Positions 1 through 64,000 of a DNA stretch of 64,000 nt are shown here, piece after piece. The position numbers and the translations under genes are program-made. The stretch's first letter is position 1; each line of letters starts with the position of its first letter. The stretch is taken from positions 496,001 through 560,000 of the forward strand of contig NZ_LBHB01000002.1 of assembly GCF_001010945.1 (NCBI RefSeq), in the 5' to 3' direction. This DNA is from Aurantiacibacter luteus (lineage in GTDB: Bacteria > Pseudomonadota > Alphaproteobacteria > Sphingomonadales > Sphingomonadaceae). The notes under the pieces are model-generated. The model saw only the letters and a list, made by a program, of their open reading frames with translations, did not search any database and was not told the origin of the DNA.

Positions 1-39
1 TACGAAGCGCAGGCGGCACAGCAACAGGTCGAGCCGCAT
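1..39 (-). CDS. N-terminal fragment of a probable S4 RNA-binding domain protein (HslR-like)
   Basis: Only the first 13 codons are in the window, reading MRLDLLLCRLRFV on the minus strand from an ATG that directly follows the helicase stop codon (TGA then ATG, no gap). The pattern MR-x-D-x-x-L-x-x-x-RF is how small S4 domain proteins of the HslR family begin (established family knowledge), and in related bacteria such a gene commonly follows the SUV3-like helicase. HslR-type proteins bind rRNA of stalled 50S subunits. The fragment is too short for certainty; it is read as the next gene of the helicase operon. Confidence 0.45.
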   Translation of the reverse strand, partial: MRLDLLLCRLRFV

Positions 40-2679
40 TCAGCTGGTCTTGCCGAATAATTCGGCGAGGCCGGCGAGCGCCTTGCCGGTAGCGGGCCCT
101 GTAACGGCAGGCTTCTCGCGCCGTTCGCCGCGCCCTTCCGGCTTGCCCTTGCCCGACTGCGGCTTGCGCGGGCGATCGCCGCGGGGTGTCTTGCGTTCGG
201 CACGCTGGGGGCGCTCGCGCGAGGGCGGCTGCATCGAATCCTTGCGCGGCGCGCGCCATGTCCACAGCAGCGGCCTCGGCGGGCCGAACATGCCCTCGGC
301 GAGCGGCTTTGCCTCGCCCTGCCGAAACCCCGCATCGCGCATCAGCGCGCGGAAGCTTTCGGGCAGCAGGCCCATGCTCGTCGCCAGCGCCGCATCGACG
401 AGGAAACCGTTGCGATTGCCCTCGGCTCGCCCCTCGTGCGCGGCGCGGAAGAGCTTCTCCGCCATGTCCACGCGGATCGCCTGCTTGCCTGCGTGCCGGT
501 ATCCGGCGGGAAGGTGCCGTCCGCCCTCGATGACGGCTTCCATGCCTGCCTGCACGGGTCGCCTGTCCACGCCGAGCGCACGCAGCAACTGGCGCGGCCC
601 GGGCTTGAGCAGCGCGGGTGCGAAGACATCGAGCGAACCGATGCTGACGCCCAGCTTGCGCAGCAGCGGGCGCTTTTCCTTGGGCACGTGGGCGAGTCCC
701 GCTTCCTCGCGCCTGACGGTGCCCGCGCGGTCGGCCAGCGTCAGCAGCAATGCGCGCACCTCGCTCCCGGCCTCGGGGTCGAGCGCGGCGGCCTCCAGTG
801 CGGCGAGCGGTTCGAGCGGGGCGAGCTTTTGCGCCAGCCACAGTTCCAGCGCCTCGCCGAGGCGGGCCTTGTGCGCCGGATCGAGCTGGCCGAGTTCCTT
901 GGCCACCACCACGCGCGGGCGCACGACGGACTTGCCGCGCTCGAGAACGGCGACCTTCTGCGTGCCGCGCACCAGCGCGCCGTCGGCAAGTTCCAGCTCG
1001 CCCAGCTCGTCCGTCACCAGCTTCTGCGCCTTGGCCGCGAGCAGCGCGGGCATATGCCGCTCCGCCGCCGCCAGCATAAGCTTGCGATCCTCGACGCTCG
1101 CATCGGCATCGACCACGAAGCGGAAGCCGTCGAGATGGCCGATCGACTGGCCCTCCACCGTCACCCGGCCATCGTCTTCCAGTTTCACGCGCAAGAGCCC
1201 TCTGTCCTTTCCCATCGTTCGCATCAGTACCGCGGTTCGCCTATTGACGAAACGCTCGGTCAGCCGCTGGTGCAGCGCGTCCGACAGCTTCGCCTCCGCC
1301 GCCCGGGCGCGCGCCGCCATCTCGTCGCGGGCGAGCACCCAATCGGGCCGCTGGCAGATGTAGGCCCAGCTGCGGATTGCCGCCAGCCTGCCCTGCAGCG
1401 TGTCGATGTCGCCCTGCGTGCGGCCCAGCTCCTCGATCCGCGCGGCGACGTAGTCCGCACCGATATGCCCTTCGCGAAGATCCGACCACAGCCGCGCGAC
1501 GAAGCGGGCGTGGGCATCGGCGCCAAGCTGGCGGAAGTCGGGCAGCTGGCACGCCTCCCAGAACCGCCGCACCAGTCCGGCTCCGCGCACGCTGCCGGCA
1601 ATATCCGGCTGTTCGGCGAGGCGCTTCAAAACGGCGAGGTCGATGGCCTCGGGCGCGGGGGAGAGCTGCTCCTCGAAGGGCTTGGCCTCGAGGTCGCCGA
1701 TGAGCGTGGCAAGGCTGTCGAAGCGCGGGGTCGGCTCGCGCCAGTAGAGCTTGGTGAGCGGGGCGAAGCGGTGCTGTTCTATCGCGTAGACCTCCTCGTC
1801 GGTGAACTCGAGGGGGCGACCGCGTCCCTCGCCCGCGCCCGAGAGCGTGCCGAAGGTTCCGTCGGTCTGGTGCCGCCCCGCGCGCCCGGCGATCTGCGCC
1901 ATTTCCGCCGGGTGCAGCCGCCGCTGGCGCACGCCGTCGTACTTGGACAGCGAGGCGAAGGCGACGTGGTGGACGTCGAGGTTGAGACCCATGCCGATGG
2001 CATCGGTGGCAACGATGTAGTCGACCTCGCCCGACTGGAAAAGTTCGACCTGCGCGTTGCGGGTCTGCGGGCTCAGCGCCCCCATCACCACCGCCGCGCC
2101 GCCGCGAAAACGCCGCAGCAGTTCGGCCACCTGGTACACCTGCTCGACCGAGAAGGCGACGACGGCGCTCCTCGGCGGCAGGCGCGAGAGCTTGCAGGCC
2201 CCCGCGTGGCTCAGCGTCGAGAAGCGCGGACGATCCTCCACGCTCGCTTCCGGCACCAGCGCGCGCACCATCGGCTCGAGCGTGGCGGAGCCGAGCAGCA
2301 TCGTCTCTTCACGGCCCCGCGCATTGAGCAGCCGGTCGGTGAAGATATGCCCGCGCTCGCGGTCGGCGGCGAGCTGCGCCTCGTCGAGCGCCACGAAGGC
2401 GCGGTTGCCCCCGTCCCTCGGCATGGCCTCGGCGGTGCAGAGGAAATAGCGCGCGCCCGGCGGCTCGATGCGCTCCTCGCCGGTAATCAGCGCGGTCGCC
2501 GCGTCGCCCTTCAGCGCACGCACCTTGTCGTAGACCTCGCGCGCCAGCAGCCGCAGGGGGAAGCCGATGGTGCCGCTCGAATGGCCGCACATCCGCTCGA
2601 TCGCCAGATGCGTCTTGCCGGTGTTGGTCGGGCCGAGGACGGCGCGGACGGCGGGCCTGTCAAGGAAGCGCGTGGTCAC
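40..2679 (-). CDS. SUV3-like DExH RNA helicase
   Basis: A superfamily 2 helicase of about 879 residues related to mitochondrial SUV3, expected to unwind RNA during turnover in the cytoplasm. Visible motifs are a Walker A GPTNTGKT near residue 16, a DEAQ box in place of DExD, and a motif VI QIAGRAGRH. The C-terminal 60 or so residues form a basic, Arg/Lys/Pro-rich tail of low complexity, probably disordered and RNA-binding (inference). I chose the GTG that gives VTTRFLDRPAV, a few residues before the Walker A strand, as in the family. An ATG 41 codons upstream is possible, and the frame stays open much further, but that extension looks like antisense GC-rich DNA. The gene is divergent from the M23 peptidase gene and followed at once by the S4-domain gene. 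Confidence 0.85.
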   Translation of the reverse strand: MTTRFLDRPAVRAVLGPTNTGKTHLAIERMCGHSSGTIGFPLRLLAREVYDKVRALKGDAATALITGEERIEPPGARYFLCTAEAMPRDGGNRAFVALDEAQLAADRERGHIFTDRLLNARGREETMLLGSATLEPMVRALVPEASVEDRPRFSTLSHAGACKLSRLPPRSAVVAFSVEQVYQVAELLRRFRGGAAVVMGALSPQTRNAQVELFQSGEVDYIVATDAIGMGLNLDVHHVAFASLSKYDGVRQRRLHPAEMAQIAGRAGRHQTDGTFGTLSGAGEGRGRPLEFTDEEVYAIEQHRFAPLTKLYWREPTPRFDSLATLIGDLEAKPFEEQLSPAPEAIDLAVLKRLAEQPDIAGSVRGAGLVRRFWEACQLPDFRQLGADAHARFVARLWSDLREGHIGADYVAARIEELGRTQGDIDTLQGRLAAIRSWAYICQRPDWVLARDEMAARARAAEAKLSDALHQRLTERFVNRRTAVLMRTMGKDRGLLRVKLEDDGRVTVEGQSIGHLDGFRFVVDADASVEDRKLMLAAAERHMPALLAAKAQKLVTDELGELELADGALVRGTQKVAVLERGKSVVRPRVVVAKELGQLDPAHKARLGEALELWLAQKLAPLEPLAALEAAALDPEAGSEVRALLLTLADRAGTVRREEAGLAHVPKEKRPLLRKLGVSIGSLDVFAPALLKPGPRQLLRALGVDRRPVQAGMEAVIEGGRHLPAGYRHAGKQAIRVDMAEKLFRAAHEGRAEGNRNGFLVDAALATSMGLLPESFRALMRDAGFRQGEAKPLAEGMFGPPRPLLWTWRAPRKDSMQPPSRERPQRAERKTPRGDRPRKPQSGKGKPEGRGERREKPAVTGPATGKALAGLAELFGKTS

Positions 2680-2759
2680 GGTCTGCCTGACATGGCGCGT
2701 GGCGCGCCGGTGCGCAATGGCCACTCGCTTCGCCGCAGCGGGGACTCGGCTCACCGATG

Positions 2760-2775
2760 TTAAGTGCAAATTTAC
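2760..2775. promoter_or_regulatory. CtrA-like half-site pair between divergent helicase and M23 genes
   Basis: The stretch reads TTAA-N7-TTTAC, one mismatch from the CtrA consensus TTAA-N7-TTAAC. It sits in the roughly 196-base region between the helicase start and the M23 peptidase start, about 100 bases upstream of the latter. It is one of the few AT-rich patches here. Regulation of the M23 gene by the cell-cycle regulator CtrA would fit a cell-wall enzyme, but this is inference from a short, degenerate motif. Confidence 0.3.
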
Positions 2776-2875
2776 TTTGTCGGCGCAGGGTTTGCGCGCC
2801 ATGAGCACCGGCGGATCGGTGTCGCGCCGCCCGGCTGGACGGCCTCTCATGCGCGCGACGACCAGGAGGGTAGCT

Positions 2876-4462
2876 GTGTTCGACCATCGCGGGAGCGAGA
2901 GGCTGGAAGGGCCGGAGGGCGCGCTTGCGCTGCCCGCCGCTGCCGCCGCGCCCCGCCACATCGCCCGCACCTCCGGCCTGTCCGAACGCTTCGGCGAGTG
3001 GCGTCTGCGCGCCGCCCACGCGCTCGCCCATGCCGACCTCGCGCCCGACCTGTCGCGCGACATCGGCTCGAAACGCTGGCTGCGCGGCATGGCAACGCTG
3101 ATCGGCCTCTCCGCGGTCGCCATCGCGGCATTCCCCGGCTTCTCACCCGTCGAGGCCGCCCCGGCCATGCGCATCGACGACAGGGTGCGCGACGAATTCC
3201 GCAGCCAGATGATCATGCCCCTCGCGCTCGGCGCGGACAGCGGGCGGCGGATGGGCGCGACCATGGCCGTCACCCCGCTCGCCAGTGCTCCCGAGCGCCC
3301 GCGACTCGATCTCGTCGCCACGCTGGCGCAGGGCGACGGCTTCGACCGCATGCTGCGCCGCGCAGGCGTGGGGCAGGACGAGGCGAGCCTGATCGCGCAG
3401 ATGATCGAACGCGCCGTGCCGGTCGACCAGATCGCCCCGGGCACGCAGGTCGACATCACTCTGGGCCGCCGCCCCGGCCCCGAGGCGCCGCGCCCGGTCG
3501 ATGCGCTGAGCTTCCGCGCCCGGTTCGACCTGCAACTGGCCGTCGAGCGCAAGGACGGTCGCCTCGTGCTCGACCCGCGCCCGATCATGGTCGATGCCAC
3601 GCCGCTCAGGATCCGCGGCAAGGTCGGCCCCAGCCTTTACCGCGCCGCGCGCGCTGCGGGGGCTCCGCCGAGCTCGGTGCAGCAGTTCCTGCGCACGGTC
3701 GGCCAGCAATACGACATCGACCGCGAGATCGGCGCCGACGACGAATTCGACATGATCGTCGACTATCGCCGCGCCGCCACCGGCGAGGTGGACGTCGGCG
3801 ACCTGGTCTACGCCGCCGTCATCCGCAACGGTCGCCCCAAGGTCCAGCTGATGCGCTGGGGCCGCGAGGGCCGTTTCTATGACGCGACGGGCACGGGCGA
3901 GTTGCGCGAAGGGCTGATCCAGCCGGTGCCCGGTGCCGTCACCAGCCGGTTCGGAATGCGCCGCCACCCGATCCTTGGCTACCGCCGGATGCATTCGGGC
4001 CTCGATTTCCGCGCCGCCAGCGGCACGCCAATCTACGCCGTGACCGACGGCGTGGTGAACTTCGCCGGGCGCAACGGCGGCTACGGCAATTTCGTTCGCC
4101 TGCGCCATGCGGGCAACCTGTCGACCGGCTACGCGCACATGAGCCGTATCGCCGTGTCGAACGGGCAGAACGTGCGGCGCGGGCAGGTGATCGGCTACGT
4201 CGGCTCGACCGGCCTCTCCACCGGCCCGCACCTGCACTACGAGATGTATCGCGGCGGGCAGACGATCGACCCGGCCAGCGTGCGCTTCGTCAACCGCGCG
4301 CAGCTTTCGGGCGCGGACATGGCCAACTTCCGCGAGCAGCTGGTTCGCCTGCAGCTGGTGCGCCCCGGCGCGGCCCTGGCCAGCCTCGCACCGGAGAGCG
4401 CCGCCAGCGAAGAGCCGGTGCGCGAGATCGACCGGATCGAGAACCGCCAGCGGGTGCAGTAG
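2876..4462 (+). CDS. M23 family metallopeptidase (LytM domain)
   Basis: A 528-residue peptidoglycan endopeptidase expected to act in the periplasm on cross-bridge peptides. A hydrophobic segment near residues 65-90 (LIGLSAVAIAAF) should be a membrane anchor. The middle contains a low-conservation domain of the OapA/Csd3 type. The C-terminal LytM domain has both zinc motifs, HSGLDFRA (H-x3-D) and HLHYEMYRGG (H-x-H), so it should be active. The GTG start was chosen for its strong AGGAGGG ribosome site six bases upstream; the frame is open further upstream, but no better start is seen. It precedes the hemB run on the same strand with a gap of about 60 bases. Confidence 0.85.
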   Translation: MFDHRGSERLEGPEGALALPAAAAAPRHIARTSGLSERFGEWRLRAAHALAHADLAPDLSRDIGSKRWLRGMATLIGLSAVAIAAFPGFSPVEAAPAMRIDDRVRDEFRSQMIMPLALGADSGRRMGATMAVTPLASAPERPRLDLVATLAQGDGFDRMLRRAGVGQDEASLIAQMIERAVPVDQIAPGTQVDITLGRRPGPEAPRPVDALSFRARFDLQLAVERKDGRLVLDPRPIMVDATPLRIRGKVGPSLYRAARAAGAPPSSVQQFLRTVGQQYDIDREIGADDEFDMIVDYRRAATGEVDVGDLVYAAVIRNGRPKVQLMRWGREGRFYDATGTGELREGLIQPVPGAVTSRFGMRRHPILGYRRMHSGLDFRAASGTPIYAVTDGVVNFAGRNGGYGNFVRLRHAGNLSTGYAHMSRIAVSNGQNVRRGQVIGYVGSTGLSTGPHLHYEMYRGGQTIDPASVRFVNRAQLSGADMANFREQLVRLQLVRPGAALASLAPESAASEEPVREIDRIENRQRVQ

Positions 4463-4521
4463 GCCTTCGCCGAAGGGCGAGATTGCCGCAACGCCGCTTT
4501 TCCGGCAGGGATGCGCCGGCA

Positions 4522-5517
4522 ATGGACAGACATTTTCCCAACACCCGGATGCGCCGCGGCCGCGCGGCCGCCTGGAGCCGCGCAATGCTGCGCGAGACGG
4601 TGCTGACGCCTGCCGACCTCATCTGGCCACTGTTCGTGACGGACGGACAGGGCGTGGAGGAGCCGGTGAAAAGCCTGCCCGGCGTTTCGCGCTGGTCGGT
4701 CGACGGCGTGGTGGCGCGGGCGCGCGAGGCCGTTAGCCTCGGCATTCCGTGTGTCGCGGTGTTCCCCAATACGCCAGCCGGCCTGCGCTCGGACGACGGG
4801 GCCGAGGCCTATAGCCCCGACAACCTGATGTGCCACGCGATCCGCGCCATCAAGGATGCCTGCGGGGACGATCTCGGCGTGCTGACCGACGTGGCGCTCG
4901 ACCCCTACACCAGCCACGGGCAGGACGGGCTAGTCGATGCGAAGGGCTATGTCGGCAACGACGATACCGTTGCGGTGCTGGTCGACCAGGCGCTGAACCA
5001 GGCAGCGGCGGGCGCGGACATCGTCGCCCCGTCGGACATGATGGACGGCCGGGTGAAGGCCATCCGCATGGCGCTGGAGATGGGCGGGCACCCCAATGTG
5101 CAGATCATGGCCTACGCCGCCAAGTACGCCAGCGCCTTTTACGGGCCTTTCCGCGATGCGGTGGGCAGCGGCGGGCTGCTCAAGGGCGACAAGAAGACCT
5201 ACCAGATGGACCCGGCCAACGGCGACGAGGCGATGGCCGAGATCGCGCTCGACGTGGCCGAGGGCGCGGACAGCGTGATGGTGAAGCCCGGCCTCGCCTA
5301 CCTCGACATCGTGTGGCGCGCGCGGCAGCGGTTCGACGTGCCGGTCTTCGCCTACCAGGTCAGCGGCGAATACGCGCTGATCGAGATCGGCGCGGCGGCG
5401 GGCGTGGGCGACCGCGACGCGCTGCTGATGGAAAAGCTCATCGCCTTCAAGCGTGCGGGCTGCGCGGGCGTACTCACCTATCACGCGCCCGTGGCGGCGC
5501 GGCTGCTCGGTGCCTGA
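4522..5517 (+). CDS. hemB: delta-aminolevulinic acid dehydratase (porphobilinogen synthase)
   Basis: HemB condenses two 5-aminolevulinate molecules to porphobilinogen in tetrapyrrole synthesis. The two Schiff-base lysines lie in AYAAKYASAFYGPF and MVKPGLAYLD. The metal region reads DVALDPYTSHGQDG, with aspartate and alanine instead of cysteines; this is the magnesium- rather than zinc-dependent class typical of alphaproteobacteria (family knowledge). The ATG start gives 331 residues beginning MDRHFPNTRMRRGR, the usual N-terminus; an in-frame TTG 39 bases upstream is less likely. The final eight bases overlap the next gene, so translation is probably coupled. Confidence 0.95.
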   Translation: MDRHFPNTRMRRGRAAAWSRAMLRETVLTPADLIWPLFVTDGQGVEEPVKSLPGVSRWSVDGVVARAREAVSLGIPCVAVFPNTPAGLRSDDGAEAYSPDNLMCHAIRAIKDACGDDLGVLTDVALDPYTSHGQDGLVDAKGYVGNDDTVAVLVDQALNQAAAGADIVAPSDMMDGRVKAIRMALEMGGHPNVQIMAYAAKYASAFYGPFRDAVGSGGLLKGDKKTYQMDPANGDEAMAEIALDVAEGADSVMVKPGLAYLDIVWRARQRFDVPVFAYQVSGEYALIEIGAAAGVGDRDALLMEKLIAFKRAGCAGVLTYHAPVAARLLGA

Positions 5518-6070
5518 CGTTCTCGAAACCGAGCGGCTGCTGCTGCGCCCGCCGAGCGCGGAGGACCTGCCGTTCCTGCTCGCCGAGATGAACACGCCCA
5601 TGGTCATGCGCTATCTCGGCGGCGAGATTTTCTTCGAAGCGGACGTGACGAGCCGTCTTCAGGCCGACATCGATGCCTTTGCGCGCCCCGACGGCTGGCG
5701 GCGCTGGACGCTTGTGCGCCGCGAGGATGGTGTGCGGGTGGGCCGCTGCGGGCTGTTCCGCGTCCGCATGGAAGCCGCGCCCGATGCCCTGCGCGGACAG
5801 CCCGAGATCGGCTGGACGCTGGCCGAGGCGTATTGGGGCAAGGGTTATGCGACTGAGGCGGCGCGCGCCGTGCTTGCCCACGCCTTTACCGCGCATCCAG
5901 TGATTTACGCGCAGACCAGCGATTCCAACGCCGAATCCACCCGCGTCATGCACCGCCTCGGCTTCACCCGCCGCGAGGATCTCGGCTACGAGGATCCCGA
6001 CTATCCGCCGCGCGACAACCCCACCACGGTCTGGTCGCTCGCCGTCAAGGATTGGCAGGCGGATGTCTGA
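5510..6070 (+). CDS. GNAT family N-acetyltransferase
   Basis: A 186-residue acetyltransferase of the RimJ/RimL-like GNAT group. It opens with DVLETERLLLRPP, the usual beta1 strand of this group, and carries the acetyl-CoA loop GKGYATEAA followed by the late motif DSNAESTRVMHRLGF. The substrate cannot be told; relatives modify protein N-termini, antibiotics or small metabolites. The start is a GTG inside the end of hemB (GTGCCTGA, 8-base overlap), and the gene ends with an 8-base overlap into a second GNAT gene. The two GNATs look like diverged paralogues. Confidence 0.85.
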   Translation: MPDVLETERLLLRPPSAEDLPFLLAEMNTPMVMRYLGGEIFFEADVTSRLQADIDAFARPDGWRRWTLVRREDGVRVGRCGLFRVRMEAAPDALRGQPEIGWTLAEAYWGKGYATEAARAVLAHAFTAHPVIYAQTSDSNAESTRVMHRLGFTRREDLGYEDPDYPPRDNPTTVWSLAVKDWQADV

Positions 6071-6641
6071 CTTCCGCCACGAAACCGACCGCCTGGTCCT
6101 GCGCGACTGGCGCGAGGGCGATGCGGCGCGGTTCTTCGCCGTCACCGACACGCCTGCCGTCATGCGCTGGCTCGGCGGCCGGCTGACGCAGGAAAGCCGC
6201 GCGGCGTTGCTGACCCGGGTGACGAACTGCCGCGCCGCCAACGGCTTCTGCTTCTGGATCGTCGAGCGCAAGGACGACGGCGGCCACCTGGCGGGCGAGG
6301 TGCTGGGCTTCTGCGGGCTCAAGCGCGCCGATGCGCCGGGCAGCAGCGTTTCGGGCGCGATGGAAATCGGCTGGCGGCTGCGCGAGGATGCCTGGGGCCG
6401 CGGTTACGCGAGGGAAGCGGCGCAGGCTGCGCTGGCGCTGGCGTTCGAGCGGTTCGGGGCGGAGGAGGTCGTCGCGCTGACCGTCGAGGGCAATGCCCCG
6501 AGCCAGGGCCTGATGCGCCGCCTCGGGATGCAGCGCCGTGCGGATCTCGACTACGAGGACACGCGCTACGGGCCCGACCTCAACCCCACCATAGTCCACG
6601 CCATCACCGCCCCGGCGTGGCGGGCGGGAGCGCATGGCTGA
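6063..6641 (+). CDS. GNAT family N-acetyltransferase (paralogue of upstream gene)
   Basis: A 192-residue GNAT protein with the same architecture as its upstream neighbour: N-terminal HETDRLVLRDWREGD, acetyl-CoA-binding GRGYAREAAQAAL and the C-terminal NAPSQGLMRRLGM motif. The substrate is unknown. The ATG lies in ATGTCTGA, overlapping the previous stop by eight bases. The C-terminus overlaps the next start in the same way. The pair is likely a tandem duplication followed by divergence (inference). Confidence 0.85.
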   Translation: MSDFRHETDRLVLRDWREGDAARFFAVTDTPAVMRWLGGRLTQESRAALLTRVTNCRAANGFCFWIVERKDDGGHLAGEVLGFCGLKRADAPGSSVSGAMEIGWRLREDAWGRGYAREAAQAALALAFERFGAEEVVALTVEGNAPSQGLMRRLGMQRRADLDYEDTRYGPDLNPTIVHAITAPAWRAGAHG

Positions 6642-8820
6642 CGCGCATCCCCGCGTGCGCCGCTGGCTGTTCGTGGCGACCATCGCGGCGGGTAGCTTCC
6701 TGCTGTTCCTCGTCCAGCCGATGGTCGCGCGCATGACCCTGCCGCGGCTCGGGGGCGCGCCCAATGTGTGGAACAGCGCCCTGCTGGTCTACCAGGCGCT
6801 GCTGCTGGGCGGCTACGCCTATGCCCATGCCATCGGGCGCTTCCCGCTGCGGCGGCAGGGGCTGATCCACATCGCGGTCCTGCTGCTGGGCGGCCTGACC
6901 CTGCCGCTGGCGCTCGCCGACATCGCCCCGCCCGCGCCCGGCTGGGAGGCGCTGTGGGTGCCCTGGCTGTTCGTGCTGACCGTGGGTCCGGCATTCCTCG
7001 CCGTTTCCGCGCAGGCGCCGCTGATGCAGCGCTGGTTTGCCGCGCATCCCGCCTCGGGCAACCCCTATCCGCTCTATGCCGCATCGAACCTCGGCAGTTT
7101 TGCCGGTCTGCTGGCCTATCCGCTTCTGGCCGAGCCGCTGCTGACGATCGGCCGGCAAAGCTTCTACTGGGCCATCGGCTACGTCCTGCTGATCGCGCTG
7201 GTCGTCGCGGCCATGTGGGCGAGGCGACACGTCGCCGCCCCGGCAGAGACCGGGGAACCCGCTCCGCGCCACCGAAGCGACCGGCGCACAGTGGCCCTGT
7301 GGCTGGCGCTCGCGGCGGTGCCGTCGGGCCTGATGCTGTCGACCACGACATTCCTCACCACCGACATCATGGCGATCCCGCTATTGTGGGTGATCCCGCT
7401 CGGGCTCTACCTGCTCAGCTTCGTCATCGCCTTTGCCGCGCGCCGCGCGCTGGCGAGCCTGCTGGTCTTCCTCGCGCCGGTCGTGCTGCTGGTGGACGGC
7501 AGCCTGTCGATGTTCGCCGCGGGCAGGGCGGACCTGCTGGCGGCCACGGCCAGCGTCATGCTGCTGTTCGTCGTCGCCACCGCGCTCCACGCCCGGCTCT
7601 ACGACGCGCGCCCGCCGGAGAGCGAGTTGACGCGCTTCTACCTGGTCATGGCCCTTGGCGGCGCGCTCGGCGGGCTGCTGCCCGCGCTCATCGCCCCGGT
7701 CGTGTTCGATTGGACCTGGGAGCACCCGCTGCTGCTCCTCGCCGCCGCGCTGCTGCTGCCGCTGGATAGCTGGCGGCAGGCCATCGCCGGGCGCTTCAGC
7801 CATACGCGCAGCCTGCGCCTTTTCCTTATCGCCGCGCTGGCGCTGCTGTTCGCCTTTTCTCTCGCCATGTTCCCGCCCACGCTGGCCGAGACGCGGCTCG
7901 GCCCGGGCCAGTGGGCGGCGCTCGGCGGAGTACTGGTGCTGGCGCTGGTGCTGGCCGCGCGGCGCTGGTCGTTCGTGGCGGGAGTGGCCCTGCTGCTGCT
8001 CGCCTTCGGCGGGATCGCCAACCTGCGCGTGACGGCAGAGGGCCTGCGCGAACGCAGCTATTTCGGCATCTACTCGGTCCGCACCAGGGCCGACGGCGCG
8101 ACCCTGCTGATGCACGGCACGACGATCCACGGAATTCAGCGCACCGAGACCACGCCGCGCGAGCCGACCGCTTACTACGGCCGCACCTCCGGCGTGGGGC
8201 GCGCGCTGGCGCAGGCCGATGCCGATGCGCGCGTGGGCGTGGTCGGCCTGGGGGTGGGCACGCTCGCCTGCTATCGCCGGGAGGGGCAGGACTGGATCTT
8301 CTTCGAGATCGACCCCGTCGTGCGCGGCTTTTCCGACCGCGGTCTGTTCACCTACCTCGCCGACTGCGCGCCGCAGGCCGAAGTGGTCATCGGCGACGCG
8401 CGCATTGCGCTGGAAGGAGTGCCGCCCGCCAGCTTCGACGTGCTGGTGATCGACGCCTTTTCCTCCGACGCGATACCGCTGCACCTGATGACCGACGAGG
8501 CGATGGGCATCTACCTGCGCGCGCTGAAGCCCGGCGGCCTGCTGCTGATGCACGTGTCGAACAACTACATCCGCCTGCAACCCGTGGTGGCGCGCGTGGC
8601 CGAAGAGCGGAGGCTGGCAACCATGCTGCTGGCCGATCCCGGAAATCCGGCGCGCGAGGTCTATCCCTCGACCTGGATCGCGCTCTCGCCCCGCCGCGAG
8701 GCACTGGTGGCGCTGGCGCGGAATGGTAAGTGGGAGGCGCTGCCCGTGCCCCGCGGCCCGGTGTGGACCGACGACTACGCCTCCATCCTGCCCTACCTCG
8801 CCTGGGAGAACTTCCTGTGA
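6634..8820 (+). CDS. Fused membrane / spermidine synthase-like methyltransferase-fold protein
   Basis: A 728-residue two-part protein. Residues about 10-480 are strongly hydrophobic with roughly ten or more membrane segments (early ones include FVATIAAGSFLLFLVQPM), matching the transporter-like domain found fused to spermidine synthase-like proteins. The C-terminal 230 residues form a class I Rossmann fold with a glycine-rich loop GVVGLGVGT, an acidic FFEIDP strand end and VLVIDAFSSDAIP, as in polyamine aminopropyltransferases. The true reaction of these fusions is unsettled, so polyamine synthesis should not be assumed. The ATG is in ATGGCTGA, overlapping the upstream GNAT by eight bases; its stop overlaps the carbonic anhydrase start by four. 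Confidence 0.85.
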   Translation: MADAHPRVRRWLFVATIAAGSFLLFLVQPMVARMTLPRLGGAPNVWNSALLVYQALLLGGYAYAHAIGRFPLRRQGLIHIAVLLLGGLTLPLALADIAPPAPGWEALWVPWLFVLTVGPAFLAVSAQAPLMQRWFAAHPASGNPYPLYAASNLGSFAGLLAYPLLAEPLLTIGRQSFYWAIGYVLLIALVVAAMWARRHVAAPAETGEPAPRHRSDRRTVALWLALAAVPSGLMLSTTTFLTTDIMAIPLLWVIPLGLYLLSFVIAFAARRALASLLVFLAPVVLLVDGSLSMFAAGRADLLAATASVMLLFVVATALHARLYDARPPESELTRFYLVMALGGALGGLLPALIAPVVFDWTWEHPLLLLAAALLLPLDSWRQAIAGRFSHTRSLRLFLIAALALLFAFSLAMFPPTLAETRLGPGQWAALGGVLVLALVLAARRWSFVAGVALLLLAFGGIANLRVTAEGLRERSYFGIYSVRTRADGATLLMHGTTIHGIQRTETTPREPTAYYGRTSGVGRALAQADADARVGVVGLGVGTLACYRREGQDWIFFEIDPVVRGFSDRGLFTYLADCAPQAEVVIGDARIALEGVPPASFDVLVIDAFSSDAIPLHLMTDEAMGIYLRALKPGGLLLMHVSNNYIRLQPVVARVAEERRLATMLLADPGNPAREVYPSTWIALSPRREALVALARNGKWEALPVPRGPVWTDDYASILPYLAWENFL

Positions 8821-9383
8821 GCACCGACCCGAGATTCCCCGGCGCGACCATCATAGCCTTCGAGGGCAAGGTGCCGCAGATCGACGACAGTGCCTTCGTC
8901 GCGCCGGGTGCGCGCATCATCGGCGACGTCACCATCGGCCCGCAGGCGAGCGTGTGGTACAACTGCGTGCTGCGCGGCGACATTCACCGCATCGTCGTCG
9001 GCGCGCGCAGCAACGTGCAGGACGGCAGCGTCTTCCACGTCGAAGGCCCGCGGCCCGATACGGAAGGCGAGCCCACGATCATCGGCGAGGACTGCGTGAT
9101 CGGCCACATGGCCGTGGTCCACGGCGCGCAGCTGGCGAACCGCGCTTTCGTCGGCATGGGAGCGGTGGCGATGGACGGGTCGCAGATCGCCGAGGGCGGC
9201 ATGCTGGGCGCGGGCGCGCTGCTCTCTCCCGGCAAGGAAATCGGCCCCGGCGAGATCTGGATTGGCCGTCCTGCCAAGTATTACAGGACGCAGGACGAAG
9301 CCCAGATCGCCAAGATCAGGTTCCAGACCGAGCGCTACTGCAAGCTGGCCGAGCGGCACTTGGCGGAACTGCGGGGCGGCTAG
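8817..9383 (+). CDS. Gamma carbonic anhydrase family protein
   Basis: A 188-residue left-handed beta-helix protein of the YrdA/CaiE type, with repeating hexapeptides such as IIGDVTIGP and NVQDGS. The three histidines that bind the metal in gamma carbonic anhydrases are present, one in VFHVEG and two in IGHMAVVHGAQ. It probably interconverts carbon dioxide and bicarbonate in the cytoplasm, although many YrdA-type proteins have weak or no measured activity. The GTG start lies in GTGA, overlapping the previous stop. The last codon, TAG, shares the palindrome CTAG with the convergent ligase stop. Confidence 0.9.
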   Translation: MSTDPRFPGATIIAFEGKVPQIDDSAFVAPGARIIGDVTIGPQASVWYNCVLRGDIHRIVVGARSNVQDGSVFHVEGPRPDTEGEPTIIGEDCVIGHMAVVHGAQLANRAFVGMGAVAMDGSQIAEGGMLGAGALLSPGKEIGPGEIWIGRPAKYYRTQDEAQIAKIRFQTERYCKLAERHLAELRGG

Positions 9384-10975
9384 TCTTTGACCAGCGCCCT
9401 GAGCGCCGCGATCCGGTCCGCCTCGTGCACCGGCTTGTCCCAGCGGATGCGGTGGATGCGCGGGAAGCGCATGGCAAGGCCGCTCTTGTGGCGCTTGCTC
9501 TCGTGGACGCTGTCGAACGCAACTTCGAAGACCAGCGAACGATTCGTCTCTCGCACCGGGCCGAAGCGGTTGACGGTGTTCTGGCGCACGTGGCGGTCGA
9601 GTTTCTTCAATTCCTCGTCGGTGAAGCCGGAATAGGCCTTGCCGACCGGCAGCAATTCCGCGCCCGCATCGGGATCGCCGTCCCAGCAGCCGAAGGTGTA
9701 GTCAGAATAGAAGCTCGAGCGCTTGCCGCTGCCGCGCTGGGCGTACATCAGCACGCAGTCGATCAGCAGCGGATCGCGCTTCCACTTGTACCACAGCCCC
9801 GTGCGGCGCCCGGCAACGTAGGGGCTGTCGCGGCGCTTGAGCATGAGGCCTTCGATCGCCTCGTCACGGGTGCCTTCGCGGATCTCGGCAAGGTGGTCGA
9901 AATCGCGCGCGTCGAGCAACTGGCTGATGTCGAAATGGCTATCGGGCAGGCGCGGCATCAGGCCTTCAAGCCGCCGGCGCCGGTCCGACCAGCCGTGCTG
10001 GCGCAGGTCCTCGCCGTCGAGCATCAGCACGTCGTAGAGGCGGACAAAAGCGGGATAGTCGGCGAGCATCTTTTTGCTGACCGTCTTGCGCCCCAGCCGC
10101 TGTTGCAGCGCGTTGAAACTCGCCGCGCCGCCTTCCTCGCCGCCTTGGTGACTGCCGCGCACCAGCAATTCACCGTCGAGGATGGCGGGAAAGTCGAGCA
10201 TCGGCAGCAATTCGGGAAAGGTAGCAGAAATGTCGTCCCCGCCGCGCGAATAGAGCCGCGTCTCGCCGCCGACGTGGACCAGCTGGACGCGGATGCCGTC
10301 CCACTTCCACTCGGCGGCATAGTCGGCGAGGTCGACGCGCAACTCCTCCAATGGGTGAGCCAGCATGAAGGGACGGAACAGCGGCATGTTCGCCGTATCG
10401 GGCGGCGGGGCGCCGCGCGTGGCCCAGTCGAACAGTTCGGTGAAGGGCGGGGCGAGCGCGTGCCAGTATTCCTCGACCTCGTCGACCGAGACCTCGAACG
10501 CCTGCGCGAAGGCGACCTTGGCGAGGCGGGTCGAAACGCCGATCCGCATTCCGCCCGTGGCAAGCTTAAGCAGCGCATAGCGGCCCGAGGAGTCGAGCCG
10601 GTCGAGCAGGCGCGGCAATTCGGCGAGCACACTGACCCGCGTCATCGCGTCCAATGCGCCAACGGCCTCGCTCACGGTGGGCGCAGGCGTGGGGCTGCCC
10701 AGCGGCTCGGGCCAGAGGAAGCTGGCCGTTTCCGCCGTGTCGCCCACGAAATCGCGGCTGAGTGTCCACAGCACAGGGTCCACGCGCTCCTTCAGCAGGT
10801 TGCGGATCGTGCTCGACTTGACCGCCTTGAAATCGAGCCCGTCGGTCAGCGCCGCGAGCGCCCAGCCGCGGTCGGGATCGGGCGCGCTGCGCAGGTATTC
10901 GGCGATCAGCCGCAGCTTCTCGTTGCGGCTGCGGGTATAGACGAGCGCGTCGATGAGGGCGGCGAATTCCTCCAT
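9380..10975 (-). CDS. ATP-dependent DNA ligase of the ligase-exonuclease repair cluster
   Basis: A 531-residue ATP-dependent ligase with an N-terminal DNA-binding domain, a nucleotidyltransferase core and an OB-fold. The catalytic lysine is in EWKWDGIR (motif I, K-x-D-G), near residue 225; later motifs include ILDGELLV and the end motif VFEVAFDSV-like strand before the C-terminal arginine-rich segment. It belongs to the bacterial ligases encoded next to an MBL-fold exonuclease, as here, and often a DEXH helicase and a phosphoesterase; those two are not adjacent here. This points to DNA end-processing repair rather than replication. Its ATG overlaps the upstream gene's stop by one base (TAATG). 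Confidence 0.9.
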   Translation of the reverse strand: MEEFAALIDALVYTRSRNEKLRLIAEYLRSAPDPDRGWALAALTDGLDFKAVKSSTIRNLLKERVDPVLWTLSRDFVGDTAETASFLWPEPLGSPTPAPTVSEAVGALDAMTRVSVLAELPRLLDRLDSSGRYALLKLATGGMRIGVSTRLAKVAFAQAFEVSVDEVEEYWHALAPPFTELFDWATRGAPPPDTANMPLFRPFMLAHPLEELRVDLADYAAEWKWDGIRVQLVHVGGETRLYSRGGDDISATFPELLPMLDFPAILDGELLVRGSHQGGEEGGAASFNALQQRLGRKTVSKKMLADYPAFVRLYDVLMLDGEDLRQHGWSDRRRRLEGLMPRLPDSHFDISQLLDARDFDHLAEIREGTRDEAIEGLMLKRRDSPYVAGRRTGLWYKWKRDPLLIDCVLMYAQRGSGKRSSFYSDYTFGCWDGDPDAGAELLPVGKAYSGFTDEELKKLDRHVRQNTVNRFGPVRETNRSLVFEVAFDSVHESKRHKSGLAMRFPRIHRIRWDKPVHEADRIAALRALVKD

Positions 10976-11310
10976 TATTCAGACCGCCAGCCTTCCCTTC
11001 TCACTTTTGAAGACAAGCCGGAGTAGGCAGTATCGCCGCGTAGAAACTGGTCTCGCGGAATAGCAGGGATGCTTTTCCAAGCGCGCACTATCGTTCGCAC
11101 ATCCCAGAAGAAAGTTTTCAAGCTTTGGTTCTGTTTGTCAGTGATGGCTAAGAGGCGCTTATCGCGCAGTAGGTAAGCTCTTCTTCGCTCAAAAATGGCA
11201 AGGTCACCATTAGCTTCAACCGCCATATCAATAGCGATCTTTCGCCAAGCCTCCTTAAGTTCGAACCCGTCTGCTAAGCAAAATCCGAACGGCTCGTCGC
11301 TAGTACTCAT
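10975..11310 (-). CDS. Hypothetical protein inserted between exonuclease and ligase genes
   Basis: I do not recognise this 111-residue protein. It is soluble, without signal peptide or membrane segment, and mixes charged and aromatic residues (EAWRKIAIDM, LAIFERRRAYLLRDKRL, KTFFWDVRTIVRAW). Counting bases 10981-11280 gives 151 G+C of 300, about 50 percent, clearly lower than its flanks, which suggests transfer or late insertion. Yet it sits inside a repair operon with an 18-base gap after the exonuclease gene and a one-base overlap with the ligase start, so it is likely co-translated. It may be a ligase-cluster accessory or a passenger; the sequence does not decide. Confidence 0.7.
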   Translation of the reverse strand: MSTSDEPFGFCLADGFELKEAWRKIAIDMAVEANGDLAIFERRRAYLLRDKRLLAITDKQNQSLKTFFWDVRTIVRAWKSIPAIPRDQFLRGDTAYSGLSSKVRREGWRSE

Positions 11311-11328
11311 TCCGGCCCTGCCTTCACC

Positions 11329-12348
11329 TCAATCGTCCTCATCCTCGTATCCGACCATTGCCAGCGCCCGCGCGCGGCGCTGGTGGAGCTGGTGCCAGCG
11401 CAAAAGCGCCTCCTCGCGGCCGTGAGTGATCCAGGTTTCCTGCGGGTCGACCTCCTGGATGGTGCGGGTGAGCTCGCCCCAGTCGGCGTGGTCGGAGATG
11501 ACCAGCGGCAGCTCGACGTTGCGCTGGCGGGCGCGCTGGCGCACGCGCATCCAGCCGCTCGCCATGGCGGTGATCGGGTCGGGCAGGCGGCGGCTCCAGC
11601 GATCATTGAGCGCCGAGGGCGGGCAGACGACGACATGGCCGCGCATGTCGTCCTTGGTGTGGTCGCTCACCAGCCGCAATTCGCCGAGGTCCACGCCGAA
11701 ATCCTCGTAGAGCCGGCACATCCGCTCCATCGCGCCGTGGAGGTAGATCGGCTGGGTGTGCCCCGCGGCGCGCAGTTCGGCGATCACCCGCTGCGCCTTG
11801 CCCAGCGCATAGGCACCCACCAGTACGCAGCGGTCGGGATAGGCGGCGAGGCGGTCCAGCAGCTTGGCCATCTCCTCCTCGATGGGAGGATGGGTGAACA
11901 GCGGCAGGCCAAAGGTCGCCTCGGTGATGAAGATGTCGCATGGCGTCACCTCGAACGGGGGGCAGGTCGGGTCTGCGCGGCGCTTGTAGTCGCCGGTGAT
12001 GACCACCCGCTCGCCCGCGTGCTCGAGCAGGATCTGCGCACTGCCGAGGACGTGGCCCGCCGGAATGTAGGTCGCATCGACCCCGCCATCGAGCCGCACC
12101 GTCTCGCCGTATTCGACCGGGCGCGTGGCGCCGCCGTCGGGCCCCTCGCCGGTGCGATAGCGCAGCGCCATGATGGCGAGCGTCTCGGGCGTAGCGACGG
12201 TCTTGCCGTGGCCGCCGCGCGCGTGGTCGGCGTGGCCGTGGGTGACGAGCGCCTTGGCGACCGCCTTCGAGGGGTCGATCCAGCAATCCGCCGGCTTGAC
12301 GTAGACCCCGTGCGGGTCGGGTACGATCCAGGAAAAGGGCGCGGCCAT
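11329..12348 (-). CDS. Ligase-associated MBL-fold DNA exonuclease
   Basis: A 339-residue metallo-beta-lactamase / beta-CASP protein. The metal motif HGHADHARGG lies near residue 37, further ligands follow in IPAGHVLGS and VITGDYKRRADP, and the C-terminal part carries VISDHADW and THGREE. Proteins of this type are encoded with ATP-dependent ligases and are annotated as ligase-associated exonucleases; relatives include SNM1/Artemis-type nucleases and CPSF73. It should trim DNA ends before sealing by the ligase two genes downstream. It is probably the first gene of this operon; 53 bases separate it from the upstream peptidase gene. Confidence 0.9.
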   Translation of the reverse strand: MAAPFSWIVPDPHGVYVKPADCWIDPSKAVAKALVTHGHADHARGGHGKTVATPETLAIMALRYRTGEGPDGGATRPVEYGETVRLDGGVDATYIPAGHVLGSAQILLEHAGERVVITGDYKRRADPTCPPFEVTPCDIFITEATFGLPLFTHPPIEEEMAKLLDRLAAYPDRCVLVGAYALGKAQRVIAELRAAGHTQPIYLHGAMERMCRLYEDFGVDLGELRLVSDHTKDDMRGHVVVCPPSALNDRWSRRLPDPITAMASGWMRVRQRARQRNVELPLVISDHADWGELTRTIQEVDPQETWITHGREEALLRWHQLHQRRARALAMVGYEDEDD

Positions 12349-12401
12349 TGCCTGCTAGAAGTGGGGGGCGGGGCCTTCGGTTCCTATCCCCGCCTTTGGA
12401 C

Positions 12402-14105
12402 CTACCGCCGCCGCTCCGCCGTGCGCCAGGCGTCGATGGCATCGTCCTGCATGAGGATACGGTTGCGCGGATCGGCCTGCCAGCTCGTTTGCGCGTCGGG
12501 TAGTTCTACGCTGCCGCGTCCACCGGGCATCGGCACGGTGACGACCTCGTCGCCCACGCGCACTTCCACCGGCATGGCAAAGGCAAGTGACGACGGCGTC
12601 TGCCACGACAGCGCGAGGGTGGAGCCGTCCTGCACCACTTCGAGCCGGGGAAGGGCGGCCTGGTAGAAATAGGCATCGAAGAACCAGCGAAGGTCGGGCG
12701 CGCCGTGCGCCTCGAGGATGCGGCGGAAATCATCAGTCGTGCGGTTCACCGGCCGTATCGTGCCGGGCAGGGGGTCCGTAGTGCCGTAGGTCATCTCGGT
12801 CAGCGCGGGGAACAGCACCTCGTCGCCTACGAGAGTGCGCAGGGTGTGCATGACCCAGGCGCCTTTGTAATAAATGTCCGTGCCCCAGCCCGCCTCGGCA
12901 TCGCCGTAATCGGGATGCTCGCTGTCCGGCGGCACGAGCGGGACGCGGCTGAGGATGGCCTTGCGGTTCTCCCACATGGCGGCGTCGTAGAACATCTCGC
13001 CGCGCGCCCAGCCGAGGTAGAGCGGCTGCATCCAGGTGCCGATGCCCTCGTGCAGCCACATGTGATTGAGCGTGGCGTGGGTCAGCTGGTTGGCGAACCA
13101 TTCGTGAGCGAATTCGTGCGCCAGCAGCCAGTCGTAGCCCAGCGGATCGCGCCGGAACTGGTTGCCGTAGGCGTTGATGGTCTGGTGCTCCATGCCGAGG
13201 TGCGGGGTCTCCGCTACGCCTGCCTTTTCGTCGCCGAAGGGGTAGGGGCCGACCGTCTCCTCGAAAAAGGCGATCTGGTCGGCGAGTTCGCCCAGCAGGC
13301 GTTCGGCTTCCTCGCCGTGGCCGGGCAGGTGCCAGAACATCAGGGGGATTTCGTTGCCGTAGCGGCTGGCATAGCTGCGCTCGGCAAGCTCGTAGGGGCC
13401 GATCTGCAGGGCGATGCCGTAGTTCGACGGATCGCGCGCCTGCCAATGGAAAGTGCGCGAGCCGTTGCGATTGTCGTATTCGCCGACCAGCCGCCCGTTC
13501 CCAGCCGCGACAAGCCCGTCAGGCACAGTGACCAGCAGGTCGAGCGAGGCGCTGCGATGCGCGGAATGGTCGATGCACGGCCAGAACATGTCGCAGCCCT
13601 CGCCCTGGATGCTGGTGGCGATCCACGGCTCGCCTCCGGGCGCGGTCGCCCAGGTAAAGCCGCCGTCCCATGGCGGGTTGGCGGCCACATGGGGCGTGCC
13701 ATCGTAGACGATGGAGACCAGCGCGCTTTCGCCAGCCCGCATCGCGCGCGGCAGGTCGATGGTCAGCAGGCCGTCGGGATTGCGCCAGTCCGCAGCGGGG
13801 ACGGGAACGTCTTCCACCTCGATCTCAGCGATGCGGTAGCGAGGATCGAGATCGAACTGCAACTGCGCGGTATCCGCGGTGGCGATGACCTTGTGAAGGA
13901 CGCGCCCGGCGATACTGCGTGTGGCCGGGTCCACCGAGATCGAAAGCGATGCATGCTCGATATGCGTGGCGGCGCGGGGCCCCTCCAGCGGCAGGTCGGT
14001 CTGCGCGGTGCGTTCGGCGAGGGGGGGTGCATCCTGCGCGAGCGAGGGCGCGGCAGCGACGAACGCAACAAAGGCGAGGCTGGCGGCAAGGCGGCGTGGC
14101 GTCAT
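12402..14105 (-). CDS. M1 family zinc aminopeptidase, secreted
   Basis: A 567-residue aminopeptidase N-type protein. The N-terminus, MTPRRLAASLAFVAFVAAAP followed by SLAQ, is a signal peptide, so it should act in the periplasm. The active site is complete: the HEFAH motif, 18 residues, then the third ligand in LHEG, with the tyrosine of DIYYKGAWVM as likely catalytic tyrosine. The N-terminal beta domain includes the substrate-binding GMEHQTINAYGN (a GAMEN-like motif changed to GMEHQ). This points to broad peptide hydrolysis for nutrition or turnover. It is transcribed with the exonuclease gene or alone; spacing does not settle it. Confidence 0.88.
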   Translation of the reverse strand: MTPRRLAASLAFVAFVAAAPSLAQDAPPLAERTAQTDLPLEGPRAATHIEHASLSISVDPATRSIAGRVLHKVIATADTAQLQFDLDPRYRIAEIEVEDVPVPAADWRNPDGLLTIDLPRAMRAGESALVSIVYDGTPHVAANPPWDGGFTWATAPGGEPWIATSIQGEGCDMFWPCIDHSAHRSASLDLLVTVPDGLVAAGNGRLVGEYDNRNGSRTFHWQARDPSNYGIALQIGPYELAERSYASRYGNEIPLMFWHLPGHGEEAERLLGELADQIAFFEETVGPYPFGDEKAGVAETPHLGMEHQTINAYGNQFRRDPLGYDWLLAHEFAHEWFANQLTHATLNHMWLHEGIGTWMQPLYLGWARGEMFYDAAMWENRKAILSRVPLVPPDSEHPDYGDAEAGWGTDIYYKGAWVMHTLRTLVGDEVLFPALTEMTYGTTDPLPGTIRPVNRTTDDFRRILEAHGAPDLRWFFDAYFYQAALPRLEVVQDGSTLALSWQTPSSLAFAMPVEVRVGDEVVTVPMPGGRGSVELPDAQTSWQADPRNRILMQDDAIDAWRTAERRR

Positions 14106-14151
14106 GCCTCCGGGTTAGCCCGGCAGGCCGCGCCACGCCATCGCGAAAAGC

Positions 14152-16527
14152 CTACTCCTCGCCGCTCTGGCCGCTGTCGCCGGCATCCGAGGCCGAGGTG
14201 TCGGGGGTCTTGCCCGCGGCCTTTTTCTTGCGCGACGACTTTTCCTTGGGCGGAGCCGGGGTGAGCTCGAAGGCCGGCTTGTCGTCCTTCACGCTCACGT
14301 GCACCTCGCCGCCGCGCGCCAGCTTGCCGAACAGCAGCTCCTCGGCGAGCGGCTGCTTGATCCGCTCCTGGATCAGGCGCGCCATGGGCCTGGCACCCAT
14401 CAGCTTGTCGTAGCCGCGCTTGCCCAGCCACTCGCGCGCATCGGTATCGAACTGGATGTGCACGTTCTGCTCGGCGAGCTGGAGCTCCAGCTGGAGGATG
14501 AACTTGTCCACCACCCGGCTGATCGTCTCCGGGCCGAGGTAGGCGAATGGCACCACGGCATCGAGGCGGTTGCGGAATTCGGGGGTGAACATCTTCTTCA
14601 CCGCCTCTTCCGAGGCTTCCACCTTCTGCCCCGCGCCGAAGCCTATGGACTGCTTGCTGGCATCAGACGCACCCGCGTTGGTGGTCATGATCAGCACCAC
14701 GTTGCGGAAATCGACGGTCTTGCCGTGGTGATCGGTCAGCATCCCGTTGTCCATTACCTGCAGCAGGATGTTGAAGAGGTCCGGGTGGGCCTTTTCGATC
14801 TCGTCGAGCAGCAGGACGCAGTGCGGGTGCTGGTCGATGGCGTCGGTCAGCAGGCCGCCCTGGTCGTAGCCGACGTAGCCCGGAGGCGCGCCGATCAGGC
14901 GAGAAACGCTATGGCGCTCCATGTACTCCGACATGTCGAAGCGCTTCAGTTCGATTCCCATGACGTTTGCCAGCTGGCGCGCGACCTCGGTCTTGCCGAC
15001 GCCGGTGGGGCCGGAGAACAGGAACGAGCCGATCGGCTTGTCCGGTTCGCGCAGGCCTGCACGGCTGAGCTTCATCGCGGTCGATAGCCGTTCGATGGCC
15101 TCGTTCTGGCCGAAGACGACGCGCTTCAGGTCCTTTTCCAGGTTCGCCAGCGCGGCCTTGTCATCCTTGCTGACGGACTTGGGCGGGATGCGCGCCATGG
15201 TCGCGATGACCTTTTCGATCTCCTTGCTGGTGATCGTCTTGCGGCGGCGGCTGGGCGGTACGAGCATCTGCATCGCGCCGACCTCGTCGATCACGTCGAT
15301 GGCCTTGTCGGGCAGCTTGCGGTCGTTGATGTAGCGCGCGCTCATCTCCACCGCGGTCTTGATGGCATCGGGCGTGTACTTGACCTTGTGATGCTCCTCG
15401 AAGGCAGAGCGCAGACCTTTGAGGATCTTGATCGTGTCCTCGACGGTCGGTTCGTTCACGTCGATCTTCTGGAACCGGCGCAGCAGGGCGCGGTCCTTTT
15501 CGAAGTGGTTGCGGAACTCCTTGTAGGTGGTCGAGCCGATGCAGCGGATCGTCCCGCTCGACAGCGCGGGCTTGAGCAGGTTGCTCGCATCCATCGCCCC
15601 GCCGCTGGTCGCGCCGGCGCCGATAACGGTGTGGATCTCGTCGATGAACAGGACGGCCTCGGGCATCTTTTCGAGCTCATTCACGACCTGCTTCAGCCGC
15701 TCCTCGAAATCGCCGCGATAGCGGGTGCCGGCGAGCAGCGCGCCCATGTCGAGCGAGTAGATCACCGCGTCCTCGAGCACCTCGGGCACCTCGCCCTCGA
15801 CGATCTTGCGCGCAAGGCCCTCGGCGATGGCCGTCTTGCCAACGCCCGGATCGCCCACGTAGAGCGGGTTGTTCTTGGACCGGCGGCAGAGAATCTGCAC
15901 CGTGCGGTCGACCTCCGGCCCGCGGCCGATCAGCGGGTCGACGCGGCCGTCGAGCGCCTTCTGGTTCAGGTTCACGCAGAACTGGTCGAGCGCGGAATCC
16001 TTCTTCTTTGCATCGCCCTTGTCGTCGCCGCCCTTGGCCTGCGCCTCGTCCTCGGCCCCGCCCGGCGAGCGGTTCTCCAGCTGCTTGCCGCCCTTGCCGA
16101 TGCCGTGGCTGATGAAGCTGACGGCATCCAGCCGGCTCATGTCCTGCTGCTGGAGGAAATAGACCGCGTAGCTGTCGCGTTCGGAAAACAGCGCGACGAG
16201 CACGTTGGCACCCGTCACCGTGTCCTTGCCGGAGCTCTGCACGTGCAGGATGGCGCGCTGGATCACGCGCTGGAAACCGGCGGTCGGCTGCGGATCGGCA
16301 TCCTCCTCGGTCTTCAACGACTGGTATTCCTGGTCGAGATACTGGCGGACCACGCCGGCCAGTTCCTCGAGGTCGACACCGCAGGCGATCATCACCTCGG
16401 CAGCGTCGCTGTCGTCGACCAGCGCCAGCAGCAGGTGCTCGAGCGTGGCATACTCGTGCGCACGGTCGATCGCGTGCTGGATCGCATTGTGGAGGGTCTT
16501 TTCGAGGTTCTGCGCGAAGCTAGGCAT
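14152..16527 (-). CDS. clpA: ATP-dependent Clp protease ATP-binding subunit ClpA
   Basis: The 791-residue AAA+ unfoldase that feeds substrates to ClpP. It has a Clp N-domain (PSFAQNLEKTLHNAI onward), a first ATPase module with GDPGVGKTAIAEGLARK and LFIDEIHTVIGAG, and a second with SGPTGVGKTEVARQ and LLLDEIEKAHPD. The IGF loop that docks on ClpP is visible in KQSIGFGAGQ. There is a charged, Lys-rich C-terminal tail of about 40 residues. I chose the ATG of MPSFAQNLE; the frame extends 13 codons upstream without family similarity. No clpS gene is adjacent. A sigma-32-like promoter lies about 150 bases upstream. Confidence 0.95.
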   Translation of the reverse strand: MPSFAQNLEKTLHNAIQHAIDRAHEYATLEHLLLALVDDSDAAEVMIACGVDLEELAGVVRQYLDQEYQSLKTEEDADPQPTAGFQRVIQRAILHVQSSGKDTVTGANVLVALFSERDSYAVYFLQQQDMSRLDAVSFISHGIGKGGKQLENRSPGGAEDEAQAKGGDDKGDAKKKDSALDQFCVNLNQKALDGRVDPLIGRGPEVDRTVQILCRRSKNNPLYVGDPGVGKTAIAEGLARKIVEGEVPEVLEDAVIYSLDMGALLAGTRYRGDFEERLKQVVNELEKMPEAVLFIDEIHTVIGAGATSGGAMDASNLLKPALSSGTIRCIGSTTYKEFRNHFEKDRALLRRFQKIDVNEPTVEDTIKILKGLRSAFEEHHKVKYTPDAIKTAVEMSARYINDRKLPDKAIDVIDEVGAMQMLVPPSRRRKTITSKEIEKVIATMARIPPKSVSKDDKAALANLEKDLKRVVFGQNEAIERLSTAMKLSRAGLREPDKPIGSFLFSGPTGVGKTEVARQLANVMGIELKRFDMSEYMERHSVSRLIGAPPGYVGYDQGGLLTDAIDQHPHCVLLLDEIEKAHPDLFNILLQVMDNGMLTDHHGKTVDFRNVVLIMTTNAGASDASKQSIGFGAGQKVEASEEAVKKMFTPEFRNRLDAVVPFAYLGPETISRVVDKFILQLELQLAEQNVHIQFDTDAREWLGKRGYDKLMGARPMARLIQERIKQPLAEELLFGKLARGGEVHVSVKDDKPAFELTPAPPKEKSSRKKKAAGKTPDTSASDAGDSGQSGEE

Positions 16528-16677
16528 TGCAGTCCTTGGTTGGTCCCGGTGCGAAGTCCCGGGCATGGGAGGAAGGTGCGGCCCACATGGTTAACGCGGG
16601 CCTAATGGCAGCGCTTGACGGCGGATTAAGGAGGATACCTGTTCCGGCCGGCGGCCTGTCGGTGGCTTGTCGAAACC

Positions 16678-16706
16678 TATATGGGACGCGGCCCGCGCAT
16701 TTCGAG
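16678..16706 (-). promoter_or_regulatory. Candidate heat-shock (RpoH) promoter of clpA
   Basis: On the minus strand the sequence reads CTCGAAA, 14 bases, CCCATATA. This is one mismatch from the classical RpoH elements CTTGAAA and CCCCATNTA with a normal spacer. It lies about 150 bases upstream of the clpA start in an otherwise gene-free stretch. ClpA is a heat-shock protein in many bacteria, so the assignment is plausible but based on motif matching only. Confidence 0.4.
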
Positions 16707-16733
16707 GGGTCGAATGATCCCCCGGCGCGCGCA

Positions 16734-16940
16734 TCAATCGGTCTCTCGCGGCTTGAACAGCGTGTCGGCGAAGCGACGGTGGTCGGCGGCCTTCGCATGG
16801 TGCGCCCTGATGCGGGCGATCTCCGCCTCCAGCAGCGCGATGCGCGCCGTCAGTTCGTCCTGCGAGTAGCTGTCCAGCTCCTCCTTCGCGAGGAGGGCCG
16901 CTGCGTCCGAGCGCATCCGGGGACGGTCGTCGTCTTCCAT
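16734..16940 (-). CDS. DUF1192 domain protein
   Basis: A 68-residue acidic protein matching the DUF1192 pattern of alphaproteobacteria: an N-terminal MEDDDRPRMR, then LSSYSQDEL-type segment (here LDSYSQDELTARIALLE) leading into a short coiled coil, and a C-terminal FADTLFKP. Function is unknown. It is divergent from the quinone oxidoreductase and upstream of clpA on the same strand, with the candidate clpA promoter between. The short length is normal for the family. Confidence 0.8.
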   Translation of the reverse strand: MEDDDRPRMRSDAAALLAKEELDSYSQDELTARIALLEAEIARIRAHHAKAADHRRFADTLFKPRETD

Positions 16941-17045
16941 TGCCGGCCAGCATCATGTCGCCGCCGCTTGCTGTCAATGGGGGCGCGCCCTAGGGACGGC
17001 GGAACGCGGCGCCGGTGTGGCGCGCGGGACTCAGCAGGGGGCTCG

Positions 17046-18053
17046 ATGGTCGACCAGTTGCCGGACAGCATGACCGTCATCGAGATTGCCGAGCCCGGCG
17101 GACCCGACGTGCTGCGCCCCGCCACGCGCACGGTGCCGCAGCCGGGGCCGGGCCAGGTGCTGGTCAGGGTAAGCCACGCGGGCGTCAACCGCCCCGACTG
17201 CCTGCAGCGCGCGGGTCGCTATCCGCCGCCCCCGGGCGCGTCGGACATTCCCGGGCTGGAAATCGCGGGCGAGGTCGTCGCGCTGGGCGAGGGCGTCGAT
17301 CCGGCCGAAACGGGCCGCCGCGTCTGTGCGCTGGTGACGGGCGGCGGCTATGCCGAATACTGCCTCGCCCGGCCCGAGCATTGCCTGCCCGTGCCCGGTG
17401 CCCTGCCGATGGCACAGGCCGCGGCGCTGCCCGAAACATTGTTCACCGTCTGGCACAACGTCTTCCAGCGCGGCTTTGCCCGCGATGGGGAAACGCTGCT
17501 CGTCCACGGCGGGACCAGCGGCATCGGCACCACCGCGATCATGCTCGCCCGGCTGTTCGGAATGGACGTGCTGACGACCGCGGGATCGGACGACAAGTGC
17601 GCGGCGGCGCTTGCAGTGGGCGCGAACCACGCGATCAACTACAAGACCGAGGATTTCGGCGAACGGGTGCACGAGCTGACCGGCGGGCGCGGGGCCGACC
17701 TCATCCTCGACATGGTCGCGGGCGATTACACCCAGCGCAATCTCGATTGCCTGGCCGAGGACGGCCGGCTGGTGGTCATCGCCACGCTCGGCGGCGCCAG
17801 GTCGGAAATCAACATGGGCAAGCTGATGGTCAAGCGCCAGCAGGTCACCGGCTCGACCATGCGGGCCCGCTCCGACGTGTTCAAGGCCATGGTCGCCGAC
17901 GAGATCTTCCGCGAGGCATGGCCGCTGGTCGAGGAGGGCAAGCTGCGCCCGGTGATGGACCGCACCTTTCCGCTTGCCGAGGCCGCCCAGGCCCACGCGC
18001 GGATGGAAGCGGGAGAGCACGTGGGCAAGATTGTACTGGAGGTAAAGCCATGA
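17046..18053 (+). CDS. NAD(P)H quinone oxidoreductase, PIG3 family
   Basis: A 335-residue zinc-independent medium-chain reductase. It starts MVDQLPDSMTVIEIAEPGGP; the catalytic-domain motif AGVNRPDCLQRAGRYPPPPG is the signature of the PIG3/TP53I3 group, and the NADPH-binding loop is HGGTSGIGTTAIML. These enzymes reduce quinones and other electrophiles with NADPH and are linked to oxidative stress defence. The chosen ATG has an AGGGGG ribosome site five bases upstream; a second ATG eight codons later is the alternative. It is followed by a stem-loop before trcR. Confidence 0.9.
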   Translation: MVDQLPDSMTVIEIAEPGGPDVLRPATRTVPQPGPGQVLVRVSHAGVNRPDCLQRAGRYPPPPGASDIPGLEIAGEVVALGEGVDPAETGRRVCALVTGGGYAEYCLARPEHCLPVPGALPMAQAAALPETLFTVWHNVFQRGFARDGETLLVHGGTSGIGTTAIMLARLFGMDVLTTAGSDDKCAAALAVGANHAINYKTEDFGERVHELTGGRGADLILDMVAGDYTQRNLDCLAEDGRLVVIATLGGARSEINMGKLMVKRQQVTGSTMRARSDVFKAMVADEIFREAWPLVEEGKLRPVMDRTFPLAEAAQAHARMEAGEHVGKIVLEVKP

Positions 18054-18131
18054 ACACCAAGGCCTCGACAGCGCGCTGAACCGCATTTGCTTGCCCCGCG
18101 CGGGCAAAGAGCCTACATCGCACCCTGCAAC

Positions 18132-18160
18132 GGCCGCTCCGCAAGGGGCGGCCCTATTTA
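18132..18160 (+). terminator. Stem-loop between quinone oxidoreductase and trcR genes
   Basis: A 9-base stem GGCCGCTCC / GGGGCGGCC with one G-U pair closes a GCAA tetraloop (GNRA type), followed by CTATTTATTT. It may end transcription of the upstream reductase, though the T run is interrupted. Because it sits only 24 bases before the trcR start, it could equally be a 5' leader structure of that gene. Confidence 0.5.
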
Positions 18161-18176
18161 TTTCGGAGACATTCCC

Positions 18177-18935
18177 GTGGCCAACCAGCCCAAGCCTCTC
18201 ATGCCGCACGCCACCGCCAGCTGGCTGGTGGACAACACCTCGCTCAGCTTCACGCAGATCGCGGACTTCTGCGGGCTGCACATCCTCGAAGTGCAGGCGA
18301 TGGCGGATGATCTGGCGGGTAGCAAGTACACCGGCCGCGATCCGGTGCACTCGGGAGAGCTGACGCACGAGGAGATCGAGAAGGGCCAGGCCGACGCGAA
18401 CTACGCGCTGGTCATGCAGAAGGCCCCGGTTGACGTCAGCCGCACCAAGGGCCCGCGCTACACGCCGGTCTCCAAGCGGCAGGACAAGCCCGACGGCATC
18501 GCGTGGATCATCAAGAACCACCCCGAAATCTCCGATGCGCAGATCGGCAAGTTGATCGGCACCACGCGCAATACCATCAACGCCATCCGCGAGCGCAGCC
18601 ACTGGAACATCCAGAACATCACGCCCAAGGACCCGGTGACGCTGGGCCTGTGCTCGCAGCGCGAGCTCGACGCGGCGGTGGCCAAGGCGGCGAAGAAGGC
18701 CGCGGCGCAGGCTCCTGCCGAGGAGGCCACGGATGGTGACGACAGCGTCATGGCTGCCGCTCCGGCGAAGAAGGACGACCGCGAGGCCCTGATCGAGCAG
18801 CTGAAGGCCGAGCGCGAGGCGGCGGCCAAGGCGGCGGCGCAGGCCGCGCAGGAGGCCGAGGTCGAGGCCTGGCTCGAAGCCAAGCGCGAGGCCGAAGCCA
18901 ACCCGGCGCCCGAACCCGGGCCCGAGTCGCTTTAA
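18177..18935 (+). CDS. trcR: DUF1013 / TrcR-like cell cycle transcriptional regulator
   Basis: A 252-residue protein of the DUF1013 family, annotated in alphaproteobacteria as cell cycle transcriptional regulator TrcR. The conserved N-terminal two thirds carry the family sequences PHATASWLVDNTSLSF, IADFCGLHILEVQAMAD and KRQDKPDGIAWIIKNHPE, the last around a predicted helix-turn-helix-like region (QIGKLIGTTRNTINAIRER). The C-terminal 90 residues are Ala/Glu/Lys-rich and probably coiled coil. The GTG start (VANQPKPLMP) has a GGAG ribosome site; upstream in-frame codons lie in the stem-loop. Its role in regulation is family knowledge, not visible here. Confidence 0.85.
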   Translation: MANQPKPLMPHATASWLVDNTSLSFTQIADFCGLHILEVQAMADDLAGSKYTGRDPVHSGELTHEEIEKGQADANYALVMQKAPVDVSRTKGPRYTPVSKRQDKPDGIAWIIKNHPEISDAQIGKLIGTTRNTINAIRERSHWNIQNITPKDPVTLGLCSQRELDAAVAKAAKKAAAQAPAEEATDGDDSVMAAAPAKKDDREALIEQLKAEREAAAKAAAQAAQEAEVEAWLEAKREAEANPAPEPGPESL

Positions 18936-18983
18936 GCTTCGCTATAGCTTAAACGAAAGGGGGCGGCCTCGATGGACCGCCCC
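18931..18983. terminator. Bidirectional terminator between trcR and bactofilin genes
   Basis: Two hairpins follow one another. The first is an AT-rich perfect 8-base stem TTTAAGCT / AGCTTAAA that includes the trcR stop codon. The second is GGGGCGG / CCGCCCC with a 10-base loop. On the minus strand the second is followed by CCTTTCGTTT, the form of an intrinsic terminator for the bactofilin gene; on the plus strand the tail is CT-rich. Confidence 0.6.
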
Positions 18984-19010
18984 TCCCTCTCCACGAACCG
19001 GTTGGCCGGA

Positions 19011-19481
19011 TCAGCCGGCGGCGAGTGTCATCTTGCGCTGCGCGTCCTGAGCATCGTCCTGGGCCGCGACGGGCGCGGGGCGCTGCGCGGCCTTCTTGCC
19101 GAGCGGGGCGAAGCGCCCGTCGACCGTGGCGCCCTGCTCGATGGTCAGCGTGTCGTAGGACACGTCGCCTTCGATCCGCGCGCTCTTGAGCACGACGAGG
19201 TTCTTCGCCTCGATCTTGCCGTTGACGTGGCCGGACAGGCGCGCGGTCTCGGCGCGGATCTCGCCTTCGACGCGGCTGCCCTCGCCCTGCACCAGGCTGG
19301 CGCAGGCGATATCGCCGATCACGGTGCCGTCGACATGCAGGTCGACGGTGGCTTCGATGTTGCCGCGGATGGTGACATCCGGGCCGATGACGGAAAAGGT
19401 GGAACCGTTAGCCATTGGTGCGACTCCCTGGCGTGGTGTTGGATTGAACGGCGAATCCTGCTCGGGCTTCTTCGAGAACAT
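19011..19481 (-). CDS. Bactofilin (polymer-forming cytoskeletal protein)
   Basis: A 156-residue bactofilin. The central beta-helix domain runs from FSVIGPDVTIRGNI through GDVSYDTLTIEQGATVDGRF with regularly spaced hydrophobic and glycine positions; the ends are short and disordered, with a Pro/Gln/Ala tail. Bactofilins form membrane-associated filaments that localise cell-wall enzymes. The start MFSKKPEQDS resembles known bactofilin N-termini and makes a 74-base overlap with the upstream M23 gene. An internal ATG (MANGSTFSV) with an AGGGAG site gives only an 8-base overlap and is a real alternative. The pairing with M23 is a recurring arrangement, seen for example in Helicobacter Csd1/CcmA. 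Confidence 0.9.
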   Translation of the reverse strand: MFSKKPEQDSPFNPTPRQGVAPMANGSTFSVIGPDVTIRGNIEATVDLHVDGTVIGDIACASLVQGEGSRVEGEIRAETARLSGHVNGKIEAKNLVVLKSARIEGDVSYDTLTIEQGATVDGRFAPLGKKAAQRPAPVAAQDDAQDAQRKMTLAAG

Positions 19482-20586
19482 CGGGTGCGGTCTCCAGGAA
19501 GGGCCGCGGATTGACCGCGCGGCCGTTGATGCGAACCTCGAAATGGAGGTGGGGGCCGGTCGAGCGGCCGGTGTTGCCGATGGCGCCGATCACGTCGCCG
19601 GCTGCCACTCGGGTGCCTATCCGGGTGGCGAAGCGCGACATGTGGGCATAGCGGGTGACCATGCCCTGCCCGTGGCTGATTTCCACGACATTGCCGTAGC
19701 CGGAACGCTGGCCGACGAAGCTCACCCGGCCCTCCGCAGCGGCGTGAATCGGGGCACCGATGGGGCCGCGGAAATCGAGCCCGGAATGCATCGTCGCGCT
19801 ACCGTTGAAGGGGTCGCTGCGATAGCCGAAGCCAGAGGAAATCGAGCGGATGTCGGCGGGCATGACCTGCGGGATGGCATCGAGGCCGTTTTCCAGCGCG
19901 GCCATGCGCGCAAGGCTTGCACCCATGCGGCGGAAGCGCGGATCGATCGAGCCGTCTGCCTCGGAGGCGAGACCCTCGAAGGGGCCGCCCATCGCAGCGG
20001 CGTTGGCGTTCATCACCACGCGCGGGTCGAGGCCCAGCGAGCGGATGGCAGCCTCCGTGCGCGCGGCACGGCGATCGGCGTAGAGCGTCAGCGCCTCGAC
20101 CGCGGCAAGCTGGCGGGCTTCGACCTCGGCAAGGCCGACGGCCTGCGGGAAGACGTCCTTCATCATCGAGATGAGTTCGGCCGATTCCTCGGACGAATCG
20201 GACACCGTGTGCTCGGCGTCAGCGACCAGGTCCTCGGGCAGCATGTCGACGATCCCGTCGAGCATCTTCTGCCGCGCCTCGAGATCGGCAACGGTGGCGC
20301 TGAGATCGTCCGAATAGGCGTCGAAGCGATCCTCGGCGGTGGCGACCTGCGCCTCCCGCTCGAGCAGCGAGGCACGCTCGCTGCTGGCGCGATACTGGCT
20401 GAACGCCGCGCCGCCCAGCGACACGACGAAGGCGAGCGCAGCCGCACCGGCCACGCCGGCGGCGGTCATCTGCATGCGCGAGGTAACGGTGATAAAGCGG
20501 ACCTGCCCTTCCGAGCGCATGAAGAATTCGCGCTCGGGAAACCAGCTCCGCAGGCGGTCGAGACCGCCAGCGACTTTGTTTTTCAA
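19408..20586 (-). CDS. M23 family metallopeptidase with N-terminal DUF5930-like domain
   Basis: A 392-residue membrane-anchored LytM endopeptidase. The N-terminal SWFPEREFFMRSEGQVRF segment is typical of the DUF5930 group, then one membrane helix (AGVAGAAALAFVVSLGGAAF), a coiled coil to about residue 170, and an intact LytM domain with HSGLDFRG and HLHFEVRINGRAVNP. It should cut peptidoglycan at sites set by the bactofilin it is co-encoded with. The start is uncertain: TTG giving LKNKVAGGLDRL is preferred because it precedes the conserved segment; no ATG is near, and the frame is open upstream to a non-homologous ATG. It is divergent from proA. Confidence 0.85.
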   Translation of the reverse strand: MKNKVAGGLDRLRSWFPEREFFMRSEGQVRFITVTSRMQMTAAGVAGAAALAFVVSLGGAAFSQYRASSERASLLEREAQVATAEDRFDAYSDDLSATVADLEARQKMLDGIVDMLPEDLVADAEHTVSDSSEESAELISMMKDVFPQAVGLAEVEARQLAAVEALTLYADRRAARTEAAIRSLGLDPRVVMNANAAAMGGPFEGLASEADGSIDPRFRRMGASLARMAALENGLDAIPQVMPADIRSISSGFGYRSDPFNGSATMHSGLDFRGPIGAPIHAAAEGRVSFVGQRSGYGNVVEISHGQGMVTRYAHMSRFATRIGTRVAAGDVIGAIGNTGRSTGPHLHFEVRINGRAVNPRPFLETAPDVLEEARAGFAVQSNTTPGSRTNG

Positions 20587-20817
20587 AACGACCCCATCCC
20601 ATTGCGGCGGTTTTCGAGGGGCGACATGACGGCTGGCCGGCCATGCGTCGAGTCGAATACGCGCCCGTTCGGGGCGAGACGAACCGACCACGCGATGAAT
20701 CGTTGCAACATTGTGAAATTTTCCACTGCCGTGCGGGAACCATCCGCCGAATCGTTAATTTCCGGCGCCCCGGCGAATCGACCTGACAGGCCGTTTTTCG
20801 ACTGATACGGGGCTTGC

Positions 20818-22107
20818 ATGAGCGCGAATACGGATGGCGGGAGTGACACCGTGGCCCTGGTGGAGCAGCTGGCAAGGCGCGGCCGGGCGGCCCAGCGTAG
20901 CCTCGCGGCGAGCGATACGGCGAGCCGCGCGCGCGGTCTGGAGCAGGCCGCCGCCGCCATCCGCGAACAGGCACCGGCAATCCTGACGTCGAATGCGCGC
21001 GACATGGAGGCGGCCAGGGCCAGCGGCCTTTCGCCCGCCATGCTCGACCGGCTCGCGCTGGACGAGGCCCGGCTCACGGCCATCGCCGATGCCGTCGCCT
21101 CCGTCGCTCGCTTGCCCGACCCGGTGGGCGAGGAAATCGACCGGCGCGAGGCGCCGGCGGGGATGACGCTGGTGCGCCGCCGCATTCCCGTGGGCCTGAT
21201 CGGCATCATCTACGAAAGCCGCCCCAACGTGACCGCCGATGCCGCCGCGCTCTGCGTGATGTCGGGCAATGCGGCCTTGCTGCGCGGCGGCAGCGAAGCG
21301 GTACACAGCAACCGCGCGCTTCACGCCGCCTTTGCGCGCGGACTGGCGGACGCGGGGCTCCCTGCCGAGGCGGTGCAGCTGCTCCCCACGCAGGACCGCG
21401 CCGCGGTGGGCGCCATGCTGCAGGCGGCAGGGCTGATCGACATGATCGTGCCGCGCGGGGGCAAGGGGCTGGTGGCGCGCGTCCAGGCCGACGCGCGCGT
21501 TCCCGTGCTCGCCCACCTCGACGGCCTCTGTCACACCTACGTCCACGCCGCCGCCGACCCGGAGATGGCCGAGGCGATCGTGCTCGATGCCAAGATGCGC
21601 CGCACGGGCATATGCGGGGCGACCGAGACGCTGCTGCTCGACGCGGCCTTTCCCGCTGCCGGCAAGGTGCTCGCCACCCTGCTCGATGCCGGCTGCGAAC
21701 TGCGCGGTGACGCCCGCGCCCGCGCCATCGACCCGCGCGTGGGAGAGGCGAGCGCCGAGGACTGGGACACCGAATATCTCGATGCCGTGCTATCGGTCGC
21801 CGTGGTCGACGGGCCGGAGGCGGCCATGGCGCACGTGGCCGCACACTCGTCCGGCCATACCGACGCCATCGTCACCGCCGACGATCAGGTCGCCGCGCGC
21901 TTCCTCGCCGAGGTCGACAGCGCCATCGTGATGCACAATGCCTCGACCCAGTTCGCCGATGGCGGCGAGTTCGGCCTCGGCGCCGAGATCGGCATTGCCA
22001 CGGGCCGCCTCCACGCGCGCGGACCCGTCGCGCTGGAAGGGCTGACGACCTACAAATGGCAGGTTCTCGGCCATGGTGAAGTGCGTGGGGGCGAGGTGCG
22101 CGGGTAG
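20818..22107 (+). CDS. proA: Glutamate-5-semialdehyde dehydrogenase (gamma-glutamyl phosphate reductase)
   Basis: The 429-residue ProA reduces gamma-glutamyl phosphate to the semialdehyde in proline synthesis. Features are the aldehyde dehydrogenase fold, the catalytic cysteine in RRTGICGATETLL, the GLIGIIYESRPNVT cofactor region and the C-terminal GEFGLGAEIGIATGRLHARGP. Length is normal. No proB is adjacent within the window, since the neighbour upstream is the divergent M23 gene. It starts a plus-strand run with nadD, rsfS, rlmH, envC-like and ctpA, an order common in alphaproteobacteria. Confidence 0.95.
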   Translation: MSANTDGGSDTVALVEQLARRGRAAQRSLAASDTASRARGLEQAAAAIREQAPAILTSNARDMEAARASGLSPAMLDRLALDEARLTAIADAVASVARLPDPVGEEIDRREAPAGMTLVRRRIPVGLIGIIYESRPNVTADAAALCVMSGNAALLRGGSEAVHSNRALHAAFARGLADAGLPAEAVQLLPTQDRAAVGAMLQAAGLIDMIVPRGGKGLVARVQADARVPVLAHLDGLCHTYVHAAADPEMAEAIVLDAKMRRTGICGATETLLLDAAFPAAGKVLATLLDAGCELRGDARARAIDPRVGEASAEDWDTEYLDAVLSVAVVDGPEAAMAHVAAHSSGHTDAIVTADDQVAARFLAEVDSAIVMHNASTQFADGGEFGLGAEIGIATGRLHARGPVALEGLTTYKWQVLGHGEVRGGEVRG

Positions 22108-22109
22108 GC

Positions 22110-22775
22110 ATGGACCGCAACGGCCCGCTTACCGGCCTCCTGGGCGGCAGCTTCAATCCCGCGCACGGCGGTCACCGGCGCGTGTCGCTGTTCGCATTGG
22201 AGGCGCTGGGGCTGGACGAGGTGTGGTGGATGGTCTCGCCCGGCAATCCGCTCAAGCCCAAGGCGGGCATGGCACCGCTGACCGCGCGGGTGACGGCGGC
22301 CAAACGCGCGAGCCGTGCCGCGCCGATCCGGGTCACCGCCATCGAGCAGTCGCTCGGCACCCGCTACACCATCGACACCGTCCGCGCCCTCAAGCGCCGC
22401 TTTCCGAAGCGCCGCTTCGTGTGGCTGATGGGGGCGGACAACCTCGCGCAGTTCCACCTGTGGAAGGACTGGCGCGCGCTGGCTCGGGAATTGCCCATTG
22501 CCGTGATTGCCCGCCCCGGGTATGACACCGATGCCCTCGCGAGCCCCGCGATGGCGTGGTTGCGGCGCTTCCGGTTGTCCGCCGCCGCGTTTGCCAACCG
22601 GAGCGAATGGAGCGCACCTGCGCTGATAGAACTGCGTTTCGATCCCGATCCGCGTTCGGCCACCGCGATCCGCCGGGCCGATCCGCACTGGGCGCGCCGC
22701 ATGGACGGTCCGCCCCCGCGGGACGAGGTGACGCATTCCCTCATTCACGAACCATCCACCGGGCACGCCGCATGA
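22110..22775 (+). CDS. nadD: Nicotinate-nucleotide adenylyltransferase
   Basis: A 221-residue NadD, which adenylates nicotinate mononucleotide in NAD synthesis. The nucleotide-binding motif LLGGSFNPAHGGHRRVS is near the start (the family G-x-F-x-P-x-H-x-G-H), followed by WWMVSPGNPLKPK and WLMGADNLAQFHLWKDW. The late SATAIRR replaces the usual I(S/R)STxIR signature. It begins two bases after the proA stop and precedes rsfS by about 60 bases. Confidence 0.95.
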   Translation: MDRNGPLTGLLGGSFNPAHGGHRRVSLFALEALGLDEVWWMVSPGNPLKPKAGMAPLTARVTAAKRASRAAPIRVTAIEQSLGTRYTIDTVRALKRRFPKRRFVWLMGADNLAQFHLWKDWRALARELPIAVIARPGYDTDALASPAMAWLRRFRLSAAAFANRSEWSAPALIELRFDPDPRSATAIRRADPHWARRMDGPPPRDEVTHSLIHEPSTGHAA

Positions 22776-22834
22776 TGCTGCTGTCCGCCACGGGCCTTTC
22801 GCCCAACGCCTGCACAGGAGCATGACCAGACGCG

Positions 22835-23290
22835 ATGACAAGTCCCAGCACTCCGGCCCCTTCATCCGGCCTGTCACCTGCGTCCTTCTCGCCCATGACT
22901 GACACCCCCGACATCATCGCCCCGCTCCCCCCGTCGGAGCCCGGCTCGCTGCACGAGATGATCCTCAAGCAGCTCGACGACGACCAGGCGAGCGAGCTCG
23001 TCTCGATCCCGCTCGAGGGCAAGAGCTCGATCGCCGACCACATGGTCATCGCCTCGGGCCGTTCCACGCGGCAGGTTGCCGCCATGGCGAACAAGCTGGC
23101 CGAGCGGATCAAGCAGGAGGGCCGCGGCATCCCGCGCGTCGAGGGCCTGCCCGCCGCCGACTGGGTGCTGATCGATGCCGGCGACGTGGTCGTTCACCTG
23201 TTCCGCCCCGAAGTGCGCAGCTTCTACAACCTGGAACGCATGTGGGGTTTCGGCGAGGACGGCGAGACCCGGCAGATGGGCAGCGCGTGA
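22835..23290 (+). CDS. rsfS: Ribosome silencing factor RsfS
   Basis: RsfS binds ribosomal protein L14 and blocks subunit joining in starvation. The conserved core (LDDDQASELVSIPLEGKSS, IADHMVIASGRSTRQVAAMA, ADWVLIDAGDVVVHLF, FYNLERMWG) is complete. The start is unclear: this ATG gives 151 residues with a low-complexity N-terminal 20, while an ATG 60 bases later (MTDTPDII) gives a more typical length. Neither has a strong ribosome site; an AGGAG lies 15 bases before the first. The stop codon TGA is also the first triplet of repeat copy A. Confidence 0.93.
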   Translation: MTSPSTPAPSSGLSPASFSPMTDTPDIIAPLPPSEPGSLHEMILKQLDDDQASELVSIPLEGKSSIADHMVIASGRSTRQVAAMANKLAERIKQEGRGIPRVEGLPAADWVLIDAGDVVVHLFRPEVRSFYNLERMWGFGEDGETRQMGSA

Positions 23291-23400
23291 TTTGTTTTGC
23301 GAGCCCGCCTCCGCGGGCTCGTCCTTGCTATACGCACTCCGCTTCGCTGTGTGCCCGCTGCGGGCGGCCATTCGGCCCCTTCGGCGAAGCTCAGGACAGG
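23291..23400 (+). repeat. Modular hairpin repeat, copy A (between rsfS and rlmH)
   Basis: The copy starts TTTGTTTTG right after the rsfS stop. Its first hairpin is CGAGCCCGC-CTCC-GCGGGCTCG (23300-23321, perfect), followed by TCCTTGCTATACGCA, and its second hairpin is GGCC-ATTC-GGCC (23366-23377). Its end runs into CCCTTCGGCGAAGCTCAGG, which resembles the purE-purK inverted repeat. The remaining 47 bases up to rlmH hold only the rlmH ribosome site. It belongs to a six-copy family in this window. Confidence 0.85.
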
Positions 23401-23447
23401 CTTGCGGGCCGCTGGCCCGATCAACTTGATAACCGGGAGTTGGTGCT

Positions 23448-23870
23448 ATTCTTCTCCGTGTCATCGCTCGCGGCAAGATCGCCCGGTCGCCCGAGGCGGA
23501 GCTGGTGGCGCGGTACGAGAAGCGGCTGACCTGGCCGGTCAGGCTGACCGAGCTGCCCGAGACCGGCGGGCGTGTGCCCGATGCGCTCACGCCGTGCCGC
23601 ACGGTTCTGCTCGACGAGAAGGGCAGGGATCTTGCGTCCGAACAGCTCGCCGCCCAGCTCGAAAGCTGGCGCGACGGGGGCATCCGCGAATGCCGCTTCG
23701 TGCTCGGCGCGGCGGACGGGCATACGGATGCCGAACGAGACAATGCCGACCTCCTGCTCGCTTTCGGCAAGGCCACCTGGCCGCACCTGCTCGCCCGCGC
23801 CATGCTGATGGAGCAATTGTTCCGCGCCACCTCGATTCTTGCCGGGCACCCCTATCATCGGGCAGGATAG
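23448..23870 (+). CDS. rlmH: 23S rRNA pseudouridine-1915 N3-methyltransferase RlmH, apparent ATT start
   Basis: RlmH methylates pseudouridine 1915 of 23S rRNA using S-adenosylmethionine (SPOUT fold). The body is unmistakable: LVARYEKRLTWPVRLTELPE, FVLGAADGHT and the family C-terminus TSILAGHPYHRAG. The expected N-terminus, MLLHVIARGKI-like, is encoded as LLRVIARGKIARSPEAEL, preceded by ATT. In this frame a TAA lies 18 bases before the ATT and no ATG, GTG, TTG or CTG precedes a GTG 19 codons into the protein. Starting at that GTG would remove the first strand of the fold. A GGGAG sits eight bases before the ATT. The result is 140 residues, a normal length. A sequence error is the alternative. 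Confidence 0.85.
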   Translation: MLLRVIARGKIARSPEAELVARYEKRLTWPVRLTELPETGGRVPDALTPCRTVLLDEKGRDLASEQLAAQLESWRDGGIRECRFVLGAADGHTDAERDNADLLLAFGKATWPHLLARAMLMEQLFRATSILAGHPYHRAG

Positions 23871-23874
23871 GCGC

Positions 23875-25089
23875 GTGATCCACCGCGCGCTCCTCCTCGC
23901 CATCGCGGCGCTGGCCTTTGCCGCTGCCGCCGCGAGCGCCCAGCGCGGGCCCGCCTACGGCTCGCCGGGCGATACCCGCGCCGCGCTCGCCGCCGCGCTG
24001 GAGGAACGTCGCGCCGCCGAGGCGCGCAGCGAGCGGCTCGACGCCGAGGCCGCCGCCGCCGAGGATGCCGCCACGAAATCGGCGCGCGAGACCGCCGCGC
24101 TCGCCGCGCGGATCCAGCAGGCCGAGGCGGGCGTCGCCGCCGCCCGTGCGCGCATCGCCATGGTGGAGGGCGAGCGCACCCGTTTGCGCGAGGACCTGGG
24201 CCGCGAGCAGCGCCCGCTCGTGCGTCTGACCGCCGCCTTGCAGCAGGCGAGCCGCCGCCCCGCCGCGCTCGCGCTGTTGCAGCCGGGCGAGGTGCAGGAC
24301 CTGGTCTACCTTCGCGCCGTGCTCCATTCCGCCGTGCCGCAGGTGCAGGCGAGTACGCGCGGCCTGCGCGCGCGCATCGCTCGGGCCGCCCAGCTGCGCG
24401 AGGATGCGGCCGCCACCGCAACGGCGTTGCAGGCCGAGGAGAGCGCATTGGGAGAGCGGCGCGCCGAGCTGGCCGAGATCGAGACCCGCCAGCGCCTCGC
24501 GGCGCGGGCCGCTGGGCGCGAGGCCAGCCGCGAGGCCGAGCGGGCGCTGGCGCTGGCGGAGGAGGTGCGCGATCTCGACGGGCTGGTGGACGAGCTCGAC
24601 CGCGCCGCCGCGCTGCGCCGCCGCCTCGCCGCGCTGCCGGGTCCGCGCTTGCGCCCGGCCTCGCCGGAACGCGCGCAAATGGCCGCCACTTCCGCTCCGG
24701 CGCCCGGGCCGACCAGTGCCGCGGGCGCGCCATCGCCCTACATCCTGCCGGTCACTGGGCGCACGCTGACGGGCTTCGGCGCGCCGCAAGCCTCCGGCCC
24801 CAGCCGCGGCATTACCATCGCCCCGCTGGCGGGGGCACAGGTCGTCGCGCCCGCGGCAGGGCGCGTCGCCTTTGCCGGGCCTTACCGGGGGTATGGCCGG
24901 ATCGTCATCATCGAGCACCGGGGCGGCTGGACCAGCCTCGTCACCGGCATGGCGCGCACCGACGTTGCCGTGGGGCAGGAGATCGTCGGCGGCGCTCCGC
25001 TCGGCGTGGCCGCCCCGGCACGGCCAAGCGTGACGCTGGAATTGAGAAGGGGCGGCGAGCCGGTGAACCCCGTCCGGCTCCTTTCCTGA
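23875..25089 (+). CDS. EnvC-like murein hydrolase activator (degenerate LytM)
   Basis: A 404-residue periplasmic protein with a signal peptide (LLLAIAALAFAAAAASA), a long Ala/Arg/Glu-rich coiled coil over residues about 25-260, a proline-rich linker and a C-terminal LytM fold. The zinc motifs are lost: where active enzymes have H-x3-D the sequence reads GITIAPLAG, and where they have HLHFE it reads VTLELRRGG. This is the hallmark of EnvC-type activators, which stimulate amidases during cell separation. The GTG start is four bases after the rlmH stop. It precedes ctpA, the usual alphaproteobacterial order. Confidence 0.85.
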   Translation: MIHRALLLAIAALAFAAAAASAQRGPAYGSPGDTRAALAAALEERRAAEARSERLDAEAAAAEDAATKSARETAALAARIQQAEAGVAAARARIAMVEGERTRLREDLGREQRPLVRLTAALQQASRRPAALALLQPGEVQDLVYLRAVLHSAVPQVQASTRGLRARIARAAQLREDAAATATALQAEESALGERRAELAEIETRQRLAARAAGREASREAERALALAEEVRDLDGLVDELDRAAALRRRLAALPGPRLRPASPERAQMAATSAPAPGPTSAAGAPSPYILPVTGRTLTGFGAPQASGPSRGITIAPLAGAQVVAPAAGRVAFAGPYRGYGRIVIIEHRGGWTSLVTGMARTDVAVGQEIVGGAPLGVAAPARPSVTLELRRGGEPVNPVRLLS

Positions 25090-25168
25090 CCACAACCGTA
25101 GTTATCTGGCGTTAAGCGGGGCCATGCGATAAGACCGGTTCGGGACCCGAGCACTGGAATCGCCACCT

Positions 25169-26500
25169 ATGAAACTTGCCGCCACCATCCGCGCCGCCGC
25201 GCTGTGCACCGCCGTCGCCCTGCTGCCCGCCACCACGGCCGGATACGCGCAGGTCGAGGGGCGCGCCTCGCCGGAATTCGCGCGGCTGTTCGCCACCTAC
25301 CAGCGGATCAAGGCAAGCTACGTCGACCAGGTGGACGACGAGGTGCTGATCCGCGGCGCCATCGACGGGATGCTGGCCTCGCTCGATCCGCATTCCGCCT
25401 ATCTCGACGGCACCGCGCTCGAACGTCTCAACACCATGATCGACGGCAATTACCAGGGCCTCGGCATCTCGGTGCAGATGGAGGACGGGGCGGTAAAGGT
25501 GATCTCGCCGTTCCGCGGCAGCCCCGCCGAACAGGCCGGTATCGCCGCGGGCGACTTCATCACGCACATCGACGGACGGCTGATCTATGGGCTCGAGATC
25601 GACGATGCCGTGGCGCAGATGCGCGGCCCTTCGGGCAGTTCGATCGAGCTGACCATCTTCCGCCCCGGCCGCGACAACAGTTTCGATGTCACCGTGACGC
25701 GCGGCGTGATCGAGCTGGAGCCGGTCACCTCCGAGCTGATCGAGGGCAACGTGGGCCACATCATGGTCAACGAGTTTTCCGCCGACGTGGGCTCGGACGT
25801 GCGCAATGCCTTGCGCGACCTGCAGTCGCAGGCGACCGGGCGGCTGACGGGCCTCGTGCTCGACCTCAGGCGCAATCCCGGCGGATCGCTGGACGAGGCG
25901 GTGGCGCTTTCGGACCTGTTCCTGTCCGACGGTCAGATCGTCTCGCAGCGCGGCCGCAACCGGCAGGACACCGTCACCTACGATTCCGAGACCGTCTATC
26001 GCGGCGACGTGGCCGAGGGGCTGCCGATCATCGTGCTGATCGACGAAGGCTCGGCCAGCGCCAGCGAGATCGTTGCCGGCGCGCTGCAGGATCACCACCG
26101 CGCGCTGGTGATGGGCGAGCGCAGCTTCGGCAAGGGCAGCGTGCAGACGCTGCTGCCGCTCACCCGCGACTCGGCGCTGAAGCTGACTACCGCGCGCTAC
26201 TACACGCCTTCGGGCCGCAGCGTGCAGGAAGGCGGGATCGAGCCCGACATCCGCGTGCCGCAGCTCTCCGACCCCGACGCCGAGCGCCGCCAGCGCCTGG
26301 CCCTGCGCGAGAGCGACCTGCGCGGCCACCTCGTCAACGAGGCCGGCGTGCGCGACGAGGCGCTCGAGCGCGACCGGCTCGACGACCCGCGCTTCCAGCT
26401 CACCGCCGCGCAGCTGGCCGAACAGGGCGTGACCGATTTCCAGCTCGACTACGCGGTACGGACCCTGCGCCGCACCGGCGGGGCGGTTGCGAGAAGGTAG
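25169..26500 (+). CDS. ctpA: S41 family C-terminal processing peptidase
   Basis: A 443-residue carboxy-terminal processing protease with signal peptide (ALCTAVALLPATTAGYA), an N-terminal helical region, a PDZ domain (YQGLGISVQMEDG to IDGRLIYGLEIDDAV) and the S41 catalytic domain. The catalytic serine is in GSASASEIVAGAL and the lysine in GERSFGKGSVQT. It degrades or trims periplasmic proteins and, in several bacteria, controls peptidoglycan hydrolases, which fits its place behind the EnvC-like gene. The ATG has no strong ribosome site; 79 bases separate it from the previous gene. Confidence 0.92.
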   Translation: MKLAATIRAAALCTAVALLPATTAGYAQVEGRASPEFARLFATYQRIKASYVDQVDDEVLIRGAIDGMLASLDPHSAYLDGTALERLNTMIDGNYQGLGISVQMEDGAVKVISPFRGSPAEQAGIAAGDFITHIDGRLIYGLEIDDAVAQMRGPSGSSIELTIFRPGRDNSFDVTVTRGVIELEPVTSELIEGNVGHIMVNEFSADVGSDVRNALRDLQSQATGRLTGLVLDLRRNPGGSLDEAVALSDLFLSDGQIVSQRGRNRQDTVTYDSETVYRGDVAEGLPIIVLIDEGSASASEIVAGALQDHHRALVMGERSFGKGSVQTLLPLTRDSALKLTTARYYTPSGRSVQEGGIEPDIRVPQLSDPDAERRQRLALRESDLRGHLVNEAGVRDEALERDRLDDPRFQLTAAQLAEQGVTDFQLDYAVRTLRRTGGAVARR

Positions 26501-26610
26501 GATCGGTTTGCAAACCCGCCTCCGCGGGTTTGTCCTCGCTAGACGCAATCCGCTGTGCTGCGGGCGCGCGTTCGCGCTTGCGGTCGGCTGATCGCCGACC
26601 GAACTTGCGC
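26501..26610 (+). repeat. Modular hairpin repeat, copy B (between ctpA and dsbB)
   Basis: Three hairpins follow the ctpA stop: CAAACCCGC-CTCC-GCGGGTTTG (26511-26532, perfect), GCGC-GTTC-GCGC (26566-26577) and CGGTCGGC-TGATC-GCCGACCG (26581-26601). The connecting sequence TCCTCGCTAGACGCA matches copies A and C. The remaining bases to dsbB show nothing further. Confidence 0.85.
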
Positions 26611-26647
26611 TTGCTCTGCTCGCTTGGCGCGCCAATATGGGTGTCGA

Positions 26648-27121
26648 ATGACCGCGCCGCTTTCCCCGTCCGACAAGCTCGCCCAGCGCCTGGCGCTTGG
26701 CATACCTGCGCTGCTGCTGGCGGGGGCCTATATCTCGCAGTACGGCTTTGGGCTGTTCCCGTGCGAGATGTGCTGGTGGCAGCGCTATCCGCATTTCGCC
26801 GCCATTCCGCTCGCCTTCCTCTCCACCGTCATGGCTCCGCGCCGGGTATGGATCGCGCTCGCGGGCCTCGCGATCTTTGCCTCGGGTTTCATCGGGGCTT
26901 TCCATGCGGGGGTGGAGTGGCACTGGTGGCAGGGCATTACCGGCTGCACCGGGCAGGCCGATCCCTTCGCGCTCGGCGTGGTGCGCTGCGACGAGGCGGC
27001 GTGGCGCTTCCTCGGCATTTCGCTCGCCGGGTGGAATGCGCTCATTTCCGTCGGCGGGGCCGTGGCGATCTGGGTGCTTTTACTCGCAAGGGACCGTCGC
27101 GAGAAGGAGGCATTGGCATGA
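26648..27121 (+). CDS. dsbB: Disulfide bond formation protein B
   Basis: A 157-residue inner-membrane protein with four hydrophobic segments. The first redox pair is CEMC after GLFP, and the second pair is the two cysteines of CTGQADPFALGVVRC. DsbB reoxidises periplasmic DsbA by passing electrons to ubiquinone; the neighbouring coq7 gene makes that quinone. The ATG (MTAPLSPSDK) follows repeat copy B; an upstream in-frame extension would be encoded by the repeat and is rejected. The last four bases overlap the coq7 start. Confidence 0.9.
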   Translation: MTAPLSPSDKLAQRLALGIPALLLAGAYISQYGFGLFPCEMCWWQRYPHFAAIPLAFLSTVMAPRRVWIALAGLAIFASGFIGAFHAGVEWHWWQGITGCTGQADPFALGVVRCDEAAWRFLGISLAGWNALISVGGAVAIWVLLLARDRREKEALA

Positions 27122-27636
27122 CCAAGGACCGTTCGGAGATGATCCGCGTCGACCAGGCGGGCGAATTCGGCGCGACGCGCATCTATGCCGGGCAGCTCGC
27201 CGTGATGGGCGATCGCGGCCCGCACTCGGCGGAAATCCGCGTCATGGCGGAACAGGAGCGCGGCCACCGGGCCGAGTTCGACGCGCTGATGGCGCGGCGC
27301 GGGGTGCGCCCCACGGCGCTGCACCCGCTGTGGAACGTTGCCGGTTATGCCCTGGGCGCGGGCACGGCCCTGCTCGGGCCGGAGGCAGCCATGGCCTGCA
27401 CCGCGGCGGTGGAAGAAGAAATCGACGCGCATTACTCCCGCCAGCTCGAGGAATTGCAGAAGGACGGCGACGATCCCGAGCTCGCCGCCATGATCGACCG
27501 CTTCCGCGACGACGAGCGCGAACACCGCGAGGCCGCGCTCGCCCACGGGGCCGAACGCGCGCCCGGCTATCCGCTGCTCAGCGCCGCGATCCGGCTCGGC
27601 TGCCGCGCGGCGATCAGGATTTCGGAAAAGATCTGA
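27118..27636 (+). CDS. coq7: Demethoxyubiquinone hydroxylase (Coq7)
   Basis: A 172-residue di-iron carboxylate monooxygenase that adds the C6 hydroxyl in ubiquinone synthesis. The metal ligands are in EFGATRIYAGQ, EQERGHRAEF, EEEIDAHY and DEREHREAA, the repeated E / E-x2-H pattern of the Coq7 fold. It has an excellent ribosome site (AAGGAGG, seven bases before the ATG) lying inside the end of dsbB. Length is typical for the short bacterial Coq7. Confidence 0.93.
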   Translation: MTKDRSEMIRVDQAGEFGATRIYAGQLAVMGDRGPHSAEIRVMAEQERGHRAEFDALMARRGVRPTALHPLWNVAGYALGAGTALLGPEAAMACTAAVEEEIDAHYSRQLEELQKDGDDPELAAMIDRFRDDEREHREAALAHGAERAPGYPLLSAAIRLGCRAAIRISEKI

Positions 27637-27706
27637 AACGCACCGGCTTCATCGCGCGTTAAAGCGGTGAAGCGCCCTCTGGCGCACGCAATTGACGAGG
27701 ACCACG

Positions 27707-28333
27707 ATGACCCGCCTGCCTGCCCTTCTCGCCGCTAGTGTGCTCGCCAGCGCCCTTGCCGCCTTGCCTGCCGCCGCGCAGGACGATTCGACAGCCACCC
27801 TCGGCGACCGGGTCAACCAGGTCATCATCTTCGGCGACGATGCCTGCCCCGTCTCCACCGGGGACACCATCACCGTCTGCGCGCGGCTGGACGAGAGCGA
27901 GCGGTATCGCACCCCCGAGCGGCTGCGCAATTCCACCTCGCCGCAGAACGAGGCGTGGAACAACCGCTTCCAGAGCCTCGAGGCGGTCGGTGCCTTCGGG
28001 CCGCTGTCGTGCACGCCCGTGGGCGCAGGCGGCGACCTGGGCTGTACGGTACAGATGATCGAGCAGGCCTATGCAGCGCGCGAGGCCGGCACCGAGGTGC
28101 GCATGGCCGAACTCGTCGCGCAGGCGAGAGAGGAACGTCTGGCCGAGATCGAAGGCGACGCCGCGCTCTATCAGGCGCGCGTGGAAGAGCTGGAAGAGGC
28201 CGAGTTCGCCCGCCGCCGTGCCGCCCAGTCGCAGACCCTGCCGGGCGAGGCGCCGCAGGGCGAAGCCGTGGTCGTCAACCCCGCCAACATCCCGCAGACC
28301 CCGCCGCCGACCGACGCGCTGCAGGACGACTAG
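27707..28333 (+). CDS. Hypothetical secreted protein
   Basis: A 208-residue protein I cannot name. It has a clear signal peptide (LPALLAASVLASALAALPAAAQ). The middle has four cysteines (DACPVSTGDTITVCAR and LSCTPVGAGGDLGCTV) that could form two periplasmic disulfides. The C-terminal third is a charged, Ala/Glu/Arg-rich helix ending in a Pro-rich tail. It looks like a conserved sphingomonad periplasmic protein, with pieces ESERYRTPERLR and QNEAWNNRFQ likely conserved. An upstream TTG is possible but the ATG precedes the signal peptide correctly. Confidence 0.7.
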   Translation: MTRLPALLAASVLASALAALPAAAQDDSTATLGDRVNQVIIFGDDACPVSTGDTITVCARLDESERYRTPERLRNSTSPQNEAWNNRFQSLEAVGAFGPLSCTPVGAGGDLGCTVQMIEQAYAAREAGTEVRMAELVAQAREERLAEIEGDAALYQARVEELEEAEFARRRAAQSQTLPGEAPQGEAVVVNPANIPQTPPPTDALQDD

Positions 28334-28361
28334 GCGACCCGACAGGCGATCTGGCAGGCGC

Positions 28362-29165
28362 TCAGGACAGCGCGATGTCCGGCGCGTCTTCCTGCTTCAT
28401 GCCGACGACGTGGTAGCCTGCATCGACGTGGTGCGTTTCGCCCGTCACGCCGCTCGACAGGTCCGAACACAGGTAGAGCCCTGCCCCGCCCACGTCCTCG
28501 ATGGTGACGTTGCGGCGCAGCGGGGCGTTGAGCTCGTTCCACTTGAGGATGTAACGGAAATCGCCGATGCCGCTCGCCGCGAGCGTCTTGATCGGCCCGG
28601 CGCTGATCGCGTTCACGCGGATGTTCTCCGGGCCGAGATCGTTGGCGAGATACTGCACGCTCGTCTCCAGCGCGGCCTTGGCGACGCCCATGACGTTGTA
28701 GTGCGGCACGACCTTTTCCGCGCCATAATAGGTCAGCGTGACGATGGATCCGCCGTCCTTCATCAGCGGCCGGGCGCGCTTGGCGGCGGCGACCAGCGAG
28801 TAGGCGGAGATGTTCATCGTCATCAGGAAATTGTCGAGGCTGGTATCGACATAGTGGCCGCGCAGCTCGTTCTTGTCGGAAAAGCCGATGGCGTGAACGA
28901 GGAAGTCGAGCTTGCCCCAGCGGCTCTCGATCTCGGCAAAAGTCGCGTCCATCGCCTCCATGTCGGACACGTCGCATTCGACGAGGAAGTCGCTGCCGAC
29001 CTGCTCCGCCAGGGGGCCGACGCGCTTCTTCAGCGCCTCTCCCTGGTAGGAAAACGCCATCTCGGCGCCGTGTTCGTGCAGCTTCTGCGCGATGCCCCAG
29101 GCGAGCGACTTGTCGTTCGCCAGCCCCATGATCAGGCCCTTCTTGCCCGCCATCAGACCCGTCAT
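28362..29165 (-). CDS. fabI: Enoyl-[acyl-carrier-protein] reductase (NADH), FabI
   Basis: A 267-residue short-chain dehydrogenase that performs the last reduction in each fatty acid elongation cycle. The FabI form of the cofactor loop is seen (GLIMGLANDKSLAWGIA), and the catalytic pair is the tyrosine and lysine of YNVMGVAKAAL with the FabI-type YYGAEK before it. This is the enzyme type inhibited by triclosan. It is the last gene of the run cbpA - BrkB - fabI, with only seven bases after the BrkB gene. Confidence 0.93.
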   Translation of the reverse strand: MTGLMAGKKGLIMGLANDKSLAWGIAQKLHEHGAEMAFSYQGEALKKRVGPLAEQVGSDFLVECDVSDMEAMDATFAEIESRWGKLDFLVHAIGFSDKNELRGHYVDTSLDNFLMTMNISAYSLVAAAKRARPLMKDGGSIVTLTYYGAEKVVPHYNVMGVAKAALETSVQYLANDLGPENIRVNAISAGPIKTLAASGIGDFRYILKWNELNAPLRRNVTIEDVGGAGLYLCSDLSSGVTGETHHVDAGYHVVGMKQEDAPDIALS

Positions 29166-29172
29166 GCCCTGT

Positions 29173-30246
29173 CTATCCTTCGCTTGTCGCCGCCTGCGCG
29201 GCCTCTGCCTCTATCGCCGCTTCTTCCTGCGCCTCGCGCTCCAGCGCCTTGCGCGCGCGCTCGTCGGTCTGGCCGATGCGGTTGTGTTCTTCTTCCGGCG
29301 TTTCCGCCATCGCCGCGTTTAGTTCCGCGCCGGCGACCACCCCTAGTCCTACCAGCCAGAAAAAGAAAAGCGCGATCATGAAGCCGGCCAGCGAACCGTA
29401 GGTGAGATCGTAGCTGAACAGGCCGCGCAGAACTGGCGGCAGGGCGAGTGTGACGGTGATCCACCAGCCCGCCGTCAGCGCCGCGCCCGGCCACTTGGGA
29501 TAGCGCTTGGTGCGATACTTGGCCGGCGTCAGCGCCAGGAACAGCAGGAAGATCGAGCCGTAGAGCCCCACCGCCGGGATCACCCGCGAAAGGGCGAGGC
29601 GGCCGATGAGGGCGTTGAGATCGGGGAAGTAGGCCTCGATCACCTCCTGCGCCGCGCCGATCATGACTTGCGCGATGAGCGAGGTGAGCAGCATGAACAC
29701 GGCGCCCAGGATGATGCCGGTCGAGAGCAGGCGGTATTTCCAGAACGCTTGCGTGGGCCGCGTGCCATAGGCGCGGCGCAGGATGTCGCGGATGGTCTCG
29801 ACAAGGCTGCCCACGGTCCACAGCCCGAACAGACCGCCGACCCACAGCAGCCAGCCGTTGCGGGCCTCCACCACGTTGCGCGCGACCGGCTCGATCACCT
29901 CGCCCACCACCGGCGGCAACGCGGCGAGGATGGCGTTGATGGTCGCGGCGCGGTCAGCCTCCTCGCCGATGGCGGAAAAGATGGCGGCGGCGGTAATGAA
30001 GAACGGGAAGATCGCCAGCAGCGACATGTAAGCGAGGTTGCCGGCGTGGATGAAACCGTCATTGAAGCAGCCGATGGCGACTCGCTTGACCACGGTGAAG
30101 AAGCGCGTGCCCGGCCCCACGCGGCCCTTGATCTCGTGGCCCAGCCGCTGGCGCGCGGCCTTGCGGCGCGCCTCGGGCGAATAATCTGGACGCGGGGGGC
30201 CTGAGTGCAGGTGCTCCTCGTCGTCGGTGATTCCGGGCGGCGCCAT
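29173..30246 (-). CDS. YihY/BrkB family inner-membrane protein
   Basis: A 357-residue protein with six predicted membrane segments. Family landmarks are AIGCFNDGFIHAGNLAYMSL near residue 60, GLWTVGSLVETIRDILRRAYG, and FFFWLVGLGVVAGAELNAAM. It was once called a virulence factor or RNase BN, both now doubted; its function is unknown. The N-terminal 45 residues and the C-terminal 45 residues are charged and cytoplasmic. The ATG (MAPPGITDDEEH) is preferred over a far-upstream ATG in arginine-rich, non-conserved sequence. Confidence 0.87.
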   Translation of the reverse strand: MAPPGITDDEEHLHSGPPRPDYSPEARRKAARQRLGHEIKGRVGPGTRFFTVVKRVAIGCFNDGFIHAGNLAYMSLLAIFPFFITAAAIFSAIGEEADRAATINAILAALPPVVGEVIEPVARNVVEARNGWLLWVGGLFGLWTVGSLVETIRDILRRAYGTRPTQAFWKYRLLSTGIILGAVFMLLTSLIAQVMIGAAQEVIEAYFPDLNALIGRLALSRVIPAVGLYGSIFLLFLALTPAKYRTKRYPKWPGAALTAGWWITVTLALPPVLRGLFSYDLTYGSLAGFMIALFFFWLVGLGVVAGAELNAAMAETPEEEHNRIGQTDERARKALEREAQEEAAIEAEAAQAATSEG

Positions 30247-30310
30247 AGAGCCGGGGGTTCTGGCAGCGCCTCGGCCGTCTGTCGAGGTTACAGGAGCTTG
30301 TACCCCGCGA

Positions 30311-31297
30311 TCAGACGCCGAGCTGGCTGCGCACCGGGCGCTCGTCGCGCCAATCGCCCAGTCTCTCGGCGAGGCCGGCAACGTCGTCCGGCAGGCTGAT
30401 TTCCAGCGTCACCAGCTGGTCTCCGCGCGTGCCGCCCTTGCGGGTGAAGCCCTTGCCGGAGAGGCGCAGCACCTTGCCCGAGCTAGAACCCGGGGCGATC
30501 GTCAGCATCACCGCGCCGCCTACCGTGGGCACCTTGACCTTGGCCCCGTTGATCGCCTCGTGGAGCGTGATGGGCAGGTCGAGCCGCACGTCGTCGCCGT
30601 CGCGGGTGAAGAAGGGGTGCGGCTGCACCTCGATGGTCACCACGCCGTCGCCCATGCCGCCCGGACCCTGCTGGCCCTTGCCCTTGAGCTTCATCTGCGT
30701 GCCGCTCTCGACGCCCTGCGGCAGCGAGAGATCGATGGTCTTTCCGTCGGCGAGCGTGATGCGCTGCTTGGCGAGCGTGGCGGCATCGGTGAACGGCACG
30801 GCCAGCTTGTAGCGGATGTCGGCACCCTTGCGCGGTGGCGGGGGCGGGGGCTGGCGGAACTGGCCGCCTCCACCCATGCCGCCGCCCATACCGCCCCTGG
30901 GGCCACGCTGGGCACCGCTGCCGCGGCCGAACAGGCCTTCGAACAGGTCGGAGATGTCCATGTCCTCCGCGCCGGAGAAGCCCTGGAAGTCGCGCGGGTC
31001 GAACCCGCCCTGCGCTCCGCCGCCGGGCCGCGCGCCGCGAAAGCCGCCGCCGCCCATCCCGAAGGGCATGGCCGGGTTGCCGTCGGCGTCGATCTCGCCG
31101 CGATCGAACTGGGCGCGCTTCTCCTTGTCGGAAAGCAAGTCGTAGGCCTGCGTCACCTTGCTGAAACGCTCGGCGGCCTGCGGGTTGTCGCGGTTGCGAT
31201 CCGGGTGCAGCTCCTTGGCGAGCTTGCGGTAGGCGGACTTGATGTCCTTCTCGCTCGCCGACCGGCCGACGCCGAGGGTGGTATAAGGATCGCTCAT
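30311..31297 (-). CDS. cbpA: DnaJ-family co-chaperone, CbpA type
   Basis: A 328-residue J-domain protein: J domain with HPD in [10 protein letters not shown], a glycine-rich linker over residues about 75-145 (repeated GGG, GMGGG), then the two beta-sandwich client domains. There is no cysteine-rich zinc domain, so it is the class B (CbpA/DnaJB) type rather than DnaJ. It should assist DnaK and may bind curved DNA. It is divergent from pdxH over about 90 bases and leads a run with BrkB and fabI. Confidence 0.88.
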
Positions 31298-31388
31298 GGT
31301 GTGTTAGCTAGGTAAGCCGCGAGGTTTAGGCAAGATGGCGACAAGATGGCGCTTCCCATGGCCGCGCACGGGCGATAGGCGGGCTGTC

Positions 31389-32009
31389 ATGCGCGAGAAC
31401 GACGCCATTCCCGCCAGCGATCCCTTCGCCACGTTCGAGGCCTGGTTCGCCGAGGCCTGCGAGAGCGAGCCCAACGATCCCAACGCCATGGCGCTCGCCA
31501 CCGCGACCGCGGACGGCCTACCCTCGGTCCGCATGGTGCTGCTGAAGGGGCACGGGGCGTATCTTGGCGATGGTGGCGGCTTCGTGTTCTATACCAATGC
31601 CCGGAGCCGCAAAGGTGGCGAGATTCTCGCCAACCCGCACGCCGCATTGCTGTTTCACTGGAAGAGCCTCAGGCGCCAGATCCGTATCGAAGGCCCGCTG
31701 GTCGAGGTGACGCCGCAGGAGGCGGACGCCTATTTCCACTCGCGCGCCTTCGTCAGCCAGGTCGGCAGCGCGGCAAGCGACCAGTCGCGCCCGCTGGACA
31801 GCCGCGAAACCTATCTCGAACGGGTGGATGCCATCCGCGAGGAGTATGAGGGGGCCGGCGAAGTCCCCCGCCCTGCGCACTGGACGGGCTTTCTCCTGAC
31901 GCCGCACACCATCGAGTTCTGGTGCGACCGCCCCAACCGCCTGCACGAGCGGCGACAGTTCCGGCGCACCGATGAGGGCGGCTGGTCCAGCACGCTGCTC
32001 TATCCGTGA
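31389..32009 (+). CDS. pdxH: Pyridoxamine 5'-phosphate oxidase
   Basis: A 206-residue FMN enzyme that oxidises pyridoxine or pyridoxamine phosphate to pyridoxal phosphate. FMN-binding segments are [23 protein letters not shown] and [17 protein letters not shown]; the C-terminus [17 protein letters not shown] ending in W-SSTLLYP is diagnostic. The [16 protein letters not shown] is chosen; the frame is open 18 codons upstream. The stop overlaps the next gene's GTG by four bases. Confidence 0.94.
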
Positions 32010-32962
32010 GCGAGGTGCACGATACCGCCGCCCTGCGCGCCCGGCTGACACGCAGCGCGGCCATCGCTTCGATGACGGTGGCGCTGGTCCTCGGCGCGCT
32101 CAAGCTGTGGGCCGTGTGGCGCACCAGCTCGACCGCCATGCTCGGCAGCCTTGCCGATACCGGGCTCGACCTGGTGGCTTCGATCGCCACGCTGGTGGGC
32201 GTCTGGGTCGCCTCGATGCCCGCCGACCGCGAACATCGCTTCGGGCACGGCAAGGCCGAATCGCTCGCCGCCATGTTCCAGGTGCTGCTGATCACGCTGT
32301 CGGCGGGGGCGATTGCCTTTCGCGCGGTGCTGCGCCTGGTCGAGGGCGGGACGACGCAGGACGCTGGCACGGGCATCGCGGTGTCCGTCGTCGCCATCGT
32401 AGCCACTCTGGGGCTGGTCGCCTGGCAGAACCACGTGGTCAGGCGTACCGGATCGGTCGCCATCCGCACCGACAGCCTGCACTACAAGTCCGACCTCATG
32501 CTCAACCTCGCGGTGATCGCGGCGCTGGTGCTGGACCAGTACGCGGGGTTTTCCGCGGCGGACCCGCTGTTCGGCCTCGCCATCGCGGCCTGGCTGCTTT
32601 GGGGCGCGTGGGCTGCCTCGTCCGAGGCGCTCGACCACCTGATGGACCGCGAATGGCCCGACGAGAAGCGCCGCGCCTTCGTCGCCGCCGCCGCCGAGCA
32701 TCCCGAGTTCTCCAACCTCCACGACCTGCGCACCCGCACCGCGGGCACGCGCGATTTCGTGCAGTTCCACGTCGACATGCCCGGAACGATGAGCGTGCAG
32801 GAGGCGCACGACGTGCTCGACCGGGTGGAGGCGGACCTGTGCCGCCGCTTCCCCGGCACCGAACTGCTGATCCACATCGACCCCGAAGGCCACGTGGACG
32901 AACCGGACAACGAACTGGTCGAGACCGACGAGTTCAAGAAGCTGAAGGAAGCGGGCGAATGA
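32006..32962 (+). CDS. Cation diffusion facilitator transporter (FieF-like)
   Basis: A 318-residue CDF family metal/proton antiporter of the inner membrane with about six helices and a cytoplasmic C-terminal metal-sensing domain. The transport-site residues are the two aspartates of [12 protein letters not shown] and the histidine/aspartate of [12 protein letters not shown]; the loop [13 protein letters not shown] is the FieF-type signature. Likely exports zinc or iron. The GTG start overlaps pdxH, and its stop overlaps the PhzF gene (ATGA), so the three are translationally coupled. Confidence 0.9.
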
Positions 32963-33762
32963 GTGAGCGCCAAGGGTGGCCCTACTGGCACGTCGATGCC
33001 TTTGCCGACCGGCCTTTCGCGGGCAACCAGGCGGCGGTGGTCATAGTGGAGGACTGGCCGTCCGACGACACCATGCGCGACGTGGCGGCGGAGAACATGT
33101 TCGCCGAGACCGCCTTTTTGAAGCGCGACGAGAGCGGGGAGGCGGACTGGGAGCTGCGCTGGTTCACGCCGACGAGCGAGGTGCAGATGTGCGGCCACGC
33201 GACGCTCGCCTCGGGCCACGCGGTGCTGGGCGAGGCGGAGCGTGTGCGTTTCCGCACCCGCGCGGCGGGCGTGCTGGAGGTTGCGCGCGAGGGCGAGGGC
33301 TATGGCCTGTCGCTGCCTTCGAGCCGGGTCGAGGAACAAGCCATGCCCGATCTCGTCGCCGCGCTGGGCGTCGATGCGCCGTGCTTCGACGTGGTGGAAG
33401 GCGTCGAGCAGACGACCATCGTGCTGCTGACGGACGAGGCCGCCGTGCGCGCCATTGAGCCCGATATGGACGCGCTGGGGCAAATCGACCGCATGGCCAT
33501 CTGCACCGCGCCGGGGACGAGCACCGATGTCGTCAGCCGCGTGTTCGTACCTGCTTGGGGCGTGCCGGAGGACCCGGTGACGGGCTCGGCGCACTCGGTG
33601 CTGACGCCGTTCTGGTGCGACCGGCTCGGCCGCGAGAGCTTCACCGCCTTCCAGGCCAGCGCGCGCGGCGGCCACCTGACCTGCCGGCGCGAAGGCGACC
33701 GCGCGATCCTCTCCGGCAACTGCGTGACGATTGCCGAAGGCCGCTTCTACCCGCGCGGGTAG
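32959..33762 (+). CDS. PhzF family isomerase-like protein
   Basis: A 267-residue PhzF-fold protein with two related halves. The catalytic glutamate is in MFAETAFL, followed by RWFTPTSEVQMCGHATLA in the first half, and EDPVTGSAHSVL in the second. Family members include phenazine biosynthesis isomerase, but no other phenazine genes are here, so an unknown small-molecule isomerase role is likelier. It is the third gene in the pdxH run. Its last 16 bases overlap the convergent serine hydrolase gene. Confidence 0.87.
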   Translation: MSERQGWPYWHVDAFADRPFAGNQAAVVIVEDWPSDDTMRDVAAENMFAETAFLKRDESGEADWELRWFTPTSEVQMCGHATLASGHAVLGEAERVRFRTRAAGVLEVAREGEGYGLSLPSSRVEEQAMPDLVAALGVDAPCFDVVEGVEQTTIVLLTDEAAVRAIEPDMDALGQIDRMAICTAPGTSTDVVSRVFVPAWGVPEDPVTGSAHSVLTPFWCDRLGRESFTAFQASARGGHLTCRREGDRAILSGNCVTIAEGRFYPRG

Positions 33763-34880
33763 AGCGCGAAGATCTCCGCCAGCGCGGCCACCAGCGCGCC
33801 GCGCTGCGGCTCCTCGGTGCGGCCCATGCGCACCACGGTCAGCTTCTGGTCCGGCGAGACGATCACGTACTGGCCGAGATAGCCGACGAGGGCGAAGGCA
33901 TCCTCCGGCCCCTGCTCGGCGAAGAGCACGCTGCGCTCGGTCTCCGATGGCCGGTTGAGCCACAGCTGCGCGCCATAGTCGGGCGCGGCGGGGCTGGGCG
34001 TGCGCATGAAGTCGATCCACCCGCGCGGCACCACCTGCACGCCGCCCGCCACCCCGCCATTGCGCAGGAATTCCCCGAACCGCGCCCAGTCGCGCGGCGT
34101 CGCCCAGAAGCCGCTGCCGCCGGTCAGGGTGCCCGCCGCGTCGTATTCGCCGACCAGCGAGGTCATTCCCAGCGGCACCGCGAGCCGCGCGTCGACGAAG
34201 TCCGCCATCTCGCGCCGCCGGGTATCGGCGTCGGCATCGGGCGCGATCAGGTCGGTGGCCACGTCGGCCAGGATCACGCTCGTGGCGGTGGAATAGGCGA
34301 ACGTGGTGCCCGCGTCGTGCTCCAGCATCGGTGCCTCGGCCCAAGCAGCCATGTCGCCGCGCCCGCGCCCGTACATCATCTGCACCTCGGCGGAGGTGTA
34401 GACGGGATCGGCCTGCTCCTTGTGCGTGAGGCCGGAGCGCATCTGCAACAGATGCCGCAGCGTGATCGCCCCGCGCGGATCGCCGCTGCGCCGCCAGGCG
34501 GGCACGGGCGCGGGATCGTCCAGCCGCACGCGACCGTCGGCCACCAGCATTCCGATGAGCGTGGCGGTGAGCGTCTTCGACAACGACCAGCCGACCTGCC
34601 GCACCTCCGGCCCGAAGCCCTCGGCATAGCGTTCGGCGACGACTTCGCCGCGGTACATGACGACGACCGACTGCGTCTCGCCCAGCCCTTCCTCGGTGAA
34701 CAGCGCGTCGATCTTGCGCGCCAGCGCCTCGCGCGAGACGCCTGGCTCGACCACGACCGCCTCTAGCGCCTCTTCCGGTAGCGGCGGGACCGGCGGCGGG
34801 CCGTCCTGCCCGCACGATGCCAGTGCCAAGAGCATTGGCAGGGCGCAGGCGAGACGTTTATGGGAGCGGCGAGGCGTCAT
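33747..34880 (-). CDS. Serine hydrolase (beta-lactamase fold), putative lipoprotein
   Basis: A 377-residue protein with a lipoprotein signal peptide (ACALPMLLALASCGQ, lipobox L-A-S-C). The penicillin-binding fold nucleophile motif is SLSKT (S-x-x-K) after GWSL, the second motif is FAYSTATS (Y-x-S/T in place of YSN), and the C-terminal GYLGQYVIVSPDQKL matches esterase/6-aminohexanoate-dimer hydrolase relatives rather than true beta-lactamases. Likely an esterase or peptidase at the outer membrane's inner face. The ATG MTPRRSHKRLA is taken, fifteen codons inside a longer open frame. Confidence 0.83.
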   Translation of the reverse strand: MTPRRSHKRLACALPMLLALASCGQDGPPPVPPLPEEALEAVVVEPGVSREALARKIDALFTEEGLGETQSVVVMYRGEVVAERYAEGFGPEVRQVGWSLSKTLTATLIGMLVADGRVRLDDPAPVPAWRRSGDPRGAITLRHLLQMRSGLTHKEQADPVYTSAEVQMMYGRGRGDMAAWAEAPMLEHDAGTTFAYSTATSVILADVATDLIAPDADADTRRREMADFVDARLAVPLGMTSLVGEYDAAGTLTGGSGFWATPRDWARFGEFLRNGGVAGGVQVVPRGWIDFMRTPSPAAPDYGAQLWLNRPSETERSVLFAEQGPEDAFALVGYLGQYVIVSPDQKLTVVRMGRTEEPQRGALVAALAEIFALYPRG

Positions 34881-34912
34881 GGCGGCGCACTCCATCCAGC
34901 AGGACCGGGTCG

Positions 34913-35260
34913 ATGGCAACTGCAAACCGCGCGCGTTCGGGCGCGCTGGCGAATATCCTCAAGGTGGTGGCCGTGCTCCTCGTTGCAGGCTTCGCCGTCG
35001 CCTGGTTTTATGGCACCGCCATCGCCGGATTCTCGGGCGCGGGCAGCGCCTATGCGGCCAAGACGGTGTGCTCGTGCCGCTACGTGGCGAGGCGCGACAT
35101 GGGCAGCTGCGAGAGCGACCTGCCGTCGAACATGTGGGCCGTCTGGCTGTCCGACGACGAGGAGGCCAAGGCGGTGGCCGCGCGCGTGCCGCTGGTGGCG
35201 AGCGAGCGGGCGCAGTATCGCGAAGGCTACGGCTGCGTGCTGGACGCCATCGACGGCTGA
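34913..35260 (+). CDS. Hypothetical single-pass membrane protein with conserved cysteines
   Basis: A 115-residue protein I cannot assign. One membrane helix ([20 protein letters not shown], residues about 12-32) is followed by a periplasmic domain with four cysteines: [17 protein letters not shown] and a final YGCVLD. The spacing suggests disulfides. It is divergent from the serine hydrolase gene by about 30 bases, so the two may share a promoter region and act together (inference). Its end overlaps the convergent mnmA gene by 34 bases. Confidence 0.65.
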
Positions 35261-36426
35261 ACGGCCGGGCTGGCGGCCGGCTCGGTCGCGGCAATCCAGC
35301 CGCCGCCAATCACCCGCTCGCCCGCGTAGAGCACCGCCGCCTGCCCCGGCGCGACGCCGTATTCAGGCGCGGCGAAACGGATCGTGACCGGCGCACCCTC
35401 GCCCGGCACGCCTTCCAGCGTCACCGGCACCGGCTTTGCCAGCGAGCGAACCTTGGCGGTCAGCTCCGTGCCTTCGGGCAGCGCGCCGATGCGGTTGGTC
35501 TCCACCAGCCGCGCCGCGCCCGTCGCCAACATTCGCTTCGGCCCCACGCGCACCTCGGCGCTGTCCGCGTCCAGCGCGACGACGTAGAGCGGCTCCGGCT
35601 GGCCGCCGATCTCCAGCCCGCGCCGCTGGCCGACGGTGAAATGGATGATGCCGGCATGGTCGCCCAGCCGCTCGCCGGTCTCGGCGTGGACGATCGCCCC
35701 GCCGCGCGCGCCCTCGGGCCGCATGGCCTTGACGATCCTCGCATAGTCGCCGTCGGGCACGAAGCAGATGTCCTGGCTGTCGGGCTTGGCGGCGACGGTC
35801 AGGCCGAACGCCTCGGCCAGCCGCCGCACCTCGGTCTTGGGCAGGCCGCCCAGCGGGAAGCGCAGGAAATCCAACTGCGCATCGGTGGTGGCGTAGAGGA
35901 AATAGGACTGGTCGCGCGAGGCATCCTCGGCCCGCCAGAGCTCGGCCCCCGCTTCGCCCTCCACCCGGCGCACGTAATGGCCGGTGGCGAGGCAATCGGC
36001 GCCCAGCTCCTTCGCCATGCGCAACAGGTCGGTGAACTTGGGCCCCATGTTGCAGCGGATGCAGGGGATCGGCGTGCGCCCGGCGAGATATTCGTCGGCA
36101 AAGGTCTCGACCACCTCCTCGCGAAAGGCGCTTTCGTGATCGAAGACGTAGTGCGCCACGCCCAGCCGGTCGGCCACGGCGCGCGCGTCGCGGATGTCGT
36201 CGCCCGCGCAGCAGGCGCCCTTGCGCCCCGTCGCCGCGCCGTAGTCGTAGAGCTGGAGGGTGATGCCGATCACCTCCGCCGCGGTCTGCGCCGCGAGCGC
36301 GGCGACGACCGAGCTGTCCACCCCGCCCGACATGGCGACCACGATCCGGCAGTCGGCGGCAGGGCGCGGTAAATCGAACAGCGCAGCGGCGTTAACCGTG
36401 TCGGGAGAAAGGGCGAGAGCGCTCAT
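35227..36426 (-). CDS. mnmA: tRNA-specific 2-thiouridylase MnmA
   Basis: A 399-residue PP-loop enzyme that thiolates uridine 34 of Lys, Glu and Gln tRNAs. Motifs are [15 protein letters not shown] (PP-loop), the first catalytic cysteine in [17 protein letters not shown], the second cysteine in [12 protein letters not shown], and the late [13 protein letters not shown]. The last 20 residues are a non-conserved Ala/Ser/Pro tail where the gene overlaps its convergent neighbour. The ATG ([11 protein letters not shown]) is preferred to one ten codons upstream. Confidence 0.94.
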
Positions 36427-36491
36427 GGCCGGGCGCGCATACACGAGGGCGGGCACTAGCGCAAAACCCGGCGGCGCCTCTCAAGGTTCGG

Positions 36492-36507
36492 TTAAACCGG
36501 GCTTTAC
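36492..36507 (+). promoter_or_regulatory. CtrA-like half-site pair upstream of the sciP operon
   Basis: The sequence TTAA-N7-TTTAC lies 34-49 bases before the ATG of the gene preceding sciP, where a CtrA-activated promoter would place its box. It differs from the consensus TTAA-N7-TTAAC at one position. In Caulobacter sciP is activated by CtrA and its product then inhibits CtrA (established), so such a box would close a feedback loop. A TTGACA a few bases downstream has no good -10 partner. Confidence 0.4.
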
Positions 36508-36540
36508 CCGATCTTGACACCTCGGCCGTAAGCCGGGGGC

Positions 36541-36885
36541 ATGTTCGAGGGGAAACCACCCGTCCCGCCCTTGGCGAACGGCACGCACACCGGCGATTCG
36601 TCCGGGGCGGAGCTGTGCGCGCTCACCTGGTCCGATCTCGTCGCCCGGCTCGCCGCGGCGCGCGATCTCAGGCGCGAGATGGCGGCGAACGACGAGAGCG
36701 GGGCAGCGAGCTTCGATGCGAGCAGCGCGCTGCACATCGCCCATATCGGCGACCGCGACACGCATACGGCCGGGCGGGGACACCAACTGCTCGTTAACCC
36801 TGATGATTTAGCCAATGGCAAAACCGACGGCTGCAATAACGGCGAACACGACGTGGATCGCCACGATGGCCGACCGAGGAACTAG
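36541..36885 (+). CDS. Small hypothetical protein upstream of sciP
   Basis: A 114-residue soluble protein I cannot name. A helical segment ALTWSDLVARLAAARDLR is its best-ordered part, and LLVNPDDLANGK looks like a conserved short motif; the C-terminus is rich in Asp, His and Arg. It ends with TAG immediately before the sciP ATG, so the two are surely co-transcribed. From memory, related sphingomonads carry a similar small gene here, which makes it a candidate partner of SciP rather than a chance frame; this is not verified. Confidence 0.6.
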   Translation: MFEGKPPVPPLANGTHTGDSSGAELCALTWSDLVARLAAARDLRREMAANDESGAASFDASSALHIAHIGDRDTHTAGRGHQLLVNPDDLANGKTDGCNNGEHDVDRHDGRPRN

Positions 36886-37185
36886 ATGATCGAGAACCAG
36901 AAAATCCGACCGGCCCAAGTCATCGGCCCCCTTGGGGAGCCGCTGACGATCGCCGATCTGCCTTCGCCCAAGACGAAGCGCTGGGTGGTTCGCCGCAAGG
37001 CCGAGGTCGTGGCTGCCGTCAACGGTGGCCTGCTGACCATCGACGAGGTGCTCGAACGCTACGGCCTCACGCTGGAGGAGTTCGCCGGCTGGCAGCGCGC
37101 CGTCGACCGTTCCGGCATGCAGGGCCTGCGCGTGACCCGTATCCAGCACTACCGCGACCTCTACGAACGCCAGCTGAAATACTGA
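36886..37185 (+). CDS. sciP: CtrA inhibitor SciP
   Basis: A 99-residue DUF1153 helix-turn-helix protein. It reads MIENQKIRPAQVIGPLGEPL, then KTKRWVVRRKAEVVAAVNGG and LTIDEVLERYGLTLEEFAGW, and ends YRDLYERQLKY, essentially the Caulobacter SciP pattern. SciP binds CtrA and DNA and blocks CtrA-driven transcription in G1 cells (established in Caulobacter). Its presence implies a CtrA-based cell-cycle or differentiation circuit in this organism. Confidence 0.95.
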   Translation: MIENQKIRPAQVIGPLGEPLTIADLPSPKTKRWVVRRKAEVVAAVNGGLLTIDEVLERYGLTLEEFAGWQRAVDRSGMQGLRVTRIQHYRDLYERQLKY

Positions 37186-37222
37186 CCGGAGCACCTGCCG
37201 GATAACCGCCCGTCGTTTTCTA

Positions 37223-37247
37223 GGAACAGGTAGCCGCACCCCGCGTT
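37223..37247 (+). promoter_or_regulatory. EcfG-type general stress response promoter
   Basis: The sequence GGAAC, 16 bases, CGTT is an exact match to the promoter consensus of the alphaproteobacterial general stress sigma factor EcfG (GGAAC-N16/17-CGTT). It lies 50 bases upstream of the GlsB/YeaQ-like gene, correctly spaced for a short leader. YeaQ-type proteins are stress-induced elsewhere, which supports the call. Confidence 0.7.
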
Positions 37248-37296
37248 TCCCCCGCTGTATCCCGATCATCGGGAGGTTTCAGAGGAGAACAGGGTT

Positions 37297-37563
37297 ATGG
37301 GTCTTATCATTGCCATCATCGTCGGCGGTGTCGCCGGCTGGCTCGCCAGCATCGTCATGGGCCGCAACGCCTCGATGGGCATCATCCTGAACGTCGTCGT
37401 CGGCGTGATCGGTGCGCTCATCGGCAACTGGCTGCTGGCCCCGCTGCTCGGCTTCGGCGGCAGCATCCAGGAATTCGACATCGGCTCGTTCGTCATCGCC
37501 ATCCTGGGCGCCATCATCCTGCTCGCCATCGTCAACCTCGTGCAGCGCGGCCGCATCCGCTAA
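37297..37563 (+). CDS. GlsB/YeaQ/YmgE family stress response membrane protein
   Basis: An 88-residue, glycine-rich membrane protein with three hydrophobic helices (LIIAIIVGGVAGWLASIVMG; ILNVVVGVIGALIGNWLL; FVIAILGAIILLAIVNLV), the transglycosylase-associated protein fold named in YeaQ/YmgE. Its biochemical role is unknown, but members are induced by stress. A strong AGGAG ribosome site lies about twelve bases before the ATG. It has its own EcfG-type promoter and is followed by two hairpins, so it is a single-gene unit. Confidence 0.92.
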   Translation: MGLIIAIIVGGVAGWLASIVMGRNASMGIILNVVVGVIGALIGNWLLAPLLGFGGSIQEFDIGSFVIAILGAIILLAIVNLVQRGRIR

Positions 37564-37572
37564 ACACGCAGG

Positions 37573-37649
37573 GTCGGGACGCACAACCGTCCCGACAAAT
37601 TGATACAAATCGACGGAAGGGCGGAAAGTCTTGGCTTTCCGCCCTTTTT
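37573..37649 (+). terminator. Double hairpin terminator after the YeaQ-like gene
   Basis: The first hairpin is GTCGGGAC-GCACAACC-GTCCCGAC (37573-37596, perfect 8 base pairs). The second is a perfect 12-base stem, AAGGGCGGAAAG with CTTTCCGCCCTT (37617-37646), loop TCTTGG, running directly into TTT. The second is a textbook intrinsic terminator. Confidence 0.85.
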
Positions 37650-37794
37650 CGTTGTCCGGAAGTCACTTCGTCGGGCCCGGACGACCCCCGGCAGAAGGTT
37701 GCATTGCGCCATGCACCTTGCCCGCGCTATGGCGGTCTGGAACGAGAGCCGTCCGCAGGGGCGCGGTTCTCGATGTTTGCAAGGCATCGGGCCC

Positions 37795-38991
37795 ATGAAT
37801 TACGAAACCCGGGTGGTCACCACCGACGAGACCGACGACGGCGAGCGCGTGATCGTGAGCGACAGCGTCGTCACCGACGAGCCGCGCCCGCGCCGCAAGT
37901 GGCCGTGGCTGGTGCTCGCCGCGCTGGTGCTGGGGGCCATCGTCGCTGCCTTCATGCTCGGCTCGGGCGAGGAGGAAACCCCCTTCGGCGCCGACCAGGC
38001 CGGTGAGATCCAGTCGGTCACCGTCGTCAGCCCCGGCGCGGGCACGCTGGAAGGCACGATCAACGCCACCGGCACGCTGGCCGCCCGGCGCGAGATGCCC
38101 GTGGGCGTCGTCGGCGAGGGCGGGCGCGTCGTCTCGGTGCCGGTCGAGGCCGGATCGTGGGTGCGACAGGGCCAGGTGCTGGCCGTCATCGACCGCTCGG
38201 TGCAGACCCAGCAGGCTGCCAGCCAGCGCGCCCAGATCGAGGTTGCCGAGGCCGACGCCGCGCTCGCCCAATCCGAACTCGACCGCGCCTTGCAACTGGT
38301 GGAGCGCGGCTTCATCAGCCAGGCCGACATCGACCGCAAGACCGCCACCCGCGATGCCGCCCGCGCGCGCGTGCAGGTGGCCCGCGCGCAGCTGGCCGAA
38401 CGGCAGGCGCGCAACAACCAGCTCAACATCGTCGCCCCGGCGGCAGGCCTCGTGCTCACGCGCAACGTGGAGCCGGGCCAGGTGGTGTCGCCCGGCAGCG
38501 GCGCACTGTTCGCCATCGCCCGCGGCGGCGAGATGGAACTGCTCGCGGCCGTAGGCGAGAACGAACTGGCGCAGATTTCGGTCGGGTCCAGCGTCGAGGT
38601 GACGCCTGCGGGCGGCGACCAGACCTTCACCGGGCAGGTGTGGCAGTTGTCGCCGGTGATCGACCAGACCAACCGTCAGGGCACCGTCCGCGTGGCGTTG
38701 TCCTATGCCCCGGCGCTTCGGCCGGGCGGCTTCGCCACGGCGCGCATCACCAGCGGCACCGTGGTCGCCCCGCGCCTGCCCGAAAGCGCAATCCTGACCG
38801 ACGATGCGGGCAGCTACGTCTACATCGTCGATGCCGACGACAAGGTCGTGCGCCGCGACGTGACGGTCGGCATGATCACCGACGAGGGGATTGCCATCGC
38901 CTCCGGTCTGACGGGCCGCGAGCGGGTGGTGCTGCGCGCCGGCGGCTTCCTGCGCGAGGGCGAGACGGTCAGGCCCGTCTCCTCGCAATAG
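37795..38991 (+). CDS. RND efflux system periplasmic adaptor subunit
   Basis: A 398-residue membrane-fusion protein. An acidic N-terminal cytoplasmic stretch of 35 residues precedes one membrane anchor (WPWLVLAALVLGAIVAAFML). Then come lipoyl-like halves (GEGGRVVSVPVEAGSWVRQGQVLAVID and VEPGQVVSPG), a helical hairpin, and beta-barrel parts. There is no lipobox; the anchor replaces it. It bridges the RND pump, encoded 18 bases downstream, to an outer-membrane channel that is not in this window. The start MNYETRVVTTDE is the ATG nearest the anchor. No regulator gene is adjacent. Confidence 0.9.
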   Translation: MNYETRVVTTDETDDGERVIVSDSVVTDEPRPRRKWPWLVLAALVLGAIVAAFMLGSGEEETPFGADQAGEIQSVTVVSPGAGTLEGTINATGTLAARREMPVGVVGEGGRVVSVPVEAGSWVRQGQVLAVIDRSVQTQQAASQRAQIEVAEADAALAQSELDRALQLVERGFISQADIDRKTATRDAARARVQVARAQLAERQARNNQLNIVAPAAGLVLTRNVEPGQVVSPGSGALFAIARGGEMELLAAVGENELAQISVGSSVEVTPAGGDQTFTGQVWQLSPVIDQTNRQGTVRVALSYAPALRPGGFATARITSGTVVAPRLPESAILTDDAGSYVYIVDADDKVVRRDVTVGMITDEGIAIASGLTGRERVVLRAGGFLREGETVRPVSSQ

Positions 38992-39009
38992 GGCGAGAGA
39001 CATCGCGCG

Positions 39010-42000
39010 ATGAACTTCAACAACCTTTCCGCCTGGTCGATCCGCAACCCGATCGTTCCCATCCTCGCCTTTCTCGGGCTGACGCTGGCGGGTATTTTCA
39101 GCTTCCGGGCGATGGACGTCCAGAACAACCCGGATATCGAATTCCCGATCGCCATCGTCTCGATCACCCAGCCCGGTGCCGCGCCCACCGAGGTCGAGAA
39201 CCAGATCACCCAGCGCGTGGAAGCCGCGGTGCAGACGCTCGACGGCATCGAATCGATCCGCTCGACCGCGTCGGAGGGCAATTCCACGACCGTCATCGAG
39301 TTCGAGCTCGGCACCAACATCGATTCCACCGTCAACGAGGTGAAGAGCGCTGTCGACCAGATCCGCGGCGAACTGCCCGACGGCATCCTCGAGCCGCGCG
39401 TGTTCAAGCAGCAGACCAGCTCGCGCCCTATCGTCTATTTCGGCGTCGAGGCCGACGACATGACGATCGAACAGCTCAGCTGGTTCATCGACGATACCCT
39501 GACCAAGCGGCTGCTGAGCGTGCCCGGCCTTGCCGAGGTCAATCGCAACGGCGGGGTGGACCGCGAGATCCTCGTCATCCTCGACCCGGCACGGATGCAG
39601 GCGCTGGGGCTGACAGCGGCGCAGGTCAACGGCGCGCTGCGCCAGCTGAACATCAACGCTGCGGGCGGGCAGTCGGAAATCGCCGGGTCGCGCCAGTCGG
39701 TCCGCGTCATCGGCAACGCCGACACTGCCTTCGAACTGTCTCAGGCCCAACTGCCGCTCGGCGCCGGGCGCTCGGTGAAACTGGCGGACGTCGCGCGGGT
39801 CAGCGATTCCTACGGCGAACTGCGCTCGCTGGCCAAGCTCAACGGCGAGCAGGTCGTCACCTTCTCCGTCACCCGCGCCCGCGGGGAGAGCGACGTGACG
39901 GTCTACAACGGCGTGGTCGAGGCGCTGGAAGAGGTGCAGGCGGCCAATCCCGGCATCCGCTTCACCCGCCTGTTCACTGAAGTCGACTACACCAAGGCGC
40001 AATACGAAAGCTCGATGGCGGCGATGGTGGAAGGCGCGATCCTAGCCGTGATCGTGGTGTTCCTGTTCCTGCGCGACTGGCGCGCGACGGTGATCGCCTC
40101 GCTCGCGATCCCGCTCTCGGCTATTCCTACGTTCTGGTTCATGGACATGCTGGGCTTCACGCTCAACACCATGTCGCTGCTGGCGCTGGGGCTGGTCGCC
40201 GGCGTGCTGGTCGACGATGCCATCGTAGAAATCGAGAACATCGTCAGGCACATGCGAATGGGCAAGAGCGCCTACCAGGCGGCCATCGACGCCGCCGACG
40301 AGATAGGCCTCGCGGTTGTCGCCACCACCTTCAGCATCGTCGCCGTGTTCCTGCCGGTCGGCCTGATGTCGGGCATCACCGGCATCTTCTTCAAGAACTT
40401 CGGCCTGACCGTGGTCGTCTCGGTGCTGATGAGCCTTGCCGTCGCGCGCATGATGACGCCGATGATCGCCGCCTATTTCCTCAAGGCCAAGGGTCATGCG
40501 TCGCACGGCGAGGGCGCGCTGATGGACCGTTACATGAGCGTGTTGCGCTGGTCGCTCGACGACAGCGCGATGCGCCGCCGGGTCGCCGCGCTGGGCCGGG
40601 CACCGTTCAAGTGGCAGTATGGCGCGATTGCCACGCCGATGTTCGTGGCGATCACGCTTGCCGGCATCGCAGCTTTCATCGCCGTCGTCGCGGTCTGGTT
40701 CCAGGTGCAGCTTCTGGCCGACAGTATGGATGCGGGATACTGGACCGACAAGCTGTCGGTGCTGCCCGATGTCCTTGCGCGGATCATCGGCTTCACGCTG
40801 GCGGTGATCTCGATGTCGCTCGCGGTGGTCGTCGGCGGCTTCGCGGCCTGGGCGGCGGGCAGCCTGCTGCGCATTCCGCTGACATGGCTTGCGAACATGT
40901 TCGGCAGCGGCTTTTCGACCTGGTTCGTCAACCGCATGGGCCGCCTGCGCGCCCGCTTCCTCGATCACCGCGTCTGGATGATGGGCGTGGGCGTGGGCGC
41001 GCTGGCGATGACGGTATCCTCTCTTTACGTGATCCCGAAGCAGTTCTTCCCCGCCACCAACAGCGACTTCTCGCTGGTCCGCGTCGAGATGGTGCCAGGC
41101 ACCACGCTCGAGCAGACCGAGGCCGTGATCGACAGCGTCGTGGCGCGCCTGCGGCAGGAGCAGGAGGTCGCGCTCGCGCTGGGTGTCGTCAACGAGGGCA
41201 GCGGCATGGTGCGGCTGGTGCTGCGCGAGGATCGTGAGCGATCGAGCCTGGAGTTCGAACGCGCCCTGTCGCCGGTGCTGCAGGCCTTCCCCGATGCCCG
41301 CATCAATTTCCAGGAGCAGAACACGCCGGGCGCCGGGCAGGGCACCGGGCGGGCGATTTCCAAGATGCTGGCGGGCTCCAATCCCGAAGCGCTGAACGCC
41401 GCCGCCGACGCGCTGGCCGAGCAGATGCGCGGCGTGCCCGGCGTCGTCGCCCCGCGCGTTGAGCTGCCGATGCAGCGGCCCGAACTGCTGATCGAGCCGC
41501 GCGCGGAACTCGCCGCCAGCCTCGGTGTCACCACCAGTGCGCTCAGCCAGGCGATCCGCATCGCCACGCTGGGCGACATCGACCAGAACGCCGCGAAGTT
41601 CTCGCTCGACGATCGCCAGGTGCCGATCCGCGTGCGCCTCGCCGAAACGCAGCGGCGTGACCTTTCGACCATCCGCAACCTGCCCGTGCCCACGGCCAGC
41701 GGCGGCTCGGTACCGCTGGAGCGGGTGGCCGACATCCGCTTCGGCATGGGTCCGACCGCGATCGAACGCTACGACCAGAGCCGCCGCGTCTTCGTCAGCG
41801 CCGACGTTGCCGACGGCTATGCCCGCGGCGACGTGACCGCGGCCATCGACAAGCTGCCGATCATGCAGGACCTGCCCACCGGGGTCTCCAGCCCCGCCGT
41901 CGGGCAGGACGAGATGCAGCAGGAATTGCAGGGCAGCTTCGTGCCCGCGCTGGGCACCGGTATCCTGCTTGTGTTCTCGGTGCTGGTGCTGCTCTACCGC

Positions 42001-42516
42001 CGCTTCGTGTCCCCGCTGGTCAACATGGGCTCGCTGTTCCTCGCCCCGCTCGGCGGGTTGCTGCTCATCATGCTGACCGGGCTGGAGCTGACCTTGCCGG
42101 TTTTCATCGGGATGCTGATGCTATTCGGCATCGTGTCCAAGAACTCGATCCTGCTGATCGACTTCGCACTGGAGGAAATGGACGCCGGCGTGCCCAAGCG
42201 CGAGGCGATCGTCGATGCCGGGCACAAGCGCGCGCAGCCGATCGTGATGACGACCGTCGCGATGACCGCGGGCATGGTGCCGACCGCGCTCGCGCTCAGC
42301 GCCGACGGGGCCTGGCGCCAGCCTATGGGCATGGTGGTAATCGGCGGCCTGATCCTGTCCACCGTGCTGACGCTGCTGATCGTGCCCGCCGGCTTCAGCC
42401 TGGCGGACGGCATGGAAAAGCGCCTCGGACCGTGGCTGCGCGACAAGTTCCTGACCTACAAGCCGGGCGACGATGCCGCCTCGCCGGGGCGCCCGGAGCT
42501 GCAGCCTGCCGAGTAG
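39010..42516 (+). CDS. RND efflux permease with extra central membrane insertion
   Basis: A 1168-residue proton-driven exporter of the HAE1/AcrB superfamily, exporting unknown hydrophobic compounds. Landmarks include WSIRNPIVPILAFLGLTLAG at the N-terminus, GLVAGVLVDDAIVEIENI with the proton-relay aspartates in helix 4, and the late GIVSKNSILLIDFALEEMD. It is about 120 residues longer than the usual 1040-1050. The excess is between helices 6 and 7, residues roughly 519-645, and holds two strongly hydrophobic stretches, near 541-565 and 588-620. Helix 7 then begins at HRVWMMGVGVGALAM. The insertion is in frame and of normal composition, so not a sequencing artefact. Confidence 0.92.
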   Translation: MNFNNLSAWSIRNPIVPILAFLGLTLAGIFSFRAMDVQNNPDIEFPIAIVSITQPGAAPTEVENQITQRVEAAVQTLDGIESIRSTASEGNSTTVIEFELGTNIDSTVNEVKSAVDQIRGELPDGILEPRVFKQQTSSRPIVYFGVEADDMTIEQLSWFIDDTLTKRLLSVPGLAEVNRNGGVDREILVILDPARMQALGLTAAQVNGALRQLNINAAGGQSEIAGSRQSVRVIGNADTAFELSQAQLPLGAGRSVKLADVARVSDSYGELRSLAKLNGEQVVTFSVTRARGESDVTVYNGVVEALEEVQAANPGIRFTRLFTEVDYTKAQYESSMAAMVEGAILAVIVVFLFLRDWRATVIASLAIPLSAIPTFWFMDMLGFTLNTMSLLALGLVAGVLVDDAIVEIENIVRHMRMGKSAYQAAIDAADEIGLAVVATTFSIVAVFLPVGLMSGITGIFFKNFGLTVVVSVLMSLAVARMMTPMIAAYFLKAKGHASHGEGALMDRYMSVLRWSLDDSAMRRRVAALGRAPFKWQYGAIATPMFVAITLAGIAAFIAVVAVWFQVQLLADSMDAGYWTDKLSVLPDVLARIIGFTLAVISMSLAVVVGGFAAWAAGSLLRIPLTWLANMFGSGFSTWFVNRMGRLRARFLDHRVWMMGVGVGALAMTVSSLYVIPKQFFPATNSDFSLVRVEMVPGTTLEQTEAVIDSVVARLRQEQEVALALGVVNEGSGMVRLVLREDRERSSLEFERALSPVLQAFPDARINFQEQNTPGAGQGTGRAISKMLAGSNPEALNAAADALAEQMRGVPGVVAPRVELPMQRPELLIEPRAELAASLGVTTSALSQAIRIATLGDIDQNAAKFSLDDRQVPIRVRLAETQRRDLSTIRNLPVPTASGGSVPLERVADIRFGMGPTAIERYDQSRRVFVSADVADGYARGDVTAAIDKLPIMQDLPTGVSSPAVGQDEMQQELQGSFVPALGTGILLVFSVLVLLYRRFVSPLVNMGSLFLAPLGGLLLIMLTGLELTLPVFIGMLMLFGIVSKNSILLIDFALEEMDAGVPKREAIVDAGHKRAQPIVMTTVAMTAGMVPTALALSADGAWRQPMGMVVIGGLILSTVLTLLIVPAGFSLADGMEKRLGPWLRDKFLTYKPGDDAASPGRPELQPAE

Positions 42517-42571
42517 GCTTCCAACCGCGCTGAGGCAAGGCGCCCCGCTGCCGCCCGACCGTGCGCGGCGG

Positions 42572-43789
42572 ATGCGGCTGACCGCGACGGCAATGCTGGT
42601 AGCGATGGCGGCGATATTCGTCGCCACCCACCCCCTGCTCGGCACCCATCCGGCCTGGGGCTACGTCAACGCCTTTGCCGAGGCGGCGATGGTCGGCGGA
42701 CTGGCGGACTGGTTCGCGGTGACGGCGCTGTTCCGCCATCCGCTGGGCCTGCCGATCCCGCACACCGCGATCATCCCCACGAACAAGAACCGCATCGCCG
42801 ATACGATGGCGGACTTCCTGCGCACCAATTTCCTCACGCCCGTGGTGGTCGCGCGGCGGATGCGCGAGATGAACGTGGCGCGCGCGGCGGGCGATTTCCT
42901 CGCCCAGCGCGGCGAACGCGGCGAAGGCGGCGCGGGCCGGGTGATGGCGGGCGCGGGGGCGCTGTTCGTGGAACTGCTCGAATCGCTCGATCCCGATCGC
43001 CTCGGTCTGCAGGTGAAGGCGGGGCTGGCGCGACAGGCGGAAAAGATCGAGGTCGCCCCGCTGCTCGGCAAGATGCTGCAAGGGGCCATCGCCGACGGGC
43101 GGCACCGCCCGCTGATCGACGGCTTCATCCGCTGGGTAGGGGTGGCGCTGGAGGACAACGAGGACATGGTCCGCAGGATGGTGCAGCAGCGCGCCAATGC
43201 CGTGATCCGCTGGACCGGCCTCGATGCCCGGCTGGCCGAATCGGTGCTCAATGGCCTCTACAAACTGCTCGCGGAGATGCACGTCGATCCGAACCATCCC
43301 GTGCGGGTCCGGCTGGACGAAGGGCTGGCGCACCTGGCGCAGGATCTCCAGAGCGATGCCGCTCTGCGCGCCCGGGTGGAGCAGGCGAAGAACGACCTCC
43401 TCGCCAACCCGGCCCTGTCGGACTGGTGGATGGGCGTGTGGGAGCGCATCCGCCTCTCGCTGATCGCCATGGTGCGCAATCCGGGCAACGCGATGGGCGG
43501 GCAGATCGGCGCGAGCGTGGCCGAACTCGGCGCGGCGCTGCAGACCGACCCAAGGCTGCAGGTGCAGGTCAACCGCTTCGCCCGGCGCACGCTGGTGGGC
43601 GTGGTCAACCGTTACGGGGAGCAGATCGTCGGCCTTGTCTCGGCCACGGTAAAGGGCTGGGACGCGACCACCATCACCACCCGCATCGAGCGCGCGGTGG
43701 GCCGCGATCTGCAGTTCATCCGCATCAACGGCACCCTTGTTGGCGGGTTAGTCGGCCTCGTGCTGCATCTCCTGACCGAGGTGTTGTGA
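42572..43789 (+). CDS. DUF445 family membrane protein
   Basis: A 405-residue protein with an N-terminal membrane helix, the family signature GYVNAFAEAAMVGGLADWFAVTALFRHPLG, a long helical middle, and a C-terminal membrane helix (LVGGLVGLVLHLL). Function is unknown. An ATG giving MRLTATAMLVAM is chosen; the open frame extends upstream into the end of the RND gene, with a possible CTG. It ends with a GTGA overlap into a GNAT gene. No direct link to efflux is evident. Confidence 0.85.
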   Translation: MRLTATAMLVAMAAIFVATHPLLGTHPAWGYVNAFAEAAMVGGLADWFAVTALFRHPLGLPIPHTAIIPTNKNRIADTMADFLRTNFLTPVVVARRMREMNVARAAGDFLAQRGERGEGGAGRVMAGAGALFVELLESLDPDRLGLQVKAGLARQAEKIEVAPLLGKMLQGAIADGRHRPLIDGFIRWVGVALEDNEDMVRRMVQQRANAVIRWTGLDARLAESVLNGLYKLLAEMHVDPNHPVRVRLDEGLAHLAQDLQSDAALRARVEQAKNDLLANPALSDWWMGVWERIRLSLIAMVRNPGNAMGGQIGASVAELGAALQTDPRLQVQVNRFARRTLVGVVNRYGEQIVGLVSATVKGWDATTITTRIERAVGRDLQFIRINGTLVGGLVGLVLHLLTEVL

Positions 43790-44337
43790 GCCCTGTTGCG
43801 GGGCCCGGTGCGCCGCAGCTCGTTACCGAGCGCCTGGAACTTTGGCGCCCGGTCGCAGGCGATCTAACACAGCTCGCCGAGCTGGTCTCGCACCCGGAGG
43901 TGGCGCGCTGGCTGGGCGGGCCCCAGCCGATGGCCGACCATTTCGCCCGGCTGCTGCGCAATGCCGGGAGCTGGCAGCTCTACGGCTACGGCACCTTCAT
44001 GCTGCGCCTGCGCGGCGGGGACGGGCGGATCGTGGGCAACTGCGGCGTGTTCCGCTCGTGGCGCGGGCTGGGGGAGGATTTCGACGACCGCGCCGAGGCG
44101 GGCTGGATCGTCGCCGCGGACCAAGCGGGCAAGGGCCTGGCCGAAGAGGCCATGCGCGCCGCGCTGGACTGGTTCGACGCGGAGTTCGGGCTGCCGACGG
44201 TGTGCATGATCGTGCACGGCAACACGGCATCGATCCGCCTTGCGGGCAAACTCGGCTTCACACGCACGCGCGATGCCGAGCTACCTTCCGGCGAGGCGGT
44301 GCACCTGTTCCGGCGCGAGGCGCCCGGTCAGCGGTAG
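43786..44337 (+). CDS. GNAT family N-acetyltransferase
   Basis: A 183-residue acetyltransferase starting at a GTG that overlaps the DUF445 stop. It shows VTERLELWRP, GGDGRIVGNCGVF, the acetyl-CoA loop AGKGLAEEAMRAAL and GNTASIRLAGKLGF. It is of the RimJ/RimL-like type; substrate unknown. Its final ten bases overlap the convergent hypothetical gene. It resembles the two GNATs downstream of hemB in general architecture but not closely. Confidence 0.85.
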   Translation: MSPVAGPGAPQLVTERLELWRPVAGDLTQLAELVSHPEVARWLGGPQPMADHFARLLRNAGSWQLYGYGTFMLRLRGGDGRIVGNCGVFRSWRGLGEDFDDRAEAGWIVAADQAGKGLAEEAMRAALDWFDAEFGLPTVCMIVHGNTASIRLAGKLGFTRTRDAELPSGEAVHLFRREAPGQR

Positions 44338-45251
44338 GGGTCGGTCCCGTCGGCGTTGGGCCAGTTGCCGCCGGCCCATTCGAAGCCGATCGCCTGGAAG
44401 AAGAAATCGGTCATCGGCTCACCTGCCGCGTCGCGCGCGGGGACGAGGCGGCCTTCGCGCCCGAGCGCGGCGCAGACGGCTCTCTGCAATTGCACCGGCA
44501 TGAGGTCGTCGCTCGACGCGCAGTCGACCAGGCGACCGCCACTGTCGACGCCGATGCGCAGCCACATCCGGCCCTCGCGATTCGGATGATCGCGATAGAT
44601 GCGCTGGAGTTCGCGGGTGAAGGCGGGGATATCGGCGATGCGGGCGGGCTCGGATACGGCGGCGTGCCGCTCGAGGTCGATGCCGAGCGCGTCCAGGCGC
44701 GCCTCCACGCAGCTGTCGATCGCGGTCAGTGCCTCGTGCACCGGGCCGGTCTCGAGCACGTAGCTGCGCCCGTCGCTGCCCTCGGCGACGAAATAGCCCA
44801 CGCGCTGTGCGGCGGGGATTTCGCCGGTCCCCGTCGCGACGGTGGACGGCAGGTGGTCACCCGCGAAGTAGATGCCGGGCCGCTCGCCGATGGTGGCACT
44901 CCCGACGCGGGTAAAGGTGGTGAGACCGGCAGAGGGCCAGAAGGCGGCCGAAACCTCCTCGCGCGCCTGGAGGTCGGTGCCGGCCAGGACGAACTGTGCC
45001 CCGGTGTGGGGATGCAGGCGCTGCACCTGCAGCGATACCCGTTCGCCGTTCCGCTCGAAATCGCGGATCACGCCGCAGCGTCTTTCGGAGGAAGACCGTG
45101 CCCATAACCCCACCGGGCGATACACCTCGCCGCTGGCAAAGGCCTGCCGCGTGGCGGCGGACGGCGGGCTGAGGTCGCTCTCCTGCGCGGGTGCGGCCAC
45201 GGGCGCGGCGAGCGCCGCAAGGGCCATCGCGAGGCGGAAAAGGCGTTGCAT
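44328..45251 (-). CDS. Hypothetical secreted protein with TonB-like C-terminal domain
   Basis: A 307-residue protein with a signal peptide ([20 protein letters not shown]). Residues about 205-300 carry a pattern similar to the TonB C-terminal fold: [20 protein letters not shown], then [11 protein letters not shown], then [19 protein letters not shown]. In sphingomonads, many proteins combine unknown N-terminal domains with such a C-terminal domain. The N-terminal 180 residues are not recognised. No transmembrane helix other than the signal is present, unlike classical TonB. Not part of a clear operon. Confidence 0.65.
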
Positions 45252-45289
45252 TGCACCGGGCTAGCGCAACCGCCGCCCGGTGCAAAGCC

Positions 45290-46216
45290 CTACAGCTTGC
45301 TCGTCAGCTCCGGCACCACGGTGAAAAGGTCGCCCACGAGGCCCACGTCGGCAACCTGGAAGATCGGCGCGTCGGGATCCTTGTTGATGGCGACGATGGT
45401 CTTGCTGTCCTTCATGCCCGCAAGGTGCTGGATCGCGCCGGAGATGCCGATCGCGATGTAGACCTCGGGCGCGACGATCTTGCCGGTCTGGCCGACCTGA
45501 TAGTCGTTGGGCACGTACCCCGCGTCCACCGCCGCGCGGCTGGCGCCGATGGCGGCGCCCAGCTTGTCGGCGAGGGGCGTGATGACCTGCTCGAAGGTTT
45601 CGCCGTCCTTCAGCGCGCGGCCGCCCGAGACGATGATCTTGGCGCTGGTGAGTTCGGGCCGGTCGGACTTGACCGCGTCGAGGCCGACAAATTCGCTCGA
45701 GCCCGCGCTGCCGGGCCCGGCGACGGTTTCGACAGAGGCGCTGCCGCCTTCCGCCGCCGCCTTCTCGAAAGTGGTGGTGCGAACGGTGATCACGAGCTTG
45801 GGATCGCTCGATTCGACCGTGGCGATGGCGTTGCCGGCGTAGATCGGGCGCTTGAAGGTCTTGGGCCCCTCGACGTTGATGATGTCGGAGACCTGCATCA
45901 CGTCGAGCATGGCGGCGACGCGCGGCAGGACGTTCTTGCCGGTGGTCGTGGCGGGCGCCAGCACGGCATCGTAGCCATCGGCGAGGCCCGCGATCAGCGG
46001 CGCGAGGTTTTCGGCGAGGCCGTGGGCGTAGGCATCGTCCGAGGCGACGAGAACCTTGGACACGCCGGCAATTCCGGCATGGGCCTGTCCGGCCGCATCT
46101 GAGCCGGCGACGAGCACGTGGACGTCGCCGCCCAGCTGCGAGGCGGCGGTGACGGCGGCGAGGGTGGCATCTGCCACGCTGTCGCCATGCGGTTCAGCAA
46201 ATACGAGGGCGGTCAT
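45290..46216 (-). CDS. etfA: Electron transfer flavoprotein alpha subunit
   Basis: The 308-residue EtfA (FixB-type). The C-terminal FAD domain is recognised by [34 protein letters not shown] and [15 protein letters not shown]. With EtfB it passes electrons from acyl-CoA and other dehydrogenases to the quinone pool. Its ATG overlaps the etfB stop by one base (TGATG), so the subunits are translated together in the usual beta-alpha order. Confidence 0.95.
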
Positions 46217-46962
46217 CAGGCGACTCCGAGGGCTTTGAGCTTGGCGACCAGCGCGTCGACGTCGGCGACGATCTCGCCCGCCTGGCGCACCGGCGGTTCG
46301 GCGACGTGCGTGGTGGTGATCCGCGGCGCGGTGTCCACGCCGTAGTCGGCGGGGGTCTTCATCGCGAGCGGCTTGGACTTGGCCTTCATGATGTTGGGCA
46401 GCGAGGCGTAGCGCGGCTCGTTGAGGCGCAGGTCGGTGGTGACGACGGCCGGCAGCGCCAGCTTCACCGTCTCCAGTCCGCCGTCGACCTCGCGGGTCAC
46501 GCTGACATGGTCGCCTTCGATGGCAACCTTGCTGGCAAAGGTGCCCTGCGGACGGTCCATCAGCGCGGCGAGCATCTGCCCGGTCTGGTTCGAGTCGTCG
46601 TCGATCGCCTGCTTGCCGAGCATGACGATGCCCGGCTCTTCCTCGGCGGCGATGGCCTTCAGGATCTTGGCGACGGCGAGCGGCTCGACCGCGTCCTCGG
46701 TCTCGACGAGTATAGCGCGGTCCGCGCCCATGGCGAGCGCCGTGCGCAGCGTCTCCTGCGCCTTTGCCGGGCCGACACTGACGGCGATCACTTCGGTCGC
46801 GGCACCCGATTCGCGCAGGCGCAACGCCTCTTCCACGGCGATCTCGTCGAACGGGTTCATGCTCATCTTGACGTTGGCGAGGTCGACCCCGCTGCCGTCC
46901 GCCTTCACCCGCGGCTTCACGTTGTAATCGATGACCCGCTTCACGGGCACGAGGATCTTCAT
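46216..46962 (-). CDS. etfB: Electron transfer flavoprotein beta subunit
   Basis: The 248-residue Etf[20 protein letters not shown] at the start, [18 protein letters not shown], a nucleotide (AMP) region [11 protein letters not shown], and [16 protein letters not shown]; the ETF beta signature [21 protein letters not shown] is present. It forms the heterodimer with EtfA. A promoter with an overlapping palindrome lies about 40-65 bases upstream. Confidence 0.95.
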
Positions 46963-46999
46963 CGGAATCGGCCTCTCGCTCAGAATCTTGGCTGCCGCT

Positions 47000-47028
47000 T
47001 ATGTAAGGCGCTTGACGTATAGGTCAAG
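47000..47028 (-). promoter_or_regulatory. etfB promoter with overlapping palindromic operator
   Basis: On the minus strand TTGACC and TACATA are spaced 16 bases apart, a reasonable housekeeping promoter 38-65 bases before the etfB ATG. A perfect inverted repeat CTTGAC-GTATAG-GTCAAG (47011-47028) covers the -35 element, as an operator for a repressor would. Confidence 0.45.
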
Positions 47029-47158
47029 CAGACTTGTTCGAGCGGTTGCTCTCTGAACGACGGCCTAGGCCATTGGTGCCGCCGCGCCAACCCGGAGCGG
47101 GACGCGCCTTTCGCGAAACAACCGCGCCGCCGGGGCGTTGAGCGGCCGGGGAGATGCC

Positions 47159-47947
47159 ATGAGCAGCACGCCGTATAGCGTCGGCGACATTCTCGATTGT
47201 CTCGAGGAATTGAGCGAGGAATGCGATTCGATCTCGGTCGAGCGGATCGTCGGCGCCTTCGGCACGCGGACTTTCGGGCCCGCGATCATGGTGCCCGCGC
47301 TGCTCGAAATCACGCCCGTCGGCGCTATTCCCGGCGTGCCGACCTTCCTCGCCGTCACCATCGCGCTGGTCGCCGGGCAGAAGATGCTGGGCAAGCGCCA
47401 CCTGTGGCTGCCGAAGCTGATTGCCGACCGCTGCGTCTCGGCGGAAAAACTGCGTGTGGCCACCCACAAGCTGCGCCCTCTCGCCGGCTTCCTCGACCGG
47501 CATTTCCATCGCCGCCTGAAGGCCATGACCCGCGCGCCGTTCGCGCAGATCGCCGCGGGCGTGATCATCGTGCTGTGCCTCGCGGTGCCGTTCCTGGAAG
47601 TGCTGCCCTTCGCCAGCAGCGCGCCAATGCTCGCCATCGCCGGCTTCGGGCTGGCGGTCCTGGTGCGCGACGGGGTGCTGATGGCATTGGCGCTAGCCGC
47701 CAGTCTCTCGGCCATCGGCCTGATGGGCTGGGATTACGCCGACGGCGGCCTCAGCGACACCGAGGAGGTCGACGGCGTGGTCAAGCAGGAGACGGTCGAC
47801 GCGGTGGAAGACACCGCCGCCCAGGCGGGCGCGGCCATCGAACAGGGCGGGGCCGAGGCTGCCGAGGCGGTGGGAGAGGTGGCGCAGGACGCCGCCGACG
47901 GGGCCGGCGACGCCGTGCAGGACATTGCCGAGGACGTGGCCGACTAG
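47159..47947 (+). CDS. exoD: ExoD family exopolysaccharide synthesis protein with acidic tail
   Basis: A 262-residue membrane protein of the ExoD family. The conserved part runs from [20 protein letters not shown] through [20 protein letters not shown] and the hydrophobic C-terminal helices ([42 protein letters not shown]). ExoD was linked to exopolysaccharide production and alkali tolerance in Sinorhizobium. The last 65 residues are an unusual acidic, Ala/Glu/Asp-rich tail of loosely repeated AxEAxxxV units. The gene is convergent with sucC and both stops share CTAG. Confidence 0.85.
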
Positions 47948-49143
47948 GCCGCCTGCTTCACCTCGGCCACGATCTTCTTGGCCGCATCGCCCAGGTCGTC
48001 CGCCGGGATGATCGGCAGGCCGGAATTGGCGAGGATGTCCTTGCCCTGCTGTACGTTGGTGCCTTCGAGGCGCACCACCAGCGGCACGTTCAGGTCCACT
48101 TCCTTCGCCGCTATCACGATGCCCTCGGCAATGGTGTCGCAGCGCATGATGCCGCCGAAGATGTTGACGAGAATGCCCTCGACCGCCGGATCGCTGAGGA
48201 TGATCTTGAACGCCGCCGTCACCTTTTCCGTGGTGGCGCCGCCGCCCACGTCGAGGAAGTTGGCCGGGAAGGCACCGTTCAGCTTGATGATGTCCATCGT
48301 CGCCATGGCGAGGCCCGCGCCGTTGACCATGCAGCCGATGTTGCCGTCCAGCTTGATGTAGGCGAGGTCGTACTTGCTCGCCTCGATCTCGGCCGGGTCT
48401 TCCTCGGTTTCGTCGCGCAGCTCGGCGTAGTCGTGGTGGCGGAACTCGGCGTTCGAATCGAAGCTCATCTTGGTGTCGAGCACCAGCAGCTGTCCATCCT
48501 TGGTTTCCACCAGCGGATTGATCTCCAGCATGGCGCAGTCGAGGTCGACGAAGGCCTCGTAGAGCTGCTTTGCCAGCTTCTGCGCGGCCTTGGCGAGGGC
48601 GCCCTCCAGCTTCAGCGCATGAGCCACGCTGCGGCCGTGATGCGGCATGAAGCCGGTCGCGGGGTCCACGCCGATGGTGGCGATCTTTTCGGGCGTGTGG
48701 TGCGCCACCTCCTCGATGTCCATGCCGCCCTCCGTGGAGACGATCATGGCCACGCGGTCGGTCGCGCGGTCGACGACCATCGAGAGGTAGTATTCCTTCG
48801 CGATGTCGACGCCGTCGGTCACGTAGAGGCGGTTCACCTGCTTGCCCGCATCGCCGGTCTGGATCGTCACCAGCGTGTTGCCGAGCATCTCGCCCGCGTC
48901 GCGGCGCACGTCCTCGATCGAATGGGCGAGCCGCACGCCGCCCTTGGCCTCGGCCGGAAGCTCGGCGAACTTGCCCTTGCCGCGTCCGCCGGCGTGGATC
49001 TGCGCCTTCACCACGTAGAGCGGCCCGGGCAGTTTCTCCGCCGCCGCGACGGCTTCCTCCACGCTCATCGCCGCGTAACCGGTGGGCACGCCGATGTCGT
49101 ATTTCGCGAGGAGTTCCTTGGCCTGGTATTCGTGGATGTTCAT
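47944..49143 (-). CDS. sucC: Succinyl-CoA ligase (ADP-forming) beta subunit
   Basis: The 399-residue SucC of the citric acid cycle. It begins [20 protein letters not shown] with an ATP-grasp fold; [14 protein letters not shown] and LEINPLV are family motifs, and [11 protein letters not shown] near the C-terminus is diagnostic. The alpha subunit gene sucD is not adjacent: downstream is convergent exoD and upstream a divergent phosphatase gene. A longer open frame upstream is ignored because MNIHEYQ is the universal start. Confidence 0.95.
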
Positions 49144-49247
49144 GGGGCTCTCGCCTGACAAGGGATTGGGGGTTTGCGCAGGGCCTAAAGCACCATCGCG
49201 CCGCGCTTGCAAACCCTCTCTCGCCGTATCATCTGCTTGCCCGACAC

Positions 49248-50027
49248 ATGATCGACAGCATGAGACTGGAACAGATCTGCCGCGAGGCGGGTCATATGGC
49301 GCTGCAGCGCTGGCCGGGCGCGGGGCATACGCTCAAGAGCTGGGAGAAGGCTCCGGGCAATCCCGTGTGCGAGGCCGATATCGAGGTTGACGGGTTCCTG
49401 CGCCGCGAACTGGCGCGCCTGCTGCCCGCCGCCGGGTGGCTGTCGGAGGAAACCGCCGATGCCCCGGCACGGCTCGACAAGGGTCTCGTCTGGCTGGTCG
49501 ATCCCATCGACGGCACGCGAGACTTCATCCGTGGCCGCGCGGGCTGGGCGGTGTCGGTGGCGCTGGTGAGCGGCGGACGACCGCTGATCGGCACGCTGGT
49601 CGCCCCCGCGCGCAAGGAGGTATGGTCGGCGACGGCGGGCAAGGGAGCGTGGCTCAACGGCAAGCGCCTGCGGGCCAGCACGCGCAAGACCTTTGCCGGG
49701 GCACGCGTGCCGACGAACGACCTGCCGCGGGAAGACCGCGACCTGACGGCGGTCGAGCAGCCCAACTCGATCGCCCTTCGCGTCGCCATGGTGGCGGACG
49801 ACCGGGCCGACCTGGTGGCGACGCTGCGCTGGGGCTACGAATGGGACATTGCCGCCGCCGCCCTCATCGCGCGCGAGGCGGGCGCGGCGGTCACCGACGC
49901 TTTCGGCAAGCCGCTCGCCTACAACAAGCGCGACCCGCGCGCCTTCGGCCTGCTGGCGAGCGCGCCGGGTATTCACGCGGCGGCGGTGGAGCGACTGGCG
50001 GAACGGGCGGAGAGGTTAGGCAGGTAG
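49248..50027 (+). CDS. cysQ: Inositol monophosphatase-fold phosphatase, CysQ-like
   Basis: A 259-residue lithium-sensitive phosphatase. Metal motifs are LSEETAD (E-E), [12 protein letters not shown] and the late [14 protein letters not shown]. The [10 protein letters not shown] form and the gene's length fit 3'(2'),5'-bisphosphate nucleotidase (CysQ), which clears PAP, better than inositol monophosphatase, but the two cannot be separated with certainty by eye. It is divergent from sucC. The start could be the first ATG or one four codons later. Confidence 0.75.
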
Positions 50028-50079
50028 ACATCAGGCAGTAGGCAGTGGGCAACCGGCTCTTACTGCCTCACAAAACAAA

Positions 50080-50103
50080 AGGGCCGCCCCGAAGGACGGC
50101 CCT
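50080..50103 (-). terminator. Intrinsic terminator of the OmpA lipoprotein gene
   Basis: On the minus strand AGGGCCG and CGGCCCT form a stem with an inner GGGG/CCTT pairing, followed by TTTTGTTTTG. It lies 24 bases after the gene's stop and also faces the end of the convergent cysQ-like gene. Confidence 0.75.
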
Positions 50104-50127
50104 CTCGTGTCTCTAAGCGTAACCCGA

Positions 50128-50811
50128 TCAGTAAGCCGAGTTCACATCCGCCTGGGTAACGGGCGTGATGCGGATTTCCACGCGGCGGTTCTGCGCGCGG
50201 CCCGATTCGCTCATGTTGTCGGCAACCGGGTACTGCTCGCCGTAACCGATCGTCTCCATGCGCGCGCGGGCGACGCCGCGGCTGGCGAGGTAATTGGCGA
50301 CCGATTCGGCACGGCGGCGCGACAGATCGAGGTTGTACTGGTCGCTACCGGTCGAATCGGTGTGACCCATCACGTCGATCAGCGAATTCGGATAGTTGAC
50401 CATCGACTGCGCCACGCCGTCGAGCACGTTTCGCATCGAGGGCGAGATGGTCGCCTGGTTGGTGGCGAACGTCACGTCGGGGAAGGTCACCAGGATGCCG
50501 TCGCCATTCGGGGTCTGGCCCACGTTCACGCCGGTGCCGCTGGTGACTTCCTCGATCTCGCGGATCTGTTCGTCCATGCGGTAGCCGACGTAGCCGCCCG
50601 CCGCCGCGCCGATGCCGGCGCCCACGATGCGGGCCGTCTTGCCGCCGATGAGGCCGCCCAGCAGGTAGCCGAGACCGGCGCCGCCGACGCCGCCGATGGC
50701 CGCGCGCGAGATGACCTGGTTGCCGGTGTTTGGATCGGTGACGCAGGCGCTGGTGGCGCCCACGAGAGCGAGGCCGGCGACCGAGGTGACGAGGAATTTC
50801 TTGATGTTCAT
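50128..50811 (-). CDS. OmpA family outer-membrane lipoprotein
   Basis: A 227-residue lipoprotein: signal MNIKKFLVTSVAGLALVGAT then SAC (lipobox). Residues about 40-85 form a glycine-zipper segment (GGVGGAGLGYLLGGLIGG; VGAGIGAAAGGYVGYRMD), likely membrane-inserted or oligomerising. The C-terminal OmpA domain has the peptidoglycan-binding motif GHTDSTGSDQYNLDLSRRRA and NRRVEIRI. It should tie outer membrane to cell wall, like YiaD or Pal. The start is clear from the signal peptide; the larger open frame upstream is not used. Confidence 0.93.
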   Translation of the reverse strand: MNIKKFLVTSVAGLALVGATSACVTDPNTGNQVISRAAIGGVGGAGLGYLLGGLIGGKTARIVGAGIGAAAGGYVGYRMDEQIREIEEVTSGTGVNVGQTPNGDGILVTFPDVTFATNQATISPSMRNVLDGVAQSMVNYPNSLIDVMGHTDSTGSDQYNLDLSRRRAESVANYLASRGVARARMETIGYGEQYPVADNMSESGRAQNRRVEIRITPVTQADVNSAY

Positions 50812-51008
50812 TGTTCTAAACCTCCAAATAAAGCGCAGACCACGGTGTTGAATCAGTTGCGAGTGGCTCGGCCTTGCCGCCTTGTAACGCCGCTTCGCGC
50901 AACGTGTTCCGGGCCCCGGTCGCGGCGAGGTCCGCAGCAAGGTTCGCAGCGCACCGCGCAGCAAGCCCCTTCGCCAGCCCCGATAAACCTGCTAGCGCCC
51001 GAGCCCTG

Positions 51009-52301
51009 ATGTCCCCGTTCCCATGGCACTACCTCGCCGCGCTCGCCCTGCTGATCGTCCTCAACGGCGTGTTCGCCATGTCCGAGCTGGCGATCGTCTC
51101 CGCCCGGACCGCGCAGCTGCGCATGGCGGCGGAGCGTGGCAGCAAGAGCGCCGCGGTGGCGCTGCGGCTGGCCGCGGAGCCGGGCAAGTTCCTCTCCACC
51201 GTGCAGATCGGCATCACCCTCATCGGCGTGATTTCGGGCGCGGTGTCGGGCGCGACACTGGGCGAGCCGGTGGGCGAGCGGCTGGCGGCCCTCGGCATGG
51301 CGCCCGATACCGCGGTGAACGTCGGCTACGTTCTGGTCATCGCGCTGACGACCTTCTTCAGCGTGGTGATCGGCGAGCTCGTGCCCAAGCAGGTGGCCCT
51401 GCGCGCGGCGGTGCCGATCGCGCTGGTCATGGCCATCCCGATGGACCTGCTGGCCCGCGTGGCGGCGCCCTTCGTCTGGCTGCTCGACACGACATCCAAC
51501 CTGCTGCTTTCCGCGCTCGGCATCCGCCACAAGGGCGATCACAAGCTGACGGCGGAGGAACTGCAGATGATCTTCGCCGATGCCACCCGCACCGGCCTGA
51601 TCGAGGAGCAGGAACGCGCCATCCTCTCGGGCATCATGCGCCTCGCCGACCGCCCCGTGCGCGAGGTGATGACCCCGCGCGTGGAGATCGACTGGTTGGA
51701 CGTGCATGCGAGCGAGGCGGACATGGTCGAGACCTTCGAGGCTTCGCCCCACTCGCTGCTGCCGGTGGCCGAGGGGTCGGTCGACCGGATGCTGGGCGTG
51801 GTCAAGGTGCGCGAAGTATTGGCCCGGCGGCTGGAGGGACAGCCCGTCGTGCTGGCCGATCTGGTGCGCAAGTGCGAGGTGCTGCCCGACCAGCTCGACG
51901 CGCTCGATGCGCTGAGGATGCTGCAGCAATCGGGCACCGGCATGGCCATGGTGCACGACGAATACGGCCATCTCGACGGCATCGTCACCAATGCCGACAT
52001 CCTCGAGGCGATTGCGGGCACGTTCGCCAGCCACCAGGACGAAGGCGACGATCCGCTGGTGGTGGAGCGCGAGGATGGCAGCCTGCTCGTCTCCGGCGCG
52101 CTGGGTGCGGACGCGCTGGCCGAACGCCTCGGCATCGACCTTCCCGAAAACCGCGAATTCGCAACGGCTGCGGGCTATGCGCTCTATGTCCTCAAGCGCC
52201 TGCCGGCAGAGGGCGAGCACTTCACCGACCAGGGCTGGCGCTTCGAGGTAGTCGACATGGACGGGCGCAAGATCGACAAGTTGCTGGTGAACGAGGCGTG
52301 A
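51009..52301 (+). CDS. CNNM/CBS domain protein of the HlyC/CorC family
   Basis: A 430-residue inner-membrane protein. Residues 1-190 form the DUF21/CNNM membrane domain (GVFAMSELAIVSARTAQLR, STVQIGITLIGVISGAVSG), then a CBS pair (REVMTPRVEIDWLD; GTGMAMVHDEYGHLDGIVT) and a C-terminal CorC/HlyC domain. Probably a magnesium or cobalt transporter or its regulator; the old hemolysin label is misleading. The stop TGA begins repeat copy C. Confidence 0.9.
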   Translation: MSPFPWHYLAALALLIVLNGVFAMSELAIVSARTAQLRMAAERGSKSAAVALRLAAEPGKFLSTVQIGITLIGVISGAVSGATLGEPVGERLAALGMAPDTAVNVGYVLVIALTTFFSVVIGELVPKQVALRAAVPIALVMAIPMDLLARVAAPFVWLLDTTSNLLLSALGIRHKGDHKLTAEELQMIFADATRTGLIEEQERAILSGIMRLADRPVREVMTPRVEIDWLDVHASEADMVETFEASPHSLLPVAEGSVDRMLGVVKVREVLARRLEGQPVVLADLVRKCEVLPDQLDALDALRMLQQSGTGMAMVHDEYGHLDGIVTNADILEAIAGTFASHQDEGDDPLVVEREDGSLLVSGALGADALAERLGIDLPENREFATAAGYALYVLKRLPAEGEHFTDQGWRFEVVDMDGRKIDKLLVNEA

Positions 52302-52430
52302 TTTGATTGCGAAGCCGCCTCCGCGGCTTCGTCCTCGCTAGACGCACTTCGCTACGCTGCGTGCCCGCTGCGGGCGGCCGTTCGGCCTTGCGGTCGGCTG
52401 GTCGCCGACCGGACCAGCCTCGCAGACAGA
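52302..52430 (+). repeat. Modular hairpin repeat, copy C
   Basis: Three perfect hairpins: CGAAGCCGC-CTCC-GCGGCTTCG (52310-52331), GGCC-GTTC-GGCC (52376-52387) and CGGTCGGC-TGGTC-GCCGACCG (52391-52411). It starts TTTGATTG at the CorC-like gene's stop, and its connector TCCTCGCTAGACGCACTTCG matches copies A and B. It is tail to tail with copy D. Confidence 0.88.
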
Positions 52431-52437
52431 CCCATTT

Positions 52438-52560
52438 CGGTCCGAAGGACCGCAAGCGCGAATGCGCGCCCGCAGGTGCCGCGCAGCCGGAGCGCAGCCC
52501 CGGCGGAGCGAACAGCACCGAGGATGTCCGCGCGGAGGCGCGGACCAAAAACAAACAGAA
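52438..52560 (-). repeat. Modular hairpin repeat, copy D (inverted relative to C)
   Basis: Read on the minus strand: GTCCGCGC-CTCC-GCGCGGAC (52526-52545), then a GCTGTTCGCTCCGCCGGGG-type connector shared with copies E and F, then GCGC-ATTC-GCGC (52456-52467) and CGGTCC-TTC-GGACCG (52438-52452). It lies just beyond the 3' end of the minus-strand lipoprotein gene. The leftover 14 bases hold nothing noticeable. Confidence 0.85.
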
Positions 52561-52574
52561 AGTGATTGCCGGCG

Positions 52575-52985
52575 TCAGCCGGGAATCACGGCCCTCGCTG
52601 CCTGACCGTCGCCTTCGGGCGCGGCGATGATCGTGCGCACGTTGTTGCCGGTGTCGACGGTGTAGGTATCGGCATCACCCACATTGGAGCGGATGCCGGG
52701 GTCGGCCTGGCCGGCCAGCTGCAGCGTGCGGGTTTCCACCGCGCTGCGCTGCGAGGGGCCGCCGAACAGCGCGTCGAGCGCCTGCTGCGAGGCCGTGCCT
52801 TCCACCGGGCGCGGGGCGCCGGGGGCGGGGGGCACGAGGTGGAAGTCGGGCGGGATGACCAGCGGTGCCTGGCGCTGCACTGCGAACTCGTCGGGCCGGT
52901 CGCGGTTGCCGAGGTTGATGCCATTGCAGGCGGTAAGGCCGATGGCGGTGAGGCCGAGCAGGGCGATGCGGGCGGTTCTGGTCAT
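52575..52985 (-). CDS. DUF3035 family lipoprotein
   Basis: A 136-residue lipoprotein with signal MTRTARIALLGLTAIGLTAC and lipobox LTAC. The following NRDRPDEFAVQRQAPLVIPPDFHLVPPAPG is the conserved core of DUF3035; the rest is low-complexity. Function unknown; it is regularly encoded right after lspA, as here (ATGA overlap), which itself processes lipoproteins. It is the last gene of a long minus-strand run. Confidence 0.85.
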   Translation of the reverse strand: MTRTARIALLGLTAIGLTACNGINLGNRDRPDEFAVQRQAPLVIPPDFHLVPPAPGAPRPVEGTASQQALDALFGGPSQRSAVETRTLQLAGQADPGIRSNVGDADTYTVDTGNNVRTIIAAPEGDGQAARAVIPG

Positions 52986-53551
52986 GAAGGCTCTCTAGTC
53001 TGGTCGGGCTTTGCTGTCACGGGGTTATGGGGCGCGGGACCTGCCGCGTCCTGTCCCTCGGCCACTGTCTCGCGGCTGAACAGCGCGCGAACTAGGATAA
53101 TGACGACGCCGATGGTGATCGCCGCATCGGCCACGTTGAAGATCAGGAACGGACGGAACTCGCCGACATGCAGGTCGGCATAGTCGATGACGTAGCCGTA
53201 CATCCACCGGTCGCGGATATTGCCGAGCGCACCGCCCAGCACGAGGCCCAGCGCGGCGATGTCCCAGCCCTTGCGCTCGCGCAGCATCCACACCGCCACG
53301 CCCACGGCGATGGCGGCGGTCACGGCGACGAGGATCCAGCGCATTTCCATGCTGGTCGCTTCGAACATGCCAAGCGAGACGCCGTAGTTGTTGGCGCGGC
53401 GCAGGTCGAAGAACGGCAGCAGCGGCTCGACCTCGTTCACCCGGTCGAGCTCGAGCACGTTCACCACGACGTGCTTGATCCACTGGTCGAGCACGAAGGT
53501 GACGACGGCAATGGCGAAGCCGACGATGCGAAGGTTGCGAAGCGAGGTCAT
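52982..53551 (-). CDS. lspA: Lipoprotein signal peptidase
   Basis: A 189-residue inner-membrane aspartyl protease (signal peptidase II) with four hydrophobic segments. The catalytic aspartates are in GALGNIRDR and FNVADAAITIG; NNYGVSLGMF replaces the usual N-x-G-x-(A/S)-F. It cleaves prolipoproteins such as its own neighbour. It begins inside the end of ileS (ATGA-type overlap), the classic ribF-ileS-lspA order. Confidence 0.93.
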   Translation of the reverse strand: MTSLRNLRIVGFAIAVVTFVLDQWIKHVVVNVLELDRVNEVEPLLPFFDLRRANNYGVSLGMFEATSMEMRWILVAVTAAIAVGVAVWMLRERKGWDIAALGLVLGGALGNIRDRWMYGYVIDYADLHVGEFRPFLIFNVADAAITIGVVIILVRALFSRETVAEGQDAAGPAPHNPVTAKPDQTREPS

Positions 53552-56439
53552 CGGGCGGCATCCATTTCGGCGACGACGGTCTCGCAGCGGTGGCACAGGT
53601 CGCCGTCCTCCTCGACCTCGGGCAGCAGGCGCCAGCAGCGGCCGCACTTGGCGTCGTCCGATTTGGCGACGGTGACGGCATCGCCCTCGTGACGGGTGAC
53701 CGCGCCGCTGATGAACAGCTCGGCGAGATCGGCGTCGGAGAAGCCTGCCGGCACGGCGGCAGCGGGCACGGCGACCTCAGCCTCAAGGCCCGAGCGCACG
53801 ACTTTGTCGCGGCGCAGCGGCTCGATGGCTTCGGTCACGCGCTCGCGCAGGGTGCGCAGCTGCTCCCAGCGGGCGGCATCGGCCTCGGCGGCGGGCACCT
53901 TGGGCCATTCGAGCAGGTGGATGCTGCCGCCGTCGGGGTAACGCGTGCCCCAGACCTCTTCGGCGGTGAAGACCAGCACTGGCGCGGTGTAGCGGATCAG
54001 CGCGTGGAACAACGTGTCGAGCACGGTGCGGTAGGCGCGCCGCTCCAGGCTGCCCGGCGCATCGCAATAGAGCCGGTCCTTGCGGATATCGAAGAAGAAG
54101 GCGCTCAAATCCTCGTTGGCGAATTCGCTCAGCGCGCGGGTGTAAGCGATGAAATCGAAGTCGCTCACTGCACGGCGCAGCTTGCCATCGAGCTCGCCCA
54201 GCAGGCTGAGCATGTACTGCTCGAGCTCGGGCATCTCGCCCACGCCCACCCGCTCGCTCTCGTCGAACCCGTCGAGCGCGCCGAGCAGGTAGCGGAAGGT
54301 ATTGCGCAGCTTGCGATAGCTGTCGGCCACGCCCTTGAGGATTTCCGGCCCGATGCGGTGGTCCTCGGTCGAATCGACGCTGAGCGCCCAGAGCCGGATG
54401 ATGTCGGCGCCGTATTCCTCCATCACCTTCAGCGGATCGACGGTGTTGCCGAGGCTCTTCGACATCTTGCGCCCGTCGGCGGCCATGGTGAAGCCATGGG
54501 TCAGCACCGCCTTGTAGGGCGCGCGGCCGCGGGTGGCGCAGCTTTCCAGCAAGCTCGACTGGAACCAGCCGCGATGCTGGTCGCTGCCTTCGAGATAGAG
54601 GTCGGCGGGGCTCTGCAGGTCCGGCCAGCGCCCGCTTTCGAGGACGAAAGCATGGGTGGAGCCGGAATCGAACCAGACGTCGAGAATGTCGGAGACCATC
54701 TCGTAGTCGGCGAGGTCGTATTCGTTGCCGAGCAGGCGCGCGGCGTTCTCCTCCGACCAGGCATCGACGCCTTCGGCCTTTACCGCCTCGACGATGCGCG
54801 CATTGACGGCGGGATCGACGAGGTACTGCCCGCTCTCGCGATGGACGAACAGCGTGATCGGCACGCCCCAGGCGCGCTGGCGGCTGAGCACCCAGTCGGG
54901 GCGACCCTCCACCATGGCGCGGATGCGGTTCTGGCCCTTGGCGGGGACGAAGCGCGTGGCCTCGATTTCGGCGAGCGCGGTTTGCCGCAACGTCATCCCA
55001 GCGGAAGCTGGGATCGCTATGGATTCAGCTGCGTTGCCAGCGACCCCAGCTTGCGCTGGGGTGACGATCTTTGCGTCCATCGGCACGAACCACTGCGGCG
55101 TGCAGCGGAAGATGACCTTGGCCTTCGAGCGCCACGAGTGCGGGTAGGAGTGCTGGTAGTCCGCGCTGGCGGCGAGCAACGCGCCGGCTTCGCGCAGGTC
55201 CGAGCAGATCGGGCCGTCGGGGGCGTTGAACTTCGGGTTTATGACGCTGGCGCTGCGCTCGTCGGTGCGCGGTAGCCAGCCCCAGTCCTCGCGGTAGCGC
55301 CCGTCGTCGTCGACCACGAACTTCGGGCCGATGCCGTACTCGCGGCACAGCTCGAAATCGTCCTCGCCGTGATCGGGCGCCATGTGGACGAGCCCCGTGC
55401 CGCTGTCGGTCGTGACGAAGTCGCCGGGCAACAGCGGACGCGGCTCGGCGAAGAACCCTCCGAGATGGTGCATCGGGTGGCGGGCGATTGTGCCGGCGAG
55501 CGACTCCCCGATGTAGAAGTCCAGCGTGGCGAAATTTTGTTTCGGATTCTCTTGTGCGCGAATACGCGAGCGGAAGCCGTCGTATAGCTCAGTCGCAACA
55601 AGGTAGCGCCGACCGGTCGCCTCGGCGAACTCGTCGAGCCCTTCGACCAGAACGTAATCGACATCCGGCCCATAGGCCAAAGCCTGATTTACCGGGATCG
55701 TCCACGGCGTGGTCGTCCAGATCACCGCGTGCGCGCCGACCAGTTCGGGGATCGGGCTCTCGACGATCTCGAACGCCACGTCGATCTGGGTCGAGACGAT
55801 ATCCTCGTATTCGACCTCGGCCTCCGCCAGCGCGGTCTTCTCGACCGGGCTCCACATCACCGGCTTGGCGCCGCGATAGAGCTGGCCGCTCTCGGCGAAC
55901 TTGAGCAGTTCGGCGACGATTCCGGCCTCGGCCTCGGGGGCCATCGTCAGGTAGGGATCGTCCCACTGGCCGGTGACGCCGAGCCGCTTGAACTGTTCGC
56001 GCTGCACGTCGACCCACTTGGCCGCATATTCGCGGCATTCGGCGCGGAACTCGCGCGCCGGGACCTCGTCCTTGTTGCGCTTCTTCTTGCGGTAGAGTTC
56101 CTCCACCTTCCACTCGATCGGCAGGCCGTGGCAGTCCCAGCCGGGCACGTAGGGCGCGTCCTTGCCGAGCAGCGTCTGGGTGCGGATAACTGCGTCCTTC
56201 AGCACCTTGTTCAGCGCATGGCCGATGTGGATGTCGCCGTTGGCGTAGGGCGGACCATCGTGGAGGATGAACTTCTCCGCGCCCGCACGCGCGGCGCGCA
56301 CCTGGCCGTAGAGATCCTCCGCCTCCCAGCGCGCGAGAATGCCCGGCTCCTTCTGCGGCAGGCCGGCCTTCATGGGAAAATCGGTCTTCGGCAGGAAGAC
56401 GGTATCCCGGTAATCTCGCTTGGTGCTCTCGGAGGTCAT
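53548..56439 (-). CDS. ileS: Isoleucyl-tRNA synthetase, carrying an in-frame repeat insertion
   Basis: A 963-residue class I synthetase. Signature HIGH is in GDIHIGHALNK, KMSKS in DGRKMSKSLGN, and a C-terminal zinc finger has four cysteines (CGRCW and CHRC). The editing domain includes VIWTTTPWTIPVNQ. Between FVPMDAK and TLRQTALAEIE, where E. coli IleS has only a couple of residues, this protein has about 25 extra, near residues 458-483, written by a palindromic repeat. The start MTSESTKRDYRD overlaps the ribF stop; the larger frame upstream is antisense to nothing and not conserved. Confidence 0.95.
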   Translation of the reverse strand: MTSESTKRDYRDTVFLPKTDFPMKAGLPQKEPGILARWEAEDLYGQVRAARAGAEKFILHDGPPYANGDIHIGHALNKVLKDAVIRTQTLLGKDAPYVPGWDCHGLPIEWKVEELYRKKKRNKDEVPAREFRAECREYAAKWVDVQREQFKRLGVTGQWDDPYLTMAPEAEAGIVAELLKFAESGQLYRGAKPVMWSPVEKTALAEAEVEYEDIVSTQIDVAFEIVESPIPELVGAHAVIWTTTPWTIPVNQALAYGPDVDYVLVEGLDEFAEATGRRYLVATELYDGFRSRIRAQENPKQNFATLDFYIGESLAGTIARHPMHHLGGFFAEPRPLLPGDFVTTDSGTGLVHMAPDHGEDDFELCREYGIGPKFVVDDDGRYREDWGWLPRTDERSASVINPKFNAPDGPICSDLREAGALLAASADYQHSYPHSWRSKAKVIFRCTPQWFVPMDAKIVTPAQAGVAGNAAESIAIPASAGMTLRQTALAEIEATRFVPAKGQNRIRAMVEGRPDWVLSRQRAWGVPITLFVHRESGQYLVDPAVNARIVEAVKAEGVDAWSEENAARLLGNEYDLADYEMVSDILDVWFDSGSTHAFVLESGRWPDLQSPADLYLEGSDQHRGWFQSSLLESCATRGRAPYKAVLTHGFTMAADGRKMSKSLGNTVDPLKVMEEYGADIIRLWALSVDSTEDHRIGPEILKGVADSYRKLRNTFRYLLGALDGFDESERVGVGEMPELEQYMLSLLGELDGKLRRAVSDFDFIAYTRALSEFANEDLSAFFFDIRKDRLYCDAPGSLERRAYRTVLDTLFHALIRYTAPVLVFTAEEVWGTRYPDGGSIHLLEWPKVPAAEADAARWEQLRTLRERVTEAIEPLRRDKVVRSGLEAEVAVPAAAVPAGFSDADLAELFISGAVTRHEGDAVTVAKSDDAKCGRCWRLLPEVEEDGDLCHRCETVVAEMDAAR
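54991..55066. repeat. Palindromic repeat inserted in frame within ileS
   Basis: A 76-base element with matching ends CGTCA...TGACG. Inside are two hairpins, CCCAGC-GGAA-GCTGGG (54997-55012) and CCCCAGC-TTGC-GCTGGGG (55045-55062). In the ileS reading it encodes residues such as IVTPAQAGVAG and IPASAGMT, the kind of peptide written by the interspersed CGTCATCCC...GGGATGACG repeats of many alphaproteobacteria. It resembles the in-frame palindromic elements known from Rickettsia. Confidence 0.8.
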
Positions 56440-57367
56440 TTCGCGGGCGCACCTAGGAGTTTGCGCGCCCGTTCGCAATCGGCTTCCATCTGCACCTTGA
56501 GTGCCTCCATCCCGTCGAAGCGCTGCTCTGGCCGCAGGAAATGGCGGAATTCGATGTCGAGCTGCTCGCCGTAGAGATCGCCCGCGAAATCGAAGAAGAA
56601 AGGCTCGAGCAGTTCCTTTGGCGGATCGAAGGTTGGGCGCACGCCAACATTGGCCGCGCCCTGCAACCGCTGTCCGGTCGAGAGGACACGCGCGGTGACG
56701 GCGTAGATGCCGAAGCGCGGGCGAAGGTATCCGCCCAGTTCCATGTTGGCCGTCGGAAAGCCCATTTCGCGCCCACGCTTGTCGCCGTGGATGACCGTGC
56801 CGCGCACGGTGAAGGGGCGGGTGAGGAGCTCCGCCGCCGCCTCGCATTCGCCCGCCTTCAGCGCGTCACGGATGCGGCTGGAGCTGACCGTCAGTCCGCC
56901 ATCGGCCACCGGACCCACAGCGCGCGCCGCGATCCCGTGCGCCGCGCCGACATCGCGCAGCACCTGCACATTTCCGCTGCGGCCTTGTCCGAAGGTGAAG
57001 TCCTCGCCCGTCACCACGCCCGCTGCGCCCAGATGCGCGCCGAGCAGGTCGGCGACGAAGCTTTCCGCCGTGGTCGCGGCCAAGGCGTCGTCAAAGGTGA
57101 AGACCAGCACCGCGTCCGCGCCGGCGGCCGTGAACAGCTCCTCGCGCTGGTCGAGCCCGGTGAGGCGGAAGGGCGGGACGTGCGGGGCGAAGTGGCGCAC
57201 CGGGTGCGGGTCGAAGGTGGCGACGATCGCCGGGCGGCCCTCGGCGCGCGCCCATTCCACCGCCTCGGCGACGACGCGCTGGTGGCCGAGGTGAAAGCCG
57301 TCGAAGTTGCCGAGCGCGACGATCGCGCCGCGCAGGTTCTCGGGCACGGGATCGCGGTGGGTCAGCC

Positions 57368-57371
<4 letters not shown>
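56436..57371 (-). CDS. ribF: Bifunctional riboflavin kinase / FAD synthetase
   Basis: A 311-residue RibF that phosphorylates riboflavin and adenylates FMN. The N-terminal nucleotidyltransferase has ALGNFDGFHLGHQRVV and VTGEDFTFGQGRSG, SSSRIRDALKAG; the C-terminal kinase has GDKRGREMGFPTANM. Both halves are complete. It overlaps ileS at its end (TGATG-like) and the dipeptidase at its start by four bases. Confidence 0.95.
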
Positions 57372-60160
<2,789 letters not shown>

Positions 60161-60167
60161 TATTCCC

Positions 60168-60255
60168 CGCTCATCCTGAGCCTGTCGAAGGATTGTCCTT
60201 CCTGTCGACCCCGCTAGAAGAAAAAGCGACCCTTCGACAAGCTCAGGGTGAGCGG
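60168..60255. repeat. Inverted repeat between purE and purK
   Basis: Two 25-base arms, CCGCTCATCCTGAGCCTG... at 60168-60192 and its complement ending at 60255, pair with only two mismatches around a loop of about 37 bases. The arm sequence (CTCATCCTGAGC-TTGTCGAAGG) is a familiar dispersed palindromic repeat of alphaproteobacterial genomes. The rest of the purE-purK gap holds nothing else but the purK start region. Confidence 0.85.
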
Positions 60256-60261
60256 AAGGTG

Positions 60262-60753
60262 TTAGTCCTCCGGCCTTTCCGCCACCTTGTCGGTCTGTGC
60301 CGCGCGCCAGTCCTGCAACCGCTGCGCCAGCGCCTCGTCACCAAGCGCGAGGATGCCGGCTGCCATCAAGCCCGCATTGGTCGCCCCCGCCTCGCCGATG
60401 GCGAGCGTGCCGACGGGAATGCCGGCGGGCATCTGCACGATCGAGAGCAGGCTATCGAGGCCGCTCAGGGCCTTGGACCGCACCGGCACGCCGAGCACCG
60501 GCAGGTGGGTCAGCGCGGCGATCATGCCCGGCAGGTGCGCCGCCCCGCCCGCGCCCGCGATGACGACCTTGAAGCCTTCCTCGTGCGCGGTCTTGCCGTA
60601 CGCGTGCAGCCGGTCGGGCGTGCGGTGCGCCGAAACGATGCGCGCGTCGTAGGCGACGCCGAGCGCATCGAGCACGTCGGCGGCGCACTGCATGGTCGGC
60701 CAGTCGGACTGGCTGCCCATGACGATGGCGACCTGCGCGCTCACCTCAGGCAT
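60262..60753 (-). CDS. purE: N5-carboxyaminoimidazole ribonucleotide mutase
   Basis: A 163-residue Pur[31 protein letters not shown] with the catalytic histidine, and [20 protein letters not shown]. It acts on the product of PurK to give CAIR. Its ATG overlaps the end of gpmA by eight bases. Length is typical. Confidence 0.95.
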
Positions 60754-61447
60754 CCTTCAGGTAATACCGCTCGCCCGCCCGCATATCGGCGTCGAACTCG
60801 TAGACGATGGGCTGGCCGGTCGGGATCTCGAGATCGGTGATGTCATCGTCCGAGATGGAGGAGAGGTGCTTCACCAGCGCGCGCAGGGAATTGCCGTGGG
60901 CGGAGACGATCACCGTCTCGCCTTCCGCCAGCTTCGGCTCGATGGCTTCCTGGTAGTAGGGCAGCACCCGCTCGATGGTGAGCTTCAGGCTCTCGGCGGC
61001 GGGCACTGCGATCCCGGCATAGCGCGGGTCGCCGGAGAGGTCGAACTCGCTGCCCGTCTCGATCGGCGGCGGCGGCTCGTCGAAGCTGCGGCGCCAGATG
61101 TGCACCTGCTCCTCGCCGTGCTTCTCGCGCGTCTGCTGCTTGTCGAGCCCGGTGAGGCCGCCGTAATGCCGCTCGTTGAGGCGCCAGTCCTTGACTTCGG
61201 GGATCCACAGTCGCCCGCATTCCTCCAGCGCCAGGTGCAGCGTCTTGATCGCGCGGGTCTGCAGGCTGGTGAAGGCGAGCGTCGGCAGCACGCCCTTGTC
61301 CTTCAGCAGCTTGCCCGCGGCGCGCGCCTCGGCCTCACCTTTCTCGGTGACGCCGACATCCCACCAGCCGGTGAAGCGGTTGGCGAGGTTCCATTCGCTC
61401 TGGCCGTGGCGGACTAGAACCAAGGTACCTGGGATCAGGGTGGGCAA
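60746..61447 (-). CDS. gpmA: 2,3-bisphosphoglycerate-dependent phosphoglycerate mutase
   Basis: A 233-residue glycolytic mutase. The phosphorylated histidine is in [12 protein letters not shown], with [28 protein letters not shown] and the second histidine in [15 protein letters not shown]. The likely start is TTG ([12 protein letters not shown]), preceded by GGAGAGAGAGC, a good ribosome site; no ATG is placed near the conserved region and the upstream frame is not conserved. It is the first gene of the nine-gene minus-strand run ending at the DUF3035 gene. Confidence 0.92.
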
Positions 61448-61475
61448 GCTCTCTCTCCTGTTGCGAGGCGGCGGA

Positions 61476-61703
61476 TTAGCGGGTTTGATCGTTTTTCGAA
61501 AGCACCTCCGCGCTTTCGTCCTCGGCGCTGTTCGCTTCGCCGGGGCTGCGCTCCGGCTGCGCGGCACCTGCGGACGGCCGTTCGGCCTTGCGAGCCTGCG
61601 GCCCGGCAGCTCCATAAAGCCCGCGCGCCTGCGACTTGCGGCGGTGCAGGTTCTCACGCAGCTTGGCGGCCAGGCGTTCTTTGCGGGTTGGGATGTCGCT
61701 CAT
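61476..61703 (-). CDS. Small basic hypothetical protein, C-terminus encoded by repeat copy E
   Basis: A 75-residue protein, not assigned to a function. The N-terminal part MSDIPTRKERLAAKLRENLH followed by RRKSQARGLYG looks like a conserved small sphingomonad protein with a basic helix. From about residue 32 the sequence (ARKAERPSAGAAQPERSPGE and on) is simply the antisense reading of repeat copy E, so the tail is recent and not conserved. The native stop was presumably displaced. It lies upstream of gpmA on the same strand. Confidence 0.55.
   Translation of the reverse strand: MSDIPTRKERLAAKLRENLHRRKSQARGLYGAAGPQARKAERPSAGAAQPERSPGEANSAEDESAEVLSKNDQTR
61490..61610 (+). repeat. Modular hairpin repeat, copy E
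   Basis: First hairpin CGAAAGCAC-CTCC-GCGCTTTCG (61497-61518, one A-C mismatch), connector TCCTCGGCGCTGTTCGCTTCG shared with D and F, then GGCC-GTTC-GGCC (61576-61587). The third hairpin seems eroded. It overlaps the 3' coding part of the small minus-strand gene. Confidence 0.8.
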
Positions 61704-61815
61704 GGCCATGGCTCTGCCGCAAGGCGCGCGCCGGCTCAAGCTTGGCTTGACTTTCGCCCGTCGCGCGACAATAGCGCGCGCCTGCCTGCCAGGACCATCC
61801 CCGCGCGGGCCCGGC

Positions 61816-61890
61816 GCTGCTGTAGCTCAGTGGTAGAGCGCACCCTTGGTAAGGGTGAGGTCGGGAGTTCAATCCTCCCCAGCAGCACCA
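61816..61890 (+). tRNA. tRNA-Thr (anticodon GGT)
   Basis: A complete tRNA with encoded CCA. Acceptor arms GCTGCTG and CAGCAGC pair fully, the D arm has GCTC...GAGC, the anticodon stem is CACCC/GGGTG with loop TTGGTAA (anticodon GGT, reading ACC and ACT), and the T arm is GGGAG-TTCAATC-CTCCC. It stands alone between the small minus-strand gene and repeat copy F. Confidence 0.95.
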
Positions 61891-61895
61891 TTCTT

Positions 61896-62025
61896 GATTT
61901 GCGCGGACGCCTCCGCGTCCGCGTCCTCCCTGCTGTTCGCTTCGCCGGGGCTGCGCTCCGGCTGCGCGGCAGGTCCGGGCGGCCGTTCGGCCTTGCGGAC
62001 CCTACGGGTCCGTCTCCTTCCTTTT
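61896..62025 (+). repeat. Modular hairpin repeat, copy F (downstream of tRNA-Thr)
   Basis: Three perfect hairpins: CGCGGACGC-CTCC-GCGTCCGCG (61902-61923), GGCC-GTTC-GGCC (61981-61992) and CGGACCC-TAC-GGGTCCG (61996-62012). It begins TTGATTTG six bases after the tRNA CCA end. The following bases up to the PH-domain gene show only a short T/C-rich stretch. Confidence 0.88.
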
Positions 62026-62061
62026 CTTGCGCAGGCCAGTGTGTTGTGCGAATAATGCACC

Positions 62062-62559
62062 ATGCACGACGACCTTATCGATCCCGTTCCTGACATCGAT
62101 CCCGAGCCGCTGACGCAGCTTTCACCGTCCTACCGGACGATGATGCGGGTGCAGGGGGTGCTGGCGACACTGCCGCTGCTGGTGGCCGGCGGTGTGCTCG
62201 CGCTGGCGGGGGACATCCCGGCTTGGGTGCCGGGCATCGCGGTGCTGCTGGTCGCGCTGGTGCTGATCGCCTACCTGCCGATGAAGCGGTGGCGGCATCG
62301 CGGCTATCATATGGCGGCGGACAGGTTGCGTGTCGTGCGCGGGGTCATGTTCCATTCCGACAGCGTGGTGCCATTCAATCGCGTGCAGCACCTCGACGTC
62401 GAGCAGGGGCCGCTCGAGCGCGCCTTCGGCATCGCGCGGCTGATCCTGCACACGGCGGGGACGCACGGCTCTTCGGTCGTGCTGCCGGGGCTCGACCACG
62501 CGGTGGCGGTGGACATGCGCGAGGAGATCCGCGCCCACGTGCGGCGCGAAATGCTGTGA
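62062..62559 (+). CDS. Bacterial PH-domain membrane protein, YdbS-like
   Basis: A 165-residue protein with two membrane helices (LATLPLLVAGGVLALAGD; WVPGIAVLLVALVLIAYLP) followed by one bPH2 domain, whose hallmark is YHMAADRLRVVRGVMFHSDS and PFNRVQHLDVEQGPLERAFG. Function unknown; it is always paired with a larger YdbT-like partner, here overlapping it by four bases. Confidence 0.88.
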   Translation: MHDDLIDPVPDIDPEPLTQLSPSYRTMMRVQGVLATLPLLVAGGVLALAGDIPAWVPGIAVLLVALVLIAYLPMKRWRHRGYHMAADRLRVVRGVMFHSDSVVPFNRVQHLDVEQGPLERAFGIARLILHTAGTHGSSVVLPGLDHAVAVDMREEIRAHVRREML

Positions 62560-64000
62560 CCGAGGGCGCCGACCCCATCGTGATCGACGAATGGCGGCGG
62601 GTCAGCCCGCTCTCCATCGCCGCGACCTCCGCGCGCGACCTCGTCAAGGGATTGCTCCCCGCCGCCTTCGTGCTGTTCGGCGCGGCGCGCAGCGAGAACT
62701 TCGCCGCCGCCTGGATCGTCTTCCCGGTCCTCTTGGCGATTCTCGGCCTCCAGCTCGGCGTCGCCTGGCTGCAGTGGAGCCGCCAGCGCTACCGCATCGG
62801 CGCGAACGACGTGCGGCTGGAGCAGGGCGTGCTCAGCCGCTCGGCGCGCTCGGTGCCCTACGACCGCATCCAGGACGTGAGCCTCGAGCAGAAGCTGCTC
62901 CCGCGCCTGCTCGGCCTCGTCGAGGTGCGCTTCGAGACGGGCGCTGGCGGCAAGGAGGAGCTGAGGCTGGCCTACGTGCCCGAGGCCGAGGGCGAGCGGC
63001 TGCGCGAAGTGGTGCGCTCGCTCGTCGAGCACGCCGAGGAACCCGTTGCTACAATGGATGGCGAGATGGCCGAGGAAGCGCGGCCCACGCCTGCCGAAAG
63101 CGGTAGCACGCTGTTCGCCATGGGGCCGCGGCGGCTGTTCATTTACGGCCTCTTCAGCTTCTCGCTGGTGATCTTCGCCGTCATTCTCGGTGCGGCGCAG
63201 CAGTTCGATTTTCTGTTCGATTTCTGGGGCTGGGCGGACGACTTCGTCGAGGACGAGCGATATCGCGGGGCCGCCGAGGCGCTGGCCGGATACTCGCTCG
63301 CCGCGCAGGTCGCGGCGGCGCTCTACGCGGTGCTGACCGTCATCGTCGTCGGCATGGCGAGCGGCGTGGCGCAGGTTTTTGTGCGCGACTGGGGCTTCCT
63401 GCTCGAACGCACGGCCAAGGGCTTCCGCCGCCGCCGCGGGTTGCTGACGAAGACCGACGTGGTCATGCCCGTGCACCGCGTGCAGGCGCTGGTCGTTTCG
63501 ACCGGCTGGCTCCGTCGACGCTTCGGCTGGCACGGCCTCAGCTTCATCAGCCTGGCGCAGGATTCGGGCAAGAGCGACCACGAGGTCGCGCCCTTCGCCA
63601 AGATGCTCGAGATTGCGCCGATCGCAGTTGAAGCCGGTTTTGCCCTGCCCGATCAGGATGTCCGATGGTGGCGACCGGCGCCGGCCTACTATTTCGTGCG
63701 CGGCCTGGCCGTGACCCTGTTCGTCTTCGTGCTGTTGCAGATCGCGGTCATCGTGGCGGCCGCCGAGGGCGCGCGCATCTGGCCGCTGCTGCTGCTGATC
63801 GTCCCCGTCGCCGCGTGGCAGGCGGTGCGGCGCTGGTACCTGTGGCGGGTGGAGCGGCACGCGCTCGATGCCACGCAGGTGCTGTCAAAGCGCGGCTGGC
63901 TGTCGCCGCGGCTGCAAATCGCCAGCCGGGTCAAGCTTCACTCGGCCGCGATCACGCAGGGCCCGCTGGGCAGGTGGCTGGGATACTGCGACCTCAAGCT
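62556..64000 (+). CDS. Bacterial PH-domain membrane protein, YdbT-like (cut by window end)
   Basis: The frame opens at a GTG overlapping the YdbS-like stop and runs to the window edge, about 481 codons without stop. It holds repeated units of two membrane helices plus a bPH2 domain: RYRIGANDVRLEQGVLSR and YDRIQDVSLEQKLLPRLLG in the first, RRRGLLTKTDVVMPVHRVQ in the second, and a third starting VERHALDATQVLSKRGWLS at the end. Linker 165-180 is Glu-rich. This is the YdbT layout. The C-terminus lies outside the window. Confidence 0.88.
   Translation, partial: MTEGADPIVIDEWRRVSPLSIAATSARDLVKGLLPAAFVLFGAARSENFAAAWIVFPVLLAILGLQLGVAWLQWSRQRYRIGANDVRLEQGVLSRSARSVPYDRIQDVSLEQKLLPRLLGLVEVRFETGAGGKEELRLAYVPEAEGERLREVVRSLVEHAEEPVATMDGEMAEEARPTPAESGSTLFAMGPRRLFIYGLFSFSLVIFAVILGAAQQFDFLFDFWGWADDFVEDERYRGAAEALAGYSLAAQVAAALYAVLTVIVVGMASGVAQVFVRDWGFLLERTAKGFRRRRGLLTKTDVVMPVHRVQALVVSTGWLRRRFGWHGLSFISLAQDSGKSDHEVAPFAKMLEIAPIAVEAGFALPDQDVRWWRPAPAYYFVRGLAVTLFVFVLLQIAVIVAAAEGARIWPLLLLIVPVAAWQAVRRWYLWRVERHALDATQVLSKRGWLSPRLQIASRVKLHSAAITQGPLGRWLGYCDLK

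Follow-up and report, generated by a model that had tools for sequence, protein, structure and literature searches.

Probable REPIN-like doublets with unlike halves and covarying hairpins behind gene ends in Aurantiacibacter luteus and its relatives

The stretch of the Aurantiacibacter luteus genome analyzed here, 64,000 nucleotides long and referred to as the window, carries six copies (A to F) of a modular repeat whose hairpin arms change jointly with pairing kept and whose two subtypes combine as the halves of an inverted doublet. Taken as a whole, the evidence makes it probable that the family is a large, untagged, non-coding REPIN-like heterodimer with a putative mobilizing or converting agent.

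Architecture of the half-unit and the doublet

The copies were read directly in the sequence at the following positions of the window.

23291..23419, plus strand: copy A, subtype-1 half-unit
23300-23321, plus strand: P1 of copy A, 9/9 arm pairs
26501..26601, plus strand: copy B, subtype-1 half-unit with a shortened connector
26511-26532, plus strand: P1 of copy B, 9/9 arm pairs
52302..52556, no strand: doublet C+D, complete heterodimer between two convergent genes (by pair typing and by DNA and RNA folds)
52302..52411, plus strand: copy C, subtype-1 half-unit, left half of the doublet
52310-52331, plus strand: P1 of copy C, 9-bp arms, 9/9 pairs, loop CTCC, with covariation
52438..52556, minus strand: copy D, subtype-2 half-unit, right half of the doublet
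52525-52546, minus strand: P1 of copy D, 8/9 arm pairs
61487..61605, plus strand: copy E, subtype-2 half-unit, antisense in a small ORF (61476-61709, minus strand)
61497-61518, plus strand: P1 of copy E, 8/9 arm pairs
61892..62012, plus strand: copy F, subtype-2 half-unit
61902-61923, plus strand: P1 of copy F, 9/9 arm pairs

A half-unit consists, in order, of a leader about 10 nt long and rich in T, hairpin P1, TCCT, a connector that holds P2 and P2a, P3, a TTGCGG linker and P4. P1 has 9-bp arms and the loop CTCC, the TCCT behind it is nearly invariant, P3 has a 4-nt loop, and P4 is a variable hairpin on the 3' side of the linker. The first-pass annotation had described six modular copies with one shared layout. 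The copies are real, and the layout holds in general for all six, with the qualification that about 24 nt of other sequence (23378-23401) separates hairpin 2 from the TTGCGG linker in copy A and that part of the connector is missing in copy B. Its description of the hairpins was borne out by direct reading: hairpin 1 (P1) has the loop CTCC in 6/6 copies and arms that differ yet are complementary, with the one mismatch noted in copy E (8/9 pairs); hairpin 2 is GGCC/GGCC in A, C, E and F and GCGC/GCGC in B and D; and hairpin 3 (P4) is variable. In relatives, GGGC/GCCC is found in hairpin 2 at a roughly equal frequency. As a separate observation, the different motif of copy A points to repeats that are nested or mosaic.

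P1 starts shortly behind a gene in five of the copies: 9 nt past the RsfS gene (22895-23290) in copy A, 10 nt past the S41 peptidase gene (25169-26500) in copy B, 8 nt past the stop (TGA 52299-52301) of a CNNM/CorC-type gene in copy C, 28 nt past the convergent DUF3035 gene (52575-52985, minus strand) in copy D, and 11 nt past the tRNA-Thr gene (61816-61890) in copy F.

Two connector subtypes (A, B and C versus D, E and F) had also been proposed, and these correspond to the two halves of an inverted doublet. Half 1 carries a GCTAGACGC...GCCCGC connector and half 2 a GGTGCTGTTCGC...GGCACC connector. Neighbors within 420 nt were oriented +- in 95 cases, ++ in 9, -- in 4 and -+ in 3, with duplicates from overlapping loci counted. 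Erythrobacteraceae-like loci contained 69 distinct convergent pairs, drawn, like the 241-copy stem set below, from a hand-picked part of the pattern-scan matches listed (at least 117 stretches, many of them chance matches in unrelated phyla); their 5' edges are mostly 220-256 nt apart (range 181-354). Sixty of the 69 were fully typed, as 1+2 in 50 cases, 2+2 in 8 and 1+1 in 2; the other 9 have an untyped half, and 3 of these reuse a half already counted. In the full unit of about 240 bp, the halves face each other with P1 and the T-rich leader outward. The P1 arms of partner halves are identical in only 2/46 rows, each doublet being counted from both sides.

As single-stranded DNA, the doublet C+D is predicted to form a long stem with two P1 hairpins at its base (z -3.6), in which TCCTCG of one half pairs with CGAGGA of the other and the P1 hairpins remain separate. 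In the predicted RNA fold (z -4.3), the central stem and the P1 hairpins of the two halves persist, and the outer parts pair differently. Many copies are single, a point against the heterodimer reading: the typed copies of this genome comprise 10 in doublets, 2 whose partner is partial at the motif level and 16 singles, one of the singles having a weak partner match to covariance model R1 (see below). The top-scoring copy is a single one, unlike a dead remnant, as judged with a model built on this genome. A different arrangement was seen at G070:C1:2374893-2375728 (L391, L392), where four same-strand matches lie in about 840 nt, unlike the usual convergent doublets.

Pairing of the stems in DNA or in RNA

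Two covariance models were used. In R1, the register of P2 is one column off, and R2 is the corrected model. The genome copy count, the surveys of congeners and of the family and the matches at the C-gene locus are based on R1, while the class-wide draw and a search over 344 kb are based on R2. In the 344-kb search, the six copies matched with E values of 3.8e-27 to 8e-17, five of the six (not A) being rows of the model alignment; copy A scores 92.3 bits with R2. Single-strand folding energies of the six copies (z -0.4 to -4.5) are by themselves not decisive.

The claim that both arms change at once while pairing is maintained was confirmed in two ways. In a model-free test, perfect 8-bp P1 stems were found in 199 of 241 typed copies (a set that excludes copies with fewer than 5/8 pairs), whereas dealing out the 3' arms among the copies left 10.8 on average and never more than 20. 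When 120 copies were aligned to R2, both sides had changed in 490 cells, compared to 154 (sd 8.3) after shuffling and 16 to 93 in a slid-partner control, and 96.8% of the cells were paired versus 75.2% when shuffled. The covariation is carried by P1, P2a and P3; P2 is near-invariant and weakly supported. Complementary copies also proved numerous, as the first-pass annotation had required of a real family: the search with R1 returned 36 matches in this genome at E<=0.1, 33 of them below 1e-8, which amounts to about 33 copies, and 81 distinct 5' P1 arms were found, model-free, among 166 copies.

Either a structured RNA or a processed single-strand DNA hairpin had been suggested as the cause of this pairing. 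RNA stems tolerate G.U, and a G.U on one strand is an A.C on the other; an RNA stem should therefore accumulate G.U. Distinct G.U and A.C events in P1, P3 and P4 of the 166 copies stood at 17:43 (p=0.001; P1 6:20, P3 2:8, P4 9:15), where P3 could be placed in 114 of the copies and P4 in 99, and a few P3 events come from doubtful stems. The ratio was 15:27 (p=0.09) for P1 in 267 matches from all loci, where off-target matches are possible, and 12:21 (p=0.16) in the 241 typed copies, so that the asymmetry is significant in one of the three sets only. For 27 tRNAs encoded in the loci, the vertical stem pairs gave 23:0, a control that is not neutral because ARAGORN prefers G.U over A.C. The safe conclusion is that the sense strand has no G.U excess; a G.U excess on the opposite strand is possible.

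P1 was perfect in 28/38 copies that do not lie close behind a sense gene and in 81/96 that do (74% versus 84%, p=0.22). An apparent worsening of P1 pairing away from sense genes (p=0.0003) was discarded, as that set contained false P1 matches and the typed copies gave the p value of 0.22. Upkeep of the stems by a sense-strand RNA is thus unsupported, because A.C mismatches are at least as frequent as G.U and copies away from sense genes pair nearly equally. With no G.U excess in the sense strand, pairing is apparently maintained at the DNA level, and the single-strand DNA hairpin is the favored alternative. Strong stem covariation in a repeat is by itself not evidence of a functional RNA, and the G.U:A.C ratio should be checked as well.

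Range, gene-end sites and turnover of occupants

R1 matches were present in all 18 of 18 congeners, with 1 to 53 per genome when this genome is included. In an order-level sample, 19 of 31 genomes were positive, namely this genome and the 18 congeners, and the 12 genomes from other families of the order gave no R1 match. At E<=1e-4, R1 matched 46 of the 149 family genomes searched and 30 of their 96 genera, although 13 of the 46 matched weakly (best E weaker than 1e-8). The class-wide draw with R2 (E<=1e-5) gave 2 of 190 genomes, this one and a second member of its family. A search of Rfam across the window at E values up to 1 found the tRNA and matched none of the six copies, and neither the phage nor the plasmid collection contained a match to the doublet C+D. 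Sub-threshold Rfam matches were noted at 60169-60253 on both strands (mir-515 and AaHKsRNA41, far below gathering scores); one weak match there falls on both strands and is probably a chance palindrome.

Copies lie mostly behind gene ends. The set of 166 distinct copies includes 10 that overlap a called ORF and 4 without a called neighbor. In the remaining 152, with both neighbors called, a same-strand gene lies upstream of 125, and the next gene is convergent for 92 of those. Between stop and P1, a spacing of 8-9 nt is the most frequent (43 of 125), and 89 of 125 have a spacing of 3-14 nt. Downstream of P4 (99 copies), T makes up 46, 39, 27 and 26% at the first four positions, which is no T-tract.

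Among 196 copies in the genus, 39 sites are common to at least two genomes. Sites were assigned from the upstream flank, within the retrieved set of copies only, and this grouping makes reinsertion at hot spots and gene conversion indistinguishable. Identical P1 arms were found in 12.2% of 262 same-site pairs, compared to 5.8% at other sites of the same genome pairs and 8.8% between copies within genomes. Identity in same-site versus other-site pairs was 55% versus 56% for the loop, 56.5% versus 51% for the subtype and 35% versus 34% for the P3 arm. By position, site memory is present in the flank and small from about -10 inward; the leader, loop and connector have almost none, and P1 has a slight one (up to 0.11, at two positions). 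Within a genome, loop identity reaches 93.5%, the loop being nearly all CTCC in some genomes and nearly all ATCC in others, with G010 and G018 mixed; this uniformity may reflect concerted evolution or, alternatively, co-evolution with a trans factor. Across the genus genomes, CTCC is the commoner loop and ATCC is found in others, with little mixing, shared sites included.

Beside the C gene, an R1 match was found (by position) in 15 of 24 other loci, and at C-gene loci elsewhere the P1 arms differ or the opposite half comes first. At the B site, inspection by eye of 24 other loci found no full element. Downstream of the B-gene ortholog, three congeners (L175, L172 and L167) carry, again by eye, lone P4-like TTGCGGTC...GACCGATA-like stretches without P1-P3, which suggests decayed copies. 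Copy B may be old, because of these remnants at its site, and its candidacy as a fresh insertion was dropped. Copies seem to be exchanged between species at shared gene-end sites.

Copy E is the only clean gain seen. It lies antisense in a small conserved ORF whose frame is open throughout. This ORF could be located in 17 of 20 regions from congeners (in two of the 17, the translated frame began at a stop, but the DNA shows the short ORF), and the element lies inside it in 0/17. Other ORF-overlapping copies are located at ORF ends or within doubtful ORFs and were not counted as clean gains. As a side observation, the ORF at 61476-61709 (minus strand) gains a protein tail that is absent from the congener orthologs and resembles RPE-decorated proteins. 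The codons of congener G018 at the E junction read, in the orientation of the element, GTTTTTGGAAAGC, which agrees at 12/13 positions with the leader and outer P1 arm of E; other congeners match more poorly. Another genomic copy bears E's P1 3' arm and could be the donor. The connectors of E and F, 405 nt apart, share 40 identical bases in a run, and their P1 arms differ.

One conceivable explanation of this junction is that the hypervariable P1 stem arises, or is selected, when the element inserts, the outer arm being or matching target DNA and the inner arm being complementary to it, so that P1 would be the guide-target duplex of a putative enzyme acting on folded single-stranded DNA. This reading draws on one case, copy E. 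It is disfavored because the leader and P1 keep little site memory at old sites, unless occupants have been replaced, and we regard it as unlikely.

Mobilization, rival explanations and comparison with known repeats

A partner transposase of the REP-associated (TnpA-REP or RAYT) type, suggested earlier as a candidate, did not materialize. PF01797 (RAYT/Y1), the single enzyme family searched, had no match in this genome; of 26 genomes from the genus, counting this one, 24 lacked it and 2 had a match, and of 19 element-rich family genomes, 16 lacked it and 3 had a match. In the control, it matched in 5 of 14 known genomes. The two matches in the genus are L307 (G177) and L308 (G009). RAYT is therefore unlikely as the current mobilizer, and a RAYT that has since been lost, or that visits, is possible.

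Under the preferred reading of a REPIN-like heterodimer, copying or replacement of the unit would pass through a DNA intermediate that is either single-stranded and folded or cruciform. The arms would be kept complementary either by an agent that acts at the P1 ends or by gene conversion among the copies, and the same agent or process would homogenize the loop. The 1+2 mix may avoid a perfect palindrome, which nucleases would otherwise remove, as has been suggested for heterodimeric REPs (PMC3733652), and insertions would survive mainly directly behind a gene end. By analogy with E. coli REPs near stop codons, for which such effects have been reported, an influence on terminating ribosomes or on mRNA 3' ends is plausible.

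The most substantial rival is a functional structured RNA, in the form of a selected 3'-UTR element such as a 3'-end protector, a ribosome-stalling hairpin or a 3'-UTR-derived small RNA with a CCUCC loop. The strong covariation and the placement of P1 8-9 nt behind stops, or 11 nt behind the tRNA gene in copy F, speak for it, and so does the P1 loop, which we take to resemble the anti-Shine-Dalgarno core. In addition, REPs less than 16 nt from the stop codon lower translation in E. coli, according to the part of PMC12306157 that was available. However, a selected RNA of this kind would have to accommodate stems without a G.U excess, nearly equal pairing in copies away from sense genes, a subtype, loop and mostly also P1 arms that are not kept at a site, and the lack of any Rfam match on the six copies; we consider it rather unlikely. 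Intrinsic transcription terminators, bidirectional at convergent gene ends, would suit the location mostly at gene 3' ends, with a convergent gene next in 92/152, but no T-tract follows P4 in 99 copies and the T-rich leader sits before P1, which leaves this explanation highly improbable. A REPIN in the strict sense, mobilized by a RAYT (Y1) transposase, would account for the inverted doublets, the intergenic location and the coexistence of single and double forms, as in the available part of PMC3116915. The scarcity of PF01797 matches described above, the absent GTAG tag and half-units near 110 nt weigh against it, and we hold it to be very unlikely.

The first-pass annotation knew of no named element with this design. 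This stands insofar as none fits exactly, but the design itself is of the known REP/REPIN kind. REPINs are REP doublets tied to RAYTs (Bertels and Rainey 2011, PMC3116915, in the part available), and the present family resembles them, as there described, in having two inverted half-units as one unit, folding into a long hairpin, and being intergenic with singles as well. Inverted half-units at a set spacing are found in the 69 convergent pairs. In contrast to REPINs, the family comes without RAYT/Y1 and without a GTAG tag, none being found beside a 5-13 bp stem at the P1 base in the consensus of leader, P1 and connector; its halves are near 110 nt with several hairpins and mostly unlike, and its sites are shared between species with occupants exchanged. 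Since doublet design and position are shared whereas the tag and transposase tests failed, the family is termed REPIN-like and is not classed as REPIN. Furthermore, GT pairs are frequent in GTAG stems (PMC3733652, in part), unlike in the present family.

Many tagged REPs form inverted dimers near gene ends, and the CGTC families, mostly from Alphaproteobacteria, have no dedicated transposase and in some cases favor heterodimers, for which protection from nucleases such as SbcCD was suggested (Di Nocera et al. 2013, PMC3733652, in the sections available). As described in these sections, CGTC REPs are like the present family in their stems of 8-9 bp, loops of 4-5 nt, mostly inverted dimers, heterodimers in some families, proximity to gene 3' ends and lack of a dedicated transposase, and they are units of 20-40 bp with an unpaired CGTC tag and mostly a CCA tail. 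The stem of 8-9 bp and the loop of 4-5 nt are found in the present family. In the layout ascribed to Di Nocera et al., the CGTC tag reportedly stands at one side of the stem and a CCA-type tail at the other. Here, by contrast, the letters CGTC follow P1 with CG paired in most copies, the unit is far larger, and no CCA-type tail is present, the other side of P1 being TTTTG-like.

RIMEs are about 100 nt in size, and the core boxes of integron attC sites are GTTRRRY and RYYYAAC. No such boxes were seen by eye in the leader consensus, the region inspected for them. RIMEs and other rhizobial intergenic palindromes are named in the available part of PMC2573895, and the likeness, by description only, is that of alphaproteobacterial mosaic palindromic intergenic repeats. 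Rickettsia palindromic elements recall copy E in their in-frame insertion within ORFs; many of them are inside genes (PMC3733652, in part), whereas E is the sole clean case seen here. At the level of literature listings, no Erythrobacteraceae repeat family of this kind was named; in the parts available, Erythrobacter cryptus appears in the RepRanger table of REP counts (PMC12306157), and E. lithoralis is named for REPs inside genes (Di Nocera et al., PMC3733652).

For the CGTC repeats, the mobilizer of REP-like dimers that lack a transposase and the reason for unlike partners were left open in the available part of PMC3733652. The present family allows units, halves, sites and turnover to be counted in many species, and the shared sites, the exchange of occupants and of orientation, and the near-uniform loop within most genomes make gene conversion versus a mobilizing enzyme directly testable.
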